Origin: Streptomyces deccanensis
GTDB lineage: Bacteria > Actinomycetota > Actinomycetes > Streptomycetales > Streptomycetaceae
NCBI RefSeq assembly: GCF_022385335.1
Contig: NZ_CP092431.1
Coordinates: 1,116,001-1,180,000 of the forward strand
Direction of reading: 5' to 3'
Length of the DNA stretch: 64,000 nucleotides
Below, one piece after another: positions 1 through 64,000 of this stretch. Within the stretch, counting starts at the first letter, position 1. Every line of letters starts with the position of its first letter. The notes beneath the pieces are model-generated. The model searched no databases. It saw only the letters and a program-made list of their open reading frames with translations, and was not told where the DNA came from. A program made the position numbers and the translations under genes.

Positions 1-387
1 CATCGGGAACACGACCAGGTGCTGGAGGCCGTCCGCGCGGTTGGCGGCCGGCTGGAAGGCGAGCAGCGAGTCGAGGAAGTCGGGCACCTCGAAGCCCCCG
101 TCGGCCCAGCGCCTCAGGTCCTGGACGAGCGCCTCGTGGTAGGCGGCGTCGTGCGGCAGCAACGGGGACAGCGCCTCGACGGCCTCGACGATCTCCCGTA
201 CGGCCTGCTCGGCGGCGGCCTGAGCGGGGGCCCGCTCCGCGTCGAAGTCGATGGAGCCGTCCTTCGACTGCCATGGCCGGATCCGCTCCACGGCATCCTT
301 GAGCACGGGCCAGGCCGGATGCTCCACCACCCTACCGACCGAAGGAACAACGCCCTCCACGCCCATCTGCACAAGAATTTCCGTCAT
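1..387 (-). CDS. DUF6421 family protein, N-terminal part only (cut by left edge)
   Basis: The minus-strand frame opens at an ATG at 387 preceded by GGAGGA and runs off the left edge after 129 codons. The visible start MTEILVQMGVEGVVPSVGR and the later stretch DFLDSLLAFQPAANRADG match, from memory, the N-terminus of the DUF6421 family of actinomycetes, proteins of roughly 450 residues with no known function. Codon use is strongly GC3-biased, as in real genes here. Function cannot be inferred. It lies divergent to the glycerophosphodiesterase gene across a 415-base gap. Confidence 0.8.
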   Translation of the reverse strand, partial: MTEILVQMGVEGVVPSVGRVVEHPAWPVLKDAVERIRPWQSKDGSIDFDAERAPAQAAAEQAVREIVEAVEALSPLLPHDAAYHEALVQDLRRWADGGFEVPDFLDSLLAFQPAANRADGLQHLVVFPM

Positions 388-802
388 GACCCATCCTCCA
401 CGGGAGAACCTTTCGTAAGGACACCGTACGTAGCGAGGCTTCCTCACCGCAAGACCGATCATGAGCGGCCCAGCCGGAAATCTTCCCGCCACTCCCGGCA
501 CCTAACCGCTGAATCTCCTGTCACACGCGTCGTAGGTCACACTTCGTGCGTCGGGGTCTCCGCGCGGAGGGCACCCAGGGTCAACGCGCACCGGACTCGC
601 CCACTCAGGGATGACCTGATCGGTGCGGGCCAGGTGCGGAAACGGTCCTGTTCCCCGACGTGACACGGGGTGACACGACCCGAAAGGGCCCGTGCACATG
701 CGGATGCATCGCACGGCGGGAGGACTACGCTGCGCCCCAGCCGCGTGCCGCCCCTCCCCCGGTCGCGCGGTCCGAGCCGCCGTCGACGGAAGCGAGTCCA
801 CC
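388..802. other. Intergenic region between divergent genes
   Basis: This 415-base gap separates the DUF6421 start from the phosphodiesterase start. Frames open here, but none shows convincing codon bias together with a start and ribosome binding site. A short inverted repeat, CCTT-TCGT-AAGG at 409-420, lies just upstream of the DUF6421 ribosome binding site and could be a regulatory element. I see no RNA gene and assume the region holds the two divergent promoters. Confidence 0.4.
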
Positions 803-1486
803 TTGAACTTCCTCACCATCGGTCACCGCGGAGTCATGGGTGTCGAACCCGAGAACACCCTCCGTTCCTTCGTGGCCGCCGATCGCGCGGGCCTCGACGT
901 CATCGAACTCGATCTGCATCTGAGCAAGGACGGCGCGCTCGTCGTCATGCACGACGCGGATGTGGACCGGACGACGGACGGCACGGGCCCGATCGCCGAC
1001 AAGACCCTCGCCGAGCTGCGCGCCCTGGACGCGGGCCGCGGCGAGCGCGTGCCCACCTTCGAGGAGGTCCTGGACGCGGTACGGGCGCCGCTCCAGGCCG
1101 AGATCAAGGACACGGCGGCGGCCCGCGCCCTCGCCGAGGTCATGCACCGGCGCGACCTGGTCGGACGGGTCGAGGTGCTGTCCTTCCACGACGAGGCGGT
1201 CGCCGAGATCGCCCGTCTCGTGCCGGGCGTCCGTACCGCGCTGGTCGCCAGCCGCTTCGGCACCGACGTCGTGGACCGGGCGGTGGCGGTGGGCGCCGCC
1301 ACCCTGGTGCTGAACATCCGGCGGCTGACGCTGGAGGTCGTCGAGAAGGCCCGCAAGGCGAACCTGCGGATCATCGGCTGGGTGGTGAACACCCAGGACC
1401 ATCTGCGCCTGGTCCGCGCCCTCCAGCTGGACGGCGCGACGACCGACTACCCGGACATCAAACGCACGGGCCGCTTCACCGCCTGA
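803..1486 (+). CDS. Glycerophosphodiester phosphodiesterase
   Basis: A 227-residue cytoplasmic GDPD-type TIM barrel, predicted to hydrolyse glycerophosphodiesters to glycerol 3-phosphate and an alcohol. The N-terminal signature GHRGVMGVEPENTLRSF contains the catalytic HRG and the metal-binding E-N-T. ELDLHLSKDG and the HDADVDRTTDG motif follow, and the C-terminus has the family's IIGWVVNTQD. The frame is open further upstream to 692, but that extension is not family-like. I start at the TTG at 803, which gives the usual MNFLTIGHRG beginning with a purine-rich stretch upstream. It has no signal peptide, so it probably works on internal or imported substrates. Confidence 0.88.
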   Translation: MNFLTIGHRGVMGVEPENTLRSFVAADRAGLDVIELDLHLSKDGALVVMHDADVDRTTDGTGPIADKTLAELRALDAGRGERVPTFEEVLDAVRAPLQAEIKDTAAARALAEVMHRRDLVGRVEVLSFHDEAVAEIARLVPGVRTALVASRFGTDVVDRAVAVGAATLVLNIRRLTLEVVEKARKANLRIIGWVVNTQDHLRLVRALQLDGATTDYPDIKRTGRFTA

Positions 1487-1502
1487 CCCCCGCGCCCCGC
1501 CG

Positions 1503-2042
1503 CTACGCCAGCTCCTTGACCAGCAGCTCGAACCGCAGGTCGTCCCGCCGCGGGATGCCGAAGCGCTCGTCGCCGTACGGGAACGGGGTCATCCGTCCCG
1601 TACGGCGGTAACCGCGCCGCTCGTACCAGGCGATGAGGTCGTCCCGTACGGAGATCACGGTCATGTGCATCTCCGTGGCACCCCAGGTCTCGCGCACGAT
1701 CCGTTCCGCCTCGGCGATGATCACCTTGCCGAGGCCGGCGCCCTGGAGGGCCGGGCTGACCGCGAACATCCCGAAGTAGGCGTGCGCGCCGCGGTGTTCG
1801 AGCTGGCAGCAGGCGACGACCGTGCCGTCCCGCTCGACGGTGAGCAGTCGGCTGTCGGGGGCCTTGATGACCGCGAGGACACCCTCGGGGTCGGTCCGCT
1901 GCCCTTCGAGGATGTCCGCCTCCGTGGTCCATCCGGCCCGGCTGGAGTCCCCTCGGTACGCCGACTCGATCAGCGCGACGAGGACGTCCACGTCGGCGTC
2001 GGTGGCGTCCCGGAACGTCAGATCGGTGGCGGCGGTGTCCAC
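1503..2042 (-). CDS. GNAT family N-acetyltransferase
   Basis: A 179-residue single-domain acetyltransferase. The acetyl-CoA pyrophosphate loop is visible as VSPALQGAGLGKVIIAEAE, preceded by the beta strand AHAYFGMFAV, with the late motif DLIAWYERRGYRRTGRM typical of GNATs. The start is the GTG at 2042, five to six bases after AGGAG. The longer open frame to 2117 lacks a ribosome binding site. It converges with the phosphodiesterase gene (16 bases apart) and diverges from the VOC gene (89 bases). The substrate is unknown. Confidence 0.85.
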   Translation of the reverse strand: MDTAATDLTFRDATDADVDVLVALIESAYRGDSSRAGWTTEADILEGQRTDPEGVLAVIKAPDSRLLTVERDGTVVACCQLEHRGAHAYFGMFAVSPALQGAGLGKVIIAEAERIVRETWGATEMHMTVISVRDDLIAWYERRGYRRTGRMTPFPYGDERFGIPRRDDLRFELLVKELA

Positions 2043-2131
2043 GGGCTGCTCCTGGTAGATCCGCGGGGCTCGAACACCGAAGAGGGTAGCGACAGCCCGT
2101 CCCCGGCGGAGCACCACCTACCCTCGATCGC

Positions 2132-2524
2132 ATGATCCACGTACTGAGCAGCCGCACCCTCCTGCGCCCCACCGACCCGGAGCGTTCCCGCGTCTTCTAC
2201 GGCGAGCAGCTCGGGCTCCCCGTGTACCGCGAGTTCGGTACGGGCGAGCACCGGGGTGTCGTGTACTTCCTCGGTGGCGGTTTCCTGGAGGTCGCGGGCC
2301 GCTCCGAGACGCCGCCGTCGCCCGCGCTGAAGCTGTGGCTCCAGGTCGCGGACGTGACGGCGGCGCACGCGGAACTGCTGGCGGCCGGGGTGGAGGTGCG
2401 CCGGCCACCGGTGCGGGAGCCCTGGGGTCTGATCGAGATGTGGATCGCCGACCCGGACGGCACGGAGATCGTGCTCGTGGAGATCCCGGCGGACCACCCG
2501 CTGCGCTATCGGCCGGGGATCTGA
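2132..2524 (+). CDS. VOC (glyoxalase/bleomycin-resistance) family protein
   Basis: A 130-residue protein with one vicinal-oxygen-chelate fold. The start VLSSRTLLRPTDPERSRVFY, the central GVVYFLGGGFLEVAG and the C-terminal WIADPDGTEIVLVE are the usual paired beta-alpha-beta-beta-beta landmarks. The acidic residue in the last motif is a likely metal ligand. The family includes glyoxalases, dioxygenases and antibiotic-binding proteins, and the sequence does not say which this is. It starts with ATG at 2132, divergent from the GNAT gene. Confidence 0.82.
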   Translation: MIHVLSSRTLLRPTDPERSRVFYGEQLGLPVYREFGTGEHRGVVYFLGGGFLEVAGRSETPPSPALKLWLQVADVTAAHAELLAAGVEVRRPPVREPWGLIEMWIADPDGTEIVLVEIPADHPLRYRPGI

Positions 2525-2580
2525 CGGGGCGCACGCCGGCGGCCGGGGTCGGCGCCGCGTCACTCGGGCGCCGGTTCGTC

Positions 2581-3129
2581 TCAGGCGCGCGGCAGGCCCA
2601 GGCGGCCTTCCAGCTGGATGAGCAACTCGCCCAGCAGGACGGCGAGTTCGCGCCGGTCGCCGGTGCCCACGCCGGAGAGCACGGTCTCCTCGTACGCCAG
2701 TTGCTCCGGCATGACGCTGTCCACGAGGTCGCGGCCGGTGTCGGTGAGACGGACATGGGCGACGCGCCGGTCGCGTGAGTCGCCCCGGCGCTCGACGAGA
2801 CCCCGCTCGGTGAGCAGCTTGAGGCGCTTGGTGACGGCGGCGCCGGAGGCGAACGTCTCCCGGGCGATCTCACTGGGCGTCAGCTCGTGGCCCGTGCGGC
2901 GCAGGGTGCCGAGGACGTCGAACTCGGGGCGGGTGAGCCCGGCGTGACGCAGGGGCGCGTCCTCGGCCTGCTGGAGGAGGGCGGCACAGCGGTTGACGCG
3001 GCCGATGATCTCCATCGGCGCGGTGTCGAGACCGGGGTGCACCGTCTGCCACTGGCGCACCACCTTGGCGACCGTGTCTCCGAGAGCCGCGCCGCTGCCC
3101 GTCCCCGCCCGCCCGTTGCCTGCCGTCAT
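2581..3129 (-). CDS. MarR family transcriptional regulator
   Basis: A 182-residue winged-helix regulator. LTRPEFDVLGTLRR, LTPSEIARETFASGAAVTKR and the wing LVERRGDSRDRRVAHVRLT give the complete MarR signature, with dimerisation helices at both ends. The ATG at 3129 overlaps the TGA of the upstream FUSC gene as ATGA, so the two are almost certainly co-translated and the regulator probably controls its partner exporter. A frame open on this strand from 5232 is an accidental extension. A likely operator lies at 4776-4791. Confidence 0.9.
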   Translation of the reverse strand: MTAGNGRAGTGSGAALGDTVAKVVRQWQTVHPGLDTAPMEIIGRVNRCAALLQQAEDAPLRHAGLTRPEFDVLGTLRRTGHELTPSEIARETFASGAAVTKRLKLLTERGLVERRGDSRDRRVAHVRLTDTGRDLVDSVMPEQLAYEETVLSGVGTGDRRELAVLLGELLIQLEGRLGLPRA

Positions 3130-4757
3130 GCCCGTGCGCCCTCCGCTGCCTGGAACCCGTGCTGTCGTACCGTCGCCGCGAGCGTACGGTGTCCGGCCTG
3201 CTCGACGTGTGTCACCCGCTCCGACGGCAGGGCGCGTTGCCACCATTCGCCGCTCGCGGTGTCGGAGGCGGCACGCAGTTCGACGAGGGCCGCGGCCAGG
3301 TCGCGCCGGGCGGCGCGCAGGGCGCCGGGGGTGGCGGCCGGGTCGGCGGCGGTGCGGAGCGTGTGCGCGTGGGCGCGCTCCACGACGGCGACGGAGTGGG
3401 CGACCCGGTCGCCGGCGCGCCTGTTGGTGACGACGACCGCCGTGAGGAAGCCGACCAGAGCGCCGACGAGCGTGTCCGAGAGCCGGTCGGTGATCAGCTC
3501 CGCGGGGTCGGTGAAGCGGACGAACTCGGTGACGAGGAGGGCCATCGGGGTGACGCAGACGGAGCCGAGCCAGTAGTTGCGGCTGATGAGGGCCTCGGCG
3601 CCGAAGGCGAGCGCCAGGCAGCACAGTACGAGCGCCGCCGGGCCGAGGTGGGCGAGCGGGACCAGGGCGGCGAAGGCCGGCACCCCGGCGAGGTTGCCGA
3701 CGACGCGCTGGACGCCCCGGCTCCAGGTGAGCGTGAGGTTCGCCTGGTAGAGCGAGGCGGCGGTGACGAGGGCCCAGTAGGGGCGGCCGACCCCGATCGC
3801 GAGGGAGGCGTACCCGGCGAGGGCGCACCCGAGGGCGGTGCGTACCGCGAGGGGGGCGAGCGGACCGAGCGCACTCCCCAGAGGGGGCCGCCGGGCAGGG
3901 CGTCCGTACTCCGCGTCGAGCCGTGCGTCGGCCGCCGGCGCGGGGGCGGCTCGCCGGCGGCGTGCGGCGGCGAGCGGACTCCGGGCGAGAGCGCGCAGTC
4001 GGTCGGGGTCCGCCTCGGTGGGCGCGGCGAGTGCGACGTCGGCGCGGACCAGGAGCGCCGCGAGGGCTCGCCGGGGCTCGGTGCGGGGGCCGGCGGTCAG
4101 CAGGGTCTGCCAGGCGGTGTGCACGGCGGTCGCGGCGGCCGTGTGGGACCCGGGCCGCTCGGGTGCCTCGACGTGGGAGGCCACCGCGTTCAGCGCCTGG
4201 GCGGTGGCGCGGCGCTCCGGACCGTACGGGCGCGGCAGTCCCGGGGCCATGCAGACGAGCCAGGCCCAGGCGCCCGCGACGGCGGCCACGGCGAGATGGC
4301 CGGGGACCTGGGCGGGGCTCTGGGGCACGAAAAGGGCCGCCGAGGTGACGAACGTGAAGATGACGTTGGCGGGCGGTCCGATCCGGCTCGCGTCGCACAG
4401 GACCTTCTGCGCGGCGGCGAGCAGCGCGCCCACGGTCACCAGCACCACCGCGTTCATGGTGAGCGAGGCGGTGACCAGGGCGACCGCGAGTCCGGCGACC
4501 ATGCCGAGCACGACCCGGGCGAGGGTCAGGGCGCGGGCCGCGTAGGGGCGGTGGTGGGCGTAGAGCGCGCACAGGGAGCCGGCCATCGCGTACATCGCCA
4601 GGTCGAGGCGGTCGAGGGCCAGGAGGGTGAGGTTCGGCGGTGCCGTCGCGACGACCACGCTGAGCGCGGGCTTGAACCAGATCTCCGAGGGGCGGTTCAC
4701 CCGGAGGACACCGGAGAGCGGGAGCCGGCGGATGCGGGGTGGTCGGACGCTGCGCAT
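3126..4757 (-). CDS. FUSC family membrane protein (aromatic-acid-exporter-like)
   Basis: A 543-residue integral membrane protein with two blocks of hydrophobic helices (about residues 30-170 and 330-440) separated by a cytoplasmic helical domain, the layout of FUSC/YccS/AaeB-type proteins. Family members include efflux systems for aromatic acids. The substrate here is not known. It starts with ATG at 4757, only about 20 bases from a candidate operator, and is translationally coupled to the downstream MarR gene, so efflux under MarR control is the simplest reading. Confidence 0.82.
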   Translation of the reverse strand: MRSVRPPRIRRLPLSGVLRVNRPSEIWFKPALSVVVATAPPNLTLLALDRLDLAMYAMAGSLCALYAHHRPYAARALTLARVVLGMVAGLAVALVTASLTMNAVVLVTVGALLAAAQKVLCDASRIGPPANVIFTFVTSAALFVPQSPAQVPGHLAVAAVAGAWAWLVCMAPGLPRPYGPERRATAQALNAVASHVEAPERPGSHTAAATAVHTAWQTLLTAGPRTEPRRALAALLVRADVALAAPTEADPDRLRALARSPLAAARRRRAAPAPAADARLDAEYGRPARRPPLGSALGPLAPLAVRTALGCALAGYASLAIGVGRPYWALVTAASLYQANLTLTWSRGVQRVVGNLAGVPAFAALVPLAHLGPAALVLCCLALAFGAEALISRNYWLGSVCVTPMALLVTEFVRFTDPAELITDRLSDTLVGALVGFLTAVVVTNRRAGDRVAHSVAVVERAHAHTLRTAADPAATPGALRAARRDLAAALVELRAASDTASGEWWQRALPSERVTHVEQAGHRTLAATVRQHGFQAAEGARA

Positions 4758-4775
4758 GCGACAACCTTAGCTGGT

Positions 4776-4791
4776 GTTTTACTCGTGAAAC
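4776..4791. promoter_or_regulatory. Candidate MarR operator upstream of the FUSC-MarR operon
   Basis: GTTTTAC-TC-GTGAAAC is an imperfect inverted repeat (six of seven positions pair) placed 19 bases before the FUSC start codon. It is AT-rich against a very GC-rich background. Position and symmetry suit a MarR-type repressor binding its own promoter. This is inference from sequence only. Confidence 0.4.
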
Positions 4792-4973
4792 ATATTGACG
4801 GACTGACGGACTGTGGCACTCGTCTCGTGGCGCGCACTCCCGCGCGCTCCCCCGCGTACACCCTTGCGCTCGTATGCGCGCCATCGGGCCCGGGCATGCC
4901 CTGACCGACTGTCCGACCTCACTCTCAGCACGACCCATGTCGTCGAACGGGAAGTCGAACGGGGAGGTGCGCG

Positions 4974-5528
4974 GTGCACGGACCGGTGTCGGCCGGCTGG
5001 CTGCTGGTCGCGCTGTGCGCGGTGACCGGGGCGTACTGCCTGCTGCGGATGCGCAGCGCCGTGGAGGAGCAGCGGCGCGCCGCCGGCGGTGAGGCGCTGA
5101 TGGGGTTCGGCATGGCGGCGATGGCCGTGCCCGCCGCGGCCGTGGCTCCGCCGCGCTGGGCCTGGCTCCTCTACACCCTCGTGTTCGGCGCGGCCGCGGT
5201 GCGCGCGCTGTGGGCGGCCCGCGCGGGCGCACACCATCTGCACCATCTGGTGGGTGCGCTGGCGATGGTCTACATGGCCGCCGTCATGGCCCTCGCGCCG
5301 GGTGGCGGCCACGGCGGTACGGGGCTGCCTCCGGTGACGGGGGCGCTGCTGGTGTACTTCGCCGGGTACGTGGTGTGGGCGGGGCTCCGGCTCGTGCCCG
5401 TACCGGCCGCCGCGCGGACGGGGGTGCGGGCCGGGGGCGCGACGGGCTGGGGAGACCGGCCGGAGCTGGCGCGGGCCTGTCGACTGTCCATGGGCATCGG
5501 GATGTTCGCCATGCTGCTGACGGTCTGA
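4974..5528 (+). CDS. DUF5134 family membrane protein
   Basis: A 184-residue protein with about six short hydrophobic segments and a central GAHHLHHLVGALAMVYMAA stretch, matching the DUF5134 family of actinobacterial membrane proteins. The clustered histidines could bind metal, but no function is established. It starts with GTG at 4974 behind GGGGAGG. It sits 91 bases upstream of the M56 protease gene on the same strand, a plausible two-gene unit. Confidence 0.78.
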   Translation: MHGPVSAGWLLVALCAVTGAYCLLRMRSAVEEQRRAAGGEALMGFGMAAMAVPAAAVAPPRWAWLLYTLVFGAAAVRALWAARAGAHHLHHLVGALAMVYMAAVMALAPGGGHGGTGLPPVTGALLVYFAGYVVWAGLRLVPVPAAARTGVRAGGATGWGDRPELARACRLSMGIGMFAMLLTV

Positions 5529-5619
5529 ACCGCCGCGGACGACGACCGGTCGTGGTCTGCGTCACTTCGGTGGCTCGGCCCGTGTCGCCGTGCGCCGGCG
5601 CGCTCATAGGCTGCGCCTC

Positions 5620-6561
5620 ATGATGGTCCCCGCGGCGTTGTTGCTGCTCGGCGCCCTGACCGCCGTCGTCGCCCCGCGACTGCTGGCCCGCGCCGACTGG
5701 CCGGACCGTGAACCGGTGGTCGCCCTGTGGGTGTGGCAGTGCGTGGTGGCGGCGGTGCTGCTGTGTTGTGCGCTGTCGATGGCGCTGAGCGCGGCGGCGG
5801 CCTGGACGGTGGTGCGCGGGCGGGTGTTCGCGCCCGCGCCGCAGGGGGTCGTGGACGCGTACGCGCTGGACAGCGGCGGCTCCTGGGCCGTGGGCACCGC
5901 CGTCGCCCTCGCGGGCGGCGGGCTGTGGACCGGGACGATGCTGGTCCGCGAGGTCCTCGGGGCCCGGCGGGAGCGCCGTCGCCGCCATGCCGAACTCCGG
6001 CTGCGCGCCCCGCTGTTGCCCGGCGAGGAGCCGGACGGCGACCGGCTTGTCGTGGTCGAGGGCGAGCGGCCGGACGCCTGGTGGCTGCCCGGCCCGACGC
6101 CCCGACTGGTCATCACCACGGCCGCGTTGCGTCGGCTGAAGGGCCGGGAGGTGGACGCGGTGGTCGCCCATGAGCAGGGGCACGCGCGGGCACGGCACCA
6201 CTGGCTGCTGCACTGTTCGGCCGCGCTCGCGGACGGATTCCCCCGGGTTCCGGTGTTCGCGGCGTTCCGCGACGAGATGCACCGGCTGGTCGAACTCGCC
6301 GCCGACGACACGGCCTCCCGTCGCCACGGCCGTCTCACCATCGCCCTCGCCCTGGTCGGCCTCAACGAGGACCGGGGGGTGTTCGGCCCCTGTCCGACCC
6401 CCGAGGACCATGTGCCGCAGCGCGTCGACCGGCTGCTCGCGCCCCCGGAACGCCTCACGCCGGCGCACCGGCTGCGGCTGACCGCGTACGCCGCCCTGGT
6501 GCCGGCCGTACCGGTGCTGGTGGCTTTCGTTCCCGCGTTGCGGGCACTCGGTAGGTCGTGA
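5620..6561 (+). CDS. M56 family zinc metallopeptidase
   Basis: A 313-residue membrane protease of the BlaR1/MecR1 peptidase family without a sensor domain. Hydrophobic helices flank a cytoplasmic catalytic region containing VVAHEQGHARARHH (the HExxH zinc motif) and the downstream ELAADDTASRR, whose acidic residue is the usual third ligand. I start at the first of two adjacent ATGs (5620), because the open frame back to 5590 adds a non-hydrophobic, arginine-rich piece. In many streptomycetes such genes sit next to a BlaI-type repressor. None is present here. Confidence 0.85.
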   Translation: MMVPAALLLLGALTAVVAPRLLARADWPDREPVVALWVWQCVVAAVLLCCALSMALSAAAAWTVVRGRVFAPAPQGVVDAYALDSGGSWAVGTAVALAGGGLWTGTMLVREVLGARRERRRRHAELRLRAPLLPGEEPDGDRLVVVEGERPDAWWLPGPTPRLVITTAALRRLKGREVDAVVAHEQGHARARHHWLLHCSAALADGFPRVPVFAAFRDEMHRLVELAADDTASRRHGRLTIALALVGLNEDRGVFGPCPTPEDHVPQRVDRLLAPPERLTPAHRLRLTAYAALVPAVPVLVAFVPALRALGRS

Positions 6562-6695
6562 CATGGCAAAGAAAGGGCCAAGACGAGCCCAAGGACAACG
6601 TGCGGCGTGACGGCTTTGCTCCGGTCGCGGGGCGTGACAGTGATCTCACGCCTCGGCATTGGCCCGAGGCCCCGGGAGTCGGCCAGGATCGCTGT

Positions 6696-7379
6696 ATGCA
6701 CACCCCCACCGTCGACTCGCCGCCCCACCGGCCGTCGACCCACCGCACCGCCCGCGCCGCCGCGGCCTTCGCGGCGCCGTCCTTCCTGCTGCTCGTCCTG
6801 GTCGCGATCTCGTGGGCGCCACTCATGTCGCTGGACGAGAGCATCGCGAACACCACCCACGGATGGGCCGTCGACGAACCGGGCGTCACCCACGCGTTCC
6901 GCATCCTGACGGACTGGGTCTGGGACCCGGTGACGATGCGTCTGCTGGCGGCGGCCGCCGCGATCTGGCTGGTGTGGCGCCACCGGGAATGGTGGCTCGC
7001 CGTCTGGCTGGCGGTCACCTGCGCGGCGGGCACGGCGTTGCAGCAGGCGTTGAAGGCCGCCGTCGGCCGGGAAAGGCCCGCGTGGCCCGACCCCGTCGAC
7101 TCCGCCCACTACGCCGCGTATCCGTCGGGCCACGCCATGACGGCCACGGTCGTCCTCGGGCTGATGGTGTGGCTGCTGCACCTGTACGGGGCCAGTCGTA
7201 CCGTCGTGCGCACGGCCGTGGCGGTGACCGCCGTCTCGGTCGTGGGCGTCGGGCTGACCCGGATCTGGCTGGGCGTGCACTGGGCGTCGGACGTGCTGGG
7301 CGGCTGGCTGCTGGGCGGTCTGACGATCGCGCTGGCGGTGCTCGCGTACGAGAAGTGGGGCGCGCCGAGGCGTACTTGA
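6696..7379 (+). CDS. PAP2 superfamily membrane phosphatase
   Basis: A 227-residue six-helix membrane phosphatase, probably acting on a lipid phosphate or undecaprenyl pyrophosphate at the outer face of the membrane. All three PAP2 motifs are present: KAAVGRERP (KxxxxxxRP), PSGH, and TRIWLGVHWASD (RxxxxxHxxxD). The start is the ATG at 6696 with AGGA upstream. The open extension to 6558 is polar and lacks a ribosome binding site. The HAD gene follows after 32 bases on the same strand. Confidence 0.88.
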   Translation: MHTPTVDSPPHRPSTHRTARAAAAFAAPSFLLLVLVAISWAPLMSLDESIANTTHGWAVDEPGVTHAFRILTDWVWDPVTMRLLAAAAAIWLVWRHREWWLAVWLAVTCAAGTALQQALKAAVGRERPAWPDPVDSAHYAAYPSGHAMTATVVLGLMVWLLHLYGASRTVVRTAVAVTAVSVVGVGLTRIWLGVHWASDVLGGWLLGGLTIALAVLAYEKWGAPRRT

Positions 7380-7411
7380 CCGGGTCCGCGCCGCCACGAA
7401 AGATCGACGGC

Positions 7412-8110
7412 ATGACGGTCAAGGGAGTGCTGTTCGACTTCTCCGGGACGCTCTTCCGCGTGGAGTCCACCGAGTCCTGGCTCCGCGCGGTCCTCACCGC
7501 CTCCTCGCTCACCCTGCCCGAGGCGGAGTTGGTCCGGGCGGCCGAGGCACTGGAGCGGGCGGGCGCCCTGCCGGGCGGCGCCGTCCCGGCGGAGACGCCG
7601 ACCGGGGACCTGGCCGCTCTGTGGGCGCTGCGGGACCGGAGCGCCGAGGAGCACCGGGCCGCCTTCACCGGGCTGTCCCGTCGTGTCACGCTCCCCGACC
7701 CGACGCTCCACGACGCGCTGTACGACCGCCATATGACACCGGCGGCCTGGAGTCCGTACCCGGACGCGGTCGACGTCCTCGTCGGCCTGCGGGCACGCGG
7801 GGTGGCCGTCGGTGTGGTGAGCAACATCGGCTGGGACCTGCGGCCCGTGTTCCGCGCGCACGGCCTCGACCCGTACGTCGACGTGTACGTGCTGTCGTAC
7901 GAGCACGGCGTGCAGAAGCCGGACCCGCGGCTGTTCGCGATCGCCTGCGCGGCGCTCGGTGTCGACGCGCGGGACACCCTGATGGTCGGCGACGACCGGC
8001 GGGCCGACGCCGGTGCGGCGACGCTGGGGTGCGGGGTGCACTTCGTGGACCATCTGCCCGTCGCGGAGCGGCCGGACGGGCTGCGGCGGGTGCTGGAACT
8101 GCTGGACTGA
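7412..8110 (+). CDS. HAD superfamily hydrolase
   Basis: A 232-residue haloacid-dehalogenase-type phosphatase. Motif I is VLFDFSGTLF (catalytic aspartates with S in place of the usual D before G), motif II is VVSNIGWD, motif III is GVQKPDPRLF, and motif IV is MVGDDRRADAGAA. The helical cap spans about residues 20-110. The substrate is unknown. The ATG at 7412 lies 32 bases after the PAP2 stop, so the two are likely cotranscribed. Structured DNA follows the gene. Confidence 0.86.
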   Translation: MTVKGVLFDFSGTLFRVESTESWLRAVLTASSLTLPEAELVRAAEALERAGALPGGAVPAETPTGDLAALWALRDRSAEEHRAAFTGLSRRVTLPDPTLHDALYDRHMTPAAWSPYPDAVDVLVGLRARGVAVGVVSNIGWDLRPVFRAHGLDPYVDVYVLSYEHGVQKPDPRLFAIACAALGVDARDTLMVGDDRRADAGAATLGCGVHFVDHLPVAERPDGLRRVLELLD

Positions 8111-8168
8111 GCCGGTGCCGGCCGCCGCCCCGCGAGGGGCCGTGCGTCCGAGTCCCGTGCGCAGGGCG

Positions 8169-8230
8169 GCTGTTCGTCGCCACCGGACGTCCGTCCCGGA
8201 CCGTCCCCCGTGCGGCCCGGGACGAACAGC
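8169..8230. terminator. Long inverted repeat after the HAD gene
   Basis: GCTGTTCGTC (8169-8178) is perfectly complementary to GACGAACAGC (8221-8230). An inner pair, CGTCCCGG and CCGGGACG, nests inside. The element lies 60 bases after the HAD stop and could form a large factor-independent terminator or an RNA structure. The remaining bases up to 8418 hold only the second hairpin and a doubtful 29-codon ORF. Confidence 0.4.
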
Positions 8231-8360
8231 GGCCGGGCGGGCCCACACAGGGTCGCCGCCCGGAAGCGCTGAGTATAGTTCGCCGTTCGTCGATCGACGC
8301 GGGAGTTACCGGATGTCCTCGCGCGGCTCCCCGTTCGGCGCGGTCGCCGGGAGCGCGGTG

Positions 8361-8390
8361 TCCCGCCGGGCCGCGAAGGGCCCGGCGGGA
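8361..8390. terminator. Bidirectional hairpin terminator between convergent genes
   Basis: TCCCGCCGGGCC (8361-8372) pairs perfectly with GGCCCGGCGGGA (8379-8390) around a six-base loop. This 12-bp GC stem lies between the HAD gene (plus) and the LVIVD gene (minus), where a two-way terminator is expected. As usual in Streptomyces there is no clear T-tract. Confidence 0.6.
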
Positions 8391-8418
8391 CGCGTGACGT
8401 GACCGCGTCGCGGTACTT

Positions 8419-9930
8419 CTACCAGTCGAAGTCGAAGTAGTCCGGCTGCGTCTGCACGTTGAGCTCACTCTGGTGGACCCACTTGGCCGGGTCCGTCCGG
8501 CGGTCGTTGATCTTCAGGACGTCGAAGCCCTTCACCATGTCGTTCGAGTAGATGTGGCCGTTGTAGTAGTACGCCGACCAGGTACCGCCGCCCACCAGGG
8601 TGGTGGTGGAGATCGGGCCGCGCTCGAAGTACGCGATCTCCTTGGGCTTGGTGGAGTCGGTGAAGTCCCAGACGGAGACACCGCCCTGGTACCACGCCTG
8701 GACCATGATGTCCTTGCCCTTGACCGGGATCAGCGAGCCGTTGTGGGCGACGCAGTTCTCGGTGTCGGCCTGGTGACGCGGGATCTTGTAGTAGCTCTTG
8801 AAGACGAGCTGGCGCTTGTCCCCCTTGCCGACGATGTCGTAGATGCCGTCGGCGCCGCGGTTCGGGCCGATCGCCTCGTTGCAGGTGGCCGCGCCACCGC
8901 CGCCCAACTCGTCGGTGAAGACGACCTTGTTCGCTTTCTGGTTGAAGGTGGCCGAGTGCCAGAACGCGAAGTTCACGTTGTCCTGGACCTGGTCGATGAC
9001 CTTCGGGTTCTCCGGGTCCTTGATGGAGAACAGGATGCCGTCGCCCATGCACGCGCCGGCCGCGAGGTCCTTCGACGGCAGCACCGTGATGTCGTGGCAG
9101 CCGGTGGTCTTGGAGACGCCGGGGTTCGTGGGTGAACCCGGGTTGCCGCCACCGTCCGGGCCCTCACCGGGGAACAGGACCGGGAAGCCCACCACGGCCG
9201 CCTTCTCCGGGGACTTGCGGGGCACCTTGATGATCGTGATGCCGTCGTGCGGCGGCTGGCAGTCGGGGAACGAGGCGTTCGGCGAGTACGAGGAGACGTA
9301 GACGTAGACGTTCCTGCGCTCGGGCACCAGCGTGTGGGTGTGCGAACCGCAGGCCGTCTCCACGGCGGCGACGTACTTCGGGTTCGCCTTGTCGCTGATG
9401 TCGAAGATCTTCACGCCCTCCCACGACGACTTCTCGGTCGCGGGCTGCGTCGTGCTGTTGCAGGAGTTGTCGCTGCGCGAGGAGTCGGTGGACAGGAAGA
9501 GCAGGTTCCCGGAGACGGAGATGTCGTTCTGCGAGCCCGGGCAGAGGACCTGGGCGACCGTCTTCGGCGCCTTCGGGTTGCTGATGTCGAAGACACGGAA
9601 ACCGTCGTAGTTGCCGGCGAAGGCGTACCTGCCCTGGAAGGCGAGGTCCGAGTTGGTGCCCGGCAGCGCGTCCTTGGGGATGTTGGCCAGATGCTGGATG
9701 TTGGCGGAATGGACGATCTCGTCCTGGCCGGGGATCTCGCCGGCGGCTATCGCTTCGCGCGCCTCGGCGGCGTCACTCTTGGAGACCTTCTCCCGCACGG
9801 CGGGCGAGTCCCCCGGGTCGGGGGTCGCGGCCGCCGGTCCGGCGGTGAGCAACGCGGCCAGGAGGCCGGCCGCAGTCGCGGCGACCCCCAGACGTCTGCG
9901 CCGCGTCCGAAGGTTGTTCAACAGGGTCAC
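8419..9930 (-). CDS. Secreted LVIVD-repeat beta-propeller protein
   Basis: A 503-residue exported protein. The N-terminus has an RTRRRR basic region, a hydrophobic core and an AAA-type cleavage site near residue 36. The mature part contains repeated blade motifs such as FRVFDISNPKAPKTV, VKIFDISDKANPKYV and VSVWDFTDSTKPKEI, the LVIVD-type consensus, implying a propeller. Histidines and cysteines occur in CGSHTHTLV and CVAHNGSL. It starts at the GTG at 9930 behind GGGAGGAC. It diverges from the DUF305 lipoprotein gene, a pairing that suggests a shared extracytoplasmic role, perhaps with metal. The biochemical function is unknown. Confidence 0.83.
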   Translation of the reverse strand: MTLLNNLRTRRRRLGVAATAAGLLAALLTAGPAAATPDPGDSPAVREKVSKSDAAEAREAIAAGEIPGQDEIVHSANIQHLANIPKDALPGTNSDLAFQGRYAFAGNYDGFRVFDISNPKAPKTVAQVLCPGSQNDISVSGNLLFLSTDSSRSDNSCNSTTQPATEKSSWEGVKIFDISDKANPKYVAAVETACGSHTHTLVPERRNVYVYVSSYSPNASFPDCQPPHDGITIIKVPRKSPEKAAVVGFPVLFPGEGPDGGGNPGSPTNPGVSKTTGCHDITVLPSKDLAAGACMGDGILFSIKDPENPKVIDQVQDNVNFAFWHSATFNQKANKVVFTDELGGGGAATCNEAIGPNRGADGIYDIVGKGDKRQLVFKSYYKIPRHQADTENCVAHNGSLIPVKGKDIMVQAWYQGGVSVWDFTDSTKPKEIAYFERGPISTTTLVGGGTWSAYYYNGHIYSNDMVKGFDVLKINDRRTDPAKWVHQSELNVQTQPDYFDFDW

Positions 9931-10124
9931 TGTGTCCTCCCTTGTGGCCGTTCGCGGTTGAACGGTTCGAGCACCTCCGCAGTATCGTCTTCATCATGCA
10001 CAGATCAACAGACGGCAATGTACTTGTAACGAACAAATTTGATCACCAGCATGCGAAAGCGTGTTAGGAACGTTCGTCAACACTCACGAGGTGTACGCCC
10101 GTTGCTGTGTCCCAGGAGGTCACT

Positions 10125-10790
10125 GTGCTCGTTCGCCGCACATCCCGCGCGCCGCTGGTCACGGCCTCGCTGACGGCCGCTCTACTGGCGCTCGTGGGCT
10201 GCGAGTCGGGGTCCGAGGCGGCTCCCGACGGCGGTTCGGACAGGTCGAGCGGGCCGGCGGTGATCGCGCCCGGAAAACCCGGTGAGACCGCTCAAACACT
10301 TTCGCCGGAAGAAGTCGAGAAGCAGCGAGCGGAGGACGACTCTCCGAATTCCGCGGACTACGACTACGCGCGCATGATGATCCTGCACCACACCCAGGCC
10401 CTGGAGATGACCGAACTCGCCCCCGACCACGCGAAGTCGACCCAGGTGAAGCGGATCGCCGAGCGCATCTCGGCCGCCCAGAAGCCCGAGATCGAGGCCA
10501 TGGAGGGCTGGCTGAAGGCCCACGACGGTGACGAGCGCGACACGTCGCACGACCACGAGGAGATGCCCGGCATGGCGACCGGGGCACAACTGAAGGAACT
10601 CGGCACGCTCGACGGGGAGAAGTTCGACCAGCTGTTCCTGAAGCTGATGATCACCCATCACGAGGGGGCGATCACCATGGCCACGGACGTCAAGGCACAG
10701 GGCAACAACATCCTGATCGAGGAGATGGCCGACGACGTGATCGCTCAGCAGACCACGGAGATCAGCAGGATGCGCGACCTGACGCGGTAA
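10125..10790 (+). CDS. DUF305 lipoprotein (CopM-like metal-binding)
   Basis: A 221-residue lipoprotein with the lipobox LVGC near residue 25. Two copies of a Met/His motif, MMILHHTQALEM and LMITHHEGAITM, mark the duplicated ferritin-like four-helix DUF305 fold. The cyanobacterial relative CopM binds copper, so periplasmic-side copper binding is plausible. The region between the halves is rich in H, D, E and M. I start at the GTG at 10125, after AGGAGGT at 10114-10120, although the spacing is only four bases. The GTG at 10107 is an alternative. Confidence 0.82.
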   Translation: MLVRRTSRAPLVTASLTAALLALVGCESGSEAAPDGGSDRSSGPAVIAPGKPGETAQTLSPEEVEKQRAEDDSPNSADYDYARMMILHHTQALEMTELAPDHAKSTQVKRIAERISAAQKPEIEAMEGWLKAHDGDERDTSHDHEEMPGMATGAQLKELGTLDGEKFDQLFLKLMITHHEGAITMATDVKAQGNNILIEEMADDVIAQQTTEISRMRDLTR

Positions 10791-10812
10791 CCGACCGGCC
10801 CCGCCGGGCCCC

Positions 10813-10854
10813 GGGGTCCGGGGTCCGGGGTCCGGGGTCCGGGGTCCGGGGTCC
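10813..10854. repeat. Six perfect GGGGTCC heptamers
   Basis: Six head-to-tail copies of the 7-base unit GGGGTCC fill 10813-10854, between the convergent DUF305 and DUF6214 genes. It is a slippage-prone minisatellite and likely length-variable between strains. Confidence 0.9.
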
Positions 10855-10858
10855 CAGC

Positions 10859-11389
10859 TCAGCGGCGGGCGTGACGGGGGCCGAGGAGGCCCTCGTCGCG
10901 CGCGCCTGCGATCAGCCGGAGCGCCTTGCGGCGGCTGTGACCGGTCGCGCACATCACCGCGAGGACCGGGTCGTAGCCGCACCGCTGCGCCGCGAGGTAC
11001 TCCTCGGCCACCATGCGCCGCCCCTCCACACCGCGCGGCCACGCGGGCCGGGCCCGCCGCCCCGGCCCGTGCGAGGTCTGCGGCGGCTCCTCCTCGACGA
11101 GGTCCGGCGCGGTGCCGCACGCCGCGAACAGCGGCCCCTCGATCCAGTCGGCGAGCTCCGCCAGGTCGTCCAGGGACAGCGGCGGCTGCGCGCGTACGTC
11201 CTCCAGCGACAGCCGGCCCTCGCAGACCACGGCGAGGACCTCGACCCCGGCACCGTCGGGGAAGGAGAGCCGGGCGTTGTACCAGGCGGTGGCGCCGTCG
11301 TGCTCCTGCACTTCCCACGCGGGCCGCACGGACACCGCGCCGTCCTGCCAGTGGCGGTCGGAGAGATTGAGAAAAGATGCTTCCAGCAC
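10859..11389 (-). CDS. DUF6214 family protein
   Basis: A 176-residue soluble protein matching, from memory, the streptomycete DUF6214 family. WEVQEHDGATAWYNARLSF opens the domain, ADWIEGPLFAACG lies in the middle, and the C-terminus carries the helix-turn-helix-like EEYLAAQRCGYDPVLAVMCA with SRRKALRLI, which may bind nucleic acid. The start is uncertain. GTG at 11389 is the longest and has no good ribosome binding site. Internal GTGs near residues 19 and 21 are alternatives. It converges with the DUF305 gene and diverges from the permease gene. Confidence 0.72.
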   Translation of the reverse strand: MLEASFLNLSDRHWQDGAVSVRPAWEVQEHDGATAWYNARLSFPDGAGVEVLAVVCEGRLSLEDVRAQPPLSLDDLAELADWIEGPLFAACGTAPDLVEEEPPQTSHGPGRRARPAWPRGVEGRRMVAEEYLAAQRCGYDPVLAVMCATGHSRRKALRLIAGARDEGLLGPRHARR

Positions 11390-11561
11390 CCACGCAACGT
11401 AAACGCATGATCAGATTCTCTGCGCACAGCCACGCGTACCTGGGGCACGCGGCACCCCGACGGCGCAGCATCCCCACCCTCGCCGCAGCGCTCCGCCCCT
11501 GGCAAGGAGTGGCAACACAGCTGAAATCAACAAACTGTTCAAGTCGCCTAGGGTCTCGCCC

Positions 11562-12950
11562 ATGGCAACCACCACCCCCACCCACCCCGTGGACGACGTA
11601 CCCCCCACCCGCCATCTCCTCGCCTTCGGCCTGCAGCACGTCCTCGCGATGTACGCGGGCGCGGTCGCCGTCCCCCTGATCGTCGGCGGCGCCCTGCGGC
11701 TGCCGCCCGCCGACCTGGCTTATCTGATCACCGCCGATCTCCTCGTGTGCGGCATCGCGACCCTGATCCAGTGCGTCGGCGTCTGGCGTTTCGGTGTCCG
11801 GCTCCCGATCATGCAGGGCTGTACGTTCGCCGCCGTCTCCCCCATGGTGCTGATCGGCACCGAGGGCGGCGGCCTCCCCGCGATCTACGGCTCGGTGATC
11901 GTGGCCGGCCTGGCGATCATGCTGTTGGCCCCGGTGTTCGGCAGACTCCTCCGCTTCTTCCCGCCGCTCGTCACCGGCACCGTCATCCTGATCATCGGCC
12001 TCTCGCTGCTGCCGGTGGCCGGCAACTGGGCGGCCGGCGGGGTGGGCGCGTCGGACTTCGGCGCGCCGAAGAACCTCGCGCTGGCGGCGTTCGTGCTGCT
12101 CGTCGTGGTCGGCGTGCAGCGGTTCGCCCCGGTGTTCCTCAGCCGGATCGCGGTGCTGGTCGGCATCGTCGTGGGGCTCGCGGTCGCCGTTCCGCTGGGG
12201 TTCACGGACTTCGGCGCGGTCGGGGACGCCGACTGGCTGGGCATCAGCACGCCGTTCCACTTCGGGGCGCCCGCGTTCCACCTCTCCGCGATCCTGTCCA
12301 TGCTGGTGGTGGCCCTGGTGACGATGACCGAGACCACCGGTGACCTGATCGCGGTGGGCGAGCTGACGGGCCGTGAGGTGCGGCCCCGGTCCCTGACGGA
12401 CGGGCTGCGCGCGGACGGCTTCTCCACCGTCCTCGGCGGTGTCTTCAACACCTTCCCCTACACGGCGTACGCGCAGAACGTCGGCCTGGTCGGGATGACC
12501 CGGGTACGCAGTCGCTGGGTCGTCGCGGCGGCGGGCGGGATGCTCGTCCTGCTCGGTCTGCTGCCGAAGCTCGGCGCCGTGGTGGCCGCGATCCCGGCTC
12601 CGGTGCTCGGCGGCGCGGGCCTGGTGATGTTCGGCACCGTCGCCGCGAGCGGTCTGCGCACGCTCGCCCGGGTGGAGTTCCGGGGCAACGACAACCTGAC
12701 GGTCGTGGCCGTCTCGGTGGCCGTGGGACTGCTGCCGGTCGGGGTGCCGACGGTGTACGCGGAGTTCCCCGAGTGGTTCCGGACGGTGATGAACAGCGGT
12801 ATCAGCGCGGGGTGCCTGACGGCGATCACACTGAACCTGCTCTTCAACCACCGCCGGGCGAGGGCCGGTTCAGTCGACGCCGAGTCTGGCGGCCTCCCGG
12901 GCGGCGGCGTCGACGAGGGTGTCGAGGAGCCCCGGGGAGAGGCCCGCTAG
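11562..12950 (+). CDS. Nucleobase:cation symporter-2 family permease (uracil/xanthine type)
   Basis: A 462-residue transporter with about 14 hydrophobic segments. Family landmarks are FGLQHVLAMYAGAVAVPLIV in helix 1, LPIMQGCTFAAVSPM, and the signature helix TETTGDLIAVGELTGREV, where the TET replaces the usual acidic substrate-contact triad region, followed by FNTFPYTAYAQNVGLV. Related proteins import uracil, xanthine or urate by proton symport. The QNVGLV form favours xanthine/urate-type members. It starts with ATG at 11562 with only a weak ribosome binding site, so it may be translated from a very short leader. Confidence 0.86.
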   Translation: MATTTPTHPVDDVPPTRHLLAFGLQHVLAMYAGAVAVPLIVGGALRLPPADLAYLITADLLVCGIATLIQCVGVWRFGVRLPIMQGCTFAAVSPMVLIGTEGGGLPAIYGSVIVAGLAIMLLAPVFGRLLRFFPPLVTGTVILIIGLSLLPVAGNWAAGGVGASDFGAPKNLALAAFVLLVVVGVQRFAPVFLSRIAVLVGIVVGLAVAVPLGFTDFGAVGDADWLGISTPFHFGAPAFHLSAILSMLVVALVTMTETTGDLIAVGELTGREVRPRSLTDGLRADGFSTVLGGVFNTFPYTAYAQNVGLVGMTRVRSRWVVAAAGGMLVLLGLLPKLGAVVAAIPAPVLGGAGLVMFGTVAASGLRTLARVEFRGNDNLTVVAVSVAVGLLPVGVPTVYAEFPEWFRTVMNSGISAGCLTAITLNLLFNHRRARAGSVDAESGGLPGGGVDEGVEEPRGEAR

Positions 12951-13020
12951 GCGCCCCCGTGGACCGCCCGCCAGATGCTTCCCGTCGTCCTTCAGTGTCA
13001 CTTCAGCGACGCGTACGCCC

Positions 13021-13058
13021 GGTGGTTCAGCCTTCAACTGGTGGTTCAGCCTTCAACT
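13021..13058. repeat. Perfect 19-bp tandem direct repeat
   Basis: GGTGGTTCAGCCTTCAACT occurs twice with no spacer (13021-13039 and 13040-13058). It lies 116 bases upstream of the small secreted ORF and downstream of the permease. Its AT content is higher than the surroundings. It may be a repeated protein-binding site for the promoter of the following gene. A related TTCAG-containing stretch precedes it at about 12990-13003. Confidence 0.75.
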
Positions 13059-13174
13059 TGGAACCCCGTCCACGCATACGACCTTGCCCAAGCGAAACCG
13101 CCTCTTGACGTCACCTGGGACGAGGAGAAGTGTGGAAAAGAAGGTGCAATTCGACACAAATCAGGTGATGCACC

Positions 13175-13345
13175 ATGCAAGTCGCCCTTCGCAAGCGCAC
13201 CGCCATAGCCGTGTGCGGCTTCGCGCTCTGCGGCGCCCTCGCCGCACCCGCAGCCATCGAAGTGGTATCGGTCATCACCGATACCCAACAGACCCAGGTG
13301 GACGAAGCCGAGAGGAAGAAGCCGAAGAAGCCCCCGAGGCGCTAG
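13175..13345 (+). CDS. Small secreted protein, 56 codons, followed in frame by a coding-like extension
   Basis: ATG at 13175, eight bases after AGGTG, begins a 56-residue ORF. It has an RKR basic start, a hydrophobic core (TAIAVCGFALCGALAAPA) and a lysine/proline-rich tail (KKPKKPPRR), giving a typical Sec signal peptide with a short mature part. Most codons end in G or C, as in real genes here. It ends in TAG, unlike the TGA stops common around it. The same frame stays open and coding-like for 54 more codons (13346-13507) before TGA. I do not recognise the family. It could be a small secreted peptide, a nonsense-interrupted gene or a recoded one. Confidence 0.5.
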   Translation: MQVALRKRTAIAVCGFALCGALAAPAAIEVVSVITDTQQTQVDEAERKKPKKPPRR

Positions 13346-13510
13346 CAGATCCAGGGCATCGGCCCTGCGAACCTCACGTATCCGGTCGGTCCGCAGGGTC
13401 TCCCACCGCGCGGCGCGAACGCTCCCGGCCGGCAGCCGGTCGCGTCCAGCGCGCTCGCCTTCGACGAACGGCACCCCGTATTCAGCGAGTTGGCGGCGAC
13501 CGTGTCCTGA
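13346..13510 (+). pseudogene. In-frame coding-like segment beyond a TAG stop
   Basis: Directly after the TAG of the small secreted ORF, the same frame encodes 54 residues with high GC3, including NLTYPVGPQGLPPRG and LAFDERHPVFSELAATVS, and ends in TGA at 13508-13510. There is no ATG, GTG or TTG near its start with a ribosome binding site, so it is best read as the C-terminal half of the upstream ORF. Bases 13511-13574 hold nothing recognisable. Confidence 0.35.
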
Positions 13511-13574
13511 GCAGTACCACCGCTCGGTCCAGACGGAGTCGGGCCACCGGTACGGGTGTGCGCGCCCGTACGGG

Positions 13575-14939
13575 TCAGCCGTGCCGGAGCAGACGGGCCG
13601 GGACCGCTTCGGCCAGGATCCGGTATCCCTCCGGGTTGAGGTGCAGCCAGTCGCCGTCGTGGAGGCCGGGCAGGAGACGGCTCGGGTCGGCGGGGTCGCG
13701 GACCGCGCGGTCGAAGTCGATGACGGCGTCGAAGCGGCCGCTGGTGCGGATCCAGGTGTTGACGGCCTGCCGCGCGGCCTCGCGGTGCCCGGCGGCGTCG
13801 TCGTAGGGGGTGTTGCCGCCGAAGGGCAGCAGGGTCGCGCCGTACACGCGGATGCCACGGGCGTGGGCGCGGACGATGATCTGCTCGTAGGCGGCGACGA
13901 GATCGGCGGCGACGCGCTGCTGGGCTGCGGGGGTGGCCGCGGCGGTGCCCAGGTCGTTGACGCCCTCGAAGACGATCAGCTGCTCGACGGCGCTGTGGGC
14001 CAGGACGTCGCGGTCCAGCCGGGCGAGGGCGTTGGGCCCGAGGCCGTCGTTGAGGACCCGGTTGCCGCCGGCCGCCTGGTTGACCACGGCGATGTGCCGG
14101 GTGTCGGGCCGCTGCTGGAGCCGGTCGAAGAGCTGGTCGGGCCAACGGTCGTTGCCGTTGGTGGTGGAGCCCCGGCCGTCGGTGAGGGAGTCGCCGAGGA
14201 CGGCGATGGCGGTGGCGGCGGGCCGGGACAGCACCTCGACATCGCTGAGCAGATACCAGTGGTTGGTCGGGGTCGCGCCGGGCAGATCCGCGTCCTCGGT
14301 GTGGTCGCCGTGCAGCAGGTACGAGGTGGTGCGGGAACCGGGGTGCGAGGTGAGGGCGAGCGAGGCCTGACCCTCCGCCAGGTACGCCGTCACGGTCAGG
14401 TTGGTGCCCGGCCGCAGCGTGAAGTCCAGCGGGTCGGACACGACCTGGGCTCCCACCGGGACGGTCGTGGATCCGCCGCCGCCGAAGGTCACCGGACGCG
14501 ACGAGCCGGGTTCGATCGCGCCGACTCCCGCCCGGCCGCCCAGCGGAAGCGCCACCGTCACGGCGGTCAGGGGCAGCGCGCCGCCGCCGAAGGCGTTGGA
14601 GAAGCGCAGCCGGACGCGGTCGCCGCCGGTGGTGACGCGCACGGTCTGCCGCAGGGTGGTGTCCACCAGTACGGCGCGGTCCCCGGTGAACGGTGCCGGC
14701 GGCATGTTGCCCGGCTCGGTGAGCTGCGGCATCGCGGACCAGGTGTTCACCCAGCGCCGGGCGGCCGTCGCCGTGTCGCCGGCGCCGGTCCCGTCCGCCC
14801 GGTGCGCATCCCTGGCCAAGGCGACCAGGGCGGACGAAGCCACCACGAGGGCCAGGGCGAGCACACAGACGGCGAGCACGGTCGCGAACGGCGCCCTCCC
14901 GGACGGCCGGACGGGCTGGGGGCTGTCGATCGGGCGCAA
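13575..14939 (-). CDS. SGNH/GDSL-type hydrolase with N-terminal signal anchor
   Basis: A 454-residue exported esterase or lipase. A hydrophobic signal or anchor (VLAVCVLALALVVASSALVAL) follows a short basic start. An N-terminal jelly-roll-like region precedes the hydrolase domain, which has block I AVLGDSLTDG (catalytic Ser), block III VFEGVNDLG and block V DGDWLHLNPEGY (Asp and His). It resembles secreted rhamnogalacturonan-acetylesterase-like GDSL enzymes, which would fit the adjacent pectate lyases. I start at the TTG at 14939, eight bases after GAGAGG. The open frame to 15095 runs through repetitive DNA. Confidence 0.84.
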   Translation of the reverse strand: MRPIDSPQPVRPSGRAPFATVLAVCVLALALVVASSALVALARDAHRADGTGAGDTATAARRWVNTWSAMPQLTEPGNMPPAPFTGDRAVLVDTTLRQTVRVTTGGDRVRLRFSNAFGGGALPLTAVTVALPLGGRAGVGAIEPGSSRPVTFGGGGSTTVPVGAQVVSDPLDFTLRPGTNLTVTAYLAEGQASLALTSHPGSRTTSYLLHGDHTEDADLPGATPTNHWYLLSDVEVLSRPAATAIAVLGDSLTDGRGSTTNGNDRWPDQLFDRLQQRPDTRHIAVVNQAAGGNRVLNDGLGPNALARLDRDVLAHSAVEQLIVFEGVNDLGTAAATPAAQQRVAADLVAAYEQIIVRAHARGIRVYGATLLPFGGNTPYDDAAGHREAARQAVNTWIRTSGRFDAVIDFDRAVRDPADPSRLLPGLHDGDWLHLNPEGYRILAEAVPARLLRHG

Positions 14940-15015
14940 GGACGGTGCCTCTCTTCGGTTCGGGAGGGGTGCGGGTGGGCGGAGACCGTTGGGGCCGGGG
15001 TCAAGGCGCCGTGCC

Positions 15016-15041
15016 GACCGCCCCACCCGGGTGGGGCGGTC
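15016..15041. repeat. Perfect 26-bp palindrome
   Basis: GACCGCCCCACCC (15016-15028) is followed directly by its exact complement GGGTGGGGCGGTC (15029-15041). It lies 80 bases after the CE1 esterase stop and 77 bases before the SGNH start on the same strand. It may terminate the first transcript (stem with a CCGG turn) or act as an operator for the second. Confidence 0.75.
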
Positions 15042-15077
15042 GCTCAGCGGCCCACTCGGGTGGGGCGGTCGCTCAGC
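15028..15077. repeat. Two 21-bp direct repeats
   Basis: CGGGTGGGGCGGTCGCTCAGC occurs at 15028-15048 and again at 15057-15077. The first copy overlaps the right arm of the 26-bp palindrome. The second copy lacks the complete left arm. The arrangement suggests duplication of a hairpin or operator unit. Confidence 0.7.
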
Positions 15078-15120
15078 CGGCCGCCGGGCCGACACGGCCG
15101 CCCCGGCGGAACGGTGCGTG

Positions 15121-16446
15121 TCAACCCGTCGTGCACGCCGTTCCGTTGAGCGTGTACGACGACGGGGCCGCGCTGTTGCCGGTGTGGTTGGCCTGGTAGC
15201 CGATGCTGACGCTCGCGCCGGGCGCGATCGCGGCGTTGTACGTGGCGTTGGTCGCGGTCACGGCCCCGCTCGCCGGACTGTACGCAGCGCCCCAGCCGTT
15301 GGTGACGGTCTGTCCGGCGGGCAGGGTGAAGCCCAGCTTCCAGCCGTTCACCGCCGTCGTACCGGTGTTGGTGACGGTCACCGACGCGGTCAGCCCCGTG
15401 CTCCAGGCGTTGGTGGTGACGGTCACCTTGCAGGGCCCGGTCGGCGGCTGGGGCGCGGGACCGGAGCCGTTGAGGCCGAAGAAGGTGAGGACGCGCTCGC
15501 CCATGCCCCAGGCGTAGAGGTTGTGCCCGGTGCCCTGGAGGCTGATGGCCTCGACGGGGGCACGGTCACCGGTGCCGCCGTAGCGGGTGCGGGTCCAGTT
15601 GGACTGGGGCGAGTCGGTGGCGGCCGGCGTCTGGCCGACACCGTGGACCTGGGTCCACTGCTTGATCTCCTCGCCGAAGTTGGGGTAGCGCAGCACGTCG
15701 TCCGTGGTGCCGTGCCACAGCTGCATCCGGGGCCGGGGCCCGGTGTAGCCCGGGTAGGCACCGCGGACCAGGTCGCCCCAGGCCTGCGGGGTCCGGATGA
15801 TCGTGCCGTTCGCGCAGTCGCTGTTCCACTCGGAGCCGTTGGTGGTGGCGAAGCAGGCGAAGGGCACGCCCGCGAAGGCGGCGCCGGCGGCGAACACGTC
15901 GGGGTAGTCGCCGAGGAGGACGTTGGTCATCATCGCGCCGGAGGAGATGCCGGTGGCGAAGATCCGGTCGGTGTCGGCGTCGTAGGTGCGGACGGTCCAG
16001 TCGACCATGGACTTGATGCCCACGGGATCGCTGCCGCCGCCACGGGTCAGGGCCTGCGGGGAGGCGACGTCGAAGCACTTGCTGCTCCGGGTGACGGACG
16101 GGTACACGACGATGAACCCGTACTTGTCGGCGAGTTGGGCGTACTCGGTGCCGTTGTACATCGCCGGCCCCGAGCCGGTGCAGTAGTGCACGGCGACCAC
16201 GATCGCCGGGTTCGCGGTGACGCTCTCCGGGACGTACAGGTACATCTGCAGGTTGCTGGGGTTGGTGCCGAAGCCGGTGATCTCGGTGAGCGCCGCCCGG
16301 GGAGCGGCCTCGGCGTCGGCGTTCGCCGCGGCGGCCGCGGGTGTGGTCGGGAGCATGGCCGCGAACAACGCCACGAGCGCTCCCAGCAGTGCGACGAGCA
16401 CCGACCGGCGCTGTCCGCGCGGCCGGTCGTGGGGGGTGTGGGTCAC
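15121..16446 (-). CDS. Secreted CE1/PHB-depolymerase-type esterase with C-terminal CBM2
   Basis: A 441-residue secreted enzyme with a signal peptide ending near TTPAAAAA, then an alpha/beta hydrolase of the Esterase_phb/CE1 family. It has the nucleophile elbow GISSGAMM, an aspartate in LWHGTTDD and a histidine in LQGTGHNLYAW. After a short proline linker the last 100 residues form a family 2 carbohydrate-binding module (CKVTVTTNAWSTGLTASVTV, with W residues in NGWKLGF and NGWG). Binding of cellulose or xylan plus a CebR-like box upstream argue for an acetylxylan or feruloyl esterase role rather than polyhydroxybutyrate degradation. It starts with GTG at 16446, nine bases after AGGAAGG. Confidence 0.87.
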   Translation of the reverse strand: MTHTPHDRPRGQRRSVLVALLGALVALFAAMLPTTPAAAAANADAEAAPRAALTEITGFGTNPSNLQMYLYVPESVTANPAIVVAVHYCTGSGPAMYNGTEYAQLADKYGFIVVYPSVTRSSKCFDVASPQALTRGGGSDPVGIKSMVDWTVRTYDADTDRIFATGISSGAMMTNVLLGDYPDVFAAGAAFAGVPFACFATTNGSEWNSDCANGTIIRTPQAWGDLVRGAYPGYTGPRPRMQLWHGTTDDVLRYPNFGEEIKQWTQVHGVGQTPAATDSPQSNWTRTRYGGTGDRAPVEAISLQGTGHNLYAWGMGERVLTFFGLNGSGPAPQPPTGPCKVTVTTNAWSTGLTASVTVTNTGTTAVNGWKLGFTLPAGQTVTNGWGAAYSPASGAVTATNATYNAAIAPGASVSIGYQANHTGNSAAPSSYTLNGTACTTG

Positions 16447-16540
16447 GTCGTTGTGCCTTCCTGTGGCGGGGGCGGGTGCGACGGGGAGGGATCCGGGTCA
16501 GGACGGCGAGAAGGGCATCGTGACATGGACATGGAAGGCA

Positions 16541-16554
16541 TGGAAGCGCTCCCA
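16541..16554. promoter_or_regulatory. CebR-like operator
   Basis: TGGAAGCGCTCCCA matches the published CebR consensus TGGGAGCGCTCCCA at 13 of 14 positions. It lies 95 bases before the esterase start. A CGCTCCCA half-site follows at 16570-16577. Cellobiose-type induction of the CBM2 esterase is therefore likely. Regulation of the divergent pectate lyase is also possible. Confidence 0.68.
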
Positions 16555-16650
16555 CCCGTCGAAAGAATTCGCTCCCATCGAGCCTCCCGGGTCACCGTGC
16601 CCACGCGCCACGCACGGCCGACCGCCCCTACCTGGGGCGACGAACGTCTT

Positions 16651-16691
16651 TTGCGCAAAGCGTTGACTAGAAAGCGCTTGCCCCCTACGTT
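16651..16691 (+). promoter_or_regulatory. Pectate lyase promoter with LacI-type palindromes
   Basis: TTGACT (16663-16668) and TACGTT (16686-16691) are separated by 17 bases, a good housekeeping-type promoter reading toward the PL1 gene. The palindrome AAGCGCTT (16672-16679) lies in the spacer and TTGCGCAA (16651-16658) just upstream of the -35. AAGCGCTT-centred boxes are typical targets of LacI-family sugar repressors in Streptomyces. Confidence 0.6.
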
Positions 16692-16809
16692 CCGTTCAGC
16701 GATGTGAACCCCCGGTGGACTGCAGCCACCGCACTCGCGCACAGCGATCAACACCATGAACTTCATTCACGTACATGGCCCGCACGCTCCCCTGAAGGGA
16801 AGCACCCGC

Positions 16810-17787
16810 ATGCGTACCGTCCCCCCACGTACACAGGCGCAAAGATCAGCCCTGGTGGCGGCCGCGGCCGCCCTGATGACGGCCGCCACCCTCGCCGTAC
16901 CGCACTCGGCGGGCGCGGCGGAGTCCTCGCCGATCGGTTTCGGCGCCGGGACCACCGGAGGCGGCGGCGCCTCCGCCGTCACGGTCTCCACGCTCGCCGC
17001 CTTCCGGAGCGCCGTCACCGGGAACGCGGCCAAGGTCGTCCGCGTGAACGGCCTGATCTCGCTGAGCGGTCAGGTCGACATCGGGTCCAACACGACGGTG
17101 CTGGGCGTGGGTTCGTCGTCCGGATTCACCGGCGGTGGCCTGCGGATCAAGGAGGAGACCAACGTCGTCGTCCGCAACCTGAACATCAGCAAGCCGGTCG
17201 CGCCCGCCGACGGGATCACCGTCCAGGAGTCCACGAAGGTGTGGATCGACCACAACTCCTTCTCGGCGGACCGCACCCACGACAAGGACCACTACGACGG
17301 CCTGCTGGACATCAACCACGGCTCGGACGGCGTGACGGTCTCCTGGAACACCTTCAAGGAGCACTTCAAGGGCTCGCTGGTCGGTCACAGCGACAACAAC
17401 GCCTCCGAGGACACCGGCCGGCTGAAGGTGACGTACCACCACAACCACTTCGCCAACGTCTACTCGCGCATCCCCAGCCTGCGCTTCGGCACCGGGCACT
17501 TCTACAACAACTACGTGGACGGCGCCGAGACCGCCTGCCACTCGCGCATGGGCGCCCAGATGCTCGTGGAGAACAACGTCTTCCGCAACACGGGAGTCGC
17601 GGTCACCACGAACCGCAGCAGTGACGTGGACGGTTACGCGAATCTGCGCGGCAACGACCTCGGTGGGGCCGCCACCGAGATCTCCCGGGTGGGGAGCTTC
17701 ACCACCCCGCCCTACGGCTACACCCCCGAGTCCGCCTCCTCCGTCGTCGCGTCGGTGACGTCGGGAGCGGGCGCCGGAAAGCTCTGA
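16810..17787 (+). CDS. Secreted pectate lyase, PL1 family
   Basis: A 325-residue exported right-handed beta-helix enzyme that cleaves polygalacturonate by calcium-dependent beta-elimination. The signal peptide ends near HSAGAAES. PL1 landmarks are TNVVVRNLNIS, VWIDHNSFSADRTHDKDHYD, the calcium region DGLLDINHGSDGVTVSWN and the catalytic-arginine motif SRIPSLRFG. I start at ATG 16810, behind AAGGGAAG, rather than at 16756. A convincing promoter with sugar-repressor palindromes lies at 16651-16691. The PL3 gene follows after 62 bases, probably in the same transcript. Confidence 0.9.
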   Translation: MRTVPPRTQAQRSALVAAAAALMTAATLAVPHSAGAAESSPIGFGAGTTGGGGASAVTVSTLAAFRSAVTGNAAKVVRVNGLISLSGQVDIGSNTTVLGVGSSSGFTGGGLRIKEETNVVVRNLNISKPVAPADGITVQESTKVWIDHNSFSADRTHDKDHYDGLLDINHGSDGVTVSWNTFKEHFKGSLVGHSDNNASEDTGRLKVTYHHNHFANVYSRIPSLRFGTGHFYNNYVDGAETACHSRMGAQMLVENNVFRNTGVAVTTNRSSDVDGYANLRGNDLGGAATEISRVGSFTTPPYGYTPESASSVVASVTSGAGAGKL

Positions 17788-17849
17788 GAACCGTTCGACC
17801 GCTCCATCCCCAACCCCCCATCCGCCCGGACTACAGAAGGAATCGGGAC

Positions 17850-18632
17850 ATGACTTCTGCAGCACGTCCGCGCGCCCGCACGCGCGCGCTGACCGGCACG
17901 TTCGCCGCGTTCAGCCTCTCGTTTGGCATGATCATGACTAGTGGGGCCACGCCGGCGAACGCCGCCACCTGGCCGTCCGCCAAGGGCAGCCAGCCGGTGT
18001 CCTCGACCATCTCGGTGTCCGGCACCCGGGACGGCGGCATGGTGCGCTACTACGGCAGCGGCGAGCTGGCCGGCAGCGGCCAGGAGGAGGGCCAGGACCC
18101 GATCTTCAAGCTCGCGCCCGGCGCCACGCTGAAGAACGTCATCATCGGCGCGCCCGGCGCCGACGGCATCCACTGCGAGGGCAACTGCACCCTGCAGAAC
18201 GTCTGGTGGGAGGACGTCGGCGAGGACGCGGCGACCTTCCGCGGCGGCTCGACGTACACGGTCACCGGCGGCGGCGCCAAGAAGGCGGCCGACAAGGTCT
18301 TCCAGCACAACGGGCCCGGCACCCTGAACATCTCCAACTTCGCGGTCAGCGAGTTCAAGACGCTGTACCGCTCCTGCGGCGACTGCTCCACGCAGTACAC
18401 CCGCAAGGTGAACCTCAGCAACATCGAGGTGACGGGGACGGGTTCCACCGCGCGCCTGGTCGGCATCAACGTCAACCGCGGCGACGTGGCGACCCTGCGG
18501 GGCATCACGATCCTCAACGACAGCGGCCGCAAGGTCATCCCGTGCCAGAAGTACAACAACAACGACCCCGCCGGTACGGGCCCCGACAGCACCAACTGCA
18601 AGTACGCCACCTCGGACATCACCTACCGGTGA
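17850..18632 (+). CDS. Secreted pectate lyase, PL3 family
   Basis: A 260-residue exported enzyme with a signal peptide ending near PANAATW, then a compact PL3 beta-helix. Landmarks are LKNVIIGAPGADGIHCEGNC, VWWEDVGEDAATF, KVFQHNGPGTLNI and the cysteine-rich LYRSCGDCSTQ. PL3 enzymes cleave pectate and low-methyl pectin with calcium. It starts with ATG 17850 behind AAGGA. With the upstream PL1 gene and the GDSL and CE1 esterases it forms a plant cell-wall degradation group. Confidence 0.9.
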   Translation: MTSAARPRARTRALTGTFAAFSLSFGMIMTSGATPANAATWPSAKGSQPVSSTISVSGTRDGGMVRYYGSGELAGSGQEEGQDPIFKLAPGATLKNVIIGAPGADGIHCEGNCTLQNVWWEDVGEDAATFRGGSTYTVTGGGAKKAADKVFQHNGPGTLNISNFAVSEFKTLYRSCGDCSTQYTRKVNLSNIEVTGTGSTARLVGINVNRGDVATLRGITILNDSGRKVIPCQKYNNNDPAGTGPDSTNCKYATSDITYR

Positions 18633-18703
18633 CCCCGCTCGTCACCCACCGGTGAGTCCCCCGGCGGCCGGACGGAGCCTCCCCCCACGGGCCTCGTCCG
18701 GCC

Positions 18704-18745
18704 GTCGGCCGTCGGGCGTCGGGCGTCGGGCGTCGGCCATCGGGC
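18704..18745. repeat. Heptamer tandem repeat GTCGGSC
   Basis: Six consecutive 7-base units (GTCGGCC, three GTCGGGC, GTCGGCC, ATCGGGC) fill 18704-18745, between the PL3 stop and the convergent Rv1733c-like gene. It is a likely slippage product. I see no coding potential. Confidence 0.8.
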
Positions 18746-18781
18746 GGGGCGGTCACCGTCACGTGCACGCCCCGCCCGGCC

Positions 18782-19363
18782 TCACCAGATCTTGCGCTCC
18801 CAGAGGGGGCCGATCCGCGCCCACTCCTCGTCCCACTGGTCCATCCGCCGCCGCTCCATACGGCCGCGCACGAGCCGGCCGCCCACGAAGGGCACGGCCG
18901 CCGCGAACAGACCCGCGAGCCCGCCCACGAGCCCGGCACGCAACCGGGCCTGGGACTCACTGGCGGGCTCGGTGACCAGCAGGCCCTCGGCGTCCGTCCA
19001 CACGGTGACCCGCGCTCCCATCAGGGTGGCAGGATCGACCCGGGCCTGACCCTCGCGCCCGGAGCCGTCCGGCGCGGTCCAGCGGACCTTCGCCCACACC
19101 TTCTCCGCGGCCGTACCGCTCTTGCCGGAGGGCTCCGGCGCGTCCTCCGTGAGAACCGCGCCGACCTGGCGCCACTCCGCGCGCTGCCGGGCGAGACCGG
19201 ACTCCACGGAGTGTTCGGCCATGAGACCCACGGCCACCCCGCCGAACAGGGTCATCGCCCAGGTGATCAGCACGACCCAGGACTCCAGCCGGTCGGCACG
19301 CCTTCTGAGCGGGTTGCGCCGCCATCGCCACAGCCACACCTTCGGACCACGGAATGCCACCAT
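18782..19363 (-). CDS. Rv1733c-like membrane protein
   Basis: A 193-residue protein with two membrane segments, one after the basic start (WVVLITWAMTLFGGVAVGL) and one near residue 155 (AGLVGGLAGLFAAAVPFVGG), flanking an extracytoplasmic domain with VWAKVRWTAPDGSGREGQA. This is the layout of the Rv1733c family, which is widespread and often multicopy in Streptomyces and has no known function. It starts with ATG 19363 behind GGGAGGG. The frame open to 19438 adds an unlikely leader. Confidence 0.75.
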   Translation of the reverse strand: MVAFRGPKVWLWRWRRNPLRRRADRLESWVVLITWAMTLFGGVAVGLMAEHSVESGLARQRAEWRQVGAVLTEDAPEPSGKSGTAAEKVWAKVRWTAPDGSGREGQARVDPATLMGARVTVWTDAEGLLVTEPASESQARLRAGLVGGLAGLFAAAVPFVGGRLVRGRMERRRMDQWDEEWARIGPLWERKIW

Positions 19364-19598
19364 CGGGGGCACCCTCCCTCGCACACGCAGGACTGCCGGA
19401 CCGCTCTTCCATACGGCGGCGGCCCCCGCCCTGCTCATGCGATGTGGGTCACCCCGCCCGGCCCGCTCGGCGCCGGCCCGGTCCGAATCCGCTCACACAC
19501 CGGCTGACCTGCGGCGGAGCCGTTCCGAGGGGTGACTGTCAGTGGTGGGGTGCAGACTGGCCGGTGACTGGGACGACGATGTCCGGGAGGTGGCCGGG

Positions 19599-20684
19599 AT
19601 GGCTGAGGTACTGCTCACCGTGGGCACACGCAAGGGGTTGTTCATCGGGCGGCGGCGGGGAGGCGCCTGGGAGTTCGACGAGACGCCGTACTTCAACGCG
19701 CAGGCGATCTACGCGGTCGCCATCGACACCCGCTCGGACACCCCCCGGCTGCTGGTGGGCGGTGACAGCGCCCACTGGGGCCCCTCCGTCTTCCACTCCG
19801 ACGACCTCGGCCGCACGTGGACCGAACCGGCCCGGCCCGCGGTCAAGTTCCCCAAGGACACCGGGGCCTCGCTGGAGCGGGTGTGGCAGCTGCATCCGTC
19901 GGCGGCCGAACCGGACGTGGTGTACGCGGGCACGGAACCGGCCGCGTTGTACCGCTCCGAGGACCGGGGCGAGACCTTCGAGCTGGTACGGCCGCTGTGG
20001 GAGCACCCGACGCGCGGCCGGTGGGCCCCGGGAGGCGGCGGCGAGGGGCTGCACACGATCCTCACCGACCGGCGCGATCCGCGCGCGCTGACCGTGGCGG
20101 TCTCCGCCGCCGGGGTGTTCCGCACCGAGGACGGCGGGGCGAGCTGGTCGCCGTCCAACTCCGGTGTCTCGGCGGTGTTCCTGCCGGACCCCGACCCGGA
20201 GTTCGGCCAGTGCGTGCACAAGGTGACCCGGGACGCGACGACGCCCGACCGGCTGTACCTGCAGAACCACTGGGGCGTGTACCGCAGCGACGACGCGGGG
20301 GCGCACTGGGAGGACATCGGCGCGGGCCTGCCCTCCACGTTCGGTTTCGCGGCGGTCGCCCATCCGCACCGCGGGGACACCGCCTACGTCTTCCCTATCA
20401 ACGCCGACGCGGACCGCGTCCCGGCCGACCACCGCTGCCGGGTCTTCCGCACGGCGGACGCGGGCAAGAGCTGGGAGCCGCTGGCGGCGGGCCTGCCGAC
20501 CGAGGACCACTACGGCACGGTGCTGCGCGACGCGATGTGCACGGACGACGCGGACCCGGCGGGCGTCTACTTCGGCAACCGCAACGGCGAGGTGTACGCC
20601 TCGGCCGACGACGGCGACAGCTGGCGGCAGTTGCTGTCGCATCTGCCGGATGTGCTGTGCGTACGCGCGGCCGTCGTCGGGTGA
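19599..20684 (+). CDS. Six-Asp-box (BNR/sialidase-fold) protein
   Basis: A 361-residue cytoplasmic-looking protein built of six blades, each with an Asp-box: SDDLGRTW, SEDRGETF, TEDGGASW, SDDAGAHW, TADAGKSW and SADDGDSW. It therefore has a sialidase/Vps10-like propeller fold. No signal peptide and no clear sialidase arginine triad are visible, so calling it a sialidase would be unsafe. It starts with ATG 19599, eight bases after GGGAGG. It stands alone, convergent with the first NmrA gene. Confidence 0.8.
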   Translation: MAEVLLTVGTRKGLFIGRRRGGAWEFDETPYFNAQAIYAVAIDTRSDTPRLLVGGDSAHWGPSVFHSDDLGRTWTEPARPAVKFPKDTGASLERVWQLHPSAAEPDVVYAGTEPAALYRSEDRGETFELVRPLWEHPTRGRWAPGGGGEGLHTILTDRRDPRALTVAVSAAGVFRTEDGGASWSPSNSGVSAVFLPDPDPEFGQCVHKVTRDATTPDRLYLQNHWGVYRSDDAGAHWEDIGAGLPSTFGFAAVAHPHRGDTAYVFPINADADRVPADHRCRVFRTADAGKSWEPLAAGLPTEDHYGTVLRDAMCTDDADPAGVYFGNRNGEVYASADDGDSWRQLLSHLPDVLCVRAAVVG

Positions 20685-20714
20685 GCGGGTGAGCCGATGT
20701 GGATGAGCGGGTGA

Positions 20715-20738
20715 GGATGAGCGGATGAGCGGATGAGC
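20715..20738. repeat. Three GGATGAGC octamers
   Basis: Three head-to-tail GGATGAGC units at 20715-20738, with one more copy at 20701-20708 and decayed relatives before it, lie in the 161-base gap between convergent genes. Nothing else is recognisable in this gap. Confidence 0.75.
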
Positions 20739-20845
20739 GGACGGGGAGGGTCGCCGGCGCCGTCCGCGAGTGCGCCCTCCCGTCCGTCGAGTCGCCCTGA
20801 GTCCGGTCCCGTTCGGCACCAGGACGTTCGTCGTCGATCAGTTCC

Positions 20846-21820
20846 TCATGCGGCCGCCAGCTTCTGGATGCGCGGGTGGTTCTCCAGAGCCCACCGCACC
20901 GTCTTGGGCGGGCGTCCGAGCAGGGTCTCCAGCTGGTCGGTGGTGCCGCGGTAGCCTCCGCCGCCCATCAGCCGGGTCAAGGTCTTCAGGTGCTCAGCGA
21001 TGTGCGGGAACGCGCCCAGGGCGGGGTCGACATAGGTCTCGTTCCAGGTCTCGACGTCCTCGGGAACGTAGACGACCGGGCGTCCCAGCACGGCCGCGTA
21101 GTCCTCCGCGAACCCGTGCATGTCCTTCAGCTCGGGACCGGTGAGGTCGTAGGACTTCGAGATGTGCGGTGCCGGGTCGGTCAGGATCTTCACGCAGAGT
21201 TCCGCCACGTCGTACCCGGCGATGGGCGCGAGCCGGTGCTCAGCGAACGGCAGGCGCAGTTCACCCCTGCTCAGCGGCTCCAGCGCCAGCCAGGTCATCA
21301 GGGGGTTCTCGACGAACATGGCCCCCCGCACGTTGACGGTCGGGAGGCCGGACCACTCGAGCACCTGCTCGGCGACCCAGTGGGCCCGCTGCTGCGGCGA
21401 CCAGTCGGCGACGAGCCCGCCGAGCCACGCGCGTCGCTCCTCCTCCGGCGCGGTCATCCTGTCGAAGGTCATGAACGACTGCTCGTACTCGGAGATGTTG
21501 ACGAACACCTCCATGTCGCCCCGCGCCCGCGCCGCCGCGGCCATCAGGCTGACGGCGTCGGTGTAGTACGGCGACAGGCTCATGCTGAAGTAGATGCGCC
21601 GGACGTCCTTCAGCGCGGCGGTCACGTCGGCGACGGTGAGCAGGTCACCGACGAAGACCTCCGCCCCGGCCCCGCGGAGCGAGTCGGCGCGTTCGTCGTC
21701 CTGCCGGACGAACGCGCGCACGGGGTGCCCTTGTTCGAGCAGCATGTCGACCATCGTCCGGCTCACCCCACCGATTTCGCCGGCGGCTCCGGTGATCAGG
21801 ATGGGCTCGCGCTCTGACAT
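20846..21820 (-). CDS. NmrA-like NAD(P)-binding protein
   Basis: A 324-residue atypical short-chain dehydrogenase fold. The dinucleotide loop is ILITGAAGEIGGVSRTMVD. There is no YxxxK catalytic pair, as in NmrA/HSCARG redox sensors and quinone-reductase-like proteins. MTWLALEPLSRGELRLPF and the IAGYDVAELCVKIL segment are typical of the family. It lies 74 bases downstream of the SDR gene on the same strand and so probably belongs to the TetR-controlled transcript. Confidence 0.83.
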   Translation of the reverse strand: MSEREPILITGAAGEIGGVSRTMVDMLLEQGHPVRAFVRQDDERADSLRGAGAEVFVGDLLTVADVTAALKDVRRIYFSMSLSPYYTDAVSLMAAAARARGDMEVFVNISEYEQSFMTFDRMTAPEEERRAWLGGLVADWSPQQRAHWVAEQVLEWSGLPTVNVRGAMFVENPLMTWLALEPLSRGELRLPFAEHRLAPIAGYDVAELCVKILTDPAPHISKSYDLTGPELKDMHGFAEDYAAVLGRPVVYVPEDVETWNETYVDPALGAFPHIAEHLKTLTRLMGGGGYRGTTDQLETLLGRPPKTVRWALENHPRIQKLAAA

Positions 21821-21894
21821 CGAGATGTCCTCTGTCTGGTTGGGTGGGGATGTTGTTGTTCGGAAGGTCGGGGGCCGGGGCGGTGGCCCGCGGG

Positions 21895-22710
21895 TCAGCC
21901 CGCCAGACGGTTGATCTTGCGGATCTGCCGGTCGAAGGCGCGGGCGGGAGCGAGGCGGCGCAGGGCGCTCACGCGTCCTGCCATGGGGCCCGCGGTGTAG
22001 CGCAGCTTCGGCTTGGCGTCGGTCGCCGCAGCGACGATCGCCCTGGCCACGACGTCCGGTGCGTCACCTCCCCTGATCGCCTCCGCCATCACACGGTCGA
22101 CGGTCTGCCGCTGCTTCGCGTAGGCGTGCAGGGGCGTGTCGGGCTTCGCGCTGTTGGCCTCGAAGTCGGTCCGCGTGTACGCAGGTTCGACGAGGAGCGA
22201 CCGGACGCCGTGCTCACGGATCTCGTGATCCAGGGACTCGGAGTAACCCTCGATCGCGTGCTTGGAGGCGGCGTAGACGGCCATGTAGGGCTGGGGCATG
22301 AATCCGAGTACGGACGAGACATTGATGATGCGGCCGCGCTTCTGGGCACGCATGTAGGGCAGGACCGCCGTCGCCATGCGCATGACCCCGAAGACATTGG
22401 TGTCGAAGACGGCCCTGGCCTGCTCGACGGAGGTCTCCTCCGCGGCTCCCGTAGAGCCGACGCCGGCGTTGTTGACCAGGACGTCGATCCGCCCGAACCG
22501 CTCGCTCACCTCCTGGACCACTCCGGCGACCGAGGCGTCGTCGGCGACGTCGAGACTGAGGAACGTCACGCCGGCGAGCGGGGTGACGCGCGTGCTGTCC
22601 CGGCTCGTGCCGACCACGTCGAAATCCTCTGCGACCAGGGCGCGAGCTGTCTCCCTCCCGATACCGGACGACGCACCCGTCACGAGTGCCATCGGTCGAT
22701 TTGTCAGCAT
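21895..22710 (-). CDS. SDR family oxidoreductase
   Basis: A 271-residue classical short-chain dehydrogenase/reductase. The cofactor loop TGASSGIG, NNAGVG, INVSSVLGF (catalytic Ser) and YAASKHA (YxxxK) are all present. An arginine after the second beta strand (GTSRDS) suggests NADP preference. Of two adjacent ATGs I use 22710, five bases after GGGAG. Two palindromic operators lie immediately upstream (22731-22746 and 22756-22769). The substrate is unknown. Confidence 0.88.
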   Translation of the reverse strand: MLTNRPMALVTGASSGIGRETARALVAEDFDVVGTSRDSTRVTPLAGVTFLSLDVADDASVAGVVQEVSERFGRIDVLVNNAGVGSTGAAEETSVEQARAVFDTNVFGVMRMATAVLPYMRAQKRGRIINVSSVLGFMPQPYMAVYAASKHAIEGYSESLDHEIREHGVRSLLVEPAYTRTDFEANSAKPDTPLHAYAKQRQTVDRVMAEAIRGGDAPDVVARAIVAAATDAKPKLRYTAGPMAGRVSALRRLAPARAFDRQIRKINRLAG

Positions 22711-22730
22711 CATGACTCCCGCACAACATA

Positions 22731-22769
22731 GAAACCGATCGGTTTCCAGCATCGTAAACCGATCGGTTT
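22731..22769. promoter_or_regulatory. Two TetR-type operators before the SDR gene
   Basis: GAAACCGATCGGTTTC (22731-22746) is a perfect 16-bp palindrome. The 14-bp core AAACCGATCGGTTT recurs perfectly at 22756-22769. Centre-to-centre spacing is 24 bases. Both precede the SDR start by 20-60 bases, where a repressor would block initiation. Confidence 0.75.
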
Positions 22770-22805
22770 CCGTACGCAAGGGCGGATGACGAGAGGGGCG
22801 GCGCG

Positions 22806-23375
22806 TCAGTTCACGGCAGCGGCGTCGAGCAGGGTGACCACCGTGGGCGCGACGAGACCCGACAGCTTGTCCGCCCCGATTCCCGCGCGGGCACTGGCAC
22901 CGTCGAACACCAGGCTGAGCTGGCGGGCCACCAGGCCGGGATCGCTCGCCCCGCCCCGCTCGGCCTCGGCACGGAAGAAGGCGGTCAGTTTCTCCTTGAC
23001 CCCATGCGCGACGCGGCTCGCGGGGTGATCCTGATCCTTCAGCTCGATCTGCGCGGCCAGATAGGGGCAGCCGTAGAACTCGGGTGCACCGGACTGCGAT
23101 TCCAGCTGCTCGAAGACGTGCAGGATCCGCTCCCTGGACGAACGACCGTCGTCCGCCGCAGGCAGGAGCGCCGCCGCATAGGCGGAGGTACGCCGCTCCA
23201 GACTTGCCGCGAGCAGTGCGTCCTTGCTCTCGAACAGCTGGTACATGGAGCGCTTCGACACTCCCGCGGCCTTGCAGAGCGCCTCGATGCCGATGCCGAC
23301 GCCGTCACGGTAGGTGAGTGTGGCCGCCGCCTCCAGCAGTCGCTCCCTGGGGGTTTGCTTCACTTCGGTGGTCAT
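22806..23375 (-). CDS. TetR/AcrR family regulator
   Basis: A 189-residue repressor. The N-terminal helix-turn-helix reads RERLLEAAATLTYRDG then IEALCKAAGVSKRSMYQLFE, the standard TetR arrangement. The remaining helices form the ligand pocket, with a conserved-looking GCPYLAAQIE. It starts with ATG 23375. The same palindrome found at the SDR and second NmrA promoters occurs at 23408-23421 just upstream, so autoregulation is likely. The ligand is unknown and probably an electrophilic or xenobiotic compound, judging by the redox neighbours. Confidence 0.88.
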   Translation of the reverse strand: MTTEVKQTPRERLLEAAATLTYRDGVGIGIEALCKAAGVSKRSMYQLFESKDALLAASLERRTSAYAAALLPAADDGRSSRERILHVFEQLESQSGAPEFYGCPYLAAQIELKDQDHPASRVAHGVKEKLTAFFRAEAERGGASDPGLVARQLSLVFDGASARAGIGADKLSGLVAPTVVTLLDAAAVN

Positions 23376-23407
23376 ACCACGAGATTAACCCAAGGAGAAG
23401 CAAAAGA

Positions 23408-23421
23408 AAACCGATCGGTTT
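23408..23421. promoter_or_regulatory. TetR-type operator between the TetR and HxlR genes
   Basis: AAACCGATCGGTTT, a perfect 14-bp copy of the shared palindrome, lies 33 bases before the TetR start and 72 bases before the divergent HxlR start. It is placed to repress the TetR gene itself and perhaps the HxlR gene. Confidence 0.75.
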
Positions 23422-23461
23422 CCTGAGGTCGGCAGCCGGTGACCCACCCCCGGAGCCGTCA

Positions 23462-23476
23462 GTTGCTTGACGCAAC
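23462..23476. promoter_or_regulatory. Candidate HxlR operator at its own promoter
   Basis: GTTGC-TTGAC-GCAAC is a perfect 5-5-5 inverted repeat ending 17 bases before the HxlR start codon. Variants GTTGC-N5-GAAAC with identical spacing occur twice upstream of the Fe-S protein gene. Confidence 0.55.
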
Positions 23477-23492
23477 GTGTTAGATTCGGAGC

Positions 23493-23957
23493 ATGTTGGG
23501 CCGAATGTACGACAGTCAGCTGTGCTCCATCGCCCGGACCCTGGAAGTCGTGGGCGAGCGCTGGACCTTGCTGATCATTCGCGACGCCCAGCTCGGCCTG
23601 CGCCGCTTCGAGGAGTTCCAGGACAGTCTCGGCATCGCCCGCAACGTACTCACCAGCCGTCTCTCCAAGCTGGTCGACGACGGCCTGCTGGAGCGGGTCT
23701 GCTACCAGGAGCGGCCCGCCCGCTACGAGTACCGGCCGACGGACAAGGCCCAGGCCTTGCTCACCGCGGTGCTCAGCCTGATGCACTGGGGCGATGAGCA
23801 CGCCCCGCATCCGGCCGGCCCTCCGCGGATCACGCACCACGTGGGATGCGGAGGCAACGTTCGGGAACAGCTCGTGTGCACCCAGTGCGAACAAGTGGTG
23901 GGCCCGGACGCCGTACAGCTGCTTCCCGGCCCGGCACTCACCGAGCGGACGGCGTGA
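23493..23957 (+). CDS. HxlR family transcriptional regulator
   Basis: A 154-residue winged-helix protein. QLCSIARTLEVVGERWTLLI, RFEEFQDSLGIARNVLTSRL and YEYRPTDKAQALL give the full HxlR signature. The C-terminal tail contains CGGNVREQLVCTQCEQ, where three cysteines could form a thiol or metal switch, although many HxlR proteins sense aldehydes or quinones through cysteine. ATG 23493 has GGAG close by. ATG 23505 is an alternative. It reads toward the Fe-S protein operon and shares an inverted repeat with it. Confidence 0.87.
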   Translation: MLGRMYDSQLCSIARTLEVVGERWTLLIIRDAQLGLRRFEEFQDSLGIARNVLTSRLSKLVDDGLLERVCYQERPARYEYRPTDKAQALLTAVLSLMHWGDEHAPHPAGPPRITHHVGCGGNVREQLVCTQCEQVVGPDAVQLLPGPALTERTA

Positions 23958-24121
23958 CGTAGCAGAGCACGCCTTGTTGCCGCCGCCGTAGCCGCCACCA
24001 CTCGGGTGCTGCCGCCCTTTCCGCGGCTCGGCGTGTGCGCGCTGCCAACTCCCGCTTCATGCAGGTCAGTTGCGGTCGGATCTCTCGGAGAACCCACCGA
24101 ATGACCATAACTTCTCCATGA

Positions 24122-24170
24122 GTTGCTCCATGAAACTCGCAAGGCTAGTGTGCGAGTTGCTTCATGAAAC
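24122..24170 (+). promoter_or_regulatory. Promoter with paired HxlR-type operators
   Basis: GTTGC-N5-GAAAC occurs at 24122-24136 and 24156-24170, the same geometry as the HxlR self-site. A promoter TTGCTC (24123-24128) - 17 bases - TAGTGT (24146-24151) fits between them, so one operator covers the -35 and the other lies just after the -10. It serves the Fe-S protein gene starting at 24200. Confidence 0.5.
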
Positions 24171-24199
24171 TTACCGGCCCAGCCCCCTGAGGTGACTCG

Positions 24200-25543
24200 A
24201 TGGCCAAGAACAAGCTGGAAGACCATCCCACCGTCGTTCAAGCCCGCCGGCGCGACCGCACCGCCGCCCGGCCCGCCGAGCCGCTGGACGCATCGTGGCT
24301 GCGTCAGTTGTGTCTGGACGCGGGCGCGGACGACGTCGGCTTCGTCGAGATCGACCGGGCCGACATCGCCGACCAGCGAGAGGATCTGAGCGCCGCGCTG
24401 CCGGGTGTCCGCACGCTGATCAGCATCGTGACCCGGATGAACCGGGAGAACATCCGCACTCCCGCGCGCTCGGTGGCCAACCTGGAGTTCCATCACACGG
24501 GCGACCACACCAACGAGGTCGGTCGGCACGTGGTGGGCGAGCTGGAGGCGGCGGGCGTGCGCGCCATCAATCCCGCGATGGGCTTTCCCATGGAGATGGA
24601 CAAGTTCCCCAGGAAGGCGTGGGTCGTCTCGCACAAGCCGGTCGCCGTGGCGGCGGGGCTCGGCAAGATGGGTATTCACCGCAACGTCATCCACCCCAAA
24701 TTCGGCAACTTCATCCTGCTGGGCACCATCCTCATCGACGCCGAGGTCAGCGAATACACCAGGCCCATCGAGTACAACCCCTGCCTGGAATGCAAACTGT
24801 GTGTGACAGCCTGCCCGACCGGGGCGATCGCCTCCGACGGTCATTTCAATTTCTCCGCCTGCTACACCCACAACTACCGCGAGTTCATGGGCGGCTTCGG
24901 TGACTGGGCCGAGCAGGTCGCCGAAAGCCGTGACGCCCACGACTACCGTTCACGGGTCAGCGACAGCGAGAGCGCCTCGATGTGGCAGAGCCTGTCCTTC
25001 GGCGCCAACTACAAAGCCGCCTACTGCATGTCGGTCTGCCCGGCCGGCGAGGACGTCATCGGCCCCTGGCTGGACAGTCGCAAGACCCATCTGACCCAGG
25101 TCGTGCGCCCTCTGATGGACAAGGAGGAGACCGTCTACGTCGTCCCTGGCTCCGACGCCGAGCAGCACGTGGCCGACCGTTTCCCCAACAAGCGCACGAA
25201 GCATGTGGCGATGAGTCTGCGAGCGGACAGCATCGACGGTCTGGTGGAGGGCCTGCCGCTGATCTTTCAGCGCGAGCAGGCCAAGGACATGTCCGCCTCC
25301 TACCATTTCACCTTCACCGGTGAGGAATCCCGGCAGATCACCGTGACCATCCGCGACCGCGAACTCGAGGTCGCCGACGGGCATCACGGTGATCCGGACC
25401 TCAGGATCACCGCCGACACCCGCACCTGGCTGCGATTCCTCGCGAAGCCCTCGATGTTGGCGTGGGCACTGGTGCGTCGGCAGATCAAGCTGAACGGATC
25501 CCCCCGACTGCTGCGCGACTTCGGCCGTTGCTTCCCGTCCTGA
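24200..25543 (+). CDS. QueG/reductive-dehalogenase-like Fe-S protein with C-terminal SCP2-like domain
   Basis: A 447-residue cytoplasmic protein. Residues 30-190 resemble the cobalamin-binding part of the QueG/RdhA superfamily, including GLGKMGIHRNVIHPKFGNF. Residues 195-206 are CLECKLCVTACP, a CxxCxxCxxxCP cluster motif, and C276-x3-C280-P with C221 could complete a second cluster. The last 100 residues (YHFTFTGEESRQITVTIRDR onward) look like an SCP2 lipid-binding domain. There is no Tat signal, unlike respiratory dehalogenases. ATG 24200 has GAGGTG five bases upstream. The next gene supplies a flavin/2Fe-2S reductase. Reductive dehalogenation or another cobalamin reduction is inference. Confidence 0.72.
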   Translation: MAKNKLEDHPTVVQARRRDRTAARPAEPLDASWLRQLCLDAGADDVGFVEIDRADIADQREDLSAALPGVRTLISIVTRMNRENIRTPARSVANLEFHHTGDHTNEVGRHVVGELEAAGVRAINPAMGFPMEMDKFPRKAWVVSHKPVAVAAGLGKMGIHRNVIHPKFGNFILLGTILIDAEVSEYTRPIEYNPCLECKLCVTACPTGAIASDGHFNFSACYTHNYREFMGGFGDWAEQVAESRDAHDYRSRVSDSESASMWQSLSFGANYKAAYCMSVCPAGEDVIGPWLDSRKTHLTQVVRPLMDKEETVYVVPGSDAEQHVADRFPNKRTKHVAMSLRADSIDGLVEGLPLIFQREQAKDMSASYHFTFTGEESRQITVTIRDRELEVADGHHGDPDLRITADTRTWLRFLAKPSMLAWALVRRQIKLNGSPRLLRDFGRCFPS

Positions 25544-25595
25544 TCGGTCAGGAAGAACGCGTCACCGCATCATCCATGATGAATGAAAGGCGATC

Positions 25596-26558
25596 ATGAG
25601 CAATCTCAGCACCGAAGTCGAACTCGATCTCGTGGTGGAACACAAGGAGACAATGGCCGAAGGTGTCGTGCAGTTGACGCTGCGCCACCCGGAAGACCGT
25701 CCACTGCCGGAATGGCAGCCGGGAGCGCATATCGATCTGGTCCTGCGCGCCGACCTGGTCCGCCAGTATTCCCTGTGCGGGGACCCGGCAGATCGGTCCC
25801 GCTTTCAGGTCGCGGTGCTGCGTGAACCGGAGAGCCGTGGCGGGTCGAGCCATGTGCACGACGTACTCAGGGAAGGCGAGTCGGTGCGTGTCCGCGGGCC
25901 GCGCAACCACTTTCCGCTCGTGAAGGCCAAGAACTACCTGTTCATCGCGGGCGGGATCGGCATCACACCGATTCTTCCCATGCTGGCGGCTGTCGACGCG
26001 ACTCGCGCGGACTGGCGCCTCGTCTATGGGGGCCGCACCCGGGCCTCGATGGCGTTCGCTGAGACTCTGCGGCAGGCCTACGGGGAGCGGGTGAGCCTGC
26101 GGCCGCAGGATGAGTACGGCCTGTTGGACCTGCCCTCGCTCCTGGGCAAGCCGCAGCGGAAGACGGTCGTCTACAGCTGTGGGCCGGAACCGCTGCTCGC
26201 GGCGGTCGAGGCCGGCTGCGAGAAGTGGCCGAGCGGATCTCTGCACCTGGAGCGCTTCGCCCCGAAGCAGGACCTCGCGGCCGGGCCGCGGAGCGGCTTC
26301 GAGGTCGAGCTGGCCCAGTCCGGCCGGACGCTGCTGGTCTCCGAGGACATGTCCGTTCTTGAGGCCGTCGAAGCCGCGGGGGTGCCCGTGATGACCTCCT
26401 GCGAGGAGGGGATCTGCGGGACCTGCGAGACGAAGGTGCTGTCCGGGGAGATCGACCACCGCGACTCGGTCCTGACCGACCAGGAGCGCGCCGCGGGCGA
26501 CACCATGATGATCTGCGTCTCCCGAGCCAAGGGCGACCGCCTGGTCCTCGACGTCTGA
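25596..26558 (+). CDS. PDR/VanB-type ferredoxin reductase
   Basis: A 320-residue electron-transfer protein of the phthalate dioxygenase reductase type. It has a flavin domain with RQYSLCGDP, an NAD(P)H domain with GGIGITPILPM and YSCGPEPLL, and a C-terminal plant-type 2Fe-2S domain with CEEGICGTC and a fourth cysteine in MMICVS. It would carry electrons from NAD(P)H to a partner oxygenase or reductase. No oxygenase is nearby, and the gene follows the Fe-S protein by 52 bases, so that protein is the likely acceptor. ATG 25596 follows AAAGG. Confidence 0.87.
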   Translation: MSNLSTEVELDLVVEHKETMAEGVVQLTLRHPEDRPLPEWQPGAHIDLVLRADLVRQYSLCGDPADRSRFQVAVLREPESRGGSSHVHDVLREGESVRVRGPRNHFPLVKAKNYLFIAGGIGITPILPMLAAVDATRADWRLVYGGRTRASMAFAETLRQAYGERVSLRPQDEYGLLDLPSLLGKPQRKTVVYSCGPEPLLAAVEAGCEKWPSGSLHLERFAPKQDLAAGPRSGFEVELAQSGRTLLVSEDMSVLEAVEAAGVPVMTSCEEGICGTCETKVLSGEIDHRDSVLTDQERAAGDTMMICVSRAKGDRLVLDV

Positions 26559-26627
26559 TCCGCCCCGCCGAACGCGGACCCGGCGCCGGCTTCGTCCCGG
26601 ACTTCCAGAAGCACACTTGCCAGTCGG

Positions 26628-26665
26628 AAACCGATCGGTGTACGGTGGTGAAACCGATCGGTTTC
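26628..26665. promoter_or_regulatory. Two TetR-type operators before the second NmrA gene
   Basis: AAACCGATCGGTGT (26628-26641, one mismatch) and the perfect GAAACCGATCGGTTTC (26650-26665) precede the NmrA start by 70-107 bases. The centre spacing of 23 bases nearly equals the 24 bases at the SDR promoter. Confidence 0.75.
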
Positions 26666-26734
26666 CAAGGTGCTCCGACGCTCCCGCCCGTTCGCGCGGT
26701 GACTGCGTCCCCCCTCTTTCTGGAGTCAAGAACC

Positions 26735-27832
26735 ATGTCATCTCATGCCACCTCCACCATCTTCGTCATCGGCGGTACAGGGGCTCAGGGAATGCCCATC
26801 GTCCGGGCTCTCGTCGCCGACAAGAAGTACTCCGTGCGGGTCCTCACCCGGGATGCCACCTCGCCCCGGGCCCAGGCTCTCCTCGCGCTGGGCAACGTCT
26901 CCATCCTCGAAGGGTCGTTCGCCGACGAGGAGGTGCTGCGAGAGGGGTTCCGCGGCTGCGACGGGGCCTTCGTGAACATCGACGGGTTCAACACCGGCGA
27001 GAAGACCGAGACCTACTGGGCCATCCGCACCTATGAGATAGCGATCGAGGAAGGAATCAAGTTCTTCGTCTACGGAAACCTGGACTACGCCCTCAAGAAG
27101 TCGGGCTACGACTCCAGGTTCCGCACCGGCCACTACGACGGAAAAGGCCGCATGGCCGAATGGGTGCTGTTCCAGAACGAGAAGAACAGCGACCGCATGG
27201 GAGCCGCGGTCTTCACGTCGGGCCCCTACATCGAGATGGTGATCTCACCACTGACGCCCATGACGCCCAGCGTCGAGGACGGCGTCGTCACGTGGCGAGT
27301 CCCGCTCGGCGAGGGGGCCGTTCCGCACGTGGCTCTCGACGACTGCGGGTTCTACGTCCGCTGGCTCTTCGACAACCCGGAGCGGGCCAACGGCATGGAT
27401 CTGGAAGTCGCCATCGAGCACATGACCTATGCCGACATGGCCGCGGCGTTCGAGAAGGTCACCGGGCATCCGGCGCGGTACATCGACACCGACCTGGACA
27501 CGTACTGGAACAGCCCGGACCTGCAGGGGATCGCCGATCACCCCGCCGGGTACAACGCCGACCCCGACGACAAGAGCACCATGAGTTTCCGTGACAATTT
27601 CACCGGCTTCTGGAACGTGTGGAAGCACGGGATCATCACCCGGGACTACGCCCTGCTCGACGAAATCCACCCCCACAGGATCAGGAGCGCCGAGGAGTGG
27701 TTCCGCCGCGAGGACCAGCTGGGCAGGGAATCCGGCAAGGGAAGCCTCTGGGACAGGGTCCAGCCGGAGAACTGGAGCATGGAATCCGCCGTCCTCAAGA
27801 GCAGCGCGGACCTCAGGACCGGAAAGCTGTGA
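26735..27832 (+). CDS. NmrA-like NAD(P)-binding protein (second copy)
   Basis: A 365-residue protein with the cofactor loop IFVIGGTGAQGMPIVRALV and the following VRVLTRDATS, an NmrA-type Rossmann fold. It lacks a YxxxK pair and carries a long C-terminal extension with several tryptophans (TYWNSPDL, FTGFWNVWKHG, SAEEWFRRE). It is not a close duplicate of the NmrA protein at 20846-21820. I use ATG 26735 with GGAG nine bases upstream, because the frame open from 26645 would translate the operator. Two copies of the TetR palindrome precede it. Confidence 0.83.
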   Translation: MSSHATSTIFVIGGTGAQGMPIVRALVADKKYSVRVLTRDATSPRAQALLALGNVSILEGSFADEEVLREGFRGCDGAFVNIDGFNTGEKTETYWAIRTYEIAIEEGIKFFVYGNLDYALKKSGYDSRFRTGHYDGKGRMAEWVLFQNEKNSDRMGAAVFTSGPYIEMVISPLTPMTPSVEDGVVTWRVPLGEGAVPHVALDDCGFYVRWLFDNPERANGMDLEVAIEHMTYADMAAAFEKVTGHPARYIDTDLDTYWNSPDLQGIADHPAGYNADPDDKSTMSFRDNFTGFWNVWKHGIITRDYALLDEIHPHRIRSAEEWFRREDQLGRESGKGSLWDRVQPENWSMESAVLKSSADLRTGKL

Positions 27833-28013
27833 ACGCCCCGGTCAGGTCATCAGGTCATCTTGCACGCTACCGACGGCATGACGACCGTCCCGGACTGCGC
27901 GATAGCGATCAGTTCGCCGAGCAGGGCAGCTGACGACCTGCCGTGTTGGCAGACCCGGCTCGTCGCAGGGCCGGGTGACTCCTTCCAGGCGCGGCCGTCA
28001 GGTCCGGCGTGGG

Positions 28014-28691
28014 TTACGGCAGTCGCCAGTCCACCGGCTGAGCGCCCTGTCGCAGCAGCAGGTCGTTGGCGCGGCTGAAGGGGCGCGAGCCGAAGAAGCC
28101 CCGGTCCGCAGACATGGGGGACGGGTGTGCGGACTCGATCGCCGGCAGATCGCCGAGCAGCGGGCGGAGGTTGCGGGCGTCACGGCCCCACAGGATCGAC
28201 ACCAGCGGCTTCCCCCGCCCGGCCAGCGCCCTGATCGCCTGCTCCGTGACGTCCTCCCAGCCCTTGCCGCGATGCGCGGCCGGCTTGCGCGGGGCGGTCG
28301 TCAGCGCGCGGTTGAGCAGCAGCACGCCCTGCCTGGTCCAGGGGGTCAGATCGCCGTTCGACGGCCGGGGCAGACCGAGGTCGGAGTGCATCTCGCGGTA
28401 GATGTTCTCCAGACTGCCCGGCAGCGAACGCACCTCCGGCGCCACCGCGAAGCTCAGCCCGATCGCCATGCCCGGCGTGGGATAGGGGTCCTGACCGACG
28501 ATCAGGACGCGGACGTCGTCGAAGGGCTGCTGGAAGGCCCGCAGGACATTCGCCCCGGACGGCAGATAGGTCCGGCCCGCCGCTATCTCGGCCCGCAGGA
28601 AGTCGCCCATCCCGGCGATACGTTCGGCGACCGGCTCGAGAGCCTTCGCCCAGCCCGCTTCAACAAGTTCATGCAAAGGTCGTGGTGCCAC
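28014..28691 (-). CDS. ung: Uracil-DNA glycosylase
   Basis: A 225-residue family 1 uracil-DNA glycosylase, which removes uracil from DNA in base excision repair. The water-activating motif GQDPYPTPG, the uracil-binding LLLNRALTT and the DNA-leucine-loop motif [13 protein letters not shown] are intact. The length is normal for the family. It starts with GTG 28691, with only a weak purine stretch upstream. It converges with the second NmrA gene across 181 bases in which I see nothing, and diverges from the kinase gene. Confidence 0.93.
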
Positions 28692-28874
28692 GGCGCGTCA
28701 CTCTACTGGCACACACAGACACCCCGCATGCCCAGGGAAGCCCCACCCACGGGCCCCTTCCGCAGGCGCTACCCTTCCTCCTCGTCCAGGCCTCGAACCG
28801 GACGGGCACCATCGCGCCACCCCACGCGGCCCGTCACCGAAGCCAGGAAGCCAGTAGCCAGGAAGGAGCGGAGC

Positions 28875-29879
28875 TTGCTCCGTCACGAGGGCCTTTCCCG
28901 GCCCGCCGAGGACCAGGCACCCGTCGTGCTCGCCGTGGACTCCGGTGGTTCGGGGTTGCGGGCGGTGCTGGCCCGGGGCACCGAGGTGCTCGGAGAGCCG
29001 GTGGTCTCCGCGGAGGCGGTGCCGACCGGTGCGCGCGGCATCGACGCGGACCGGCTGTTGGAGCGGCTGTCGCCCATGGCGGAGCGGCTGCTCGCCGACG
29101 CCGGGTGCGCGCGTCCGGCGGCGGTGGCCGTCGGGGCCACCGGGTTCGCGTCGCTCGGCGAGCACCTGCGCGCCGAACTGCCGTCGGCGCTGGCTCGGAA
29201 GTGGGGAGTGCGCCGGGTCGCACTGGTGGCCGACGCGGTCGCCGCCTACACCGGCGCCCTGGGGACGCGGCCGGGTGCGGTGATCGCCGCCGGTACGGGG
29301 CTGATCGCGATCGGTACGGATCTGACCGGCTGGCGTCGGGCCGACGGCTGGGGCCATCTCCTCGGGGACTGCGGCGGCGGCGCGTGGATCGGGCGGGCCG
29401 GGCTGGAGGCGGCGATGCGGGCGCACGACGGGCGGAGCGGTGGTTCGGCCCCGCTGCTGGCACACGCCGAGGGGGTGTTCGGCCCGCCGGCCGGGATTCC
29501 CGGCCGGATCTACCCGAGGGACGACCGCCCGGCGGCCCTCGCGTCGTTCGCGCCGGAGGTGGCCGCCTGCGCCGGGGACGACCCGGTGGCGGCCGGCATC
29601 CTGCGCGAGGCCGCCCGGCACATGGCCGACGCTGCGGCCGCCGTCTGCCCGGCCTCGGGCGAGCCCCGAGTGGCTCTGACCGGGGGCCTGTTCAGGCTGG
29701 GCACCCCGCTCCTCGGCCCGCTGGAGGCGGAGTTGGCACAGCGGCTGCCGCACGCGCCGCTGGTACCGGCGGAAGGGGATCCGCTCGCCGGTGCCGTGCG
29801 CATCGCGGCCGCGTTGGCGGGCGGCCGGCTCGGGTTGCCGTACGACGAGCGGATGTTGTACGTGGTGGCCGAAAAATAG
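28875..29879 (+). CDS. BadF/BadG-type N-acetylglucosamine kinase
   Basis: A 334-residue sugar kinase of the ASKHA fold. The phosphate-1 loop is AVDSGGSGLRAVL, the adenosine region is VIAAGTGLIAIG with the following GWGHLLGDCGGGAWIGR, and VALTGGLFRLG is near the C-terminus. These fit GlcNAc kinases of the BadF/BadG/BcrA/BcrD family. A TTG at 28875, six bases after AAGGAG, is the best start, since the same frame is open far upstream. A DasR-like box occurs nearby at 32247-32262, but not at this promoter. Confidence 0.83.
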   Translation: MLRHEGLSRPAEDQAPVVLAVDSGGSGLRAVLARGTEVLGEPVVSAEAVPTGARGIDADRLLERLSPMAERLLADAGCARPAAVAVGATGFASLGEHLRAELPSALARKWGVRRVALVADAVAAYTGALGTRPGAVIAAGTGLIAIGTDLTGWRRADGWGHLLGDCGGGAWIGRAGLEAAMRAHDGRSGGSAPLLAHAEGVFGPPAGIPGRIYPRDDRPAALASFAPEVAACAGDDPVAAGILREAARHMADAAAAVCPASGEPRVALTGGLFRLGTPLLGPLEAELAQRLPHAPLVPAEGDPLAGAVRIAAALAGGRLGLPYDERMLYVVAEK

Positions 29880-30072
29880 TACCTGAAACAGGGAGTAATC
29901 CAGCCTGTCGGACAAGAGCCGTCGTGATCACCCAAGTGCACCACTCAGCAGATAAATGCGGTACCGATCGGCCCTGATCGGCACGTAACTCATCAGACAA
30001 ATCAGGACGGATACCGCTCACCTGCACCCTCCCCGAACAGGGGAGCCCAAGAAGCCAGTAACATGCGGCGCC

Positions 30073-30996
30073 ATGAGCTCCCCCACTGGGCCCGCGTCCG
30101 GCCTGCCTGTACGAATGCCGCGACCCCGCCAGCCCGGGCGGCACCGCCGCCCCGAGCCGCTGGCGGCTCCCGAGGGCGCGCCCGCGCTCGTCCTCGCGGT
30201 GCCGGGCACGCCCAGCGCCGCCACGCGCAGCCTCGCCGAGGAGGTCGTGAGCATCGCGCGCTCCGAGCTGCCCGGCCTCGACGCCCGCATCGGTTACGTC
30301 GACGGTGGCGCCGACGAGTTCCCCACCCTGCAGTCGGTGCTCACGCGCGCCGCCGAGGAGCGCACCGCCCGTTACGAGCAGGCGCGGGCCGGCGGCCTGG
30401 ACGTCAAGGAGCCGGACGGCCCCGTCGCCGTCGTCGTGCCCCTGCTCGCCGGTCCGGACAGCGCCACGCTCCGCCAGGTCCGCCAGGCCGTCATGGAGAG
30501 CCGTATCGCGGCCGAGCTGACCGACGTCCTCGGCCCGCACCCGCTGCTCGCCGAGGCGCTGCACGTGCGCCTGTCCGAGTCGGGACTGGCACGTGCCGAC
30601 CGGGCCCGGCTGTTCACCGTCGCCACCGCCGCGGACGGCATCGTCCTCGCGACCGTGGGCGGCGAGGAGGCCGTGCAGGCCGCCGGGATCACGGGCATGC
30701 TGCTGGCCGCGCGGCTCGCCGTGCCGGTGATGGCCGCCGCGCTCGACCAGGAGGGTTCGATCACCTCCGTGGCCGAGCAGCTGCGCTCCTCGGGCTCCCA
30801 GCAGCTGGCTCTCGCGCCGTACCTGATAGGGCCGGAGATCGACGCGGGTCTGATCGAGGCGGCCGCGAACGAGGCGGGCTGCTCCGCCGCCGAGGCGCTC
30901 GGCCCCTACCCGGCGATCGGCAAGCTGGCGCTCGGCAAGTACACGACCGCGCTCGGCATCGCGCCGCAGCAGCCCCAGGGCATGCCGGTCCGCTGA
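30073..30996 (+). CDS. CbiX/sirohydrochlorin-chelatase-like protein lacking metal-site histidines
   Basis: A 307-residue protein with two CbiX-like halves: LVLAVPGTPSAATRSLAEEV to VAVVVPLLAGPDSATL, then IVLATVGGEE to LALAPYLIGPEID. True CbiX proteins carry histidines where this one has AVPGT (normally HGS) and LLAGP (normally a following histidine). It could therefore be inactive as a chelatase or use other ligands. A proline/arginine-rich 35-residue leader precedes the domain. It starts with ATG 30073. A strong terminator at 31031-31065 closes the transcript. Confidence 0.75.
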   Translation: MSSPTGPASGLPVRMPRPRQPGRHRRPEPLAAPEGAPALVLAVPGTPSAATRSLAEEVVSIARSELPGLDARIGYVDGGADEFPTLQSVLTRAAEERTARYEQARAGGLDVKEPDGPVAVVVPLLAGPDSATLRQVRQAVMESRIAAELTDVLGPHPLLAEALHVRLSESGLARADRARLFTVATAADGIVLATVGGEEAVQAAGITGMLLAARLAVPVMAAALDQEGSITSVAEQLRSSGSQQLALAPYLIGPEIDAGLIEAAANEAGCSAAEALGPYPAIGKLALGKYTTALGIAPQQPQGMPVR

Positions 30997-31030
30997 GTCC
31001 GGCACCGCCCAGGACCGCGACCCGTACGGC

Positions 31031-31065
31031 CGAGGGCCCGCTCCTCTCGCAGGAGCGGGCCCTCG
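31031..31065. terminator. Perfect 15-bp bidirectional terminator
   Basis: CGAGGGCCCGCTCCT (31031-31045) pairs exactly with AGGAGCGGGCCCTCG (31051-31065) around a five-base loop. One more C-G pair extends it. It sits between the convergent CbiX-like and lactonase genes and should stop both transcripts. Confidence 0.85.
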
Positions 31066-31113
31066 GGCGTATGCGTGCCGGCCGTACGTCTCTCTCCCCC
31101 TGCGGGGGTGGTC

Positions 31114-32202
31114 TCAGTCGTGCAGGACGACGCAGGAGGCCCCGGGTACCTCGATCGAGCCGGACCGTACCGGTAGGCCGGTGAGCGGGTCGGCCGTGAA
31201 CCAGGTGACGTCGCCGGAGCGCTCGTTGGCCACGTACAGCGTGCCCGCCGCGTAGGTGAGGGCGCGGGGCCAGTGGCCGCCACAGGGCACCGTCGTGACC
31301 AGGCGCAGCCCGTCGCCCTCGACGGCGAGCACGGAGAGCACGTCCGTGCCACGGGTGGCCGTCCACACGAAACGACCGTCGGGAGACACCACGAGGCCCG
31401 ACGGGTACGCGTCGCCCTCCGGGGCGTCCGGGAGCACCGGGGTCTCCCCCAGCGGCTCCAGCGGGCCGTCAGGGGCGTTCCAGCGGCACACGGTGACCGT
31501 GGGGGACAGTTCGTTCAGCACATAGACGTACGGTCCGCCCGGTCCGCCCGGGTGGAGGGCGAGGTGGCGCGGCCCCGAGCCCGGCCGCAGCGCCGTCTCG
31601 TGGAGTGCGACCGGGACGCCGTCCTCCACGGCGCACACCCGCACCGAGTCCGTGCCGAGGTCGACCCCGAGGAACCGGCGCCCGGTCGGATCGGACACCA
31701 CCTGGTGGGCGCGCGGCCGTCGGTCGCCGGAGTCGGACCCGGACGCGGCGTGCCGGAGAGTCCCGGACGCGGCGGGTCCGAGGGTGCCGTCGGGGCGCAG
31801 CGGGACGGCGGTGACGCTGCCGGAGCCGTAGTCGGCGGTCAGGACGTGACCGTCGAACACGGTGAGGTGGGTGGGTCCGGCGCCGACCGCCACCGGGGGC
31901 CCGGTCAACTCGGCTCTGTCGCCCGTCACCCGATAGGCGGCCACCGCTCCCTCGGGCCGCTCGCTGACCGCGTACAGCGTGCGGCCGTCCGGTGCGAGGG
32001 CCAGATAGCTCGGGTCGGGGACGTCGTCCGCGCCCGACAGGACGGTGAGCGCGCCGCTCTTCTCGTCGACGTCGGCGACGAGGACGCCGGGACCCCCCGC
32101 CGAGGTGAACGACCCGATGTACGCCCGTCGTGGTCGCGGCCCGTCCACCATGCCCGTGTCCGTCGCGTCCGTGTCCGTCGCGTCCGCTTGCGCTGCTGTC
32201 AC
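31114..32202 (-). CDS. Lactonase family beta-propeller protein
   Basis: A 362-residue seven-bladed propeller of the 6-phosphogluconolactonase (Pgl)/3-carboxymuconate-cyclase family. Blade motifs include RRAYIGSFTSAGGPGVLV, PSYLALAPDGRTLYAVSE, GPRHLALHPGG and YPSGLVVSPDGRFVWTATR. It has no signal peptide. The N-terminus carries a short DATDTDATDTG repeat. It starts with GTG 32202 behind GGGAGGGG. A DasR-like palindrome lies 45-60 bases upstream, hinting at control by aminosugar status. The substrate could be a sugar lactone, but this is not shown by sequence. Confidence 0.82.
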   Translation of the reverse strand: MTAAQADATDTDATDTGMVDGPRPRRAYIGSFTSAGGPGVLVADVDEKSGALTVLSGADDVPDPSYLALAPDGRTLYAVSERPEGAVAAYRVTGDRAELTGPPVAVGAGPTHLTVFDGHVLTADYGSGSVTAVPLRPDGTLGPAASGTLRHAASGSDSGDRRPRAHQVVSDPTGRRFLGVDLGTDSVRVCAVEDGVPVALHETALRPGSGPRHLALHPGGPGGPYVYVLNELSPTVTVCRWNAPDGPLEPLGETPVLPDAPEGDAYPSGLVVSPDGRFVWTATRGTDVLSVLAVEGDGLRLVTTVPCGGHWPRALTYAAGTLYVANERSGDVTWFTADPLTGLPVRSGSIEVPGASCVVLHD

Positions 32203-32246
32203 TGCCGTCCCCTCCCGCTCGCCCGGTGTGCGGGCGAACAGTAGCA

Positions 32247-32262
32247 GTAGGTCTAGACCAAA
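32247..32262. promoter_or_regulatory. DasR-like (dre) operator upstream of the lactonase gene
   Basis: GTAGGTCTAGACCAAA has the perfect palindromic core GGTCTAGACC and matches the 12-bp dre core TGGTCTAGACCA at 11 positions. The outer positions deviate from the consensus. It lies 45 bases before the lactonase start. Confidence 0.55.
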
Positions 32263-32379
32263 GCCCGCGAGTGGTGCGAGGTGCGGACGCGCGCGCCCCA
32301 GGAGCGCCTTCGGCTCCCTCGCGCGCGACGTCCGGGACGCACGGTGGGGGCGCGCGACGGACGACCGGCGGGTGGGCGG

Positions 32380-33885
32380 CTAGGGAGCGGCCGTACGCGA
32401 GCCCGGAGCCGCCCCGAGCGGCATGGCCAGCTCCGACAGCGCCCGCTCCAGGTTGTGCAGATGCCCCAGGGCGGCCCCGGCCTCCGCGGGGGCGAGCCCT
32501 TCCGGTCCGGTGACGGCCGCCCGGGCACCGGGGGTGGTCAGCGCCTCCACCGCGGCCTTCACCCTCCAGCAGGCGGCGATCAAAGAAGCCTCGCGCGCAC
32601 CGGCCGGGTCGGCGGTGGCGGTGGCGGAGACGAGGGCGCGCACCTCGCCGACGCAGTCGTCCAGGAGTCGCAGGGCCGCGTGGGCGCGGGCCTTGCGGGC
32701 GCGGAAGGGGTTCAGGGGGTGGACCAGCGGAGCGAGCGCCATCCGCGCCCGCCCGAGCAGCAGTTCCAGCTCGGCCGCGTGGGGAGCCGGGTCGGCCCCG
32801 GGGACGCCCTCCAGCCGCGCGGCGGTGGCGGTCGCGGCGGCGTGCACACAGTGCAGGGCCCGCTGGATCCAGGCGTCGTTGGTCGCGTGCGTCGTCACCG
32901 GCAGGACGAGGACGACCGCCAGCACGGCGCACACCGCGCCCACCCCCGTCTCGACGAGACGGAGCGCGAGCAGACCGGGGTCCAGCACTCCGAGCAGCCC
33001 GTAGAGGAGGCTGACCATGACGGTCACCGCCAGCATCATCCAGGAGTACGAGACCGCCGCCGTGTAGAAGATCCCGAAGACGCAGACCGCGACGAGCGCG
33101 GCGGACGGCGCGGGCGCCCCGTCCAGCGGCACGGCGACGAGCAGACCGACGGCGACACCGATCACGGTGCCCAGGACCCGGCGGAAGCCGCGGACCAGCG
33201 TCTCGCCGCGCGACGCGGTGTTGACGAAGATCCACCATGCGGTGCCGACGGCCCAGTACCAGCGGTCCTCGGAGAAGGCCTGACCGACGAGCAGGGCGAA
33301 GCAGCAGGCGACCGCGGCCTGGAACGCCTGTCGGGTGGTGGGCCGCGCCAGCCCCTTGCCCGACGGCCCGGCGGGGAGCGCGACGGGCGGGAGGGCGCGC
33401 TCGACGGGCCACACGAGGAACCGGACCACGCCCGCGACCAGCAGCGCGAGCGTCATGGCGGCGTACAGCCCGGGCAGGTCCGCCGGGACGGTGTGGAGGA
33501 ACTGCGCGACGAAGTAGCTCATGAACGCGAAGATCCCGAGCGCCTGGCCGCGCGGCCCCCAGCGGCGGGCGTAGACACCGCAGAAGACCGTGGCCACGAA
33601 CGCGGCGTCACGGGCGGCGCCGACGTCGTGCAGGACGGCGGCCAGGGCGAGGACGGGAAACCCGGCGGCCGGCAGGAGCGCGGTGGTGATCCGCTGGGCG
33701 GGGACGGTCGCGTCGGTGACGGTGAACAGCGCGAGGAGGGCCGCCAGGCCTCCGGTGATCGACGCGGGGAGCGAGAGGCCGCACAGTTCGGACACGGTCA
33801 CGGCGGCGCCCACGCCGATGACGGCGCGCAGTGCGGTCCGCAGCCGCAGCAGCCCTGGATCGGGAGCCGTGAACATCCTCTTCAT
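32380..33885 (-). CDS. FUSC family membrane protein (second)
   Basis: A 501-residue protein with two sets of hydrophobic helices (about residues 15-175 and 215-345) and a C-terminal helical domain, the FUSC arrangement. GTAWWIFVNTASRGETLVRGFRRVLGT is a clear FUSC_2 landmark. It starts with ATG 33885. The ribosome binding site is poor and the 5' region holds an 11-bp inverted repeat (33911-33960). It diverges from an Lrp/AsnC gene, with a 25-bp palindrome in the shared upstream region, so Lrp-controlled export of an amino or aromatic acid is a reasonable guess. Confidence 0.8.
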   Translation of the reverse strand: MKRMFTAPDPGLLRLRTALRAVIGVGAAVTVSELCGLSLPASITGGLAALLALFTVTDATVPAQRITTALLPAAGFPVLALAAVLHDVGAARDAAFVATVFCGVYARRWGPRGQALGIFAFMSYFVAQFLHTVPADLPGLYAAMTLALLVAGVVRFLVWPVERALPPVALPAGPSGKGLARPTTRQAFQAAVACCFALLVGQAFSEDRWYWAVGTAWWIFVNTASRGETLVRGFRRVLGTVIGVAVGLLVAVPLDGAPAPSAALVAVCVFGIFYTAAVSYSWMMLAVTVMVSLLYGLLGVLDPGLLALRLVETGVGAVCAVLAVVLVLPVTTHATNDAWIQRALHCVHAAATATAARLEGVPGADPAPHAAELELLLGRARMALAPLVHPLNPFRARKARAHAALRLLDDCVGEVRALVSATATADPAGAREASLIAACWRVKAAVEALTTPGARAAVTGPEGLAPAEAGAALGHLHNLERALSELAMPLGAAPGSRTAAP

Positions 33886-33910
33886 GACGGTGTGCCGCCC
33901 CCTTGGCGTG

Positions 33911-33960
33911 GTGCCCGCCCCGCCCACGGCCCGGCCGGGGTCTCCGGCGGGGGCGGGCAC
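33911..33960. repeat. 11-bp inverted repeat in the FUSC leader
   Basis: GTGCCCGCCCC (33911-33921) is complementary to GGGGCGGGCAC (33950-33960), with a GC-rich, partly self-complementary loop. It lies 26-75 bases before the FUSC start and could form a structured leader RNA or mask initiation. Confidence 0.45.
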
Positions 33961-34080
33961 GGCGAAGGCGCCGCGCTCCGGATCCGGCCTCGTCGCCGCT
34001 CCGGCACCGCGCGGCGCCCTGAGTTACATGGATACGGCAGAAGTACCATCCCGTGCCACCATGGCTCAACAGCGCCCTTC

Positions 34081-34216
34081 GGGACTGGGCCATTGGCACA
34101 GTCCCGGGCAGGGGGCGGTCGATGCCCGGTGGGCCAACGGATCAGCGGACTCCGGCGGTGGGGTCCTGGGTGAGGTGGTTCTCCGGACGTGCGGTTCACT
34201 GGGCCATCGGCACAGT
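34081..34216. promoter_or_regulatory. Paired Lrp-type palindromes between FUSC and Lrp genes
   Basis: ACTGGGCCATTGGCACAGT (34084-34102) and ACTGGGCCATCGGCACAGT (34198-34216) differ at one base and are near-perfect inverted repeats. The first extends to a 25-bp GGGACTG...CAGTCCC palindrome (34081-34105). They are 114 bases apart, which suits wrapping by an Lrp octamer. The second ends 38 bases before the Lrp start. The rest of the 369-base gap shows nothing coding. Confidence 0.7.
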
Positions 34217-34254
34217 TCCCATGATCTGCACCGACACGGGAAGGCTGACGGACC

Positions 34255-34743
34255 ATGGCCGTGGACGAACTCGACACCCGCATCCTGCGGCTGCTGCTGG
34301 AGCAGCCGCGCACGAGCGTGCGGGAGTACGCCCGCGTGCTCGGCATCGCCCGGGGCACGTTGCAGGCCCGCCTCGACCGGCTGGAGCGGGACGGTGTGAT
34401 CACGGGCACGGGTCCGTCGCTCTCCCCCGCCGCGCTCGGCCACCCGGTGCTGGCCTTCGTGCACATCGAGGTCACCCAGGGGCACCTGGACGACGTGGGC
34501 GACGCGCTGGCGGCCGTGCCGGAGATCGTCGAGGCGTTCTCGATCACCGGCGGCGGTGATCTCCTGACCAGGGTCGTGGCCCGGGACAACGCGCATCTGG
34601 AGGACGTCATCCAGGCGCTGATCAGTCTGCCGGGTGTGGTCCGCACCCGTACGGAGGTGGCGCTGCGGGAGCGGGTGCCGTACCGGCTGGGCCCGTTGGT
34701 GGAGTCGATCGGCTCGGCGGCGGGCCGGCCGGCCCGGAACTGA
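34255..34743 (+). CDS. Lrp/AsnC family transcriptional regulator
   Basis: A 162-residue feast/famine regulator. The helix-turn-helix is LDTRILRLLLEQPRTSVREY with ARVLGIARGTLQARLDRL. The RAM ligand domain follows, with FSITGGGDLLTRVVARDNAH and the C-terminal TRTEVALRERVPYR. Of normal length. ATG 34255 lies 39 bases after a near-perfect palindrome that recurs at 34084-34102 toward the divergent FUSC gene. It is therefore probably autoregulated and controls the exporter. Confidence 0.88.
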   Translation: MAVDELDTRILRLLLEQPRTSVREYARVLGIARGTLQARLDRLERDGVITGTGPSLSPAALGHPVLAFVHIEVTQGHLDDVGDALAAVPEIVEAFSITGGGDLLTRVVARDNAHLEDVIQALISLPGVVRTRTEVALRERVPYRLGPLVESIGSAAGRPARN

Positions 34744-34763
34744 GCGATGACATCCTGGCGTTC

Positions 34764-35468
34764 ATGAGCACTACCCGTCACACCACCCGAAGCACTTCGG
34801 TCATCTTCGATCTCGACGGAACGCTCGTGGACAGCGAGCCGAACTACTACGAGGCGAGCGTGCGGATCCTCGCCGAGCACGGGGTCACCGACTTCACCTG
34901 GGCGGATCACGAGCGGTACGTCGGCATCAGCGTCCAGGAGACGGTCTCGGACTGGAAGGAGCGGTACGACCTCGCCGCACCGGTCGAGGCGATCGTCGCC
35001 GCCAAGAACCGCCACTATCTGGAGCTGGCCCGCGCCGGTACCCGGGTCTACCCGGAGATGCGGGCGTTCGTGGAACTGCTCGCGGCGGCCGGCACACCCA
35101 TGGCCGTGGCCTCGGGGTCCTCGCGCGAGGCGATCGAGGTGATCCTCGGCGCGACGGGGCTCGACGCGTGGCTGCGGACCGTCGTGTCGGCGGAGGAGGT
35201 CGATCGCGGCAAGCCGGCGCCGGATGTGTTCCTGGAGGCCGCCCGGCGGCTGGGGGCCGCCCCGGCCGACTGTGTCGTCCTGGAGGACGCGGCGCCGGGC
35301 GCGGCCGCCGCGCACGCGGCCGGGATGCGGTGCGTCGCGGTGCCGTACCTCGCCGGACAGGCCGACGACCCGGCGTTCGCGACTGCGGGGCTGCTGGTGC
35401 GGGGCGGGCAGGGGGCGTTCACGGCGCGGGAGGCGTACGACTGGGTCGTGGCCTCGGGTGGCTCGTGA
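34764..35468 (+). CDS. HAD family phosphatase (beta-phosphoglucomutase-like)
   Basis: A 234-residue HAD protein with VIFDLDGTLVDSEPNYYEAS (motif I, DxDGT), a helical cap, AVASGSSREA (motif II), GKPAPDVF (motif III) and VLEDAAPGAAAAHAAG (motif IV). The DSEPNYY start of the cap resembles sugar-phosphate phosphatases and beta-phosphoglucomutases. ATG 34764 follows the Lrp stop by 20 bases, so the two are probably cotranscribed. Its 3' end runs into a 17-bp tandem repeat. Confidence 0.86.
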   Translation: MSTTRHTTRSTSVIFDLDGTLVDSEPNYYEASVRILAEHGVTDFTWADHERYVGISVQETVSDWKERYDLAAPVEAIVAAKNRHYLELARAGTRVYPEMRAFVELLAAAGTPMAVASGSSREAIEVILGATGLDAWLRTVVSAEEVDRGKPAPDVFLEAARRLGAAPADCVVLEDAAPGAAAAHAAGMRCVAVPYLAGQADDPAFATAGLLVRGGQGAFTAREAYDWVVASGGS

Positions 35469-35483
35469 CGGTGGGGGGCTCTT

Positions 35484-35525
35484 GACGGCGGGCGGCTCGT
35501 GACGGCGGGCGGCTCGTGACGGCGG
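35484..35525. repeat. 17-bp tandem repeat after the HAD gene
   Basis: GACGGCGGGCGGCTCGT occurs at 35484-35500 and 35501-35517, with a third partial copy to 35525 and a decayed copy overlapping the HAD stop codon. It shows how the 3' end of this gene is being extended by slippage. Confidence 0.8.
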
Positions 35526-35562
35526 AGCCCGGTCCGCCTAGGGTGTCGGCGGACCGGGCTCC
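35524..35562. terminator. Perfect 15-bp bidirectional terminator
   Basis: GGAGCCCGGTCCGCC (35524-35538) and GGCGGACCGGGCTCC (35548-35562) are exact complements with a nine-base loop. They lie between the HAD gene and the convergent surface-protein gene. Confidence 0.82.
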
Positions 35563-35588
35563 GGTCGAGGGTTCCGGGGTCGGGCGGC

Positions 35589-38243
35589 TCAGGCGGTCGT
35601 GCCCTGGCCCGCCTTGCGGGCCCGTCGGTGCAGGATCCAGCCCGTCACGGTGAGCGCGGCGGCCGAGGCGACCGCGCCGAGGACGGTCAGGCCGGTGGAG
35701 GCGAGGCTTCCGCCGCCTCCGGTGGTCGTGGTGCCGCCCGTGCTGCCGGAGGCGCCGGTCGTGCCGGTCGTGCCGGTCGTGCCGGTGCTCCCGGACGTCG
35801 AACCGCCGCCGGAGTCACCGCCGGTGGAGGTGCCTCCGTCGGTGTCGCCACCGCCGTCGTCGGTGTCCACCGGGTCCTGGCCGACGAAGGCGACCGGGAC
35901 CTTGACGTCCTGCGAGCGGTCGCCGGACAGGGTGTGGTCGGCGCGGGTGGCGAGGACGCACCGGGCCTTGAAGCAGTCGGTGTACTCGTCCTTGGCGTCG
36001 ATGGTCAGCTCGACCTCGAACGCGCCGCCGTCCTCGTACGGCGTGGCCAACTCCTCGCCGTAGTCGGGCGGGTTGGAGGAGATCCACGCGGAGGAGTGCG
36101 ACTCGCCCGTCATGTCGACGCCGCCGACGCACGGGGAGGGCAGTTCGCCCGCGCCGTTGTCGACGCAGAGGGCGACGTAGATGCCCTTCTTCTCGTCGTA
36201 GCCGGAGCCGGTGACCTTCAGGGTCTGGTTCTCGGTGGCGAGGTTGTTGACCGGGGTGACGGTGAGCTTCTGGCCGTCGGAACCGGTGACCGTCTTCGTG
36301 CCGGAGGGCTCGTCGTCACCGCCGTCGCCGCCCCCGTCGCCGCCGCCGGTGCTGTCGTCGGCCTCGGTGACGGTGAGGGTGAAGGCAGGGGTGCGGGTCG
36401 TGCCCACGGTGTTCTTGAACACGGCACGGTACTGGTAACCGTCGTGCGCCGCCTTCGCCTTGAAGGTGTACGTGTTCTTCGTCGCGCCCTCGACCGCCGA
36501 CCAGGTCTGGGCCCCGTCGGTGCTGACCTCCCACTGCACGGTGGGCTGGGGGGTGCCCTCGGCCGCCGCGACGAACGAGACCTCGTCGCCCGGTGCCACG
36601 GTCCGGTCGGTGGGGGACTGGGTGACCTTCGGGGACATCCGGCGGTCGAGCTTGGTGATCTCGCCCTCGCTGGGGCTGCTGACGTAGACGGTGGTGCCGC
36701 CGGGGGCGACGGCGAGCGAGGCCAGTCCGTTCTGGGACTCGTTGTCGACCAGCTTCGTGGGCACCGCGGCCTGCGCGTAGGAGGTGGTGTCGTACACGGC
36801 GAGATGGCTGGTGCGGTCGCCGCCGTTGCCGGAGTCGCCGTTGTCCTGCCAGACGACGAAGGCCCGGCCGGTGACGGTGTCGAAGGCGAGGTCGGCGGCC
36901 TGGTCCGCCTCGGCCCCGGTCGGCGCGTCGATGGTCTTCAGGAGCTTGGCGTCCTTGTCGTAGACGCGCACGGTGTTGCCGCTGCCCACCCAGGCGTTGC
37001 CGGTGGCCGGGTCCGCCTCGATGAACTGGACGTCGGCGGCGAGTTCGGCCGACGCGGTCACGGTGAAGGAGCCGGTGTCGATCCGGCGCAGGGTGCCGCC
37101 GGTGGAGCCCGCGGACCAGGCCGCGTTGTGGGCCCTGTCGACGCCGAGCACGGAGCCGCCCTCCAGGGTGAGGGTGCGGTTCTCCAGCGGGACGGCGGTG
37201 GCGATGTCCACCTCGGAGAGGGTGGCGCCCTGGGCGACCAGGACGGTGGTGGACTTGGTGCCGGGGCCGATCCCGGTGATGTTGGCGCCGGCGATCCACT
37301 TGCCGGCGGCGGCCGCGTCACCGGTCTCGGCGGTGCCGATGCCGCGCAGCGCGAACTGGAACACGGCGCCGTCGCCGGCGAGCGGGGCGGCGATCCGCAC
37401 GACGGCGCGGGGCGCGAGCGTGCCGGTGCTGCCCGGGGCCTGCGCGACGTGGCCGCGGCTCCTGCCGTCCACCGGGTCGAGGATGTGCAGACCACGCTCG
37501 TCGACCGTGCCCGAGGCGGCGAAGTTGTCCGAACCGGCGTACAGCTGCCCGGTCGTGGGGTGCAACATCAAGTCGTTGACCTTGCCGGCCGCCGTGAACG
37601 CGGCGGACTCCACGTACTCGACCGTTCCCGCGGGCACGTCCTCGCCCTCGCCGCCGTCGCCGCCACCGGTGTCCTGGCCCTCGAATCGGACGGGGATACG
37701 GACGTCCTGGGAGCGGTCGCCCGAGTTGCGGTGGTCGACGCGGGTGACGACGGAGCAGACCACCTTGGCGCAGTCGACGCCGTTGTCCTCGGCCTCGATG
37801 TCGATCTCGACGTCGAAGGTGCCGCCGTCGCCCCAGGCGATGGCGAGGCTGCCCTCGTACGGGTCGCCCTTAGGGACGATCCAGTGGGAGGAGCTGCCGG
37901 TACCGGTCTCGTCGGCGCCGCCGATGCACGGGGAGGGGATCTTGCCGTCGCCGTTGTCCTTGCACAGGGCGACGTAGATGGCCTTGGTCGTGTCGTAACC
38001 GGAGCCGGTGACCCTGAGCTTCTCGCCGTCGGGATCGAGGTTCGCGGAGGCGGAGACGGTCAGTTTCTGACCGTGCGCGCCCAGGCCGGTCTTCGGGGTG
38101 TCGGCGGCCTGCGCCGCGGTGCTCACCGTGACGGCGGTGACCGTGGCGGCCACCAGGGCGATCGCTCCGAGGAGCGCCGCGGGGCGTCCGAGCCGCGGTC
38201 CGGCGGCACGCCCCGGCCGCCGGCCCGTCGTGTCGTCTCTCAT
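35589..38243 (-). CDS. Large LASTG-anchored surface protein with two neocarzinostatin-like domains
   Basis: An 884-residue cell-wall protein. A signal peptide ends near TAAQAADT. Residues about 50-190 form a domain with VTGSGYDTTKAIYVALC, PSPCIGGAD and VTRVDHRNSGDRSQDV. A propeller-like region and an Ig-like domain (TVAPGDEVSFVAAAEG) follow. A second copy of the first domain precedes a Thr/Gly/Ser-rich stalk and the sorting signal LASTG, hydrophobic helix and RRARK tail. Two cysteine pairs (C...PC and DC...RC) and the strand order resemble neocarzinostatin-type folds. It sits in an iron-regulated cluster, so capture of heme or an iron chelate is an inference. ATG 38243. Confidence 0.8.
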   Translation of the reverse strand: MRDDTTGRRPGRAAGPRLGRPAALLGAIALVAATVTAVTVSTAAQAADTPKTGLGAHGQKLTVSASANLDPDGEKLRVTGSGYDTTKAIYVALCKDNGDGKIPSPCIGGADETGTGSSSHWIVPKGDPYEGSLAIAWGDGGTFDVEIDIEAEDNGVDCAKVVCSVVTRVDHRNSGDRSQDVRIPVRFEGQDTGGGDGGEGEDVPAGTVEYVESAAFTAAGKVNDLMLHPTTGQLYAGSDNFAASGTVDERGLHILDPVDGRSRGHVAQAPGSTGTLAPRAVVRIAAPLAGDGAVFQFALRGIGTAETGDAAAAGKWIAGANITGIGPGTKSTTVLVAQGATLSEVDIATAVPLENRTLTLEGGSVLGVDRAHNAAWSAGSTGGTLRRIDTGSFTVTASAELAADVQFIEADPATGNAWVGSGNTVRVYDKDAKLLKTIDAPTGAEADQAADLAFDTVTGRAFVVWQDNGDSGNGGDRTSHLAVYDTTSYAQAAVPTKLVDNESQNGLASLAVAPGGTTVYVSSPSEGEITKLDRRMSPKVTQSPTDRTVAPGDEVSFVAAAEGTPQPTVQWEVSTDGAQTWSAVEGATKNTYTFKAKAAHDGYQYRAVFKNTVGTTRTPAFTLTVTEADDSTGGGDGGGDGGDDEPSGTKTVTGSDGQKLTVTPVNNLATENQTLKVTGSGYDEKKGIYVALCVDNGAGELPSPCVGGVDMTGESHSSAWISSNPPDYGEELATPYEDGGAFEVELTIDAKDEYTDCFKARCVLATRADHTLSGDRSQDVKVPVAFVGQDPVDTDDGGGDTDGGTSTGGDSGGGSTSGSTGTTGTTGTTGASGSTGGTTTTGGGGSLASTGLTVLGAVASAAALTVTGWILHRRARKAGQGTTA

Positions 38244-38290
38244 GGGTACCTCATTCGTCGGGTGCGCCCCGCACCCGGGGGACGCCGAGG

Positions 38291-38318
38291 GCCGGGCCCC
38301 GTGGCGAAGGGGCCCGGC
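38291..38318. terminator. Hairpin between two surface-protein genes
   Basis: GCCGGGCCCC (38291-38300) and GGGGCCCGGC (38309-38318) pair perfectly with an eight-base loop. It lies 12 bases after the stop of the small secreted protein and before the large LASTG gene on the same strand. It may terminate or attenuate read-through between them. Confidence 0.65.
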
Positions 38319-38329
38319 CTGGTGGGTGG

Positions 38330-38869
38330 TTACTGGAAGGCGAGGGGGGCGTGGACGTCGTACTTGCGGTCGTTGCTGTCGAAGTGGTCGGCGCGGGTGA
38401 CCACCGCGCAGGTGACGTCCTCGCCGCAGACGCTGCCGTCCTCGAGGGTGGCCTGGACGTAGATGTTCACGCTGAAGGTGCCGCCGGTGCCGAACTTGGA
38501 GCTGTTGGCGAAGAGGCCGCCGAAGGTGTTGTTGATCCAGTGCGAGGCGCCGGTGGAGCCGGACTCGTCCTGGCCGCCGAGGCAGGGGGTCGGCTTGTTG
38601 GCGCCCTGCGTGCCGTTGACGACACAGAGGCCGACGTAGATGCCCTGGCTCGTGTTGTAGCCGGAGCCGGTGACGGTGATGACCTGGCCCGACGCGGCGG
38701 CCGTGTTCGGCGCGGTCAGGGACAGGTTGTAGGTCGTGGTGCCGTCGACGATCGTGCGGGTCGAGGTGGCGGCGGAGGCCGAGGTGGCGAGACCGAGGGT
38801 CAGGGCGGCGGAGGCGGCGACGGCGAGACCGGCGCGGGCGGCGGTACGGGCGGAGGGAACGACTCTCAT
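38330..38869 (-). CDS. Secreted single neocarzinostatin-like-domain protein
   Basis: A 179-residue secreted protein. The signal peptide ends near TSASAATS. The rest is one domain of the same type as in the flanking LASTG proteins: VTGSGYNTSQGIYVGLC, PTPCLGGQDESG, SHWI, GTFSVNI, and CGEDVTCAVVTRADHFDSNDRK. It has no anchor, so it is presumably released. It starts with ATG 38869 behind AAAGG and ends with TAA. A near-perfect iron box and a TTGACA -35 lie directly upstream, making this the best-supported iron-repressed gene of the cluster. The ligand is unknown. Confidence 0.82.
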   Translation of the reverse strand: MRVVPSARTAARAGLAVAASAALTLGLATSASAATSTRTIVDGTTTYNLSLTAPNTAAASGQVITVTGSGYNTSQGIYVGLCVVNGTQGANKPTPCLGGQDESGSTGASHWINNTFGGLFANSSKFGTGGTFSVNIYVQATLEDGSVCGEDVTCAVVTRADHFDSNDRKYDVHAPLAFQ

Positions 38870-38904
38870 CGGAGAGCACCTTTCTCGAGCACGAGGAGGC
38901 GTAC

Positions 38905-38947
38905 TTAGGTAAGGCTTACCTAACCTTGATCGAGATCTCTTTGTCAA
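38905..38947 (-). promoter_or_regulatory. Iron box (DtxR/IdeR/DmdR type) over the promoter
   Basis: TTAGGTAAGGCTTACCTAA (38905-38923) matches the 19-bp DtxR-family iron-box consensus almost perfectly. On the minus strand a perfect TTGACA (+ coordinates 38942-38947) lies 17-18 bases before a TTAGGT -10 inside the box. Iron-loaded repressor would therefore occlude the promoter of the small secreted protein gene. Confidence 0.88.
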
Positions 38948-39008
38948 CAGAACGCAAAGAACCTGCAACGGGCCTGCGCGCGGCCCGCGTTGACCCGGCC
39001 GGCGGGGC

Positions 39009-40013
39009 TCAGGAGACCGCCTCGTCGGCGACCACGGCGAACTCCGCGACCGCCTCACGACCCCCGGTCACGGAGTACAGCCGTACAGTGTGCGCGCCCT
39101 CGGTCGCGGTGTCGTACACCGGGAAGTCACGGGCGACCCGGCCCGACGCGTCGGCCACGGCCTGATAGCGGGTGTCGTCGTCGATCGCGACGAGCACGAC
39201 CTCGCCCGGCGCGAAGCCCTCGCCGGTGACCTGTTGACCGTCCCCTGCCGCGAGGCTCGTGCGGTCCACCGCCGCGGACGGGGACTCCCCCGTCTCCCGC
39301 TCGGCACCGGCATCCGCGTCGGCGCCCGTATCGGTGTCGGCGGGGCCCGTCGGTGTGTCGTTGGGGCCCGGCGGTGACGAGGAAGCGTCGGATTCGCCGG
39401 GCGACCCGTCCTGCGGATCGGCGGTCCCGGACGCGCCGGTTCCCACGGTCACGTCGAGCGGGGCGAGTTCGTCCCCCGCCGCGTACGAACGCCCGCTCCA
39501 TCGGGTGAGCAGTGCGGCGCCCTCGGCGGTCAGCGACACCCGTAGGCCGGACCAAGTGGCGCCGCCGCTACGGACGTTCGGCGTGGTGGCACCCGTGCCG
39601 ACCTCGGCCAGCGTCAGGTCATCGCTTTCCTCCGCCCGTTCGGCCCGCACCCGGAGGGTGCCGGTGCCGCCGTCGAGCCGCAGGCGCAGCTCGTCGAGGG
39701 TCAGGGGGTCGGTGCCGGCTCCGCCGAGCCGGATCGAGCCGTCGAGGGCGATGTCCGCGTCCCCCGCACCCGGGGTCGCGGTGCCGCCGTCGACCGGGAA
39801 CCAGGTCCGCCCGCCGGAGCCGCGCACGGCGGGCGCCCCGGCCGTCACCGTCGCGTCGGCGCCGGTGGACGCCTCGAACGCCGGTCCCCAGCTCGCGAAT
39901 CCGCCGGACACCTCGCGTGGGGTCTCGGCCCCGTCGCGCGCCGTCGCCGTGCCCTGGCACAGCAGGGCGAGCAACGCGCCCGCCGCCGTCACGGCGACAC
40001 CAGGTCTGTTCAT
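39009..40013 (-). CDS. HtaA-like domain secreted protein
   Basis: A 334-residue exported protein with signal peptide LLALLCQGTATARDG. Residues about 30-170 (VSGGFASWGPAFEASTG, then GSIRLGGAGTDPLTLDELRL and TGTLRVRAE) resemble the HtaA heme-binding domain of actinobacteria. The histidine often found after the GSxR strand is not present. A Pro/Thr/Asp-rich linker leads to a C-terminal Ig-like domain (VTGEGFAPGEVVLVAIDDD). There is no LPxTG-type end. It starts with ATG 40013 behind AGGGAGGA. It lies 100 bases downstream of the LASTG gene on the same strand, likely in the same iron-regulated transcript. Confidence 0.72.
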   Translation of the reverse strand: MNRPGVAVTAAGALLALLCQGTATARDGAETPREVSGGFASWGPAFEASTGADATVTAGAPAVRGSGGRTWFPVDGGTATPGAGDADIALDGSIRLGGAGTDPLTLDELRLRLDGGTGTLRVRAERAEESDDLTLAEVGTGATTPNVRSGGATWSGLRVSLTAEGAALLTRWSGRSYAAGDELAPLDVTVGTGASGTADPQDGSPGESDASSSPPGPNDTPTGPADTDTGADADAGAERETGESPSAAVDRTSLAAGDGQQVTGEGFAPGEVVLVAIDDDTRYQAVADASGRVARDFPVYDTATEGAHTVRLYSVTGGREAVAEFAVVADEAVS

Positions 40014-40112
40014 CACCTCGAAGTCCTCCCTGAAAGGTCGACCGCGCGGCCGACCGGACACCCCGACTCGGAAGCGTCGAATGATCTGTGGACGGCTGTT
40101 CTCGACACGCCG

Positions 40113-40925
40113 TCAGTTCGGGTCCGTGGAGTCGGACGTGGCCCCGGACACGGTCCCGGTCGCGCTGGCGGTACGGCGGTGGCGCGCCCAGAACCAGGCC
40201 GCCCCGCCCGCCGCGACCAGTCCGGCGGCGGTGATGCCGAGCGGTACGGCGGCGCTGCCGGTGCTGGCCAGCGGCTCATCCGAGGCACCCGTGTCGCTCG
40301 ACGTGCCGCCGGTGGTCGTCGTGCTCGTACCGGCCGACGGGGTCGCCGAGTTGCCGGTGCCCGGGTCGTCGGCGTCGCTGTCGCCCCCGGCTCCGGCGAA
40401 GGTCACCGGGATGCGGACCGTCTGGCTCTGGTCGCCGCCCCTGGTGTGGTCGTTGCGGGTGATCACGGCACAGGTCACGCCGGACTTGGCGCAGTCGGTG
40501 TTGGCGTCCTTGGCCCGCACCTTGATCTGCACGGAGAACGTGCCCTTGTGCCCGCTGCCCTGGTACGGCTTCGCCAACCCCTCCCCGTACGAGGGCGGGT
40601 TGGAGGAGACCCAGACCGACGCGCCGGAGTCGCCGGACATGTCGACGCCGCCCACGCAGGGCGTGGGGGTCTTGCCCGCGCCGTTGTCCACGCAGAAGGC
40701 GACGTAGATGCCCTTCTCGGTGTTGTAGCCGGTGCCGGACACGGTGACCGTCTCGCCGTCCGGGGCGAGTCCGGAGGATTTGGAGACGGTGAGTTTCTGG
40801 CCCTCGGGTCCGGTCGCGGAGCCGCCGGCTGCCATCGCCGAGGGGGCCGGGAAGAGGATCAGAGCACTCGCGACGGCGATGGCCGCCGGGGCTGCGCGCA
40901 GGGCTCGTAGGCCACATCTGTGCAT
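40113..40925 (-). CDS. LASTG-anchored protein with one neocarzinostatin-like domain
   Basis: A 270-residue surface protein with a signal peptide (LILFPAPSAMAAGG), one domain with VSGTGYNTEKGIYVAFC, PTPCVGGVDMSG, TFSVQIKVRA and CAKSGVTCAVITRNDH, a Thr/Ser-rich spacer and the sorting signal LASTG followed by a hydrophobic helix and ARHRR. LAxTG is the motif used by class E sortases. ATG 40925 has GGGAG upstream. ATG 40944-40946 is an alternative that would leave almost no leader after the iron box at 40954-40972. It diverges from the heme-binding lipoprotein gene. Confidence 0.82.
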   Translation of the reverse strand: MHRCGLRALRAAPAAIAVASALILFPAPSAMAAGGSATGPEGQKLTVSKSSGLAPDGETVTVSGTGYNTEKGIYVAFCVDNGAGKTPTPCVGGVDMSGDSGASVWVSSNPPSYGEGLAKPYQGSGHKGTFSVQIKVRAKDANTDCAKSGVTCAVITRNDHTRGGDQSQTVRIPVTFAGAGGDSDADDPGTGNSATPSAGTSTTTTGGTSSDTGASDEPLASTGSAAVPLGITAAGLVAAGGAAWFWARHRRTASATGTVSGATSDSTDPN

Positions 40926-40953
40926 CGGGGTCAGCACTCCCACCATAGGTAAC

Positions 40954-40972
40954 TCAGGTAAGGCTAACCTAA
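40954..40972. promoter_or_regulatory. Iron box shared by divergent genes
   Basis: TCAGGTAAGGCTAACCTAA matches the DtxR-family iron-box consensus with one deviation in the outer positions. It lies 29 bases before the LASTG gene start and 46 bases before the heme-binding lipoprotein start, so one site can control both directions. Confidence 0.85.
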
Positions 40973-41017
40973 AGTAACGAACACTTGGTTCGAACGGTAG
41001 ACATGGGAGGCGGTTCG

Positions 41018-42076
41018 ATGCGAAGGCCCGGAAGACCTCAACTCACCATCCCTCGAAGGGGAGTTGCCGCACTGGCCGTTGCTTTCGCGATGCTGGCGGC
41101 CGGATGCGCAGGCGGCGACGGGGGCGGGGAAGCAGCGGGGGCGAAGTCGTCGGCGCCGTCCGCTAGCGAGCGGGCGGCCGCCGCCCGGAAGCAGTTGAGC
41201 ACGAACTCCCTCGTGCCGCTGAAGGGTGCGGCGCCCACGCCCGAGTTGCCCGTCACGGTCGACTCGTCGGACGGCCGGAAGGTCACCGTCGAGGACGCCT
41301 CACGGATCCTTCCGCTCAACGGGGGCATCGCGGAGATCGTGTTCACACTCGGTCTCGGCGACAAGGTCGTCGGCCGGGACATCACAGCGACCTTCGAGGA
41401 GGCCGCGGACCTTCCCCAGGTGACCAAGGCGCACGACGTGAGCGCGGAGAGCGTGCTCTCGCTGGAGCCGACCGTGGTCCTCGCCGACACCGACACCGGG
41501 CCCAGCGAGGCCGTGGACCAGATCCGTGACGCCGGGGTCCCCGTGGTCGTCCTCGATCCGGCCAACGAACTCTCCGACGTGACCGCGCGGACGACCCGGG
41601 TGGCGGAGGCACTGGGTGTTCCGGCCGCGGGCAAGGCCCTCAACGAGCGCTTCGCCAACGAGTTGAAGGCGGCGCGGGCCGCCGTGCCCGAGGGGAGTCG
41701 GCCGAAGGTGGCGTTCCTGTACATGCGGGGGTCGGCCGCGGTCTATCTCATCGGCGGGAAGGGGTCGGGAGCGGACTCCCTCATCGACGCGGCCGGAGCG
41801 GAGGATGCGGGGGTGGCGGCCGGGCTGGACAAGCCGTTCACCCCGATCACCAGCGAGGCGCTCGTCAAGGCGCAGCCCGAGGTGATCCTGATGATGAGCA
41901 AGGGGCTGGAGTCGGTCGGCGGGGTCGACGGTCTGGTGGACATCCCCGGCATCAGGGAGACGCCGGCCGGGATGGACCGCCGGGTGGTGGATCTGGAGGA
42001 CGGGGTGCTGCTGAGCTTCGGGCCGCGTACGCCGTTGGTGATCGATATTTTGGTGGATCGGTTGCATCAGGGGTGA
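41018..42076 (+). CDS. Heme/hemin-type ABC transporter substrate-binding lipoprotein (HmuT-like)
   Basis: A 352-residue lipoprotein with lipobox LAAGC. The fold is of the TroA/helical-backbone type: ILPLNGGIAEIVFTLGLGDKVVGRDITATF, LSLEPTVVLADTDTGPSE and VEALGVPAAGKALNERF-like segments are those of hemin-binding HmuT proteins. ATG 41018 follows GGGAGG by seven bases, and an iron box lies upstream. Unusually, no permease or ATPase gene follows. The next 240 bases are an intergenic repeat and then paaE on the other strand, so the lipoprotein must use a transporter encoded elsewhere or be orphaned. Confidence 0.85.
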   Translation: MRRPGRPQLTIPRRGVAALAVAFAMLAAGCAGGDGGGEAAGAKSSAPSASERAAAARKQLSTNSLVPLKGAAPTPELPVTVDSSDGRKVTVEDASRILPLNGGIAEIVFTLGLGDKVVGRDITATFEEAADLPQVTKAHDVSAESVLSLEPTVVLADTDTGPSEAVDQIRDAGVPVVVLDPANELSDVTARTTRVAEALGVPAAGKALNERFANELKAARAAVPEGSRPKVAFLYMRGSAAVYLIGGKGSGADSLIDAAGAEDAGVAAGLDKPFTPITSEALVKAQPEVILMMSKGLESVGGVDGLVDIPGIRETPAGMDRRVVDLEDGVLLSFGPRTPLVIDILVDRLHQG

Positions 42077-42120
42077 GGGGGGTTCGGGGGCCGGTTGTTC
42101 GGGTGCGGGTGGGTGGGGCT

Positions 42121-42270
42121 TCTCGCGCAGTTCCCCGCGCCCCTAAAAGCATCAGGCCCCTACGGGCCTGAAAGACCACGGCCCTGCGGGCCGGAAAAGC
42201 GACGGGGCTGCGGGATGAAAAGCACGGGGCGCAGCCCCTGCCTTTCAGGGGCGCGGGGAACTGCGCGAGC
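42121..42270. repeat. Palindromic Streptomyces intergenic element
   Basis: TCTCGCGCAGTTCCCCGCGC plus CCCT (42121-42144) is complementary over 23 of 24 positions to 42247-42270. Between the arms lie small hairpins: CAGGCCC/GGGCCTG, CGGCCC/GGGCCG and GGGGC-GCA-GCCCC. It fills the gap between the convergent heme-binding and paaE genes and probably acts as a two-way terminator. Single-arm relatives occur at 47632-47653 and 59871-59900. Confidence 0.8.
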
Positions 42271-42316
42271 AACCCCCACGCACCCGCACCCGACAACGCA
42301 CCCCCGGCCCCCGACC

Positions 42317-43462
42317 TCACGTGTCGAAGTCCACCGTCAACGCGTCCGTGACCGGATACGACTGGCAGGTCAGGACGTACCCCGCCGCGACCTCCGCCGG
42401 CTCCAGCGCGAAGTTGCGGCGCATCTCGGCCCGGCCGTCCGTGACCAGCGCGCGGCACGTGCCGCAGACGCCGCCCTTGCAGGCGAAGGGCAGGTCGGGG
42501 CGGGTGCGTTGGGCGCCGTCGAGGACGCTGCGCTCGCGGGACAGCGCGGCGGTCGTGGTGCGGCCGTCGAGGACGACCGTGACCTCGCTGACGGGCCCCT
42601 CCGCGGCGACCTCCTCGTGCCGCGCCTCCCGGACCGGTTCGTCGTCGGCGTAGAACAGCTCCTGGTGGACGCGGTCGGCGGGGACGCCGAGTCCGTCCAG
42701 GACACGCTGGGCGTCGCGGACCATGCCGTGCGGGCCGCACAGCCACCAGTGGTCCGCCGTCCCGACGTCGACCAGGGAGCCGATCAGTGCCGAGAGCCGC
42801 TCGGCGTCGAGGCGGCCGGAGAGCACCTCGGCCTCGCGGGGTTCGCGGGAGAGGACGTGGGCGAGGTGGAAGCGGGCCGGGTACAGGTCCTTCAGGTCGG
42901 CCAGTTCGTCGGCGAACATCACCGTGCCCGTGCGGCGGTTGCCGTAGAACAGGGTCACGGTGGAGCGGGGGTCGGCGGCGAGCACGGACTCGGCGATGGA
43001 GACCATGGGGGTGATGCCGGAGCCGGCCGCGATCAGCACATGGTGGCCGGGGGCGGTGAGGTCCGGGGTGAAGAAGCCGGTGGGCGCCATGACCTCCACG
43101 GTGTCGCCGGGCCGTACGTCGTTGACCAGCCACGACGAGAAGAGTCCGCCCGGTACGACCCGTACACCGATGCGCGGGGGCGTCCCGGCCGGGGAGCAGA
43201 TCGAGTACGACCGCCGCTCGTCGCGCCCGTCGATCTCGCGCCGCAAGGTCAGCGACTGCCCCGGCGAGAACGCGAACTCCTCCGCCAGCTCCGCCGGAAC
43301 CTCGAACCCGACGGCGACCGCGTCCTCACAGAGCGGGCGTACCTCGGCGACCCGCAGGACGTGGAATCCCGGCCGTCGCCGCGCCGTTGCGCGCCCCGCC
43401 CCGCCCCGGAGAGCGGCCGAGGCCGGAACCCCTCTCGTCGGGCTCTCGCTGAGGCCTTCCAT
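42317..43462 (-). CDS. paaE: Phenylacetyl-CoA 1,2-epoxidase reductase subunit PaaE
   Basis: A 381-residue flavin/2Fe-2S reductase that passes NADPH electrons to the PaaAC oxygenase. It has a flavin motif RRSYSI, NADP motifs GSGITPM and WWLCGPHGM, and a C-terminal 2Fe-2S domain CKGGVCGTC with a further cysteine in VLTCQSYP. The N-terminus has a 30-residue arginine/alanine-rich extension before FHVLRVAEVRPL. The ATG at 43462 shares its A with the TGA of paaD, so translation is coupled. It is the last gene of the paaABCDE operon. Confidence 0.92.
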   Translation of the reverse strand: MEGLSESPTRGVPASAALRGGAGRATARRRPGFHVLRVAEVRPLCEDAVAVGFEVPAELAEEFAFSPGQSLTLRREIDGRDERRSYSICSPAGTPPRIGVRVVPGGLFSSWLVNDVRPGDTVEVMAPTGFFTPDLTAPGHHVLIAAGSGITPMVSIAESVLAADPRSTVTLFYGNRRTGTVMFADELADLKDLYPARFHLAHVLSREPREAEVLSGRLDAERLSALIGSLVDVGTADHWWLCGPHGMVRDAQRVLDGLGVPADRVHQELFYADDEPVREARHEEVAAEGPVSEVTVVLDGRTTTAALSRERSVLDGAQRTRPDLPFACKGGVCGTCRALVTDGRAEMRRNFALEPAEVAAGYVLTCQSYPVTDALTVDFDT

Positions 43463-43971
43463 CAGATCTCCTTGACGTGCTCGAACGGCTCGCGGCAGGT
43501 GTGGCAGCGCCACAGGGACTTGCAGGACGTGGCGGCGAAGCGGGACGTCTCCTCCGTGTCGGCGGAGTCGCAGCGGGGGCAGGCGACGGACCGTCGGGTG
43601 GGCGCCAGCACGAGGGGGACAGGGCCCCGGGGGGCCGCGCCGGGCGGGGCGATGCCGTGCTCCGTCAGCTTGCGGCGGCCGGCGTCGGTGATCCAGTCGG
43701 TGGTCCACGGCGGGTTCAACACCGTGCGGATCTCGACGCGTTCGTAGCCGGCGGCGCGCAGCCGCGCCGCCACGTCGGCGCGCATCTCGGCCATGGCGGG
43801 GCAGCCGGAGTACGTCGGGGTCAGGCTCGCGACGACCGTGCCGTCGGCCGTCAGCCGCACCTCCCGCAGGACACCCAGGTCGGCCAGGGTCAGCATCGGC
43901 AACTCGGGGTCCGGCACCTGTTCGGCGATGTGCCGGGCGCGCCGCGCGGGGTCGGTCAGGGTGGTCACCAT
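43462..43971 (-). CDS. paaD: Phenylacetate pathway protein PaaD (MIP18/DUF59 family)
   Basis: A 169-residue protein required for maturation of the multicomponent epoxidase, probably in Fe-S assembly. The DUF59 core reads VPDPELPMLTLADLGVLREV and TPTYSGCPAMAEM (conserved cysteine). The C-terminus carries a zinc-ribbon-like CPRCDSAD ... CHTCREPF. ATG 43971 overlaps the end of paaC by seven bases. Confidence 0.92.
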   Translation of the reverse strand: MVTTLTDPARRARHIAEQVPDPELPMLTLADLGVLREVRLTADGTVVASLTPTYSGCPAMAEMRADVAARLRAAGYERVEIRTVLNPPWTTDWITDAGRRKLTEHGIAPPGAAPRGPVPLVLAPTRRSVACPRCDSADTEETSRFAATSCKSLWRCHTCREPFEHVKEI

Positions 43972-44792
43972 GTCGCCTCCGGGTGGGCGCGGGCCACGCT
44001 CTGCAACTCGGCGAGCAGCGGCGCCAGATGCTCCGTGTGGTCTCCGGCGCGGCCCGCGCCCGCCAGCGGCCGGTAGACCGGCATCGGCAGGCCGGCCGCC
44101 TCGGTGACCTGGCGGAGCACGGCGGCGACCTCGTCCCGTACGTCGCAGGCGGTGAACAACTCACCGAAGTACGGGGCCACTTGCTCCATCGCCTTGCGGA
44201 TCCGCCGGTGCGACTCCCCTGTGCCGTCGCCCAGCCGGACGGCCCATTCGGCGGCGTACTGCCGGTGGTACGTCAGTTCTTTGACGCCCTTCGCCGCGAT
44301 CGCCGCGAGGACCGGGTCCGGGTGGGTGACCAGCCGCTCGAAGTGCGCGAGGCGCCAGCTGGACAGGACGAGCAGCCGGACGATGGAGAACGCGAAGTCT
44401 CCGCACGGGAGTTCGGCGAGGCGTACGTTGCGGAAGTCGGCGGCGTCCCGGAAGTAGGCGTACGCGTCCTCGTCGCCCCCGGTGCCGTCGACCTGCCCGG
44501 CGCGGGAGTACAGCAGACGGGCCTGGCCGAGGAGGTCGAGGCCGATGTTGGCGAGGGCGACCTCCTCCTCCAGCTCGGGCGCGCGGGTGGTCCACTCGGC
44601 GAGCCGCTGGGCGCTGACCAGGGCGTCGTCGGCCAACGCCACGCAGTCAGCGGCCAGTTCGGCGGCGTCCACGCCCTCGGGCACCGTGGTGTCGACGCCG
44701 TGCAGGGGGTCCTCGAAGCCGGTGCCGTACGCCCAGCGGGCGTCGTCCTCGTGTCCCTCGGCGAGGGTCAGGTAGACGTGGTCGTCACTCAT
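43965..44792 (-). CDS. paaC: Phenylacetyl-CoA epoxidase structural subunit PaaC
   Basis: A 275-residue ferritin-like helical protein that pairs with PaaA but does not carry the active diiron site. The landmarks EEEVALANIGLDLLGQARLL, DFAFSIVRLLVLSSW and KELTYHRQYAAEW are typical. It starts with ATG 44792 behind GAGGAG, 10 bases after paaB. Confidence 0.92.
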   Translation of the reverse strand: MSDDHVYLTLAEGHEDDARWAYGTGFEDPLHGVDTTVPEGVDAAELAADCVALADDALVSAQRLAEWTTRAPELEEEVALANIGLDLLGQARLLYSRAGQVDGTGGDEDAYAYFRDAADFRNVRLAELPCGDFAFSIVRLLVLSSWRLAHFERLVTHPDPVLAAIAAKGVKELTYHRQYAAEWAVRLGDGTGESHRRIRKAMEQVAPYFGELFTACDVRDEVAAVLRQVTEAAGLPMPVYRPLAGAGRAGDHTEHLAPLLAELQSVARAHPEATW

Positions 44793-44802
44793 ACCCTGCT
44801 CC

Positions 44803-45099
44803 TCAGATGTGCGGGACGTCGTCGGGGATGTCGTAGAACGTGGGGTGGCGGTACACCTTGTCGGCGCTGGGCTCGAAGAAGGGGTCCTTCTCGTCGCGGG
44901 TGGAGGCGGCGATGTGCTCGGAGCGCACGACCCAGAGGGAGACGCCCTCGTTGCGGCGGGTGTAGAGGTCGCGGGCGTGGGTGAGGGCCATCTGGTCGTC
45001 GGCGGCGTGCAGTGAGCCCACGTGGACGTGGTTCAGGCCGCGCTTGCCGCGGACGAAGACCTCGTACAGCGGCCAGTCGCCCTTGTTCGTGCCGGTCAT
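44803..45099 (-). CDS. paaB: Phenylacetyl-CoA epoxidase subunit PaaB
   Basis: A 98-residue small subunit thought to bridge PaaAC heterodimers. [39 protein letters not shown] and [16 protein letters not shown] are characteristic. I start at the ATG at 45099, which overlaps the paaA TGA as ATGA. The frame open to 45219 is a run-through of paaA. Confidence 0.93.
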
Positions 45100-46100
45100 G
45101 CCGCCGTCCCCTTCCGGGCTCGTTCGTCGCGCTTCGCCGCGTGGGCGGTGGCCGCCTCGCGCACCCAGGCGCCCTCCTCGTGGGCGGTGCGCCGCCGTGC
45201 CATCCGCTGGTCGTTGCACGGTCCGTCGCCGGAGATCACGCGCTTCAGCTCGTCCCAGTCGGGGGTGCCGAAGTCATGACGGCCGCGCTCCTCGTTCCAC
45301 CGCAGTTCCGGGTCGGGGAGAGTGACGCCGAGCTTCTCGGCCTGCGGGACGGTCATGTCGACGAAGCGCTGCCGCAGTTCGTCGTTGCTGTGGCGCTTGA
45401 TCTTCCAGGCCATCGACTGCGCGGAGTTGGGCGAGGCGTCGTCGGGCGGGCCGAACATCATCAGCGAGGGCCACCACCAGCGGTTCACCGCGTCCTGGAC
45501 CATCTCGCGCTGTGCGTCGGTGCCGCGCATCATCGTCAGCAGCAGTTCGTAGCCCTGCCGTTGGTGGAAGGACTCCTCCTTGCAGATCCGCACCATCGCG
45601 CGCGCGTACGGCCCGTACGAACTCCGGCACAGGGGGACCTGGTTGCAGATCGCCGCGCCGTCGACGAACCAGCCGATGACACCGACGTCGGCGAAGCTCG
45701 CCGTCGGGTAGTTGAAGATCGACGAGTACTTCTGGCGGCCCTCGATGAGGCGTCGGGTCAGGTCCGCGCGGTCGGCGCCGAGGGTCTCGGCGGCCGAGTA
45801 CAGGTAGAGCCCGTGGCCCGCCTCGTCCTGGACCTTGGCGAAGAGGATCGCCTTGCGGCGCAGCGACGGGGCACGCGTGATCCACTCGCCCTCCGGCTGC
45901 ATGCCGATGATCTCCGAGTGCGCGTGCTGCGCGATCTGCCGGACGAGCGTCCTGCGGTAACCGTCGGGCATCCAGTCGCGGGGCTCGATCCGCTGGTCCC
46001 GGGCGATCGTCGCGTCGAAGTGCTGCCGGAGGGCGTCCTCGGCGTCCGGCGTCCCCTCGGTGCCCCGGGACGGCTCCCCGGCGGAGTCTGTCGTCGTCAT
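45096..46100 (-). CDS. paaA: Phenylacetyl-CoA 1,2-epoxidase catalytic subunit PaaA
   Basis: A 334-residue diiron monooxygenase that epoxidises phenylacetyl-CoA, the ring-activating step of aerobic phenylacetate breakdown. Diiron ligand regions are visible as [15 protein letters not shown] and [16 protein letters not shown], with [16 protein letters not shown] earlier. ATG 46100 has GGAAG upstream. The frame open to 46175 would translate the operator. It diverges from paaK, with paired inverted repeats between them. Confidence 0.94.
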
Positions 46101-46116
46101 CGATACCAGCTTCCCA

Positions 46117-46266
46117 ACCGACCATTCGTTCGGTACCAGTGTGACGCGATTCGAGCGGCCGGGCAAGACCCGCACACCCCTTCACACCCCCCGGCGACTC
46201 CTTGACAGGCGTGGCCACGGCTGGGTTACATGACCGTGACGCACAGCAACCGAATGGTCGGTCGGT
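46117..46266. promoter_or_regulatory. Paired inverted repeats between paaA and paaK
   Basis: ACCGA-N8-TCGGT occurs at 46117-46134 (next to the paaA start) and at 46249-46266 (31 bases before paaK). Each copy contains an ACCATTCG or CGAATGGT segment, so the sites are related in inverted orientation. They are likely operators for a PaaR-type TetR repressor that responds to phenylacetyl-CoA. No such regulator gene is in this window. Confidence 0.6.
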
Positions 46267-46296
46267 TCACCGGGCGGTGAGCACGAAGGAGTCGCG

Positions 46297-47616
46297 ATGA
46301 GCACCCTGGGCGAGCCCCTCCCCCGCGACCTCCTGGACGCCGGCGAACGCCTCACCCCGAAAGACCTGCGCGGCCTCCAACTGCGCCGGTTGCGGGCCAC
46401 GTTGCGGCACGCCTACGACAACGTGGAGCTGTACCGGAAGAAGTTCGACGCGGCCGGAGTCGGCCCCGACGACTGCCGCTCGCTCGACGACCTCGCCCGG
46501 TTCCCCTTCACCACAAAGGCCGATCTGCGCGACACCTACCCCTTCGGCATGTTCGCCGTGCCCATGGCCGACGTGCGACGCGTCCACGCCTCCAGCGGCA
46601 CCACCGGGCGGCCCACGGTGGTCGGCTACACGGAGAACGACCTGTCGATGTGGGCGGACGTGGTCGCCCGCTCGATCCGGGCCGCCGGCGGCCGTCCGGG
46701 TCACAAGGTCCACATCTCCTACGGGTACGGCCTGTTCACCGGCGGCCTCGGCGCGCACTACGGGGCCGAGCGCGCCGGGTGCGTCGTGATCCCGGCCTCC
46801 GGCGGCATGACCGCCCGCCAGGTGCGGCTCATCCAGGACTTCCGTCCCGAGATCATCATGGTGACGCCGTCCTACATGCTCACGCTCCTCGACGAGTTCG
46901 AGAAGCAGGGCGTCGACCCGCGCACCACTTCCCTGGAGGTCGGCATCTTCGGGGCGGAGCCGTGGACGGAGGAGATGCGCCGGGAGATCGAGGAACGGGC
47001 GGGTCTGCACGCGGTCGACATATACGGCCTGTCGGAGGTGATCGGCCCGGGTGTCGCCCAGGAGTGCGTCGAGACCAAGGACGGTCTGCACATCTGGGAG
47101 GACCACTTCTACCCGGAGGTCGTCGATCCGCTCACGGACGCCGTCCTGCCCGAGGGCGAGGAGGGCGAGATCGTCTTCACCTCCCTCACCAAGGAGGCCC
47201 TGCCGATCATCCGCTACCGCACCCGCGATCTGACCCGTCTGCTCCCCGGCACGGCCCGCCCCGCCTTCCGCCGGATGCGCAAGGTCACCGGCCGCTGCGA
47301 CGACATGATCATCCTGCGCGGGGTGAACGTCTTCCCCAGTCAGATCGAGGAGATCGTGCTGCGCACCCCCGCCGTGGCCCCGCACTTCCAGATCCAGCTG
47401 ACCCGCCGGGGCCGCCTGGACCACATGACGGTCCGGGTGGAGGCCCGCCCCGAGGCGAGCCCCGAGCAGCGGGACGCGGCGGCCTCGACGATCACCCAGG
47501 CGGTCAAGGACGGCATCGGCATCACCGTCGAGACCACGATCGTCGCCCCGGAGACCCTGGAACGCTCGGTCGGCAAACTCAAGCGGGTGCGTGACCTCCG
47601 CGACGCCGCGATCTGA
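46297..47616 (+). CDS. paaK: Phenylacetate-CoA ligase
   Basis: A 439-residue adenylate-forming ligase that makes phenylacetyl-CoA from phenylacetate, ATP and CoA. The phosphate-binding loop is ASSGTTGRPTVVGYT. YGLSEVIGPGVAQEC and the hinge region RYRTRDLTRLL, MRKVTGRCDDMIILRGVNVF follow. It has the compact length of PaaK enzymes. ATG 46297 follows GAAGGAG. It diverges from the paaABCDE operon, from which it is separated by the shared operators. Confidence 0.95.
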   Translation: MSTLGEPLPRDLLDAGERLTPKDLRGLQLRRLRATLRHAYDNVELYRKKFDAAGVGPDDCRSLDDLARFPFTTKADLRDTYPFGMFAVPMADVRRVHASSGTTGRPTVVGYTENDLSMWADVVARSIRAAGGRPGHKVHISYGYGLFTGGLGAHYGAERAGCVVIPASGGMTARQVRLIQDFRPEIIMVTPSYMLTLLDEFEKQGVDPRTTSLEVGIFGAEPWTEEMRREIEERAGLHAVDIYGLSEVIGPGVAQECVETKDGLHIWEDHFYPEVVDPLTDAVLPEGEEGEIVFTSLTKEALPIIRYRTRDLTRLLPGTARPAFRRMRKVTGRCDDMIILRGVNVFPSQIEEIVLRTPAVAPHFQIQLTRRGRLDHMTVRVEARPEASPEQRDAAASTITQAVKDGIGITVETTIVAPETLERSVGKLKRVRDLRDAAI

Positions 47617-47619
47617 CAC

Positions 47620-47945
47620 CCCCGCCCCGTCGGGGGCGCGGGGAACCGCGCGATCCCAGTTCGGCTCGCAGCCCACGGCGACCCGAGCGCGACGACCGCG
47701 CCCGCGTCCCGCGGATCCCGCAGCCGCCAGGCCCGCTCCTCCCCCAGCCGCACCGCCCCTTCGTCGGAGCGCAGTGGCCGTCATACAGGCGCAGGAAGGC
47801 GGGCGCGCCGTCCAGGACGTCCTCGACGAGGGGCGCGGTCGACGGTCCGGCCGCCGAAGAGGTCGTGGTCGAGGCCGTGGCCGATGACCCAGCCGTCGAT
47901 CCGTTCACCGGTGGCGAGCGCGCGGCGTCGGCTGGAGTCACACGC
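47620..47945 (-). pseudogene. Frameshifted gene remnant
   Basis: Three coding-like stretches in successive minus-strand frames join into one plausible peptide. They are ALATGERIDGWVIGHG with LDHDLFGGRTVDR (about 47925-47845), then PLVEDVLDGAPAFLRLYDGH (about 47847-47785), then VRLGEERAWRLRDPRDAGAV with VALGSPWAASRTGI (about 47755-47655). Each shows strong G/C bias at its own third positions, and the bias switches frame at the joints, so at least two indels are implied. I do not recognise the family. A copy of the Streptomyces intergenic repeat marks its end. The rest of the 413-base gap to 48029 shows nothing else. Confidence 0.4.
47632..47653. repeat. Single arm of the intergenic repeat family
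   Basis: GGGGGCGCGGGGAACCGCGC plus GA lies 16 bases after the paaK stop. It matches the arm of the palindromic element at 42247-42270 except for a changed base or two and has no obvious partner arm. Confidence 0.7.
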
Positions 47946-48029
47946 ACAGGTTCGGCGGGACGCGCGCGGGGCCCCGGCGTACGGAAAACTCCCGTGCGTC
48001 GATTCGTACACCTCTGCGATCATCCGGGA

Positions 48030-50201
48030 ATGGCGCAGAGTCTCGAATCGCTGGTCCTCCGGCACACGCATCGTCTGCCCGTCCCGAAGGGTTCCCCCGG
48101 TGACGGCGCCGCCGCCGCGCGGCAGTTCGACGCCGCGCTGATGGAGGTGGGCTTCAAGCTGTCGGCGGAGCTGCTGGAGCGGCTGTCCGGGCTGTCCCGG
48201 GCCGCCGTCCTGCACACCGCCCGGCGGACCCTGCGCACGGTGGCCGAGATGGTCGGCGACCACGTCCGGCACAACTCCTACTTCATCGACTTCCCCGCGC
48301 ACGTCCCGAGCACCGAGGAGTTCTGGACGCGGTGCGTGGCGCGGGCCCTCGGCGACGAGAAGGCGCGCGAGGGCGTGCTGACCCAGCTGGCCAACGGAGT
48401 GCTGGACCTGCTCAGCCTCCCCACGTACGGCCGGTACCAGCACACCTACGAGGAGATGCTCGCGGCACAGGACGAGCTGATCGCCTCGGCGGGCGACCGG
48501 ATCACCGTGCTGCACCTCGGCCGGGACCTGGACGACGAACTGACCGCCCTGTACCTGGCCCTGGCGGGCAGCACGACCCCGCTGGGCGAGGAGCACCTGG
48601 CGGACCTCAAGGTGCTCGCCGAGCGGTGCGCGCTCGGCCCCCGGCCGGAGCGGATCCCGGTGCGGGAGAACCGGGCGGTCGTCAACGAGGCCCGGCTCGG
48701 CGTGGGCGCGGATCTCCTTCTGGACACCGTCACCGATGTGCTGCGGCTGGCCGCGGCGCTGTCGGGCGGCGACGTGACGCTCCAGGAGCCGACCCGGTTC
48801 CGGTCCCTGTCGCGTCCGGTGCGCCGGGCGCTGCTCGCGGGCCTCGACGCCGTGGTCGCGGCGAACCCGGCGAAGCTGGCCGATGTGCACGCGCACCGGG
48901 AGCCGTTCAAGCGGCTCGGCGAGCGCCTCCACCCGCACGAGTACCCGCGCTGGCCCCACGCCGCCGACGTGTTCGCGGTCGCGCGGGGCGAGAAGGAGGC
49001 GCGGTCCTTCGACAGCCGGGTGGAGAAGCTGCTCGACGAGTTCGACGTCGCCGGCGCGGCGCGGCTGCTGAAGTCCGCTCCCGGCAAGCTGTTCCGCGCC
49101 CTGGACCTCCTGCTGCGCATCGCCGCCGACCAGGAGGAGCGGGACGCGGTCCTGGCCGCCGCGGTGGAGGTCGCCCCCGAGGTCTCCGGCCGGGTCGTGC
49201 TGGCGGTCCGCGAGCACCTCCACAACCGGGAGCGGGAGACCGACGCGCCCCGGGTCTTCGTCAACCGCCGGGGCCGCGCCTGGGTCGCCCCCGACGACCG
49301 GCCGCCCGTTCCCGCCGCCGACCGTCGTCGTCTGATCGCCGCCCTCGACGCCGAGCTGCGGGGCCGGCTTCCGGTGCCGGGGCGGCTGCTGGTCGACCCG
49401 GACGTCCTGGACGTGGCGCTGCCGCTCAGCGGCCGGGCGACGGCGGCCGGGCTCGGTGTGCTGCCGCGCGGTTCGGTCTCGGAGGTCGACGGCGGACGGC
49501 TGCGCTTCTTCGTGTACTGGAAGGAGACCGAGCACCGCACGGACTACGACCTGTCGGCGCTGCTCCTGCACAGCGACTACAGCACCGACTCCTGGCTCTC
49601 CTACACGTCCCTCACGGCCGTCGGGGGCCGGCACTCGGGCGATGTCACCGAGGCGCCCGACGGGGCCTCGGAGTTCATCGATCTGACCCTGGACCGGGTG
49701 CGCAGCACGTTCATCGTGCCGCAGGTCAACATCTACGCGGGCGAGGGCTTCGAGGAGGTCGAGGAGTCGTTCTTCGGGTTCATGGTGCGCGACGGCGAGC
49801 AGAAGGGCCGCCCGTTCGAGCCGCGTACGGTGCGGATGAAGTCGGAGCTGCGCGGGGTGGGCCGGGTGGCGCTGCCGCTGGCGTTCCGGCGCGGCGAGGA
49901 CGGCCGGTGGCGTGCGAAGTGGCTGCATCTGTATCTGAAGGGCGTCTCGTCGGCCAACCGGGTCGAGGAGAACCAGGCTTCGGTGTCCAGGCTGGTGCGT
50001 GCCGTGATGGAGCGCGAGCAGCTGACGGTGGGGTACCTGATCGATCTGATGAGCCGTGAGACCACGGTCATGGACCTGTGGGACGGCACGTCGGTGCCGG
50101 ACGGGCCCGTGACGTACATCGGTCTCGAACGGCCCGAGGAGCTGCACCCGGACTCCCGGGTCATCACCCTCGAAAATCTGCGCGACCTGATCCCGGGCTG
50201 A
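48030..50201 (+). CDS. Large TerD-domain protein
   Basis: A 723-residue cytoplasmic protein. About 480 N-terminal residues are largely helical and unassigned (SLESLVLRHTHRLPVPKGS opens it). The C-terminal third has the TerD fold: RTDYDLSALLLHSDYSTDSW, GGRHSGDVTEAPDGASEFID, FIVPQVNIYAGEGFEEVEES. TerD domains bind calcium and occur in tellurite-resistance and stress systems. The length is far beyond ordinary 190-residue TerD proteins. I start at ATG 48030, because upstream codons in the same frame lie over the remnant. There is no clear ribosome binding site, so it may be leaderless. Confidence 0.75.
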   Translation: MAQSLESLVLRHTHRLPVPKGSPGDGAAAARQFDAALMEVGFKLSAELLERLSGLSRAAVLHTARRTLRTVAEMVGDHVRHNSYFIDFPAHVPSTEEFWTRCVARALGDEKAREGVLTQLANGVLDLLSLPTYGRYQHTYEEMLAAQDELIASAGDRITVLHLGRDLDDELTALYLALAGSTTPLGEEHLADLKVLAERCALGPRPERIPVRENRAVVNEARLGVGADLLLDTVTDVLRLAAALSGGDVTLQEPTRFRSLSRPVRRALLAGLDAVVAANPAKLADVHAHREPFKRLGERLHPHEYPRWPHAADVFAVARGEKEARSFDSRVEKLLDEFDVAGAARLLKSAPGKLFRALDLLLRIAADQEERDAVLAAAVEVAPEVSGRVVLAVREHLHNRERETDAPRVFVNRRGRAWVAPDDRPPVPAADRRRLIAALDAELRGRLPVPGRLLVDPDVLDVALPLSGRATAAGLGVLPRGSVSEVDGGRLRFFVYWKETEHRTDYDLSALLLHSDYSTDSWLSYTSLTAVGGRHSGDVTEAPDGASEFIDLTLDRVRSTFIVPQVNIYAGEGFEEVEESFFGFMVRDGEQKGRPFEPRTVRMKSELRGVGRVALPLAFRRGEDGRWRAKWLHLYLKGVSSANRVEENQASVSRLVRAVMEREQLTVGYLIDLMSRETTVMDLWDGTSVPDGPVTYIGLERPEELHPDSRVITLENLRDLIPG

Positions 50202-50300
50202 GTGCTAGCGTGATGCGCGGCGAGGCCATGGAGGGGCTTCCTTCTCATTCACTCCACATGAAACCGAGTTCCTTCGCTCTCCTCGCCGCCGACATCGCTC

Positions 50301-50337
50301 CGGGCGGCGCCCGCGCTCATCGCGCGAGCGCCGCCCG
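50301..50337. terminator. Terminator overlapping the fructosamine kinase 3' end
   Basis: CGGGCGGCGC (50301-50310) pairs with GCGCCGCCCG (50328-50337), with a smaller CGCG/CGCG pairing in the loop. The fructosamine-kinase stop codon lies in the loop. It separates that gene from the convergent TerD-domain gene. Confidence 0.6.
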
Positions 50338-51180
50338 AGCCGTTCGCAGGGCCTGCTCCGCGTAGCCCCGCCCGAACAGCACGGTGTGCACCAGCAGCGG
50401 GAAGAGCTGGTGGAGGCCGACGCGGTCCTGCCAGCCGTCGGCGAGGGGCGCCGCCTCCTGGTAGCCCTCCAGGACGTGGCCCAGGTGGGGGCAGCCGAAG
50501 AGGGCCAGCATCGCCAGGTCGGTCTCGCGGTGGCCGCCGTGCGCGGCCGGGTCGATGAGCCGGGCGCGGCCGTCCGCGCCCCACAGCACATTGCCGTTCC
50601 AGAGGTCGCCGTGCAGCCGGGCGGGCGGCTCGGCGGGACCGGCCAGCTCCGGCAGCCGTGCGCAGATCTCCTCGATCGAGGCGGACTCGGCGGGGCGGAT
50701 CGTGCCGCCGTCGACCGCGCGGCGCAGATACGGGAGCACGCGGTGCTCGGCGTACCAGGCGGGCCAGTCGCCGCCGGGGACGTTCCGCATCGGGGCGCGT
50801 CCGATGTACGCCTCCGTGGGGCCGCCGGGCGGCGGGGCGCCGAAGGCGGGCGCTCCGGCGCCGTGCAGGGCGGCCAGCTCGGCGCCGAGGCGGGCCGCCG
50901 CCCCGGCACTCGGTGCCCCTTGGTCCACCAGGTCGATCACCAGGCGGTTTCCGTCGTGGCCGTGGACCGCCGGAACGCGGACCGTGTCCGCCTCGGCGAG
51001 CCAGCGCAGTCCGGCCGCCTCGGCTCGGGCCGCGCCGGGACCGTCGCCCAGCTTGACGAGCACCTTCCGGCCGTCGTCGAGGGTGACCTCGGTCAACGTG
51101 CCGGACAGCCGGCGTTCACCGGTCGTCCGGCGTCCGGTGAGCCGGGCCGCCAGGGCACTCGGTGCCGTGCGCTCGCCCAC
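50317..51180 (-). CDS. Fructosamine kinase family protein
   Basis: A 287-residue aminoglycoside-phosphotransferase-like kinase of the FN3K family, which phosphorylates ketosamines on glycated amines. The catalytic motif is LHGDLWNGNVLWG, followed by the metal motif RLIDPAAHGGHRETDLAM. An early VLVKLGDGPGAARAEAAGL supplies the ATP-anchoring lysine. I prefer the GTG at 51180, eight bases after GGGAGG, over the ATG at 51204, which abuts its purine tract. Confidence 0.83.
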   Translation of the reverse strand: MGERTAPSALAARLTGRRTTGERRLSGTLTEVTLDDGRKVLVKLGDGPGAARAEAAGLRWLAEADTVRVPAVHGHDGNRLVIDLVDQGAPSAGAAARLGAELAALHGAGAPAFGAPPPGGPTEAYIGRAPMRNVPGGDWPAWYAEHRVLPYLRRAVDGGTIRPAESASIEEICARLPELAGPAEPPARLHGDLWNGNVLWGADGRARLIDPAAHGGHRETDLAMLALFGCPHLGHVLEGYQEAAPLADGWQDRVGLHQLFPLLVHTVLFGRGYAEQALRTARAALAR

Positions 51181-51272
51181 GTCGACCACCTCCCGTTTTC
51201 CCATCTCCTCAGGCGCTCCACAGGATCCCGCAGAGGCGGGGTGTGGCACCGGTGAAATCTCCTACCCATGTC

Positions 51273-51336
51273 TTGACATGCAAACGGAACGCTCCGTAGC
51301 TTGGCCGATCATTTAGATTCGTGAAGCACGTTCACG
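51273..51336 (+). promoter_or_regulatory. Promoter and operator of the glucarate operon
   Basis: TTGACA (51273-51278) and TAGCTT (51297-51302) are 18 bases apart. Just after the expected start point lies the inverted repeat CGTGAA-GCACG-TTCACG (51320-51336). ACGGA/TCCGT within the spacer is a second small inverted repeat. The site looks like a GntR- or LacI-type repressor target, but no regulator gene is adjacent. Confidence 0.5.
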
Positions 51337-51384
51337 GATATGAACAGCCGGGCGGACGGCCCGGAGGAACAACGGAGTGTGCCC

Positions 51385-52710
51385 ATGGGCGTTCGCCGAC
51401 GAAGTCGCCGCCTGGCCGCCATGATCACCGCCGCGGGGCTCGCGTTCGGGGCGGCGGCCTGCGGATCGGGATCCGACAGCGCCGGAAGCTCTGACCCGAA
51501 CACGCTGGAGGTGTGGACCCGGAGCAACCCGGACCCGGCCGCCACGTACGAGCGGGTGTTCGCCGCCTTCACCGAGAAGACCGGCATCAAGATCGACTAT
51601 CAGCCGGTCATCAACTTCGACCAGCAGCTCCAGAGCCGGGCGTCCACCAAGGACCTCCCGGACGTGATGATCAACGACACGGCACTGATGGGCAGTTACC
51701 AGGGCCAGGGCCTGCTGAAGCCGATCGATCCCTCCTCGATCGACGGCCACGACCAGATCACCGACAAGACCTGGGCCTCCACCGTGGGCATCGACGGCCG
51801 GCACTACGGCATCCCGTACTCCCGCCAGGCCCAGACCCTGATGATCCGCACGGACTGGCTGAAGAAGCTCGGACTCCAGGCGCCGACCACCTGGGCGGAG
51901 ATGCTCTCCGTGGCCAAGGCCTTCGCCGAGCGGGACCCGGACGGCGACGGCAAGAAGGACACCTACGGCATGGTCGTCCCCGGCAGCGCCCAGAACGGCT
52001 ACGCCGCCTGGTGGGGCGCCAGCTTCCTCTGGTCCGGCGGCGCGAAGATCATCGAGAAGGACGGCGACGGTTACCGCCCCGCCATGGACTCGGCCGCCGC
52101 CGTACGCACCGTCACCTGGATGAAGGACAACCTCTTCTGCGGTGACAACGGTGTCATCCAGCCCGGCGCCATCAGCGCCGTCACGGGCACCGCCACCGAC
52201 TTCCAGGACGGAAACGCCGGGATGTACCTCACCGGCCCGTACAACATCGCCACCTACGACACCACGCCCGGCAAGGACGCGTACGACGTCATTCCCTTCC
52301 CGGCGGGCCCGGCCGGGTCCACCGTGCTGGCCGACGGCGAGAACATCTACTTCGGCGCGAGGACGGGCAAGGCGAAGCAGGAGCAGGCCCTCGCCGCCTT
52401 CCTGATCTCCCCCGAGGGCCAACGCCTCGCCATGACGGGCAAGAACCAGCCCGTGGTCCGCATCCCCGTCAACGCCACGCTCGACGCGGCCCAGGTGCGG
52501 GACGACCCGCGCTGGAGCGTCGTGCAGAAGGCCTACGAGGACGCCTCCGAAGAGTTCCCGAACGCGCCCGACTTCGCGCCCCTCAAGCAGGACACCGCCG
52601 ACGCCCTCAACGCGGTCTTCACGTACTGCGGCAGCGACGTCGGCTCCGGCCTCAGAGAACTCAACGACACCCTCGCCGGCGACCTCGAGGACCAGGACCT
52701 GTTGAAATGA
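51385..52710 (+). CDS. Sugar-acid ABC transporter substrate-binding lipoprotein
   Basis: A 441-residue binding lipoprotein of the carbohydrate uptake-1 type. The lipobox is AAAC at about residue 26, then VWTRSNPDPAATYERVFAAF and the ligand-region TWAEMLSVAKAFAERD. It presumably captures D-glucarate or a related aldarate or uronate, judged only by the two catabolic genes at the end of the operon. ATG 51385 has GGAG upstream. Its TGA overlaps the start of the first permease (ATGA). Confidence 0.88.
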   Translation: MGVRRRSRRLAAMITAAGLAFGAAACGSGSDSAGSSDPNTLEVWTRSNPDPAATYERVFAAFTEKTGIKIDYQPVINFDQQLQSRASTKDLPDVMINDTALMGSYQGQGLLKPIDPSSIDGHDQITDKTWASTVGIDGRHYGIPYSRQAQTLMIRTDWLKKLGLQAPTTWAEMLSVAKAFAERDPDGDGKKDTYGMVVPGSAQNGYAAWWGASFLWSGGAKIIEKDGDGYRPAMDSAAAVRTVTWMKDNLFCGDNGVIQPGAISAVTGTATDFQDGNAGMYLTGPYNIATYDTTPGKDAYDVIPFPAGPAGSTVLADGENIYFGARTGKAKQEQALAAFLISPEGQRLAMTGKNQPVVRIPVNATLDAAQVRDDPRWSVVQKAYEDASEEFPNAPDFAPLKQDTADALNAVFTYCGSDVGSGLRELNDTLAGDLEDQDLLK

Positions 52711-53654
52711 CCGCCACCACCGCGACCACCGCGTCGGCCGCGTCCGCCGTCGGGCCCGACCGGCGCGGAGGCCCTGTCGGGCGGTTCTTCCGCAGGAAGA
52801 CCGTCCTCCCCTGGCTGTTCCTGGCCCCCGGTCTGCTGCTCGCCCTCGTCTTCAAGTTCCTGCCGATGGGCAAGGGCATCTGGCTCAGCTTCTTCGACGT
52901 ACGGCCCTTCCTCGGCGACAAGTGGGTCGGCCTCGACAACTACACCCGGGTCCTGACCGACCACCGCTTCCAGGACGCGGTCGGCCACACCCTCCTCCTC
53001 GGCATCGGGCAGTCGCTCGGCGCGATCGCCGTCGGCTTCCTCCTGGCCCTGCTGCTCGAAGGCCAGGCCCGCTCGCTGAAGATCATCCGCACCGCCGTCT
53101 TCCTGCCGGTCGTCACCGCGACCGCCGTCGTCGGTGAGCTGTGGCGGCTGATGTACTACCCCACCTCCGACGGCCTGGTGAACAGCGCGCTCGGCTTCCT
53201 CGGCCTCGGCCCGACGCCGTTCCTCGACAACCCGGACACCGCGCTGTGGGCCACCATGGTCATGGGCGTCTGGATGGCCGCCCCCTACAACATGGTGATC
53301 ATCCTCGCCGGACTCGCGGGCGTGGACCGTACGTTGTACGAGGCCGCCGCGATGGACGGGGTGTCCCTGTGGCAGCGGTTGCGGTACGTCACCCTGCCGG
53401 CGATCCGCCCGGCCGTCGGCATCGTCCTCACGCTGGCCGCCATCCGCGGTCTGCGGGTCTTCACCGAGGTGTACGTCCTCACCGGCGGCGGTCCCGCCGG
53501 GTCCACCGAGGTCTGGATGACCCGCGCCTACACCCTCGGTTTCACCCGCAACGACATCGGCGGCGCGTCGGCGGCCTCCGTCGTCCTGCTCGCGGTGACG
53601 CTGCTGCTCACCGTCTCCGTCAACTACTTCCGCAAGAGGGGAGACGTGCGATGA
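52707..53654 (+). CDS. ABC transporter permease, MalF type
   Basis: A 315-residue inner-membrane permease with six helices. The EAA loop is YEAAAMDGVSLWQRLRYVTLP, and VGLDNYTRVLTDHRFQDAVG is the usual periplasmic-side start of the domain. It overlaps the binding protein upstream and the second permease downstream by four bases each. No ATPase gene is present. Streptomyces sugar systems of this type generally share the multitasking ATPase MsiK. Confidence 0.9.
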   Translation: MTATTATTASAASAVGPDRRGGPVGRFFRRKTVLPWLFLAPGLLLALVFKFLPMGKGIWLSFFDVRPFLGDKWVGLDNYTRVLTDHRFQDAVGHTLLLGIGQSLGAIAVGFLLALLLEGQARSLKIIRTAVFLPVVTATAVVGELWRLMYYPTSDGLVNSALGFLGLGPTPFLDNPDTALWATMVMGVWMAAPYNMVIILAGLAGVDRTLYEAAAMDGVSLWQRLRYVTLPAIRPAVGIVLTLAAIRGLRVFTEVYVLTGGGPAGSTEVWMTRAYTLGFTRNDIGGASAASVVLLAVTLLLTVSVNYFRKRGDVR

Positions 53655-54604
53655 GCGCACCCGCCCTCGACCCCGTCCGGACGCCGTCGTCCGACGAGGC
53701 CGTCACGTCGTCCGGGAGAACCGGAAAGCAGGCCCGGGCGACACCCGCCCGTTTCGACACCGCGCTCGGCTGGAACGACCGGCCCGGCGTCTCCTGGGTC
53801 CTGCGCATCCTGCTGTGCGCGCTGGCGCTCGGTATCTTCGCCGCGCCCTTCCTGACGATCCTCTCGGGCGCCCTGAGCACCCACCCCAGCGGCTCGTCGC
53901 TGACGTTCCTCCCGCACGACAGCACGCTGCTCAACTTCCGGGTGGCCGGGGAGCGCGGCATCTGGGACTACTTCACCAACTCGCTCGTCATAGCGGGCGG
54001 CGGACTGCTCCTGCAGCTCGTGGTGTGCGTGCTCGCAGCGTACGCGCTGGCCCGGCACCGGTTCCGGGGCCAGGCTCTGATCATGACCCTGTTCATGCTG
54101 ACGATGATGCTCCCCGAGGAGGTCATCGCGATCCCGCTGTCGCTGGTCCTCGGCCACGTCCCGGTGGTCGGCATCGACCTCAAGGGCACCGTCTGGGGCG
54201 TCATCCTGCCGCTCGGCGCGTGGGGTTTCTCGGTGATGCTGCTGACCGAGTTCATGAAGGACATCCCCCGCGAGATCGAGGAGGCCGCACGCCTCGACGG
54301 TGTCGGCGAGCTGCGGATGCTGTGGCAGGTCGTCCTGCCGCTGTGCAGGCCCGCGCTCGGTGTGGCCGGGGTCCTCGGCTTCATCATGATCTGGGACCAG
54401 TACCTGCTGCCGCTGATCGCCGCGAAGGACCCGACCGACTACACCGTCACCGTGGCCCTGTCCATCCTGCGCACCGACCCCGAGGTGGGCTCGGGCGTCG
54501 TCCTCGCGGGCGCGGTCATCGCGCTCGTGCCCAGCCTCGTCGTCTATCTGCTCCTCCAGCGCTCGCTGGTCGCCGGCATCGCCGCCGGCGCCACCAAGGG
54601 CTGA
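53651..54604 (+). CDS. ABC transporter permease, MalG type
   Basis: A 317-residue permease with an alanine/threonine-rich cytoplasmic leader of about 45 residues and six helices. The EAA loop is EEAARLDGVGELRMLWQVVLP. FTNSLVIAGGGLLLQLVVC opens the transport domain. ATG 53651 overlaps the preceding TGA. It forms the channel with the MalF-type partner. Confidence 0.9.
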   Translation: MSAPALDPVRTPSSDEAVTSSGRTGKQARATPARFDTALGWNDRPGVSWVLRILLCALALGIFAAPFLTILSGALSTHPSGSSLTFLPHDSTLLNFRVAGERGIWDYFTNSLVIAGGGLLLQLVVCVLAAYALARHRFRGQALIMTLFMLTMMLPEEVIAIPLSLVLGHVPVVGIDLKGTVWGVILPLGAWGFSVMLLTEFMKDIPREIEEAARLDGVGELRMLWQVVLPLCRPALGVAGVLGFIMIWDQYLLPLIAAKDPTDYTVTVALSILRTDPEVGSGVVLAGAVIALVPSLVVYLLLQRSLVAGIAAGATKG

Positions 54605-54629
54605 TCCGACCCCCACGTTTGAGGAAGAC

Positions 54630-55538
54630 ATGAAGTTCCAAGGAGTGCTGTTCTTTCCGGTCACACCGTTCGCCGCGGACGGTTCGGTGGACGAGGAACG
54701 GCTCGCACAGCACATCGAGACCGGGGTCGCGGCTGGTGCAGGGGGCGTGTTCGTCGCCTGCGGCACCGGTGAGTTCCACGCGCTGACGCCCGAGGAGATC
54801 GAGCGGGCCACGCGGGTCGCGGTGGCGACGACGGCCGGGCGGGTCCCGGTGCTGGCCGCCGCCGGGGGCCCGTCCCCGGTCGCCCGCGAGCAGGCCGCCC
54901 GGGTCGAACGCGCCGGCGCCGACGGCATCCTGCTGCTGCCGCCGTATCTGGTGAGCGCGCCGCAGCAGGGCCTGGTCCGGTACGTGCGGGAGGTCACGGA
55001 GGCCACCTCCCTGCCCGTCGTCTTCTACCAGCGCGGCACCGCCCGGCTCACCCCGGACACCGCCGCCGAGATCGCCGCGCTGCCCGGGGTCGTCGGCCTC
55101 AAGGACGGCATCGGGGACATCGAACGGATGCACCGCGTCGTCCGCGCGGTACGGGCCGTGCCGGGCACCGAGGACTTCCAGTTCTTCAACGGGCTGCCCA
55201 CCGCCGAGATGACCGCGCCCGCCTACCGGGGCATCGGCGTCGGCCTGTACTCCTCCGCCGTGTTCGCCTTCGCCCCGGAGATCGCCCTCGCCTTCCACCG
55301 GGCCCTTGCCGAGGGCGACGAGACGCTGGTCGCCACGCTCCTCGACGAGTTCTACGGCCCGCTCGTGGAACTGCGCGACGAGGTGCCCGGTTACGCCGTG
55401 GCGCTGATCAAGGCCGGGGTGACGCTGCGCGGGCTGGACGTCGGCGGCGTACGGGCGCCGCTGGTCGATCCGACGCCGGAGCACGTGGCCCAGCTGGCGA
55501 AACTGATCGACCACGGGCTGGGGGTGGTGGGCGCGTGA
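54630..55538 (+). CDS. 5-dehydro-4-deoxyglucarate dehydratase
   Basis: A 302-residue class I aldolase-type enzyme of the DapA family that converts 5-dehydro-4-deoxyglucarate to 2,5-dioxopentanoate with loss of water and CO2. The start GVLFFPVTPFAADGSVDEER, CGTGEFHALTPEE and the Schiff-base lysine region GVVGLKDGIGDIERM are typical of KdgD rather than of dihydrodipicolinate synthase. ATG 54630 follows GAGGA. The GTG of the next gene overlaps its TGA, coupling the two pathway enzymes. Confidence 0.9.
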   Translation: MKFQGVLFFPVTPFAADGSVDEERLAQHIETGVAAGAGGVFVACGTGEFHALTPEEIERATRVAVATTAGRVPVLAAAGGPSPVAREQAARVERAGADGILLLPPYLVSAPQQGLVRYVREVTEATSLPVVFYQRGTARLTPDTAAEIAALPGVVGLKDGIGDIERMHRVVRAVRAVPGTEDFQFFNGLPTAEMTAPAYRGIGVGLYSSAVFAFAPEIALAFHRALAEGDETLVATLLDEFYGPLVELRDEVPGYAVALIKAGVTLRGLDVGGVRAPLVDPTPEHVAQLAKLIDHGLGVVGA

Positions 55539-56785
55539 CCTCCACCAGGATCAGGGAGCTGATCGTCACCCCGATCGCCTTCCGTGACCCGCCGCTGCTG
55601 AACTCCAACGGCGTGCACGAGCCGCTCGCGCTGCGGACGATCCTCCAACTCGTCCTGGAGGACGGCACGGTGGGGCTCGGCGAGTCGACGGGCGGCACCG
55701 TCCGCCTGGAGCGGCTCGACGTCGCCGCGAAGGCGGTGGTCGGCCTGGACGTCTTCGACACGACCGCCGTCACGGCCGCGATCGACACCGCGCTGCGGCC
55801 CACCGTGCCCAGCTCCCACGAGCGCGGCTGGACCACCTCGGCGGTCGAGGTCGCCTGTCTCGACGCGCAGGGCAGGCTGCTCGGCCGCCCGGTGAGCGAC
55901 CTGCTCGGCGGCCGGGTCCGCGACACCGTGCCCTTCGCCGCGTACCTCTTCTACAAGTGGGCCGAACATCCCGCCCTCGACGGCCGCCCGGCGGTCGGCG
56001 ACGACTGGGGCGAGGCCCTCGACCCGGCCGGTGTCGTCGCACAGGCCCGGCTGATGCAACAGCGGTACGGCTTCCGGTCGTTCAAGCTGAAGGGAGGGGT
56101 CTTCCCGCCGGACGAGGAGATCGCCGCCGTCGAGGCGCTCGCGGAGGCCTTCCCCGGGCAGCCGCTGCGTCTGGACCCCAACACGGCCTGGACGGTGGAG
56201 ACCTCGCAGTACGTCGCCCGCCGGTTGGACGGCGTACTGGAGTACCTGGAGGACCCGACCGCCGGCATCCCCGGCATGGCGGAGGTCGCCGAGGAGTCGC
56301 CGATGCCGCTGGCGACCAACATGTGCGTGGTGGCCTGGGAGCATCTGCGGCCGGCCGTCGAGCGGAACGCCGTGCAGGTCCTGCTCACCGACCACCACTA
56401 CTGGGGCGGGCTGCGCCGCACCCATGAACTGGCCGCCGTCTGCGAGGCGTTCGGGCTCGCGCTGTCCATGCACTCCAACTCGCACCTCGGCATCAGCCTG
56501 GCCGCGATGACCCATGTCGCGGCCGCCATCCCCAACCTCGACCACTCCTGCGACACGCACTACCCGTGGAACTCGGCGGACGACGTGATCGTGCCGGGCG
56601 TGCTGGAGATCCGGGACGGGGAGGTCGCGGTGCCGACGGGGCCCGGGCTGGGCGTGGAGCTGGACCACGACGCCCTGGAACGGCTGCACCGGCTGTACGT
56701 CGACTCGGGGATGCGCTCCCGCGACGACACCGGGTACATGCGGCGGATCCAGCCGGGGTACGAGCTGCGACTGCCGCGCTGGTGA
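55535..56785 (+). CDS. gudD: Glucarate dehydratase
   Basis: A 416-residue enolase-superfamily enzyme that dehydrates D-glucarate to 5-dehydro-4-deoxyglucarate, the substrate of the preceding enzyme. NSNGVHEPLALRTI, the catalytic KLKGG, metal-site motifs DPNTAW and EYLEDPT, and the late SNSHLGISLAAMTH with the active histidine region identify the GlucD subgroup. It starts with GTG 55535 overlapping the upstream stop. With the ABC genes this makes a complete uptake-plus-two-step route to 2,5-dioxopentanoate. The final dehydrogenase is not in the window. Confidence 0.9.
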   Translation: MTSTRIRELIVTPIAFRDPPLLNSNGVHEPLALRTILQLVLEDGTVGLGESTGGTVRLERLDVAAKAVVGLDVFDTTAVTAAIDTALRPTVPSSHERGWTTSAVEVACLDAQGRLLGRPVSDLLGGRVRDTVPFAAYLFYKWAEHPALDGRPAVGDDWGEALDPAGVVAQARLMQQRYGFRSFKLKGGVFPPDEEIAAVEALAEAFPGQPLRLDPNTAWTVETSQYVARRLDGVLEYLEDPTAGIPGMAEVAEESPMPLATNMCVVAWEHLRPAVERNAVQVLLTDHHYWGGLRRTHELAAVCEAFGLALSMHSNSHLGISLAAMTHVAAAIPNLDHSCDTHYPWNSADDVIVPGVLEIRDGEVAVPTGPGLGVELDHDALERLHRLYVDSGMRSRDDTGYMRRIQPGYELRLPRW

Positions 56786-56824
56786 CCCGGCCGGGACGAT
56801 GACGCCGGTGAACCACCGCTGATC

Positions 56825-56848
56825 AGGGGCCGCCTTCGGGCGGCCCCT
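56825..56848 (+). terminator. UUCG-loop terminator of the glucarate operon
   Basis: AGGGGCCGCC (56825-56834), TTCG, and GGCGGCCCCT (56839-56848) form a perfect 10-bp stem with a stable UUCG tetraloop, 40 bases after gudD. Confidence 0.85.
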
Positions 56849-56889
56849 CGTCGTGTCGGCCGGCTCGTGCGCCCTGCGCGACGGGCGTG

Positions 56890-56929
56890 GGAGGTGGGCG
56901 GCGGGCGCGGGAGGTGGGTGGCGGGCGCG
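56890..56929. repeat. Two-copy 20-bp tandem repeat
   Basis: GGAGGTGGGCGGCGGGCGCG (56890-56909) is followed directly by a copy with one C-to-T change (56910-56929). Its role is unknown. Confidence 0.8.
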
Positions 56930-57246
56930 GACGCGCGAGCCCGCCGGGGCTCTGCCTCGGTCGGCGGTTTCCGCACCCCCGGGACGCGAAGCCGCCCCTT
57001 TCACGCGGTGCCCGACCGGCCGCCCCGCCTGTTTGGCTTGACCTGCGAAACACGCCGCCCATCCGCATGGGCCGCCTCACCTCGCCGCCTCGCCGCCTCG
57101 CCGACGTCCAACGCCTCGGAATCCGCCCACGGCCACGTCGTACGCGCGCCACCCGAGTCCCGTGCCCCGACAGCATCCGGCGTCCGCCCCTGTCCGGGCG
57201 CGCCCCCGTACGTCCACGCACGTCCGCTCACCTCTCGGGAGGGAAT

Positions 57247-58674
57247 GTGACCGCCCCCGTTAGCTCCTCCGAAAGCACGCCGGAGCCCGCCGACGAGCAG
57301 CATTTCACCAGTCTCAGCACCCGGGCCGCGCGACAGCTCGCGACGACCACCAAGTCCGAACCGCAGATGCAGGCCATCACCTCGCGTTGGCTGCTGAGGA
57401 CGCTGCCGTGGGTCGACGTCAAGGGCGGCACCTACCGGGTCAACCGCCGTCTCCAGTTGCGGATCGGCCGGGGCCGGGTGCAGTTCGACCAGAACGGCGC
57501 CGACGACGTCAAGGTCATCCCGGAGACCCTGACCGAACTCCCGGCGCTGCGCGGCTACGCCGACATCCCGGCCCTCAGGGAGATCTCCGCCCGGTTCCGG
57601 GTACGGGAGGTGCGCGCCGGCCAGGTGCTCGTGGACGCCGGGCAGCCGGTGACCGAGGCGTATCTCGTGGTGCACGGCAGGTTCACCAGGTACACCACCG
57701 GCAAGTACGGCGAGGAGGAGGTCCTCGGCGTCATCAGCGACGGCGACGGGCTGGGCGACGAGGCCATCGGACACGCCGACCCGCTGTGGCTCAGCTCGGT
57801 ACGGGCCGAGACGGCCGGGGTGGTGCTGGCGCTCAACTGGGACACGCTGATGGCGTTCGTGGAGCGCACGCCCTCCCTCGCGGCCCAGTTCGAGGCCTTC
57901 GCCGAGCGGCAGCGCAAGCCCATGAACCGCAAGGGCGAGGCCGATGTCCCCCTGGAGGCCGGTCATGTGGGCGAGTTGACGTTGCCGGGCGGCTTCGTCG
58001 ACTACGACCTCGCGCCCCGCGAGTACGAACTCTCACTCACCCAGACGGTGTTGCGGGTCCACACGCGGGTCGCGGACCTCTACAACCACCCGATGGACCA
58101 GACGGAGCAGCAACTCCGCCTGACCATCGAGGAGATCCGCGAACGCCAGGAGTGGGAGCTGGTCAACAACCGCGAGTTCGGGCTGCTGCACAACATCGAC
58201 TACGGCCAGCGCATCAGCACGTTCTCCGGGCCGCCGACCCCGGACGACATGGACGAACTGCTGTCGATGCGCCGCAAGACGCGTCTCTACCTGGCCCATC
58301 CGAAGGCGATCGCGGCGTTCTTCCGGCAGTGCAACCGGCGTGGCCTGGTGCCCGGCACGGTGAACGTCGAAGGACACGAGATGCCGGCGTGGCGCGGGGT
58401 GCCGCTCCTCCCGTGCAGCAAGATCCCGATCACCCCGCAGCACACCACGAGCATCATCGCGCTGCGCACGGGTGAGAAGGACCAGGGGGTCGTGGGGCTG
58501 CACCAGACGGGTATCCCCGAGGAGTACGAGCCCTCGCTGAACGTGCGCTTCATGGGCGTCGACACCACCGCGATCATGAGCTATCTGGTCACGGCCTACT
58601 ACTCGATGGCCGTCCTGGTGCCCGACGCGGCCGGGATCCTGGAGAACGTGCAGGTGGGGTGGACGCCGGAATGA
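57247..58674 (+). CDS. Family 2B encapsulin shell protein with cyclic-nucleotide-binding-like insertion
   Basis: A 475-residue HK97-fold shell protein that self-assembles into a protein nanocompartment. [20 protein letters not shown] and [20 protein letters not shown] form the N-arm and E-loop region. Residues about 110-220 ([20 protein letters not shown], then [10 protein letters not shown]) are the cyclic-nucleotide-binding-like insertion that defines subfamily 2B. The C-terminal part has [20 protein letters not shown] and [17 protein letters not shown]. It starts with GTG 57247 just after GGGAGGGA. Its TGA overlaps the start of the terpene cyclase gene, the expected cargo. Confidence 0.93.
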
Positions 58675-59834
58675 ACGAGCCGTCACCGGCCGGAACGCCC
58701 TCCCGCGAAAGGGCGCCGGAGCCACCGGAGCCACCGGGTTCCGCCCCTGCCCGGCCACCGGAGCCACCAGGTTCCGGGCGTACGCGGCTGCCGTCGAGTT
58801 CCGCGCGTACGCGGCTGCCGGGGCCGTCGAGTCCCGCGCGGGCGCGGCGGGCGCGGCGGTCGGGCGCGATCCCCGGGCTGCTGTACCGGCCCGCCGTGCC
58901 CGCGGATCCGGCGCGGGCGGCGGAGGTGGACCGGCGGCTGGAGGCGTGGGCGGAGCGCCTCGATCTGTTCCCCCGGGAGTGGCGGGGGCAGTTCGCCCGC
59001 TTCGGCCTGGGCCGGGCCATCGTGCTGGCGCATCCGGGCGGGGCCGGCCTCGACCACCTCGCCGCCGCCGGGAAGCTGCTGCTGGCCGAGCATCTGGTCG
59101 ACAACGTCTACTGCGAGGTCGACGAGGGCAAGGGCGGTTCGCCGCGTGGCCTCGGGGGCCGGCTGCTGATGGCCCAGTCGGCGCTCGACCCGCTGCATTC
59201 CACGCCGGGGACGGAGGAGCGATGGGGGCGGGGCGTACGGGCCGACGGGCCGCTGCGGTCCTACCACTTCGCGCTGCGCGACTACGCCGCCCTCGCCACG
59301 CCCAGCCAGACGGACCGGCTCGTGCACGACCTCGCCCGGCTGCACCTGGGCTACCTCGGTGAGGCGGCCTGGGCCGAGACGGACCACATGCCGCAGGTCT
59401 GGGAGTACCTGGTGATGCGGCAGTTCAACAACTTCCGGCCCTGTCTGTCGGTGGTCGACGCCGTGGACGGCTGGGAGCTGCCGGAGGCCCTCTACGCCCG
59501 GCCCGAGGTGCAGCGGATCACCGCGCTGGCCGGGAACGCGGCCACGATCGTCAACGACCTTTACTCCTTCACGAAGGAGCTGTCCCATCCTGGCCATCTC
59601 AATCTGCCCGTCGTCATCGCCGCGAGCGAGCGGCGCGGGCTGAAGGCGGCCTATCTGGAGGCCGTCGAGATCCACAACCGGATCATGGAGGCGTTCGAGG
59701 AGGAGTCCGCGGCGCTCTCCGCGACCTCGCCGCCGGTCGGACGCTACGCCGCCGGTCTCGCCGCCTGGGTGGCGGGCAACCACGAATGGCACGCCACGAA
59801 CACCGACCGCTACAGCCTGCCCGACTACTGGTAG
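58671..59834 (+). CDS. Family 2 encapsulin cargo: terpene cyclase (2-methylisoborneol-synthase-like)
   Basis: A 387-residue class I terpene cyclase. The first 65 residues are proline/arginine/serine-rich and disordered, the type of leader that targets cargo into family 2B shells. The metal motif region is [11 protein letters not shown] (residues 142-152), with N145 where an aspartate is usual, and the second is NDLYSFTKE (295-303, intact NSE triad). [18 protein letters not shown] resembles 2-methylisoborneol synthases. ATG 58671 overlaps the shell gene stop. The GPP 2-methyltransferase gene that normally follows is absent here, so the natural substrate is uncertain. Confidence 0.88.
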
Positions 59835-59870
59835 GGCTGCGCGCCCCTATGAAATGGCCGCAGGCCTTTC

Positions 59871-59900
59871 AGGGGCGCGGGGAACTGCGCGAGAAGCCCC
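59871..59900. repeat. Single arm of the intergenic repeat family
   Basis: AGGGGCGCGGGGAACTGCGC followed by GAGAAGCCCC lies 37 bases after the terpene cyclase stop. It is identical over its first 23 bases to the element arm at 42247-42269. A GGGGC-GCA-GCCCC hairpin follows at 59927-59939, as in the first element. The remainder to 60014 shows no gene. Confidence 0.75.
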
Positions 59901-60014
59901 CACCGGACCCGCGCATGGGGGTCGAAGGGGCGCAGCCCCTGGGGATGGGACGGGTAGGGGCGGCGGGGGTGAAATTCCCGGGCGGGTCACGGTTCCAAGT
60001 TCACGGTGCCGCGA

Positions 60015-60974
60015 TCACGGTTCCGAGGTCTCAGACTCGAGTGCCGTGCGCGTGGGCTCGCCGTAGACGCCCGACTCGTCCTCCAGGAGGACGCGGGTCA
60101 GCTGGTAGCCGCGGACCGCGCTCTCGACCTCACGGTCGAAGTCGCCGTCGGCATCGCCGTTGTAGAGGCCGAGCTGGCGAAGACGCAGTTGGAGTTCGGT
60201 GACCTCCGCGCCCTGGTCGCCGAGACCGAGGACGGGCGGCGGCCCGTCGGAGACGGTCGGCGCGGGGGCCGTCGGCACGGTGGCGTCGCTCCCGGCGGGG
60301 TCCCTGGTCGGGGCAGCCGACGGGGTGGAGGTGGCCCGGGTCGCGGTGGGCGTCGCCTCGGGCGAGGTGGCCGCGGTGCCGGACGGGAACGCCGTGGACG
60401 CCGTGGGCCCCGTGGGGGACGGGGTCGCCGACCGCGACGCCTCCTGGGCGGCCGCCCCCTCCGGGAGGCCGGCCCGGATGTCGTCGGGGCCCGAGCCGTC
60501 CCGCGACGGGGTTTCGTACGAGAAGAGGCCGCCGATGATCCCGCCCGTCAGCAGGACGGCGGCCGCGAGGCCCCCCGCCCCCGCGGCCAGCGCCACTTTG
60601 CGCCGCCGCCGACCGCCCCCGTCACGCCCGTCCGGACGTCGAGCGTCACCCGCGAGGTGCGCGTCGCCGCCCGCGTCCGGTTCCTCGACCACGGCCTGTT
60701 CCGCGCTCTGCACAGCGGCCCCGTCTCCGTCCCCGTCCTCGACCGCGGCCCGCCCCTCCTCCACCGGCGGTGTGCCGTGCGGCTCGCTGTCGTCGCCGAC
60801 CTGCACGAACGGGCGTATGCGCACCGGGTCGAAGTCCTCCGCGGCCTCGGCCTGCGCCGCGCGGACGTCCCGGTGAGCGTCGGAGGCGAGGCGGCCGCAG
60901 GAGCAGGCCGGGGTGCCGTCCGTCGCCCGGGGCGTTGCGCATCGCGGGCAGACGGGGGCTGTCGGTTCACTCAC
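60015..60974 (-). CDS. Zinc-ribbon, single-span membrane protein with peptidoglycan-binding domain
   Basis: A 319-residue protein with four parts. A zinc ribbon opens it (CPRCATPRATDG ... CSCG, residues 9-27). An acidic cytoplasmic region and one transmembrane helix (VALAAGAGGLAAAVLLTGGI) follow. A long Thr/Pro/Ser-rich external linker leads to a C-terminal PG_binding_1 domain (LGLGDQGAEVTELQLRLRQL, YNGDADGDFDREVESAVRGY). It may anchor or sense cell wall. It starts with GTG 60974 with AGAGAG upstream. The 228-base gap to the divergent PI-PLC gene presumably holds both promoters. Confidence 0.82.
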   Translation of the reverse strand: MSEPTAPVCPRCATPRATDGTPACSCGRLASDAHRDVRAAQAEAAEDFDPVRIRPFVQVGDDSEPHGTPPVEEGRAAVEDGDGDGAAVQSAEQAVVEEPDAGGDAHLAGDARRPDGRDGGGRRRRKVALAAGAGGLAAAVLLTGGIIGGLFSYETPSRDGSGPDDIRAGLPEGAAAQEASRSATPSPTGPTASTAFPSGTAATSPEATPTATRATSTPSAAPTRDPAGSDATVPTAPAPTVSDGPPPVLGLGDQGAEVTELQLRLRQLGLYNGDADGDFDREVESAVRGYQLTRVLLEDESGVYGEPTRTALESETSEP

Positions 60975-61202
60975 GCGTGGTCTCTCTTCGAACGGGTTTC
61001 AGAATTTAAACAGATCTTCTCCACGGAATCCCCCACACTTGCTTGAAACCCGAACCAGCGCGCGAGGCTGACTCAAGTCCCGCCACAGAACGGCGCGTTC
61101 GCGCTCGTCAGGTCTTCATGCGTCAGGGCTGGTGCCCGACCCCGTCCTCGGTGTGTCATGCCTCTGACATCAACCCGGTGTGCCCGGAGTGGAAGGAACC
61201 CC

Positions 61203-62594
61203 GTGAGCCAGATCCGTCCCCGACCCCGTCCCCACCCCCGTGTCCGCGCCCGCGCCCTGTGCGCGGTCGCCGCGCTCGCCCTGGGCGTGCCCGTCGCCTT
61301 CTCGGGCCCCGCCGCCGCGGCGGTCCCCACGTACTCGGTGTACCTGCAGAACTCCGTCACCGGCCTCAACGCGGCGGACACCGGCGGTACGGTCGCCGCG
61401 CGCAACCCCAAGGGCAACGAGGACCACCAGCAGTGGACACCGGTCGCGGTCACCGGCGGCCACCAGCTGCGCAGCGCCGACCAGTCGGGGGTCTGCCTCG
61501 GACGCAGCGGCACCTCCGCGGTGACCGCGTCCTGCGGCGCGGACGGCACCACATGGACGGTCACCGAGGCCGCGAACAGCACGTACACCATCGGCGTGCC
61601 AGGAACCTCGCAGGTCCTGACGGGGGCGTCCGCCGACTCCTCCCTCGTGCAGCTCGGGTCGAGCGGCTCCTACGCCCGCTGGTACCTCACCCCGGTCTCG
61701 TACGCGACGTCGGCCATGCCCCCCGCCGACACCCGCACCCTCGACCAGGTCTCGTTCCTCACCTCGCACAACGCGTACGCGAACGGTGTCGACGGCAACT
61801 TCGCGTCGTTCCCCGTCAGCCTCTTCCCCAACCAGGCGCGTGGTGTGAGCCAGCAACTCACCGACGGAGTACGGGGGTTCATGCTGGACGCCTACACCGT
61901 CTCGGGACAGGCGATGCTCTGCCACAACAGCTGTGACGGGGTGAGCAGCCCGGTCCCGCTCGCCACCGACCTCCAGCGCATGGTCACCTTCCTCAAGGCG
62001 AACCCGGGTCAGTTCGTGACCGTCTTCCTGGAGGACTACACCTCCTCCGACGTGCTCAAGTCGTCGCTGGCTTCCGTGAGCGGTCTGTCCGACGTGCTGT
62101 ACCGGCCGGACCAGGAGGGCGTGGCGACCAGCGGTTGGCCGCGGATGGCGGACCTCGCGGCCCGGGGCAAGCAGCTGCTGATCTTCAGCGACCGCACCCG
62201 CGCGAGCGACACCTCCGCCGGCCACGTCACCCGTGACACGTTCGGCGTGATGTACCAGCGCGAGTGGACGGTCGAGAACCACTGGTCCATGGGCGGCGGC
62301 CTCGGCGGCTCCGACTGGTCCTGCTACAGCCGCTGGGGCACGGCCAGACCGCTCACCACGGAGCCGTCCGCCTTCCGTCCGCTGTTCGTGATGAACCACT
62401 TCCGCGACTACACCATCAGCGGCACGGCGGAGACGGACAACGCCAAGCTGGGCAACCGGGCGCAGAACTTCTGCACCCCGGCCGCGCGCAAGAAGCCCAA
62501 CTACCTCGCCGTGGACCGCTACGAGCTGGGTTCGCCGTCACCGCTCACGACGGTCGGGAACCTCAACACGTACGTCCTCACGGCCGGCCAGTAG
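61203..62594 (+). CDS. Secreted PI-PLC X-domain protein with lectin-like N-terminus
   Basis: A 463-residue secreted protein. After an arginine/proline-rich start and signal peptide (FSGPAAAAVPTYS), residues about 40-150 look like a ricin-type trefoil or related sugar-binding domain (YLQNSVTGLNAADTGGTVAA, HQQW, SADQSGVCLGR). The catalytic domain follows, with FLTSHNAYANGVDGNFASFP (first histidine), VRGFMLDAYT and MLCHNSC (second histidine), FVTVFLED and LLIFSDRT, the PI-PLC X-domain pattern. GTG 61203 follows AAGGAA. The substrate may be phosphatidylinositol or a glycosylated lipid. Confidence 0.85.
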   Translation: MSQIRPRPRPHPRVRARALCAVAALALGVPVAFSGPAAAAVPTYSVYLQNSVTGLNAADTGGTVAARNPKGNEDHQQWTPVAVTGGHQLRSADQSGVCLGRSGTSAVTASCGADGTTWTVTEAANSTYTIGVPGTSQVLTGASADSSLVQLGSSGSYARWYLTPVSYATSAMPPADTRTLDQVSFLTSHNAYANGVDGNFASFPVSLFPNQARGVSQQLTDGVRGFMLDAYTVSGQAMLCHNSCDGVSSPVPLATDLQRMVTFLKANPGQFVTVFLEDYTSSDVLKSSLASVSGLSDVLYRPDQEGVATSGWPRMADLAARGKQLLIFSDRTRASDTSAGHVTRDTFGVMYQREWTVENHWSMGGGLGGSDWSCYSRWGTARPLTTEPSAFRPLFVMNHFRDYTISGTAETDNAKLGNRAQNFCTPAARKKPNYLAVDRYELGSPSPLTTVGNLNTYVLTAGQ

Positions 62595-62924
62595 CCGCCC
62601 CGCGAGACGGCCCGGCAGACGACCCGGCAGGCGGCCCGCCGGACGACCCTCCGGCGGGCGTCGCCGTGCCCACCGCGCGCCCACCCTGCGGGGCGCCGAA
62701 CGCATGTCCCGCAGGACGGGCAGATGGCTCCGGGTGAGCTTCGCCCGTTCGCCACCGCCCGCGATCAGGGCGTTGACCGACGCCATCGGATCGGCACCGG
62801 CCGACCGCGCCACCAACGCCCCTACCACCAGCGGCAGCAGCACCACCGCGAGGGCCGAACCGGTGGCGGTGGCCGTGGCGGTGACCTGGCGGAGGGGGCG
62901 CGGGCGCGGGGTGTGCGTGTCCAT
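62538..62924 (-). CDS. Small hypothetical membrane protein
   Basis: A 128-residue frame with one N-terminal hydrophobic helix (LAVVLLPLVVGALVARSAGA) and a region SVNALIAGGGERAKLTRSHL with strong G/C third-position bias. Its last 40 residues are low-complexity (repeated GRLPG units) and overlap the PI-PLC 3' end by 57 bases on the opposite strand. It has no good ribosome binding site. It lies 70 bases downstream of xdhC. It may be a real short gene whose 3' end has been extended by repeats. I do not recognise it. Confidence 0.4.
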   Translation of the reverse strand: MDTHTPRPRPLRQVTATATATGSALAVVLLPLVVGALVARSAGADPMASVNALIAGGGERAKLTRSHLPVLRDMRSAPRRVGARWARRRPPEGRPAGRLPGRLPGRLAGRLLAGREDVRVEVPDRRER

Positions 62925-62994
62925 GACGACAGTGCATCACCGGGCCGGGTCGCCGGGCACCCGACCACATACTCAGTCGCCCCGTCCGACGTAC

Positions 62995-64000
62995 TCAGGC
63001 CGCCGCCACGGCCTCCCGCTCCCCGGCCTCCCGGTGGATCGGCGTGCCCGAACCGGTCAGCGGCACACCCGTGCCGCCGCGCCGGGCCGCGACGATCTCC
63101 GCCGCGATGGACAGGGCCGTCTCCTCGGGCGTACGGGCGCCGAGGTCGAGCCCGATCGGGGACCGTAGCCGGGCCAACTCCCGCTCACTGAGGCCGACTT
63201 CGCGCAGCCTCCGGTCACGCTCGGCGTGGGTGCGGCGGGAGCCCATCGCGCCCACGAACGCGACCGGCATCCGCAGGGCCTCCTTGAGCAGCGGAACGTC
63301 GAACTTGGCGTCGTGGGTGAGCACGCACAGGACGGTGCGGCTGTCGGTGCCGGTGCGCCGCAGATAGCGGTGCGGCCAGTCCACGACGATCTCGTCCGCC
63401 TCGGGGAAGCGGGCCCGCGTGACGAAGACCGGCCGGGCGTCGCACACCGTGACGTGGTAGCCGAGGAACTTGCCCGCCCGTACCAGCGCCGCCGCGAAGT
63501 CGATCGCCCCGAACACGATCATGCGGGGTGGTGGCACCCGCGTCTCCACGAGGAGGGTGAGCCCGTCGGGACAGTGCGACCCGTCCGGCGAGAGTTCGAT
63601 CGTGCCGGTCCGTCCGGCGTCCAGCATGGCCCGCGCCTCGGCGGCAGCGGTCCGGTCCAGCTCCCGACGGCCGCCGAGACCGCCGTCGTAGGCAACGGCA
63701 CCCGCACGCATCGCGCCGTCCGCCCGGCCGGGACCCTCGGCGTCAGCCCTGCCGTGCGCTTCGCCGGGCTCCCCGGCGGTCCGTACGAGCAGGGCCTGGC
63801 CGAGGAGTTCGGCCGGGCCCCGGACGACGCGGGCGACGGCCGTCGGCTCGCCCTCGGCGGCGGCCGAGAGCGCGGCGCGCAGGACCGCTCGGGCGGGAGA
63901 CCGGGCGGTGACGGGGGTGACCAGGATGTCGATCAGCCCGCCGCAGGTCAGACCGACGGCGAAGGCGTCCTCGTCGCTGTAGCCGAAGCGCTGAAGGACG
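62995..64000 (-). CDS. XdhC family protein (C-terminal part, cut by right edge)
   Basis: The frame enters from the right edge (334 residues visible, probably some 75 missing) and ends with TGA at 62995. RFGYSDEDAFAVGLTCGGLID is the XdhC N-terminal motif. The Rossmann domain reads MIVFGAIDFAAALVRAGKFLG, with VCVLTHDAKFDVPLLKEAL and AFVGAMGSRRTHAER downstream. XdhC proteins bind and deliver sulfurated molybdenum cofactor to xanthine-dehydrogenase-type enzymes. The insertion RTAGEPGEAHGRADAEGPG between the domains is loosely structured. The partner dehydrogenase is presumably outside the window. Confidence 0.88.
   Translation of the reverse strand, partial: VLQRFGYSDEDAFAVGLTCGGLIDILVTPVTARSPARAVLRAALSAAAEGEPTAVARVVRGPAELLGQALLVRTAGEPGEAHGRADAEGPGRADGAMRAGAVAYDGGLGGRRELDRTAAAEARAMLDAGRTGTIELSPDGSHCPDGLTLLVETRVPPPRMIVFGAIDFAAALVRAGKFLGYHVTVCDARPVFVTRARFPEADEIVVDWPHRYLRRTGTDSRTVLCVLTHDAKFDVPLLKEALRMPVAFVGAMGSRRTHAERDRRLREVGLSERELARLRSPIGLDLGARTPEETALSIAAEIVAARRGGTGVPLTGSGTPIHREAGEREAVAAA

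Follow-up and report, generated by a model that had tools for sequence, protein, structure and literature searches.

Locus architecture

The window, a 64,000-nucleotide stretch of the Streptomyces deccanensis genome, contains a cluster of five genes (proteins A to E) and two putative iron boxes, arranged as follows:

35589-38243, minus strand: protein A, 884 aa, with a signal region, a neocarzinostatin-like domain (37680-38084), a beta-propeller and Ig domain (36354-37667), a neocarzinostatin-like domain (35883-36287) and a LASTG tail
38330-38869, minus strand: protein B, 179 aa, exported, with a neocarzinostatin-like domain (38333-38746) and without a wall anchor
38905-38923, no strand assigned: iron box 1, 35 bp before B
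39009-40061, minus strand: protein C, HtaA-like (PF04213), axial Tyr and helper His missing
40113-40925, minus strand: protein D, 270 aa, exported, with a neocarzinostatin-like domain (40395-40814) and a LASTG tail
40954-40972, no strand assigned: iron box 2, between D (28 bp) and E (45 bp)
41018-42076, plus strand: protein E, putative HmuT-type heme-binding lipoprotein

Coordinates and alignment agree with the original prediction that A, B and D share four copies of one domain: 36 of 151 aligned columns are invariant across the four, the other three copies share 43-54 % identity with the one aligned first, and the cysteines as well as the P(S/T)PC, GG, W, GG.F, TRxDH and PVxF elements are present as described. 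In A, the beta-propeller and Ig domain sit between two copies. Two wall-sorted proteins and a free one had also been proposed, and the tails read accordingly: A and D each show a basic tail and a hydrophobic stretch besides LASTG, and B has none of the three.

The repeated domain and its fold

Neocarzinostatin apoproteins are known carriers of enediyne drugs. Their fold had been proposed for the repeated domain, and structure prediction together with fold comparison supports this: the domain is predicted to be a seven-stranded neocarzinostatin beta-sandwich with the PF00960 fold, the Foldseek E-values against the neocarzinostatin fold being weak (1.4e-3 to 1.3e-2). The likeness in the PDB was reached by fold comparison only, as a sequence search with the domain profile did not find neocarzinostatin at E up to 5. 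PF00960 itself scored D at 25.4 and B at 19.2 (gathering score 25), and A was not listed at E 1. The suggested two cysteine pairs of neocarzinostatin type, putatively disulfides, find their counterpart in four cysteine columns that are each kept in 45-46 of 46 representatives. The W and RxDH are retained in 43-45 of the 46, judged, also for the RxDH histidine, from the aligned columns.

Compared with the apoproteins of neocarzinostatin, C-1027, macromomycin and actinoxanthin (PF00960, NF040680), the local domains nevertheless stand apart. They score well under the NF040680 cut-off of 86 bits (A 23.3, B 24.3, D 34.5), have a longer middle loop and carry the conserved W and RxDH, whereas all six chromoprotein-type domains inspected lack DH; moreover, the local proteins feature repeats, wall anchors and heme-gene neighbours.

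Iron boxes

The search used TTAGGTNAGGCTNACCTAA, which we take to be the DtxR-type iron-box pattern. Both promoter boxes that had been predicted were recovered with it, box 1 with 0 mismatches and box 2 with 1 mismatch, and they are conserved in relatives, an iron box being kept in 77 of 79 Streptomyces loci. Shuffling gave an expectation of 0.00. Across the whole 10.1 Mb genome only six distinct sites with at most one mismatch exist, two of them at this locus, and the reversed pattern yielded 0 sites in the same search; the probability that at least two of six randomly placed sites fall within 2,068 bp is 6e-7. As a point against the uptake reading given below, a 0-mismatch box was also present in control window L222. 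The promoter scan returned no sigma-70-like site, and the terminator scan one terminator-like site versus 0.8 expected. By its conserved promoter boxes the cluster would belong to the DmdR/DtxR regulon, with DmdR1 as the presumed regulator.

Proteins C and E

The HtaA-like protein and the heme-type lipoprotein that had been noted alongside were both recognized by Pfam models, C by HtaA (PF04213; 45.2 bits, cut-off 24) and E by Peripla_BP_2 (114.1 bits). The open reading frame of E was listed from a TTG at 40985, the ATG at 41018 being judged the likelier start, and a lipobox (LAAGC) was read by eye. E matches HmuT of C. glutamicum (5az3) at E 2e-51 and conserves the heme-site residues His, Tyr and Arg, whose roles have been described (PMC4926363). 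By this similarity and these residues, E is of HmuT type and a putative heme binder. It is the sole clear HmuT match in its own genome, the other being 28 % identical at E 6.5e-5. The genome's sole heme oxygenase, a FecCD permease and the single heme-type ATPase scoring above cut-off are grouped at 2.97 Mb; in another locus (L088), the surface half and the import half are found in one place.

Protein C, by contrast, is disfavoured as a heme binder, since its heme-ligating residues are lost. The axial Tyr in helix 1 is found in 0 of 65 C-type copies (genomes fetched twice included) versus 36 of 36 HtaA domains; in two of the 65 the stretch that follows the helix tryptophan does contain a tyrosine, and in 11 the tyrosine column is gapped. 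A sequence search of C against the PDB gave nothing of use. The HtaA/ChtA CR domains of Corynebacterium are, as is proposed for the neocarzinostatin-like proteins, iron-regulated surface heme proteins beside hmuTUV, but represent a different family from the neocarzinostatin-like domain, and the local HtaA-like copy is without the axial tyrosine.

Neighbourhood of relatives

Relatives of the domain were followed in 40 fetched loci, one or more per genus and a subset of the genomes with matches. Within 7 kb of the domain, HmuT was encoded in 38 of the 40 (30 of 31 genera outside Streptomyces) at a median gap of 273 bp, HmuU in 38, HmuV in 35, heme oxygenase in 19 and HtaA in 17, whereas 20 arbitrary windows from the same genomes contained no HmuT, HmuU, oxygenase or HtaA and one ABC ATPase. 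Four of the 40 loci were seed sources for the HmuT and oxygenase profiles. Left out of the set were L071 (second contig of G211), L166 (the window's own genus) and L198-L202 (weak domain matches); heme oxygenase is nearby in L198, L201 and L202, the latter two also having HtaA, HmuT, HmuU and HmuV. The domain is furthermore fused to HtaA (L068, L069, L071, L074) and to HmuT (P0267, P0269).

Several observations point the other way. L192 is without any of the heme genes, L179 (at a contig edge) is without HmuT, a local HmuT is absent from 34 of 79 Streptomyces loci (some at contig ends), and HtaA-fused copies of the domain are often degenerate and spacer-like. The idea that a full locus of this kind replaces the canonical HtaA cluster in Streptomyces was tried and rejected, the cluster being kept in 2 of 7 genomes with the full locus versus 38 of 74 others (p 0.43).

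A proposed surface relay for heme

We consider it likely, with a probability of roughly 0.7, that this cluster forms the surface half of a system for heme-iron uptake in which the neocarzinostatin-like domains take heme. As its relatives adjoin heme-import genes, the fold probably catches heme. An iron-regulated surface relay for heme or an iron chelate had been envisaged originally; neighbourhood and fusions uphold membership of a heme-uptake system, which favours heme over the unspecified chelate.

Under low iron, a DtxR-family repressor would leave both iron boxes, allowing transcription of D with C, of the divergent E, and of B with A. Sortase would fix D and A to the wall through LASTG, and B would be released. 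Heme, either free or drawn from hemoproteins, would be taken up in the cleft of the neocarzinostatin-like domains, where the RxDH histidine (B His162) is a probable candidate ligand, or else the conserved Tyr78 or Trp111. Heme would then pass to lipoprotein E and presumably on to HmuUV, encoded with the heme oxygenase 1.8 Mb away, which would free the iron. In the Isd/NEAT relay of Bacillota, wall-anchored beta-sandwich domains similarly hand heme to a lipoprotein; the role at this locus would be comparable, and none of the five proteins A to E has a Pfam NEAT match at E up to 1.

An unlikely alternative is that the domain binds protein instead of heme and serves at the wall as an Ig-like adaptor or spacer on which HmuT, a hemoprotein or an HtaA-type protein docks. 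Degenerate, cysteine-free copies that adjoin HtaA domains within a single chain (L069) and the propeller and Ig domain of A, which are common binding or spacer modules, would suit such a function, and the HmuT fusions are equally compatible with it. However, B is a lone secreted domain with 78-97 % identity among the 120 homologues listed, which include records named S. avermitilis; the predicted fold has a buried pocket with W and RxDH kept as above, and C has lost its heme ligands, leaving a need for another receptor. Quite improbable is a ferric siderophore or other tetrapyrrole (coproporphyrin, biliverdin) as ligand: iron boxes suit any iron source and the family of the substrate-binding protein also carries siderophores, but E has the HmuT heme ligands, and heme oxygenase and HtaA recur in 19 and 17 of the 40 loci. 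An enediyne chromoprotein, or a protein for self-protection against such a drug, suggested by the fold and the weak NF040680/PF00960 similarity, is rejected as extremely improbable on scores (23-35 bits versus 86; no NF040680 match in the own genome at E 1e-10) and gene context (heme neighbourhood in 38/40 loci, iron boxes in 77/79).

Wider significance and related domains

If heme capture by these domains holds true, proteins annotated as 'neocarzinostatin apoprotein domain-containing' gain a job and Gram-positive heme uptake another receptor domain, and heme use by a Streptomyces whose only HtaA-family protein lost its ligands would be explained. It would also hint at the origin of the drug carriers. 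The idea of a recruited chromophore-carrier fold stands as regards the shared fold, not as regards direction: of the 394 Actinomycetes genomes sampled, 76 have a match to the heme-operon domain profile (some of them weak) and 7 exceed the cut-off of the enediyne chromoprotein model (40 match it at E 1e-10), so that recruitment may have run either way. We give even odds to the broader proposal that heme binding comes naturally to the neocarzinostatin fold: iron-regulated heme receptors, wall-anchored and secreted, would form a family across Actinomycetes and Acidimicrobiia as a counterpart to the NEAT and HtaA/CR domains, the RxDH histidine would ligate heme, and the drug-carrying chromoproteins would be a small offshoot and not the source. 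Artificial metalloenzymes and hybrid oxidation catalysts have been built on neocarzinostatin as a scaffold, to judge from titles cited in PMC7411666 and PMC6288486; if our reading is right, nature placed an iron porphyrin in this fold before engineering did.

Similar domains are found in other settings. CwpG of Actinoplanes missouriensis, among sortase-related surface proteins, has a neocarzinostatin-like domain (IPR002186), and the passage on CwpG gives no iron or heme role (PMC13251363). When the domain profile is searched against PDB sequences, the best match (E 2.9e-10) is ThiX from the C. glutamicum bcc-aa3 supercomplex (7qhm), which differs in being a lipoprotein of a respiratory supercomplex, its soluble domain not resolved in 7qhm, but retains the W, DH and cysteines of the local domain.

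Layout and predicted iron control of the cluster

The cluster lies in a window (1,116,001-1,180,000) of a genome assembled as a single contig of 10.1 Mb and reads, leftwards from 42.1 kb, as E, D, C, B and A, with intergenic gaps of 51 bp (D-C), 139 bp (C-B) and 86 bp (B-A):

41018-42076, forward: E, HmuT-type lipoprotein
40954-40972: iron box 2 (DtxR-type site) between D and E, 28 bp to the D start and 45 bp to the E start
40113-40925, reverse: D, one neocarzinostatin-like (NCS-like) domain
39009-40061, reverse: C, HtaA-like
38905-38923: iron box 1, 35 bp ahead of B
38330-38869, reverse: B, one NCS-like domain
35589-38243, reverse: A, two NCS-like domains

The original prediction held that one domain recurs in four copies in A, B and D, that two of these proteins carry sorting signals and that the third is free. 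The domain alignment confirms the four copies, D and A both end in LASTG followed by a hydrophobic stretch and basic residues, and B stops where its NCS-like domain stops. In a structure model (pLDDT 92.2), A additionally contains an Ig domain and a beta-propeller, whose best PDB match is a tandem YVTN propeller. The closest named homologue of B among the matches listed (97 % identity) comes from Streptomyces caniscabiei. To the right of E (42317-47616), the ORFs resemble on visual inspection a phenylacetate-degradation cluster, with oxygenase-, reductase- and ligase-like members.

The presence of iron boxes at the cluster promoters was borne out as well: two of the six distinct sites found in a whole-genome scan (≤1 mismatch) lie here, and among 79 named Streptomyces loci (1.35 Mb together), chosen by the NCS-like domain alone, 77 carry one with ≤2 mismatches no more than 450 bp ahead of a domain. 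Both loci without one, L106 and L153, start at contig edges; elsewhere in the same 1.35 Mb there are five such boxes. The pattern is expected 0.00 times in the shuffled window, and its reverse matches nowhere in the genome.

Distribution and heme-gene neighbourhood

Profile matches to the NCS-like domain occur in 76 of 394 Actinomycetes genomes (31 of 137 genera, some of these matches weak), in 19 of 81 Streptomyces genomes, in 8 of 296 genomes sampled over the phylum and in 8 of 148 genomes of another class, judged to include Rhabdothermincola and an Acidimicrobiales MAG. Operons in the latter class run, for example in locus L070, heme oxygenase, NCS, HmuT, HmuU, HmuV, NCS. Outside Streptomyces, 40 loci from 31 genera were sampled, and at distances of up to 7 kb from the domain HmuT was found in 38, HmuU in 38, HmuV in 35, heme oxygenase in 19 and HtaA in 17, the HmuT and oxygenase profiles having been seeded from four of these same loci. 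The median gap to HmuT is 273 bp. L192 lacks HmuT, oxygenase and HtaA; in L179, which sits at a contig edge, HtaA is the one heme gene present of those sought. None of HmuT, HmuU, oxygenase and HtaA turned up in twenty hand-picked 18-kb control windows from elsewhere in the same genomes; an ABC ATPase was present in one of them and a perfect iron box in one (L222:10042, genome G412, whose NCS locus likewise carries a box).

Domain fusions point the same way: NCS-family domains, often degenerate, are joined to HtaA in one chain in L068, L069, L071 and L074, and precede HmuT in two metagenomic proteins (P0267, P0269). Separately, L196 and other g229 genomes carry very long ORFs (~2,500 codons) whose NCS-like domains are degenerate; in L196 they stand alongside several HtaA domains. 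Two findings count against a relay: 34 of the 79 Streptomyces loci show no HmuT in their fetched sequence, and the trend for full NCS loci to take the place of the canonical HtaA cluster is not significant. Interrupted or rearranged copies were also seen in Streptomyces, namely an HmuT match split into two stretches (L092:5802-6866) and shortened HmuT and D-type matches (L097:6717-7149).

A probable split heme importer

E belongs to the Peripla_BP_2 family, has 5gj3 and C. glutamicum HmuT (5az3) as best PDB relatives and keeps, in the alignment, the HmuT heme-site residues His, Tyr and Arg, whose roles are described in the available part of PMC4926363; the second-best E match in the genome reaches 28 % identity (E 6.5e-5). 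At 2.97 Mb (L232:5452-13366) lie the only heme oxygenase of the genome and its one heme-type ATPase over cut-off, with a FecCD permease between them, imelysin (EfeO-like) and Dyp-peroxidase (EfeB-like) genes after the ATPase and an IS4/5-type transposase upstream; neither an HmuT nor an HtaA match was found at this locus. The available text of PMC12161575 groups hmuO, htaA, hmuTUV and efe genes of S. coelicolor at SCO2267-2277. In L088, from one Streptomyces, NCS, HmuV, HmuU, oxygenase, HmuT, a box, a D-type NCS, C, a second box and three NCS domains stand in a single place. Since E is HmuT-like, the oxygenase, ATPase and permease lie at 2.97 Mb and L088 unites both halves, the cluster appears to be one half, receptors plus HmuT, of a heme importer split over two loci.

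Receptor candidates

In the CR (HtaA-type heme-binding) domains covered by the accessible part of PMC12494546, an axial tyrosine in helix 1 binds heme and, ChtA excepted, a histidine assists it in the domains studied. The tyrosine is kept in 36 of 36 and the histidine in 33 of 36 HtaA domains from the fetched loci; C-type copies have neither (0 of 65 each), and the S. deccanensis genome has no HtaA match besides C. This neighbour was therefore demoted as a heme binder. With its ligands lost, another wall receptor would be needed, for which the four NCS-like domains are candidates.

Among 46 representatives of this domain (mutual identity <70 %), a tyrosine (Y78 of B) is conserved in 42, W111 in 45, the arginine of RxDH in 45, D161 in 45, H162 in 43 and each of the four cysteines in 45-46. 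The RxDH stretch presumably falls in the loop lining the chromophore cleft of the neocarzinostatin structure. DH is missing from all six chromoprotein-type domains read, and three Streptomyces paralogues, whose fetched loci contain no iron box at up to 3 mismatches, have TRADF instead of RxDH:

L056:7718-8155
L058:8098-8529
L064:7405-7836

It is conceivable, at about even odds, that the neocarzinostatin fold is naturally a heme-binding one, with the drug-carrying chromoproteins a small offshoot; these odds allow for the fact that the seven of 394 genomes over the cut-off of the enediyne chromoprotein model NF040680 are accompanied by 40 weaker matches. The soluble domain of C. glutamicum ThiX (7qhm_M), a respiratory supercomplex subunit, matches the NCS-like profile (E 2.9e-10), shares its W, DH and cysteines and, judging from sequence, may share the fold; the available part of PMC8795186 describes it as left unresolved in the supercomplex structure.

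Proposed relay

The cluster falls within Gram-positive surface heme uptake, as a variant with another, putative receptor domain. By analogy, it would work as an Isd-like relay in which B is a putative free hemophore, D and A are putative heme receptors at the wall and E is the putative acceptor at the membrane, with HmuUV and heme oxygenase acting inside; the propeller and Ig domain of A would perhaps hold a hemoprotein. The iron-regulated heme or iron relay originally envisaged was largely right as to predicted fold, iron boxes and probable heme cargo, with the HtaA-like neighbour now an unlikely heme binder.

No paper combining neocarzinostatin and HtaA was found in a search covering only a minority of subscription papers, and titles and abstract openings of the listed matches for neocarzinostatin with heme, sortase, the family accession or phrases held nothing on heme uptake. 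The nearest published case is the Actinoplanes surface protein CwpG, for which a sortase study gives a neocarzinostatin-like domain (PMC13251363, in part). Accounts of the Streptomyces HtaA and heme genes in the available portions of PMC12161575 and PMC10060970 do not mention this domain.

Small genomes

Five loci of family f92 (L182, L183, L190, L191, L193), from genomes of 1.3-1.8 Mb with a locus GC of 45-50 %, combine the NCS-like domain with HmuT and HmuU; heme oxygenase was not found within any of these loci. Size and GC fit Nanopelagicales, which they suggest as a lead only, and the organisms are possibly heme auxotrophs, as reported for Nanopelagicales in the available parts of PMC10202952 and PMC12381374. 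If this lead holds, the cargo would be heme itself.
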